Assembly (NCBI GenBank): GCA_030595925.1
Contig: JAUVLC010000088.1
Coordinates: 1-10,228 of the forward strand
Direction of reading: 5' to 3'
Origin: Clostridia bacterium
GTDB lineage: Bacteria; CBDUZB01; JAGLHV01
Length of the DNA: 10,228 nt
Shown here: positions 1 through 10,228 of the stretch, in pieces
Position numbering within the stretch: position 1 is the stretch's first letter
Layout: every line of letters begins with the position of its first letter
Notes under the pieces: generated by a model
Database searches by the model: none
Told to the model about the DNA's origin: nothing
Seen by the model: the letters and a program-made list of their open reading frames with translations, nothing else
Translations under genes and position numbers: made by a program

Positions 1-310
1 AACTATACCAAGTTTTTGTTGGTAATCAATGCTTTTTTATTTACCTCTTAAATTTCCCTGCTTTTTTCTCTATTCTCCTTTATTTACAATGTGTTTTACT
101 CTTTCTTTATGCTATTATTCCACAATAAATACGAATGAACCGAACTTCCTGTTATCTCTTTTCTATGGACTGTCTTTTGTCTTTGTTTTGTATTTTGGAT
201 TTAGAATTTGTTTAGAATTTCGATATTCGGATTTAGTATTTGTCTGTTATCTGTTATCTATGGACTATGAACTATGGACTGTCCTTTATCTTTTAACTGT
301 TTTTTTAAAA
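1..310. other. Non-coding stretch 3' of the PBP gene
   Basis: I find no convincing gene here. The open frame at 29-343 (+) translates to Phe/Leu/Tyr-rich low-complexity protein, runs antisense into the PBP gene and reads through the heptamer repeats, so I treat it as spurious. The right half carries two copies of the TCTATGGACT-type repeat (162-174 and 257-284) and one arm (191-284) of an inverted repeat whose partner lies upstream of the PBP gene. Positions 1-160 show nothing recognisable. No strong GC hairpin followed by a T-run is visible downstream of the PBP stop. Confidence 0.6.
191..284 (+). repeat. Left arm of a ~94-bp inverted repeat flanking the PBP gene
   Basis: This arm matches the reverse complement of 2581-2674. 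The first 50 positions agree at 45, and the last 27 or so (the TCTATGGACT tract) differ by a single transition. The intervening part needs a one-base indel and is less well conserved. The element combines an AT-rich stutter (TTTGGATTT, GAATTTG) with the heptamer tract. It lies about 26 bp past the PBP stop codon, so it would be in the 3' untranslated region if transcription runs on. Confidence 0.8.
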
Positions 311-2503
311 TCATTCTTCTATCATCATAGAATCATCTCCTAAAGATGACTGCGGATACAGGGATGGAATATTAAGAGTAAAATCATAAGTTGTAGGTTC
401 TGTCCCTTTTAAAAATACTTCATAAATAGCATTTTTATCATCTTTCAAGGTTAGAAGGCCATTTTCTTTATTAACTTTTTCAAAAACAAGTCCCTCTGGT
501 ATAGAAAACTTCAAAACAGGCTTGTCTTTTAAAGCTTCCATCATGAAATCAGTCCAGATTGGAACAACTATTCCCGAACTGGTTATTTTTTTGCCTAATG
601 AACGATGATCATCATAACCTACCCATACAGCAGCAACTAATTGAGGGGTAAATCCGACAAACCATAAATCATTTAAATCCTGAGTAGTACCTGTTTTTCC
701 CGCTGCCGGACGGCCCAATTTTCTTGCTCTCCATCCTGTTCCATTCTTAATTACCCCTTTTAGAAGGTTAATTGCCAAATAAGATGTTTGAGCGGAAAGC
801 ACCTCTGTTTCCTGTGGAATATTGCTTTCTAAAACAGTTCCCTGCCTGTTTTTTACCTGTATAACCGCATAGGGTTTTGTTTTTATCCCACCGTTAGCAA
901 TAGTACTTAAAGCACGGGTTAATTCCATCATCGTAATTACAGAGGTTCCCAGAGCAAGTGACAGGTTATCTCCCAGGAAGCTTTTATCTATACCCATTTT
1001 GCGAGCATATTCAATTACTATTTCAGGGGTTAAATCGTAAATAAGCCTAATAGCACAAGTATTTCTGGAATGAGACAATGCTTTACGCAAAGTAATCGGA
1101 CCAAAACATTTACTATCCCAATTTCCCGGCTGCCAGATTCTACCTTTCATATCCGGAGAATCTTCTGCCGGAATAGTAGTAGTATCAATGTGTAACGTGA
1201 CAAAATCAGTCGTATTCCCTAATAAACCCCATCTTTCCCCATCGTTTTGAAAAGTCAAAGGCAAATCTTCTATAATACTTGAGGCAGTGTATTCTTTATC
1301 AATTGCTGCTGTATAAATAATTGGTTTAAATGCTGAACCAGGCTGTCGTTTGGCCTGAACAGCACGATTAAATTGGCTTTTATAAAAATCCCTCCCTCCT
1401 ATCATTACTCTAATCTGTCCTGTTTGAGGATGAATGGCTAAAAGAGCACCCTGAACGGGGGAAATTTCTTCCATCTCTTCGGTTTCTTCCATCTCTTCCG
1501 CCAATTCATCTTCTTTCTTATTTTTCTGCTCAATTTGTTTCTTTTTTTTCTCATCAAAAACAGAAAGGGCATTATTTACTACTTCTTCCGCTTTTTTTTG
1601 CATTTCCAAATCCAGGGTAGTAAAAATACTTAATCCCCCTTTGTATAAAACATTATAACCGTATTTAGGTTCTAATTGCTGACGGATGTATTCAATGAAA
1701 TAAGAGGCATGTTTTCCTGATGACAAAATTTTCTCGGTATTTATAGGGTATTCATTAGCCTTTATTTTCTCCTCCTCTGTAATAAAACCTAACTTTTCCA
1801 TACGATACAAAACTATAGATCTACGCCTTTCTGCCAGTTCAAATGATCTAAAAGGGGAATATCTGTTAGGTGCCCGGGGAAGCCCTGCTAATAAGGCACA
1901 TTCGGGTAAATTTAAATCCCGGATATGTTTGCCAAAATAAATCCGTGCCGCTGATTCGACTCCATAAGCACCGTATCCAAAATAAATCTGATTTAAATAC
2001 ATCTCTAATATTTCTTCTTTGGTATATTTGTGCTCCAATAATAAAGCAAACATGAGTTCCTTTATTTTTCTTTGCATAGTCCGTTCCCGGGTCAGGAAAC
2101 AAACTTTAGCCAACTGCTGAGTAATAGTACTACCCCCCTGTACTATATGACCGGCTTTTATATTAAAAAACATCGCACTTACAATACGAGGCAAATACAC
2201 ACCCCAGTGTTGAAAAAAATGAGTATCCTCAATGGCAATAATGGCATTTTGTAAATCAACCGGTATTGCGGAAAGAGTTACAGTAGTTCTTCTTTCGGTA
2301 AATAATTCACGGATTAATTTACCTTCTATATCATAAATTTTAGTAGTTAAACTCGGTTGATATCGTTCCAACATTTTTAAAGGAGGTAATTCCCGTAAAT
2401 ATTTTTTAAACAAAATGATCCCGGAAACATAAAAAATAATTAAACAGGAAAATAAAATAATACTAACTGTTTTCCAGACAAAAACCTTCTTTTTTTCCAT
2501 CAT
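311..2503 (-). CDS. mrcA: Class A (bifunctional) penicillin-binding protein, PBP1A family
   Basis: This is a bifunctional peptidoglycan synthase. Its glycosyltransferase domain polymerises lipid II and its transpeptidase domain cross-links stem peptides on the periplasmic face of the inner membrane. The 730-residue protein has a short cytoplasmic tail, one membrane anchor (about 12-32), and a GT51 domain (about 50-235) with catalytic Glu92 in IEDTHFFQHWG, the GGSTITQQLAK motif (123-133) and Glu149. The transpeptidase domain (about 345-660) has all three active-site motifs: SAFK (Ser390/Lys393), SRN (479-481) and KTGT (603-606). Length is normal for the family and no key residue is missing. 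A highly charged Lys- then Glu-rich segment (about 317-348) lies just before the transpeptidase domain. Two adjacent ATG codons (2503, 2500) follow GGGGGA, and the second has the more natural spacing. The gene stands alone between repeat-bearing gaps, and its promoter was not identified. The symbol follows family usage; orthology to E. coli mrcA is not proven. Confidence 0.96.
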   Translation of the reverse strand: MMEKKKVFVWKTVSIILFSCLIIFYVSGIILFKKYLRELPPLKMLERYQPSLTTKIYDIEGKLIRELFTERRTTVTLSAIPVDLQNAIIAIEDTHFFQHWGVYLPRIVSAMFFNIKAGHIVQGGSTITQQLAKVCFLTRERTMQRKIKELMFALLLEHKYTKEEILEMYLNQIYFGYGAYGVESAARIYFGKHIRDLNLPECALLAGLPRAPNRYSPFRSFELAERRRSIVLYRMEKLGFITEEEKIKANEYPINTEKILSSGKHASYFIEYIRQQLEPKYGYNVLYKGGLSIFTTLDLEMQKKAEEVVNNALSVFDEKKKKQIEQKNKKEDELAEEMEETEEMEEISPVQGALLAIHPQTGQIRVMIGGRDFYKSQFNRAVQAKRQPGSAFKPIIYTAAIDKEYTASSIIEDLPLTFQNDGERWGLLGNTTDFVTLHIDTTTIPAEDSPDMKGRIWQPGNWDSKCFGPITLRKALSHSRNTCAIRLIYDLTPEIVIEYARKMGIDKSFLGDNLSLALGTSVITMMELTRALSTIANGGIKTKPYAVIQVKNRQGTVLESNIPQETEVLSAQTSYLAINLLKGVIKNGTGWRARKLGRPAAGKTGTTQDLNDLWFVGFTPQLVAAVWVGYDDHRSLGKKITSSGIVVPIWTDFMMEALKDKPVLKFSIPEGLVFEKVNKENGLLTLKDDKNAIYEVFLKGTEPTTYDFTLNIPSLYPQSSLGDDSMMIEE
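1465..1498. repeat. 18-bp tandem duplication inside the PBP gene
   Basis: The 16-mer TTTCTTCCATCTCTTC occurs at 1465-1480 and again at 1483-1498, an 18-bp period. On the coding strand this gives two copies of a six-residue acidic unit, EEMEET and EEMEEI, within the charged linker just before the transpeptidase domain. The period keeps the frame, so copy-number change would lengthen or shorten the linker without breaking the gene. Confidence 0.75.
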
Positions 2504-2535
2504 TCCCCCAAACTAAAATTAATTTTTACCAACTT

Positions 2536-2556
2536 CCCGCCTTACAGACTGGCAGG
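2536..2556. repeat. Hairpin element, copy 1 (6-nt arms, 9-nt loop)
   Basis: CCCGCC at 2536-2541 and GGCAGG at 2551-2556 enclose the loop TTACAGACT. Five of six positions pair. Loop and layout match two copies at 4665-4706, where stem bases differ but pairing is kept. It lies about 33 bp upstream of the PBP start codon, so it may be in the 5' untranslated region. Confidence 0.65.
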
Positions 2557-2580
2557 AAAGCAAATCCAAAACACGAAAAC

Positions 2581-2674
2581 AAGACAGTCCATAGTCCATA
2601 GTCCATAGACAAAGACAAAAAACAAATACTAAATCCGAAATACGAAATCCTAAACAAATTCAAAATCCAAAATA
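2581..2674 (-). repeat. Right arm of a ~94-bp inverted repeat flanking the PBP gene
   Basis: This is the partner of 191-284 in opposite orientation, lying about 78 bp upstream of the PBP start codon. It contains three GGACTAT-type units on the minus strand (2583-2610), followed by the same AT-rich stutter. Weaker similarity continues to about 2698 (TTTGTCTTT then GTTTTG), matching 176-190 after a gap. Confidence 0.8.
2583..2610 (-). repeat. GGACTAT heptamer tract, minus orientation
   Basis: Three consecutive units read on the minus strand as TCTATGGACTATGGACTATG and then GACTGTC. This is the most regular copy in the window. It forms the distal end of the right inverted-repeat arm. Confidence 0.8.
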
Positions 2675-2797
2675 CTAAATTCAAAACGAAAGACAAAGAT
2701 AAAACTAAAAATAAAAACAAAATTCAAAACTCCAAATTCAAAACAAAAAAATAAAGGCAAAATGTGTTTTGAACGATATAGCAAATTTTTCGCGTAG

Positions 2798-2815
2798 GGG
2801 TGGGCTTGCCCACCC
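2798..2815. repeat. GTAGGGGTG-type palindrome, copy 1
   Basis: GGGTGGGC (2798-2805) and GCCCACCC (2808-2815) form a perfect palindrome around TT. The preceding GTAGGGGTG is shared with the element at 3014-3040 read on the other strand, so the two appear to be one REP-like family with divergent inner sequence. Confidence 0.65.
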
Positions 2816-2876
2816 TTTAATAAGCATTTGCAAACCGCTTTTTTTTTAAACCTCAATTTAATCAATTTAAACTTCA

Positions 2877-2919
2877 AACTCATATATCTGTTGTCTTTAT
2901 TCCATTATCTATGGATTAT
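2877..2919 (+). repeat. 43-bp diverged direct repeat, copy 1
   Basis: It aligns without gaps to 3162-3204, with six differences in 43 positions, all transitions. The core TGTTGTCTTTATTCC is identical in both. It leads directly into a heptamer tract in each copy. Confidence 0.75.
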
Positions 2920-2940
2920 CGACTATGGACTGTGGACTAT
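2908..2940 (+). repeat. GGACTAT heptamer tract
   Basis: The tract begins TCTATGGATTATCGACTATG and continues as GACTGTGGACTAT. Units stay in 7-bp register and vary mainly at the first, third and sixth positions. A run of T follows. Confidence 0.75.
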
Positions 2941-3013
2941 TTTTTTTTGCGTGCCCAAAGGGTAAAATTATGCGTCTATAGAGAAATATATTTTACCTTT
3001 ATTTTCCTTGTTC

Positions 3014-3040
3014 GGGTGAACACAGGGGTTCACCCCTACA
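3014..3040. repeat. GTAGGGGTG-type palindrome, copy 2
   Basis: GGGTGAAC (3014-3021) and GTTCACCC (3028-3035) pair perfectly over eight bases around a six-base loop. Read on the minus strand the element begins TGTAGGGGTG, as in the copy at 2796-2815. Confidence 0.65.
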
Positions 3041-3092
3041 ATAACATCTCCATGTTTAACTGTTTTATCAAATTTATCAAAATCTCCCTAAT

Positions 3093-3109
3093 TCCCTTTT
3101 TCAAAGGGA
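3093..3109. repeat. TCCCTTT/AAAGGGA hairpin
   Basis: TCCCTTT (3093-3099) and AAAGGGA (3103-3109) form a perfect seven-base stem around TTC. The upstream CTCCC (3084-3088) could compete for the same GGGAG. It looks like a dispersed intergenic palindrome and has no T-run in the direction of the genes. Confidence 0.5.
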
Positions 3110-3161
3110 GAAACTGTTTTTCCAAATTCCCAAATCCCAACTTCAAAATCCCAAAATTTTT

Positions 3162-3204
3162 AACTCATATGTTTGTTGTCTTTATTCCGTTGTCTATAGA
3201 CTAT
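3162..3204 (+). repeat. 43-bp diverged direct repeat, copy 2
   Basis: This is the partner of 2877-2919. It lies immediately before the heptamer tracts at the 3' end of comF. Confidence 0.75.
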
Positions 3205-3259
3205 GGACTGTCGTTTCTTTTTTTAATCTATAGACTATCGACTGTGGACTATGGACTAT
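3193..3259 (+). repeat. Two GGACTAT heptamer tracts abutting the comF stop codon
   Basis: The first tract (3193-3213, TCTATAGACTATGGACTGTC) and the second (3227-3259, beginning TCTATAGACTATCGACTGTG) are separated by a short T-rich spacer. The second ends one base before the comF stop codon at 3261-3263, so it would occupy the very start of the comF 3' untranslated region. Confidence 0.8.
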
Positions 3260-3260
3260 T

Positions 3261-3974
3261 TTACCCATGTGCCAGTACTAAACAAAATATCCCTTGTGGG
3301 TGGCATTGATTAAGCATACGCGCACATTCATTTAAAGTGGATGTTGTAGTACAAACATCATCTATTAAAAGCAGCTGACGGCCTTTAAATAGCTGTGGAT
3401 TTCTAACTTTAAAAGCATTTTTAACATTTTCCTTTCTTTGTTTTCTGTTTAAATTAAATTGAGGAGAAGTCTTTTTTATTCTAATCAGATTATCGACAAT
3501 TTGCGGCTTAGAAAAATGTTTGCCAATTTTTTTAGTCAACAAATCAACCTGATTAAATCCTCTTCTTTTTTTCTGGGATTTAAACAAAGGAACAGGAACT
3601 AAACAATCAATTTTTTCTAGATCCACTTTTTCATTTATATAAGCAATTAATAGCTTTCCTAATGGTTGTTGTAAAATTCTTTTCCCTTTATATTTAAAAG
3701 AATGGATGCATTCCCTCATAATTCCTTCATACAAGGAACAAACATATATCCTTTCAAAATAGTATTTTATATTACGGCATTGACTACACAAAAACCCGGC
3801 TTCTTCATTTTTACCGCACTTATGACAATACGGTTCTTTTCTATATTTAATTTTGTCCAAACACTCCTGACAAAGCCCTTCCTCATTAATTAAATCCTTC
3901 CCGCATCCCACACAACTTACAGGGAAAAAAAGACTTAAACAATAATTCGATATTCCCTTTAATTTCCCCCTCAT
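3261..3974 (-). CDS. comF: ComF-family (double zinc ribbon) phosphoribosyltransferase-like protein
   Basis: This is a ComF/GntX-type protein of 237 residues, a normal family length. In naturally competent bacteria ComF acts in the cytoplasm during uptake of single-stranded DNA; the exact reaction is unknown for most members. The N-terminus has two Cys4 zinc-ribbon sets (Cys21/24/35/38 and Cys50/53/63/66). The phosphoribosyltransferase domain follows with LVPVPL (125-130), RRGFNQ (137-142), the T..Q..L..R..N...AF block (169-188) and the PRPP-loop LLLIDDVCTTTST (201-213). In that loop the usual Gly of DDVxTTGxT is Thr211. The start ATG overlaps the lptE stop as ATGA (3971-3974) with a weak GAGAAGAG upstream, which implies translational coupling. 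A heptamer-repeat tract begins right after the stop. No other competence gene is in the window, so a DNA-uptake role is by family only. Confidence 0.93.
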   Translation of the reverse strand: MRGKLKGISNYCLSLFFPVSCVGCGKDLINEEGLCQECLDKIKYRKEPYCHKCGKNEEAGFLCSQCRNIKYYFERIYVCSLYEGIMRECIHSFKYKGKRILQQPLGKLLIAYINEKVDLEKIDCLVPVPLFKSQKKRRGFNQVDLLTKKIGKHFSKPQIVDNLIRIKKTSPQFNLNRKQRKENVKNAFKVRNPQLFKGRQLLLIDDVCTTTSTLNECARMLNQCHPQGIFCLVLAHG

Positions 3975-4510
3975 CTCTTCTCACTTATTCCTGAAGCGGC
4001 AAACCATCCGTCTATAGTCCTTTTAACTATATCTTTAGCTAACGATTTTACAACTATATTTTGAGCTTCGCTTTCCGTAAGAGAACTACCTCCTCCCCGG
4101 GCAACAACAAAATACTCTGTCTCCGCAGTCATTCTTTTTTCCACCCAAAGCATTTTATTTGTAGCCGCATCTTTAAGTCCTATATTTACCCAAACCCATA
4201 ATTTATATTCCTGAGCAATATAATTCTCATCAAAAGAAAGAGGTTGTAAAATATATTTGCTGATTTCCCCTAATAACACTGCGTCCGCCAAATCAGGGTT
4301 AACTACTCCTACTCTTCTATCCTGTAAAAATTCTTTAACTACTTCATCAGTCAACTTTCTACTTATTAACAAATGTCCTGTTTTATCTACAAATTGCCGG
4401 ACACTAATCTTTCTAATGTTTTCCGGCAAAACAGAAGGAGCCGGCACATAACCACATCCAAAAACAAAGATAACTAACACAACTGAAAAATATAAATAAT
4501 ATCTTTTCAT
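3971..4510 (-). CDS. lptE: LptE-family outer-membrane lipoprotein
   Basis: LptE is the lipoprotein that plugs and assembles the LptD barrel, which inserts lipopolysaccharide into the outer leaflet. This 179-residue protein has a short positive start (MKR), a hydrophobic stretch (about 5-17) and a lipobox VFGC with Cys19 followed by GY, typical for LptE. The mature part shows the expected features: VLPENIRKISVRQF early, a DAVLLGEISKY beta segment, an alternating KLWVWVNIGL strand and a C-terminal helix ending near KRTIDGWF. A strong Shine-Dalgarno (AGAGGAGG) lies 10 bases upstream of the ATG. It follows the SprA-like gene by about 240 bp and overlaps comF by 4 bp. LptD is absent from the window. 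Assignment rests on overall pattern, so a different small outer-membrane lipoprotein of the same fold, perhaps serving the neighbouring barrel, is possible. Confidence 0.82.
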   Translation of the reverse strand: MKRYYLYFSVVLVIFVFGCGYVPAPSVLPENIRKISVRQFVDKTGHLLISRKLTDEVVKEFLQDRRVGVVNPDLADAVLLGEISKYILQPLSFDENYIAQEYKLWVWVNIGLKDAATNKMLWVEKRMTAETEYFVVARGGGSSLTESEAQNIVVKSLAKDIVKRTIDGWFAASGISEKR

Positions 4511-4520
4511 AATTCTCTTA

Positions 4521-4528
4521 CCTCCTCT
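4521..4528 (-). promoter_or_regulatory. Strong ribosome binding site of lptE
   Basis: On the minus strand AGAGGAGG ends 10 bases before the ATG at 4510. It is the best Shine-Dalgarno match in the window and fixes this start codon. Confidence 0.7.
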
Positions 4529-4569
4529 TTTTTTCTAAAATTAGAGTTCTGCAAAACAAGAAAAATGTC

Positions 4570-4617
4570 ATTGTCCGACCCCCTGATCAAGTCAGAAGGC
4601 AGGCCTGATCTGACAAT
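4570..4617. repeat. Imperfect palindrome in the sprA-lptE gap
   Basis: ATTGTCCGA (4570-4578) and TCTGACAAT (4609-4617) pair at eight of nine positions. The interior holds two copies of CCTGATC (4582-4588 and 4604-4610). It seems to be one module of a composite intergenic element together with the next three hairpins. Confidence 0.5.
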
Positions 4618-4639
4618 CCAAACACATTGATTTTACTGG

Positions 4640-4662
4640 ATTCCCCTGTCAAGCAGGGGAAT
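4640..4662. repeat. Perfect 9-bp hairpin in the sprA-lptE gap
   Basis: ATTCCCCTG (4640-4648) and CAGGGGAAT (4654-4662) pair perfectly around TCAAG. The flanks CTGGATTC and GGAATGAC resemble a common dispersed bacterial intergenic palindrome. There is no T-run after it on the minus strand, so it is not a canonical terminator. Confidence 0.65.
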
Positions 4663-4664
4663 GA

Positions 4665-4706
4665 CCTGCCTTAAAGATTGGCAGACCCACCTTGCGAACT
4701 GGTGGA
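4665..4706. repeat. Two abutting covarying hairpins, copies 2 and 3
   Basis: Copy 2 has CCTGCC (4665-4670), loop TTAAAGATT and GGCAGA (4680-4685). Copy 3 follows at once with CCCACC (4686-4691), loop TTGCGAACT and GGTGGA (4701-4706). Five inner pairs form in each. Compared with copy 1 (2536-2556), a G-C pair becomes A-T and a T-A becomes C-G, while the loop keeps the TTnnnGAnT-like pattern (GA is shared, TT starts, T ends). AAGCAAA-like sequence follows copies 1 and 3. Confidence 0.65.
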
Positions 4707-4713
4707 CAAGCAA

Positions 4714-4739
4714 GCAAAATGTATTTTAGTCTATTTTGC
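4714..4739. repeat. Inverted repeat just past the sprA-like stop codon
   Basis: GCAAAAT (4714-4720) and ATTTTGC (4733-4739) form a perfect seven-base stem around 12 bases. It begins 11 bases past the stop codon. The stem is weak and no T-run follows on the minus strand, so a role in 3'-end formation is only possible. Confidence 0.35.
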
Positions 4740-4750
4740 ATAAGTCTATT

Positions 4751-7700
4751 CTAAAAAATAATCGACAAATCGGCTGACAGACTTATACTCCAATAATCAT
4801 CTTCTTTTTGCTTTCTGTTTTTAAAAGAACTTCCTCCCACACCCAGGGTAATTTTTAAATTCTCACTGGTGTCATAGGTACAATCAACATCTACGGAATA
4901 AGTATCCGTATTATCCCTTTTATCTTCTATACCGCTTTTTCTTTCGTATTTAATGAGAGAATCTACCACTAAGCGATTTCTCAAATGTAATCCAATCAAA
5001 GGAATTATAAAATCCTTTGCAGTAACATCCACATAAATTTTCAAACTGGGAGACCGGGTAATTATCCCTTTGGTTTTTGTTCCTACTTCGTTTGTTTCTT
5101 CTTCGTCCGTATATTCATAGCGCGGACTAAGACGCCACTTATCTAAAAGGACACTTACCTGTACACCTGTTTTCCGACTAAATCCGTCCTTGGTTGTTTC
5201 ATCAACATTCTTAAGAATATTTATAGTTTTATTACGCCTATCATCATAATCAAGAACCACATCATATCTGGTAAAAAGATCAAATCGTAAATCCCCACCA
5301 TATGTTTTACTAATATCTCTGGAAACATCCTTTGTTTCTATTGTTTTATGAGAATAATTAATAGCAAGTCGGGAATCACAAATAATTTTACTATCCAGAC
5401 TAAAAAACTTTTCTATATCCCCGATATTCATAGTTAAATCCGGCCAAATCTTAGTAAAGATTCTCAACCCACTATTGGTAATTTCCTTATAATCGTCAAT
5501 TTCGGTATAATTGGTCGTGGTCTCCATAGTCTTTAAAGGACTAAAAGCATTATTCAAATCCAGTGAACTAAACGGCCTCCAACGATTGTTAGTTTTACGG
5601 GTACATCGATTAGAAAAACTTTTGGTTGTTGCACCGGGAAAACTTAATTTATCCTTTTCTCGCAACAGCCATAATCCTTCCCATCTACTCCACCTGTTTC
5701 TTGCTTCTTTTTTACCTTCTTCATCTAATCCCTGTTCTTCCACATCATAGGAGTCGCCTGTTTCTACCTTATAACTAGTATCCGTAGTTAAAGAATGAAG
5801 AGGGGTTACCCCCGGAAAAAGATTTTTAAACGTTAAAGAATAATTTAACTGTCCATCACTATTACGGCTTATTGTTTCTATTTCGCCTGTACGGAAATCA
5901 TACGACCCCGAAGAGTTTATTTTATAATTAAACGATGGAGCCAACCAGGTAAAAACTTTTAGATTAGAATCAAAACTGACTGTTTGAGCACGGTATTTAT
6001 CCTTAAAATATTTATTCTTAAAATCTGTATTAGCAGGCCCATCATTCTCCTCTTCTTTGGCTTTGATTACTTCCAAATAATAATAAGGATTAAAAGAAAA
6101 ACCTTTCCAAAACTTAAAAGGTAACCTTGCGGAAAAATTTTCAGTCAGATCCCGATAATTATTAGGAGCAATCACAGTAAAGGTTGTTTCTTCAACTACA
6201 TAATTTTGACGTCTATAGGAAACATCTATTGCTGTCGGCAATAAATTTACTCCCCATTCTTCAGGCGTATAAGAGGAATATTTCAAAGGAATATTATAAT
6301 CTAACGAACCCTTTCGAGTGAAAGTATCCTTTCTTTCCCAAAGAAGTTTGGAGTTGGAGTGGTCTTCAGCATAATTAATTTTTAAAGTAGGCCAGCGCGG
6401 CACCAATAATTCCGCACCACCTTCTCCGGAGAAACTTTCAACCTTCCCTTCATCAAAGCTACTATAAGGTGTATCATAGGCTGAAGGGGTCACTGTTTCC
6501 TGGTGACTACCGCTAAAAGAAAGAGGTAAAAACTTAAAACGGGTAAACTCAAGTCCGGCAGATTCCGATTTAATTTCCTGCCCGGAAGTAAGGCTTCGAG
6601 TACTAATTAAATCCTGTTGAGAACTACCGGTTGTAATCGTTTCAAAATCAGCATCTATGTTTTTATGGTTAGCATGAGCATTAAACCATCCCGGTAATTT
6701 AAAATCCACAGCTGATTTCCATGCTATACCTTCTTTTTTTTCTATTCCGTCTACAAATATATCATTCACCCAGATCTCCCCATCGGTAATCTTACCTCCC
6801 GTGTTATTCCTTACTCCTATTTTTATCTGCATAATATTGTTCAAGTAAGGACTACCCTGATATCCGGTAAATCCGTCGGGAATCTCATTTTTGTCTTCAT
6901 CTTTATTTAAATGAATAGTACAAACCTTCCAGCCTGTCCAATTTATTGTTTCGGCATATTCATAATAATTAGTATCATTTGCCCCAAGCTGAATATAAAA
7001 AGTCGCATTTTTTGCTTTACTGCCATACAGAAAAAATTTTATTTTTTTATATTTTGAATAATCCTGTGCCCGGCTAAAAGTTGTTTTTGTATAAGCGGCT
7101 GTACTCGCATTTAAAGTATAACTCAAAGAAAGTGCCTGCTCCTTTCTTTTTTCGGTTACCGAAGAACGATAAAGATTTTCATATTCACTATTATTGGTTA
7201 TATCTTCGTATTCTGCATCATCTTCATTATTTACGGCTTTTACGGTTAAATATTCCCCATCTATTGACTCAAAAGAACCTCCTTCCTTTACACCTTTATC
7301 CCATTTTGTTCCCACTATCCCAATAGAACTAATTTTCATTGTTCCACTTTTTACTCCTGCATCTTTATTCCTTACAGTTAATCTTATGTGTTTAATTGCT
7401 GCCCATTGATTCTCATCTACAATGTCAAGAGGGATTTTTATCAGATTCCATCCTGTCCAGTCAATAATTTGACTATAGAAATTACCGGAACTATTCTTAT
7501 CATCTAACACATTATCCCCATCTAAATCCTGGGTATCTATATTCCCATTATTCTCCCCAATAAAAGTAACGCTTCCGTCCGGATGAACAAATGGCCATCC
7601 GATGTCCTCTCCTTCACCTAAAATACCGTCGCCATTAATGTCTTCTGTCTTGGGCGCCCCCCCTATAACCCCGGATCCGTCAGAATTTTCATTAATCCCG

Positions 7701-9910
7701 CCCAAATGAATTTCCAATTCTTCCCCTTCACTTGTTCCATAAATACACATTTCCAAAAACATTTTTTTAGAATAATCTACCCCAACTTGAGAAATCGGGT
7801 AGACAATAGAAGCTTCTTCATCAAAACTTTTCAGGTTATAGTTAAGATTGATAACCTCAACCTCTTCAGACTCTCCCACTTCCTCCAGCCAATTAGGATT
7901 GGTTTTTTCTACTATTTCCCTACGCTTGACATCTTCATTCTCCCAGTTAAGTGCCCCCTTTAAAGTAACTGCTTCCTCAACAGGATTACTGCTTAACTGC
8001 CAAAAATCCTTCTCCAGAGGAACACTGCTCATCAATTTTGCCCCTTCCATATTATCAATCATTGCCTTACCGAATAAATTAGGATTAAATTGACTCTGAG
8101 CAATTTCACCGGATATAGTCGTCTTTAACGGAAATTTTTCATGCTCAATCTTAACCCTGCTGTCAACATCTACTACTAAAACACTTTGAGGGGTAGAATA
8201 AACACTGGGAACAGTAGAAGATTTATCGGTTCCGCTCCAGATAACAGTAGACCCGATAAAAAAAGGATCGGTATTTTCCCCATACTGCAATCTGCTTCCC
8301 ACTAAAGTTTGCTGCGATTGGCCTCCAAAAGGAGCATATTCATAAGTAATCTCAATATTAGTATCCTCATCTATTTCTTCTTCATTAAAAAAAGTTATAA
8401 ACCCTGACTCATAATCAATCATATAATCTCTGTCTTTTTGAAGCAATTGATTATTCATTATTATTCTCTCACTGTTTAAAACAATATCGGGGCGTAAAAT
8501 ATAAGTCTTTACCCTATATTTGTATTCTACGTAAATAATATTCTGGTGATCCCGGCTGGATTCATTTTTATTATAAACAGATTCAGAAAAAGGTTTTTCT
8601 TCGTTAAATTTTAAAATTCCCAAATCATAATCTATTTCATGTTGATAATCAGTTAAGTTTTGTTCTTCACGAGCTAAATTGAGAATTTTTAAAACAAAAT
8701 CTCCCTCATATTTTTTTATAATCTTAGTGCTTCCTAAATTATAATAATTTTTAAGGTCGTAATCCAAAGAATCCTCTTCGTCTTTTATTATTAAGTACTG
8801 ATCATTATTTACACTGCTTACTTTCACTCCGTTTATATCTTCATAGTCGATTATAATTATATAATTCGAAGCAACGTTTCTTCTAAAAGTAATGATTCCC
8901 TTGTCGTGATCAATCGTATAATCCTGTCCCCGAAATTGTTTATCAAAAAATCCATTATAAGTTGTAGTGCTATTCCATACTTTTGCCGTTATTTCTTTGT
9001 TTATTGTTTCCGATTGAGGGGTAGTACCATCTTTAAAATCAATCCATATTTCCTCACTTTCCCTTTTTACCTGAGAATGCTCTAATTTATAATATTTTCT
9101 TGTTGTATAACTTATATCTTTAATTTCTTTCTTCTCAGAAGTGGTACCGCCCTTAAATTTTTTTACTTCTGTTAATCCTTTTGTTCGTGAACCAATTGCC
9201 ATTAACCCCAGGTGTTTATATTTAGCATCTAATTTAACTCCAAAAACATTTTTATTATAAGAAACAAACTCCGTAGAAGGCAAAGAAAGCATTATATCAC
9301 CAAAAGCTGCCTGCTGAACAATTTCACCCGGATCACCTTTATAAACTACCGATATATCCCGTTTGTCTTCTTTCGTATCATCATAATCAACATTAACCGT
9401 AACCTTTCTACCAACTTTTCCTTTTATGCGAACCTGTAATTCCTGCTCCATTTCCACATTAGCACCTTCAGACTTGGAAATATTGGTAGTATCTTCTTTT
9501 TTATTAGGATACTTTGTCCATTCTGCTTTTACCTTAATTTTTTTTCTTCCTGAAATGCTCAACTGAGATTCATAAGGAAAGGCTATGTCTATTAGACCTT
9601 CATCTTTTTTAGGTTCTTCGGTTGAAAGATAATGTTCTTCCTCTAATTCATCTTTTTCTTCTTTAAAAAAAACTCCTTCTTCCTTTTTTTCCCTCATCTT
9701 ATTCCATTTTTCCTTATTAAAATCCAAAAAATCCCTTCCTTCCAAAAAATTATTAAAACCGACGGTTTCATCTAAAAATTCCTCTTCCGGAAAAAAAAGA
9801 GTTTCACCTTCGGGGATTAAAGAAAGATTATTTTCTGCGGCAAAAAAAAAATTATTATTAACAAAACCCATAAAAACCAAACAAAAAAATAAAATCTTTA
9901 TTTTTTTCAA
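4751..9910 (-). CDS. sprA: SprA-like giant outer-membrane beta-barrel (type IX secretion translocon family)
   Basis: SprA forms the outer-membrane pore of the type IX secretion system. Numbering here is from the TTG at 9910 (1719 residues; Bacteroidota SprA is about 2,400). Seen in order: signal peptide (MKKIKILFFCLVFMGF, likely cut near FFFA/AEN, 24-25); an acidic, Lys/Glu-rich stretch (31-106); the N-terminal SprA block VTVNVDYD...GDPGEIVQQ...FGDIMLSLPSTEF...FGVKL (about 170-225); and three DYxIDxxxGxIxF repeats (326-357, 419-465, 489-528). IDNMEGAK (618-625) matches the SprA IDDFEG motif. Two WTGW galactose-binding-like domains follow (Trp818/821, Trp991/994), then IWVNDIFVDG (1045-1055), and a long beta-rich barrel ending in SLSADLSIIF with the C-terminal Phe expected for BAM recognition. 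There is no frameshift. A longer in-frame start (TTG, 9997) lies upstream of the TATAAT and is less likely. PorV and PorK-N are not in the window. Confidence 0.88.
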   Translation of the reverse strand: MKKIKILFFCLVFMGFVNNNFFFAAENNLSLIPEGETLFFPEEEFLDETVGFNNFLEGRDFLDFNKEKWNKMREKKEEGVFFKEEKDELEEEHYLSTEEPKKDEGLIDIAFPYESQLSISGRKKIKVKAEWTKYPNKKEDTTNISKSEGANVEMEQELQVRIKGKVGRKVTVNVDYDDTKEDKRDISVVYKGDPGEIVQQAAFGDIMLSLPSTEFVSYNKNVFGVKLDAKYKHLGLMAIGSRTKGLTEVKKFKGGTTSEKKEIKDISYTTRKYYKLEHSQVKRESEEIWIDFKDGTTPQSETINKEITAKVWNSTTTYNGFFDKQFRGQDYTIDHDKGIITFRRNVASNYIIIIDYEDINGVKVSSVNNDQYLIIKDEEDSLDYDLKNYYNLGSTKIIKKYEGDFVLKILNLAREEQNLTDYQHEIDYDLGILKFNEEKPFSESVYNKNESSRDHQNIIYVEYKYRVKTYILRPDIVLNSERIIMNNQLLQKDRDYMIDYESGFITFFNEEEIDEDTNIEITYEYAPFGGQSQQTLVGSRLQYGENTDPFFIGSTVIWSGTDKSSTVPSVYSTPQSVLVVDVDSRVKIEHEKFPLKTTISGEIAQSQFNPNLFGKAMIDNMEGAKLMSSVPLEKDFWQLSSNPVEEAVTLKGALNWENEDVKRREIVEKTNPNWLEEVGESEEVEVINLNYNLKSFDEEASIVYPISQVGVDYSKKMFLEMCIYGTSEGEELEIHLGGINENSDGSGVIGGAPKTEDINGDGILGEGEDIGWPFVHPDGSVTFIGENNGNIDTQDLDGDNVLDDKNSSGNFYSQIIDWTGWNLIKIPLDIVDENQWAAIKHIRLTVRNKDAGVKSGTMKISSIGIVGTKWDKGVKEGGSFESIDGEYLTVKAVNNEDDAEYEDITNNSEYENLYRSSVTEKRKEQALSLSYTLNASTAAYTKTTFSRAQDYSKYKKIKFFLYGSKAKNATFYIQLGANDTNYYEYAETINWTGWKVCTIHLNKDEDKNEIPDGFTGYQGSPYLNNIMQIKIGVRNNTGGKITDGEIWVNDIFVDGIEKKEGIAWKSAVDFKLPGWFNAHANHKNIDADFETITTGSSQQDLISTRSLTSGQEIKSESAGLEFTRFKFLPLSFSGSHQETVTPSAYDTPYSSFDEGKVESFSGEGGAELLVPRWPTLKINYAEDHSNSKLLWERKDTFTRKGSLDYNIPLKYSSYTPEEWGVNLLPTAIDVSYRRQNYVVEETTFTVIAPNNYRDLTENFSARLPFKFWKGFSFNPYYYLEVIKAKEEENDGPANTDFKNKYFKDKYRAQTVSFDSNLKVFTWLAPSFNYKINSSGSYDFRTGEIETISRNSDGQLNYSLTFKNLFPGVTPLHSLTTDTSYKVETGDSYDVEEQGLDEEGKKEARNRWSRWEGLWLLREKDKLSFPGATTKSFSNRCTRKTNNRWRPFSSLDLNNAFSPLKTMETTTNYTEIDDYKEITNSGLRIFTKIWPDLTMNIGDIEKFFSLDSKIICDSRLAINYSHKTIETKDVSRDISKTYGGDLRFDLFTRYDVVLDYDDRRNKTINILKNVDETTKDGFSRKTGVQVSVLLDKWRLSPRYEYTDEEETNEVGTKTKGIITRSPSLKIYVDVTAKDFIIPLIGLHLRNRLVVDSLIKYERKSGIEDKRDNTDTYSVDVDCTYDTSENLKITLGVGGSSFKNRKQKEDDYWSISLSADLSIIF
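7612..7642 (-). other. EF-hand-like calcium-binding loop in the SprA-like protein
   Basis: Residues 757-768 (numbered from the 9910 start) read DINGDGILGEGE, a canonical 12-residue EF-hand/dockerin loop with Asp, Asn and Asp at positions 1, 3 and 5, Gly at 6 and Glu at 12. A second acidic loop, DLDGDNVLDD (795-804, about 7499-7528), follows within the same inserted segment of the first galactose-binding-like domain. Calcium binding is inferred from the pattern. Confidence 0.6.
9842..9851. repeat. Ten-base homopolymer in the signal peptide coding region
   Basis: An A10 run on the plus strand (T10 on the coding strand) encodes the three Phe codons just before the predicted signal-peptidase site. 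Slippage of one or two bases would frameshift the whole protein. Confidence 0.6.
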
Positions 9911-9914
9911 TTTT

Positions 9915-9920
9915 CCCTCT
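9915..9920 (-). promoter_or_regulatory. Ribosome binding site deciding the TTG start of the sprA-like gene
   Basis: AGAGGG on the minus strand lies four bases before the TTG at 9910-9908. Translation from there gives a textbook signal peptide (MKKIKILFF...). The longer frame from the TTG at 9997 has no Shine-Dalgarno and would put about 29 extra basic residues in front of the hydrophobic core. Confidence 0.6.
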
Positions 9921-9964
9921 TTTTCCAAAACATTCACCTGTTTTTGTAATATCTTTTTGCATTG

Positions 9965-9993
9965 ATTATATCTTTTTTTATTTTTCAATGCAA
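9965..9993 (-). promoter_or_regulatory. Sigma-70-type promoter of the sprA-like gene
   Basis: On the minus strand there is a perfect -10 box TATAAT (9970-9965) and, with a 17-bp A-rich spacer, a weak -35 box TTGCAT (9993-9988). Transcription would begin near 9958, giving a leader of about 48 nt before the TTG at 9910. A perfect TTGACA also occurs at 10020-10015 but has no acceptable -10 at 16-18 bp. Confidence 0.55.
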
Positions 9994-10132
9994 ACAATTT
10001 GTTCGATTGAATAGTGTCAATATCCTAAAAAAAAAACTCAAAACACCCATCAATGAAAGTAATTTAAACAAATCTAACAGTATTTTAAACCCTAAATCCG
10101 ATATTGAAAAAAGGAAATAGACGAGAAAGAGC

Positions 10133-10159
10133 AAAAAAGATTTCACCAAATAGGTGAAA
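10133..10159 (-). terminator. Terminator-like hairpin upstream of the sprA-like promoter
   Basis: On the minus strand TTTCACC, loop TATTT, then GGTGAAA form a perfect seven-base stem followed by TCTTTTTT. It points the right way to end transcription of a gene beyond the right edge, or to act as an attenuator. The stem is short and only partly GC, so efficiency is uncertain. Confidence 0.45.
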
Positions 10160-10187
10160 AAGGTATAAAAAAGCCTCGCTATTTGGT
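10145..10187. repeat. 9-bp inverted repeat competing with the terminator hairpin
   Basis: ACCAAATAG (10145-10153) and CTATTTGGT (10179-10187) are perfect complements. The first arm covers the loop and part of both arms of the 10141-10159 hairpin, so the two structures cannot form together. A further perfect pair, GGTATAA (10185-10191) and TTATACC (10214-10220), overlaps the second arm. Confidence 0.6.
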
Positions 10188-10228
10188 ATAATAATAGTTG
10201 TAACAAAAAATTGTTATACCGACAAACA

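What the first reader, a model, noticed from the sequence alone, without database searches (positions are those of the whole stretch)
4751..9910. Compact SprA-like type IX secretion translocon, in a genome that may lie outside Bacteroidota
The protein carries a run of SprA hallmarks in the right order (N-terminal FGDIxLSLP block, repeated DYxIDxxxGxIxF units, the IDNMEG motif, two WTGW domains, IWVNDIF, C-terminal Phe). It is about 1,720 residues against roughly 2,400 for classical SprA. If the lineage is a candidate phylum, this would be either a reduced type IX translocon or a related giant barrel with another cargo. The neighbours (lptE, comF, PBP) are not the usual SprA context.
Basis: partly seen in the sequence, partly recalled or inferred. 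Interest (0 to 1): 0.7.

Follow-up and report, generated by a model that had tools for sequence, protein, structure and literature searches.

The report
Compact SprA translocon outside known range
This gene encodes a shortened relative of SprA, the giant outer-membrane pore of the type IX protein secretion system, in an unnamed bacterial phylum near Elusimicrobiota, where the system was thought to be absent, and the genome pairs many individual cargo genes with a private carrier gene.

Summary
ORF 4751-9910/9997 (-) encodes an about 1,720-residue SprA homologue: TIGR04189 E=3.6e-44 (150 bits, below the 200-bit cut-off), SprA_N over its cut-off, and Foldseek top hits to solved SprA (E 1e-35 to 1e-48; next unrelated 1e-6). 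Two overlapping AlphaFold models carry roughly 34-36 barrel strands. The genome is not Bacteroidota: its only close kin are two unnamed MAGs. Relatives of 1,690-1,870 residues occur throughout Elusimicrobiota, so compactness is a clade trait; members tested score under the annotation cut-off. A secretion role is supported: the genome has 23 type A C-terminal sorting domains and about 25 PorV-family barrels; 12 of 23 cargo domains lie within 1 kb of a same-strand PorV gene (chance 1.6% each). Sorting domains occur in 18 of 19 sampled SprA+ genomes against 3 of 40 SprA- genomes. PorU sortase was found in FCB-like genomes but not here; GldL and GldM were not found, without a working positive control. 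Best reading: a compact type IX system in which many cargoes have their own co-encoded PorV, some fused to TPR, LysM or OmpA parts, that may carry and hold the cargo. New variant of a known kind; energy source unknown.

The parts
4751..9910 (-). compact SprA-type outer-membrane translocon (1,719 aa from TTG 9910; frame open to TTG 9997)
   Evidence: TIGR04189 E=3.6e-44; PF14349 over cut-off; Foldseek to 8gl8/8gl6/6h3i/6h3j E 1e-35 to 1e-48
9839..9910 (-). probable Sec signal peptide (LKKIKILFFCLVFMGFVNNNFFFA)
   Evidence: read from the sequence; not scored by a predictor
9119..9568 (-). N-terminal barrel strands (7-9 predicted), with FGDIMLSLP at 9278-9304
   Evidence: AlphaFold model pLDDT 76
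8042..8059 (-). IDNMEG motif
   Evidence: sequence and conservation in 41 relatives
6734..8080 (-). tandem jelly-roll (CBM11/CBM27-like) region holding the two WTGW motifs (7448-7459, 6929-6940) and IWVNDIF (6755-6775)
   Evidence: VIA-align to CBM11 Z 15.5, rmsd 2.7, 153 aligned
6563..6859 (-). segment matching PF14349 SprA_N profile positions 374-465
4760..6736 (-). C-terminal barrel, 27 long strands predicted, ending in Phe
   Evidence: AlphaFold model pLDDT 81
3971..4510 (-). LptE-like lipoprotein, 240 bp downstream of sprA
   Evidence: PF04390 E=1.6e-7; also next to sprA in sister MAG L081
3261..3974 (-). comF family gene, conserved downstream neighbour
   Evidence: TIGR00201 3.6e-32, below its cut-off; next gene in 38 of 62 loci

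Best explanation
It is the outer-membrane translocon of a compact type IX secretion system in a candidate phylum close to Elusimicrobiota. Inferred mechanism: cargo with an N-terminal Sec signal and a type A C-terminal domain enters the SprA pore from the periplasm; a PorV-family barrel docks at the lateral opening, binds the C-terminal domain and leaves with it into the outer membrane. Unlike F. johnsoniae, where one PorV serves all type A cargo, this genome encodes many PorV paralogues, often directly beside one or two cargo genes, as type B cargo and PorP/SprF are paired. Because no PorU-like sortase was found and several PorVs end in TPR, LysM or OmpA domains, the paired PorV probably stays as the anchor. 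Shown: SprA homology and fold, cargo domains, PorV paralogues and their pairing, no PorU match where FCB-like genomes in the same panel match. Inferred: transport, cargo specificity, anchoring. The energy source is unknown.
For: SprA identity. Strands about 34-36. Full-length homologues across Elusimicrobiota. Tree: window inside a 26-row Elusimicrobiota-type clade, SH-aLRT 100, apart from a 12-row clade of mostly longer SprAs. Cargo: 23 TIGR04183 domains in the window's genome, 7-48 in each of 11 clade genomes, over cut-off in 3 of 40 SprA-negative genomes; Fisher p 3.6e-11. Shuttles: about 25 PorV-family genes; 12 of 23 cargo domains within 1 kb of one on the same strand, further pairs C92 and C126 with a home-made CTD profile; pairs also in relatives L190, L191, L195, L198. 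Fusions. Cargo domains: S8 and M4 peptidases, glycosidase-like, chondroitinase-B-like, propellers. PorU: over cut-off in 10 FCB-like genomes; in G000 and clade genomes the listed matches are to the sorting-domain end only.
Against: GldL and GldM were not found, but nothing rang convincingly in any genome of the panel either, so neither absence nor presence is shown; PorK, PorN, SprE and Plug were not searched. G058, which carries an Endomicrobium-type SprA, has no detectable sorting domain. TIGR04183 resembles FlgD-type Ig domains, so a few cargo calls may be wrong. The PorU listing is truncated and only 17 of 28 candidates in G000 were scored. Each model covers part of the barrel, so closure and the exact strand number are not shown.
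Confidence: 0.8

Rival explanations
1. An ordinary complete type IX system whose motor (PorL/M) and ring (PorK/N) are present but too diverged for the GldL/GldM profiles, with one general PorV doing most of the work and the other PorV-family barrels being unrelated transporters.
For: GldL and GldM profiles also failed in genomes with canonical SprA, so profile failure says little. Some PorV-family genes stand alone (C78, C112, C33, C68).
Against: Pairing of cargo and PorV genes is far above chance. PorU, detectable in FCB-like genomes by the same kind of search, was not seen.
Confidence: 0.35
2. The SprA homologue has another main role in this clade, tied to LPS or outer-membrane lipid export, given divergent lptF/lptG beside sprA and an LptE-like lipoprotein next to it here; sorting-domain proteins are then secondary cargo.
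For: Divergent lptF/G beside sprA in 49 of 63 loci and in 4 of 14 more distant loci; lptE-like gene next to sprA; SprA kept without detectable cargo in G058.
Against: Strong association of SprA with sorting-domain proteins across genomes; best structural match is SprA, far ahead of LptD.
Confidence: 0.08
3. Contamination: the contig comes from an FCB bacterium binned into this genome.
For: Draft MAG of 193 contigs.
Against: Orthologues at 74-99% identity in both same-genus MAGs; SprA branches with Elusimicrobiota, not with the FCB-like clade; cargo and PorV genes spread over more than 20 contigs.
Confidence: 0.02

Closest known systems
Flavobacterium johnsoniae SprA / Porphyromonas gingivalis Sov (TIGR04189; PDB 6h3i, 6h3j, 8gl6, 8gl8)
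   Same: end-to-end homology and fold, type A cargo domains and PorV-family proteins in the genome
   Different: about 1,720 residues against a 2,319-position model and 1,988-2,290 residues in the solved chains; below the TIGR04189 cut-off; host not in the FCB group; many PorV paralogues paired with cargo; no PorU found
Type B cargo with dedicated PorP/SprF shuttles in F. johnsoniae (PMC12618676)
   Same: one shuttle gene beside each cargo gene
   Different: here the pairs are type A domains with PorV-family barrels; in F. johnsoniae one PorV serves all type A cargo
Poribacteria TIGR04183 proteins without known machinery (PMC3909097)
   Same: sorting-domain cargo outside the FCB group
   Different: there no structural genes were found; here a translocon and shuttles are found, with a translocon that falls below the usual cut-off

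Membership tests
SprA/Sov translocon (TIGR04189) | significant profile match along the chain | tested here: met
   E=3.6e-44, 4 stretches; PF14349 over cut-off with neighbours in the frame
SprA/Sov translocon (TIGR04189) | curated equivalog cut-off of 200 bits | tested here: not met
   150.5 bits; five clade relatives 119-176 bits. So it is filed as a SprA homologue, not as the TIGR04189 equivalog
SprA/Sov translocon (TIGR04189) | SprA fold | tested here: met
   four SprA entries rank first, E 1e-35 to 1e-48, next 1e-6
SprA/Sov translocon (TIGR04189) | single 36-strand barrel | tested here: inconclusive
   7-9 plus 27 strands counted over two overlapping partial models
Type IX secretion system | cargo with C-terminal sorting domains | tested here: met
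   23 TIGR04183 matches over cut-off
Type IX secretion system | PorV shuttle | tested here: met
   PorV_fam up to 207 bits, cut-off 90; below the narrower PorV equivalog cut-off
Type IX secretion system | PorL/PorM (GldL/GldM) motor | tested here: inconclusive
   no match over cut-off in any genome, no positive control rang
Type IX secretion system | PorU sortase (accessory; not taken here as defining) | tested here: inconclusive
   only sorting-domain-end matches listed in G000; over cut-off in 10 FCB-like genomes; but 17 of 28 candidates scored and the listing is truncated
Type IX secretion system | PorK/PorN ring, SprE/PorW, Plug | not tested
Type IX secretion system | SprA-dependent secretion of cargo | not testable with these tools
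   needs a cultured relative

The most novel reading that the evidence does not exclude
A type IX-like system without the PorL/M motor and without PorU, in which each cargo is pulled out and then held by its own co-encoded PorV barrel that is tied to the cell wall through TPR, LysM or OmpA parts, shared by Elusimicrobiota and a neighbouring candidate phylum.
Probability: 0.3. Interest if true: 0.85.

Novelty: new variant of a known kind. Interest (0 to 1): 0.62.

Why it matters
A 2024 paper states that type IX genes are absent outside the FCB group (PMC11285876), and a 2014 paper left open how Poribacteria export sorting-domain proteins (PMC3909097). Here a whole phylum and a neighbouring lineage carry SprA homologues that, where tested, sit under the standard annotation cut-off, together with cargo and shuttles. 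If right, type IX secretion is older or more widely spread than stated. If the motor is really absent, it also tests the view that motor energy is needed to release cargo from the translocon (PMC10994853).

Tried and rejected
PDB sequence search of the whole protein: no match. GldM and GldL: no match, and a control in the phylum of G055 also gave none. Literature on Elusimicrobiota with type IX secretion: the few held papers that contain both words make no such claim in the passages read. Name of the lineage: no paper found. First guess that the upstream conserved genes were PilT: rejected, they are LptF/LptG. CBM-like structural hits reflect the jelly-roll domains inside SprA, not a separate enzyme.

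Full report
Observation. The minus-strand frame 4751-9997 is open for 1,748 codons.

What the protein is. TIGR04189 (SprA) matches at E=3.6e-44 with 150.5 bits, under the 200-bit cut-off. A genome search with SprA_N passes its cut-off. Two AlphaFold models built on alignments of 41 sequences (residues 100-1250 and 600-1748, pLDDT 76 and 81) have four solved SprA structures as their best Foldseek matches (E 1e-35 to 1e-48) with the next unrelated match at about 1e-6. Counting long strands outside the jelly-roll region gives 7-9 at the N-terminal side and 27 at the C-terminal side. This is in line with 36 but does not prove it.

Where it lives. The window's genome has two same-genus relatives; every other genome in the sample is only of the same domain. 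A named scan gave two unnamed MAGs (L081, L082) as nearest and then almost only Elusimicrobiota, Endomicrobia included; 145 loci were confirmed and 80 kept. The protein tree places the window within the Elusimicrobiota-type clade, SH-aLRT 100 for the 26-row group, apart from a clade of mostly longer SprAs. This is a short-search tree with uneven amino-acid composition, so branching inside the clade is unsure. G058, whose SprA sits among Endomicrobium rows, is only of the same domain as the window's genome, so the window appears to lie outside GTDB Elusimicrobiota. Lengths of 1,690-1,870 residues are typical of the clade, and five clade members score 119-176 bits with TIGR04189, so automatic naming by that model would miss them.

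The rest of the system. The genome has 23 type A sorting domains and about 25 PorV-family genes. Twelve of the 23 domains have a same-strand PorV match within 1 kb, against an expected 1.6% each under random placement; reading the contigs shows further pairs such as C56, C92 and C126. Several paired or lone PorVs are longer than a barrel: TPR repeats (C132, C56, C39, C164, C171, C169), LysM (C112), OmpA (C122). Cargo includes S8 and M4 peptidases, glycosidase-like and chondroitinase-B-like proteins and propellers. Across genomes, SprA and sorting domains go together: 18 of 19 sampled SprA-positive genomes against 3 of 40 SprA-negative ones over cut-off. All 11 clade genomes reached through named loci have 7-48 such domains, and cargo-PorV pairs were seen in some of them too.

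What was not found. PorU-type sortase is over its cut-off in ten FCB-like genomes of the panel, while in the window's genome and the clade genomes the listed matches are to the sorting-domain end. GldL and GldM gave nothing over cut-off in any genome; as no positive control rang, this is not evidence of absence. PorK, PorN, SprE and Plug were not searched.

Mechanism. In F. johnsoniae the cargo domain binds PorV loops inside the SprA pore and the complex leaves through the lateral opening, with motor energy needed for release (PMC10994853); one PorV serves all type A cargo while type B cargo has its own PorP/SprF (PMC12618676). The gene pairs here suggest that type A cargo in this clade has dedicated PorVs. 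With no PorU seen and wall-binding fusions on some PorVs, I infer that the paired PorV holds the cargo at the surface. This is inference from gene order and domains.

Gene order. Divergent lptF/lptG genes lie within 3 kb upstream of sprA in 49 of 63 loci with enough sequence, and comF is next downstream in 38 of 62; the upstream genes are LptF/LptG by Pfam. The same lptF/G family occurs next to sprA at 4 of 14 more distant loci. Whether this is only old synteny or a functional link with LPS export is open.

Verdict. A real SprA homologue in a type IX-like system, new variant of a known kind, with a probable cargo-dedicated PorV arrangement.

Noticed in passing
upstream of sprA in L081-L160; L041, L044, L045, L046: Divergent lptF/lptG beside sprA is conserved across Elusimicrobiota and some distant lineages, and the window's genus adds an lptE-like gene; the reason is unknown.
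   Followed up: partly
G058 (L035): Endomicrobium-type genome, 99% complete, 1.3 Mb, keeps SprA but has no detectable sorting-domain protein.
   Followed up: no
window 261-280, 2586-2612, 2909-2940, 3197-3259: Intergenic arrays of a 7-base unit (CTATGGA): 12 near matches to TGGACTATGGACT against 0.2 expected; similar stretches appear on other contigs of the genome.
   Followed up: partly
G029, G019, G035: Three genomes without a SprA match have sorting-domain matches over cut-off; they may hide a still more diverged translocon.
   Followed up: no
G000:C122 5050-7545 (L169): A subtilase cargo gene appears split into two ORFs (peptidase part and sorting-domain part) just before its PorV.
   Followed up: no
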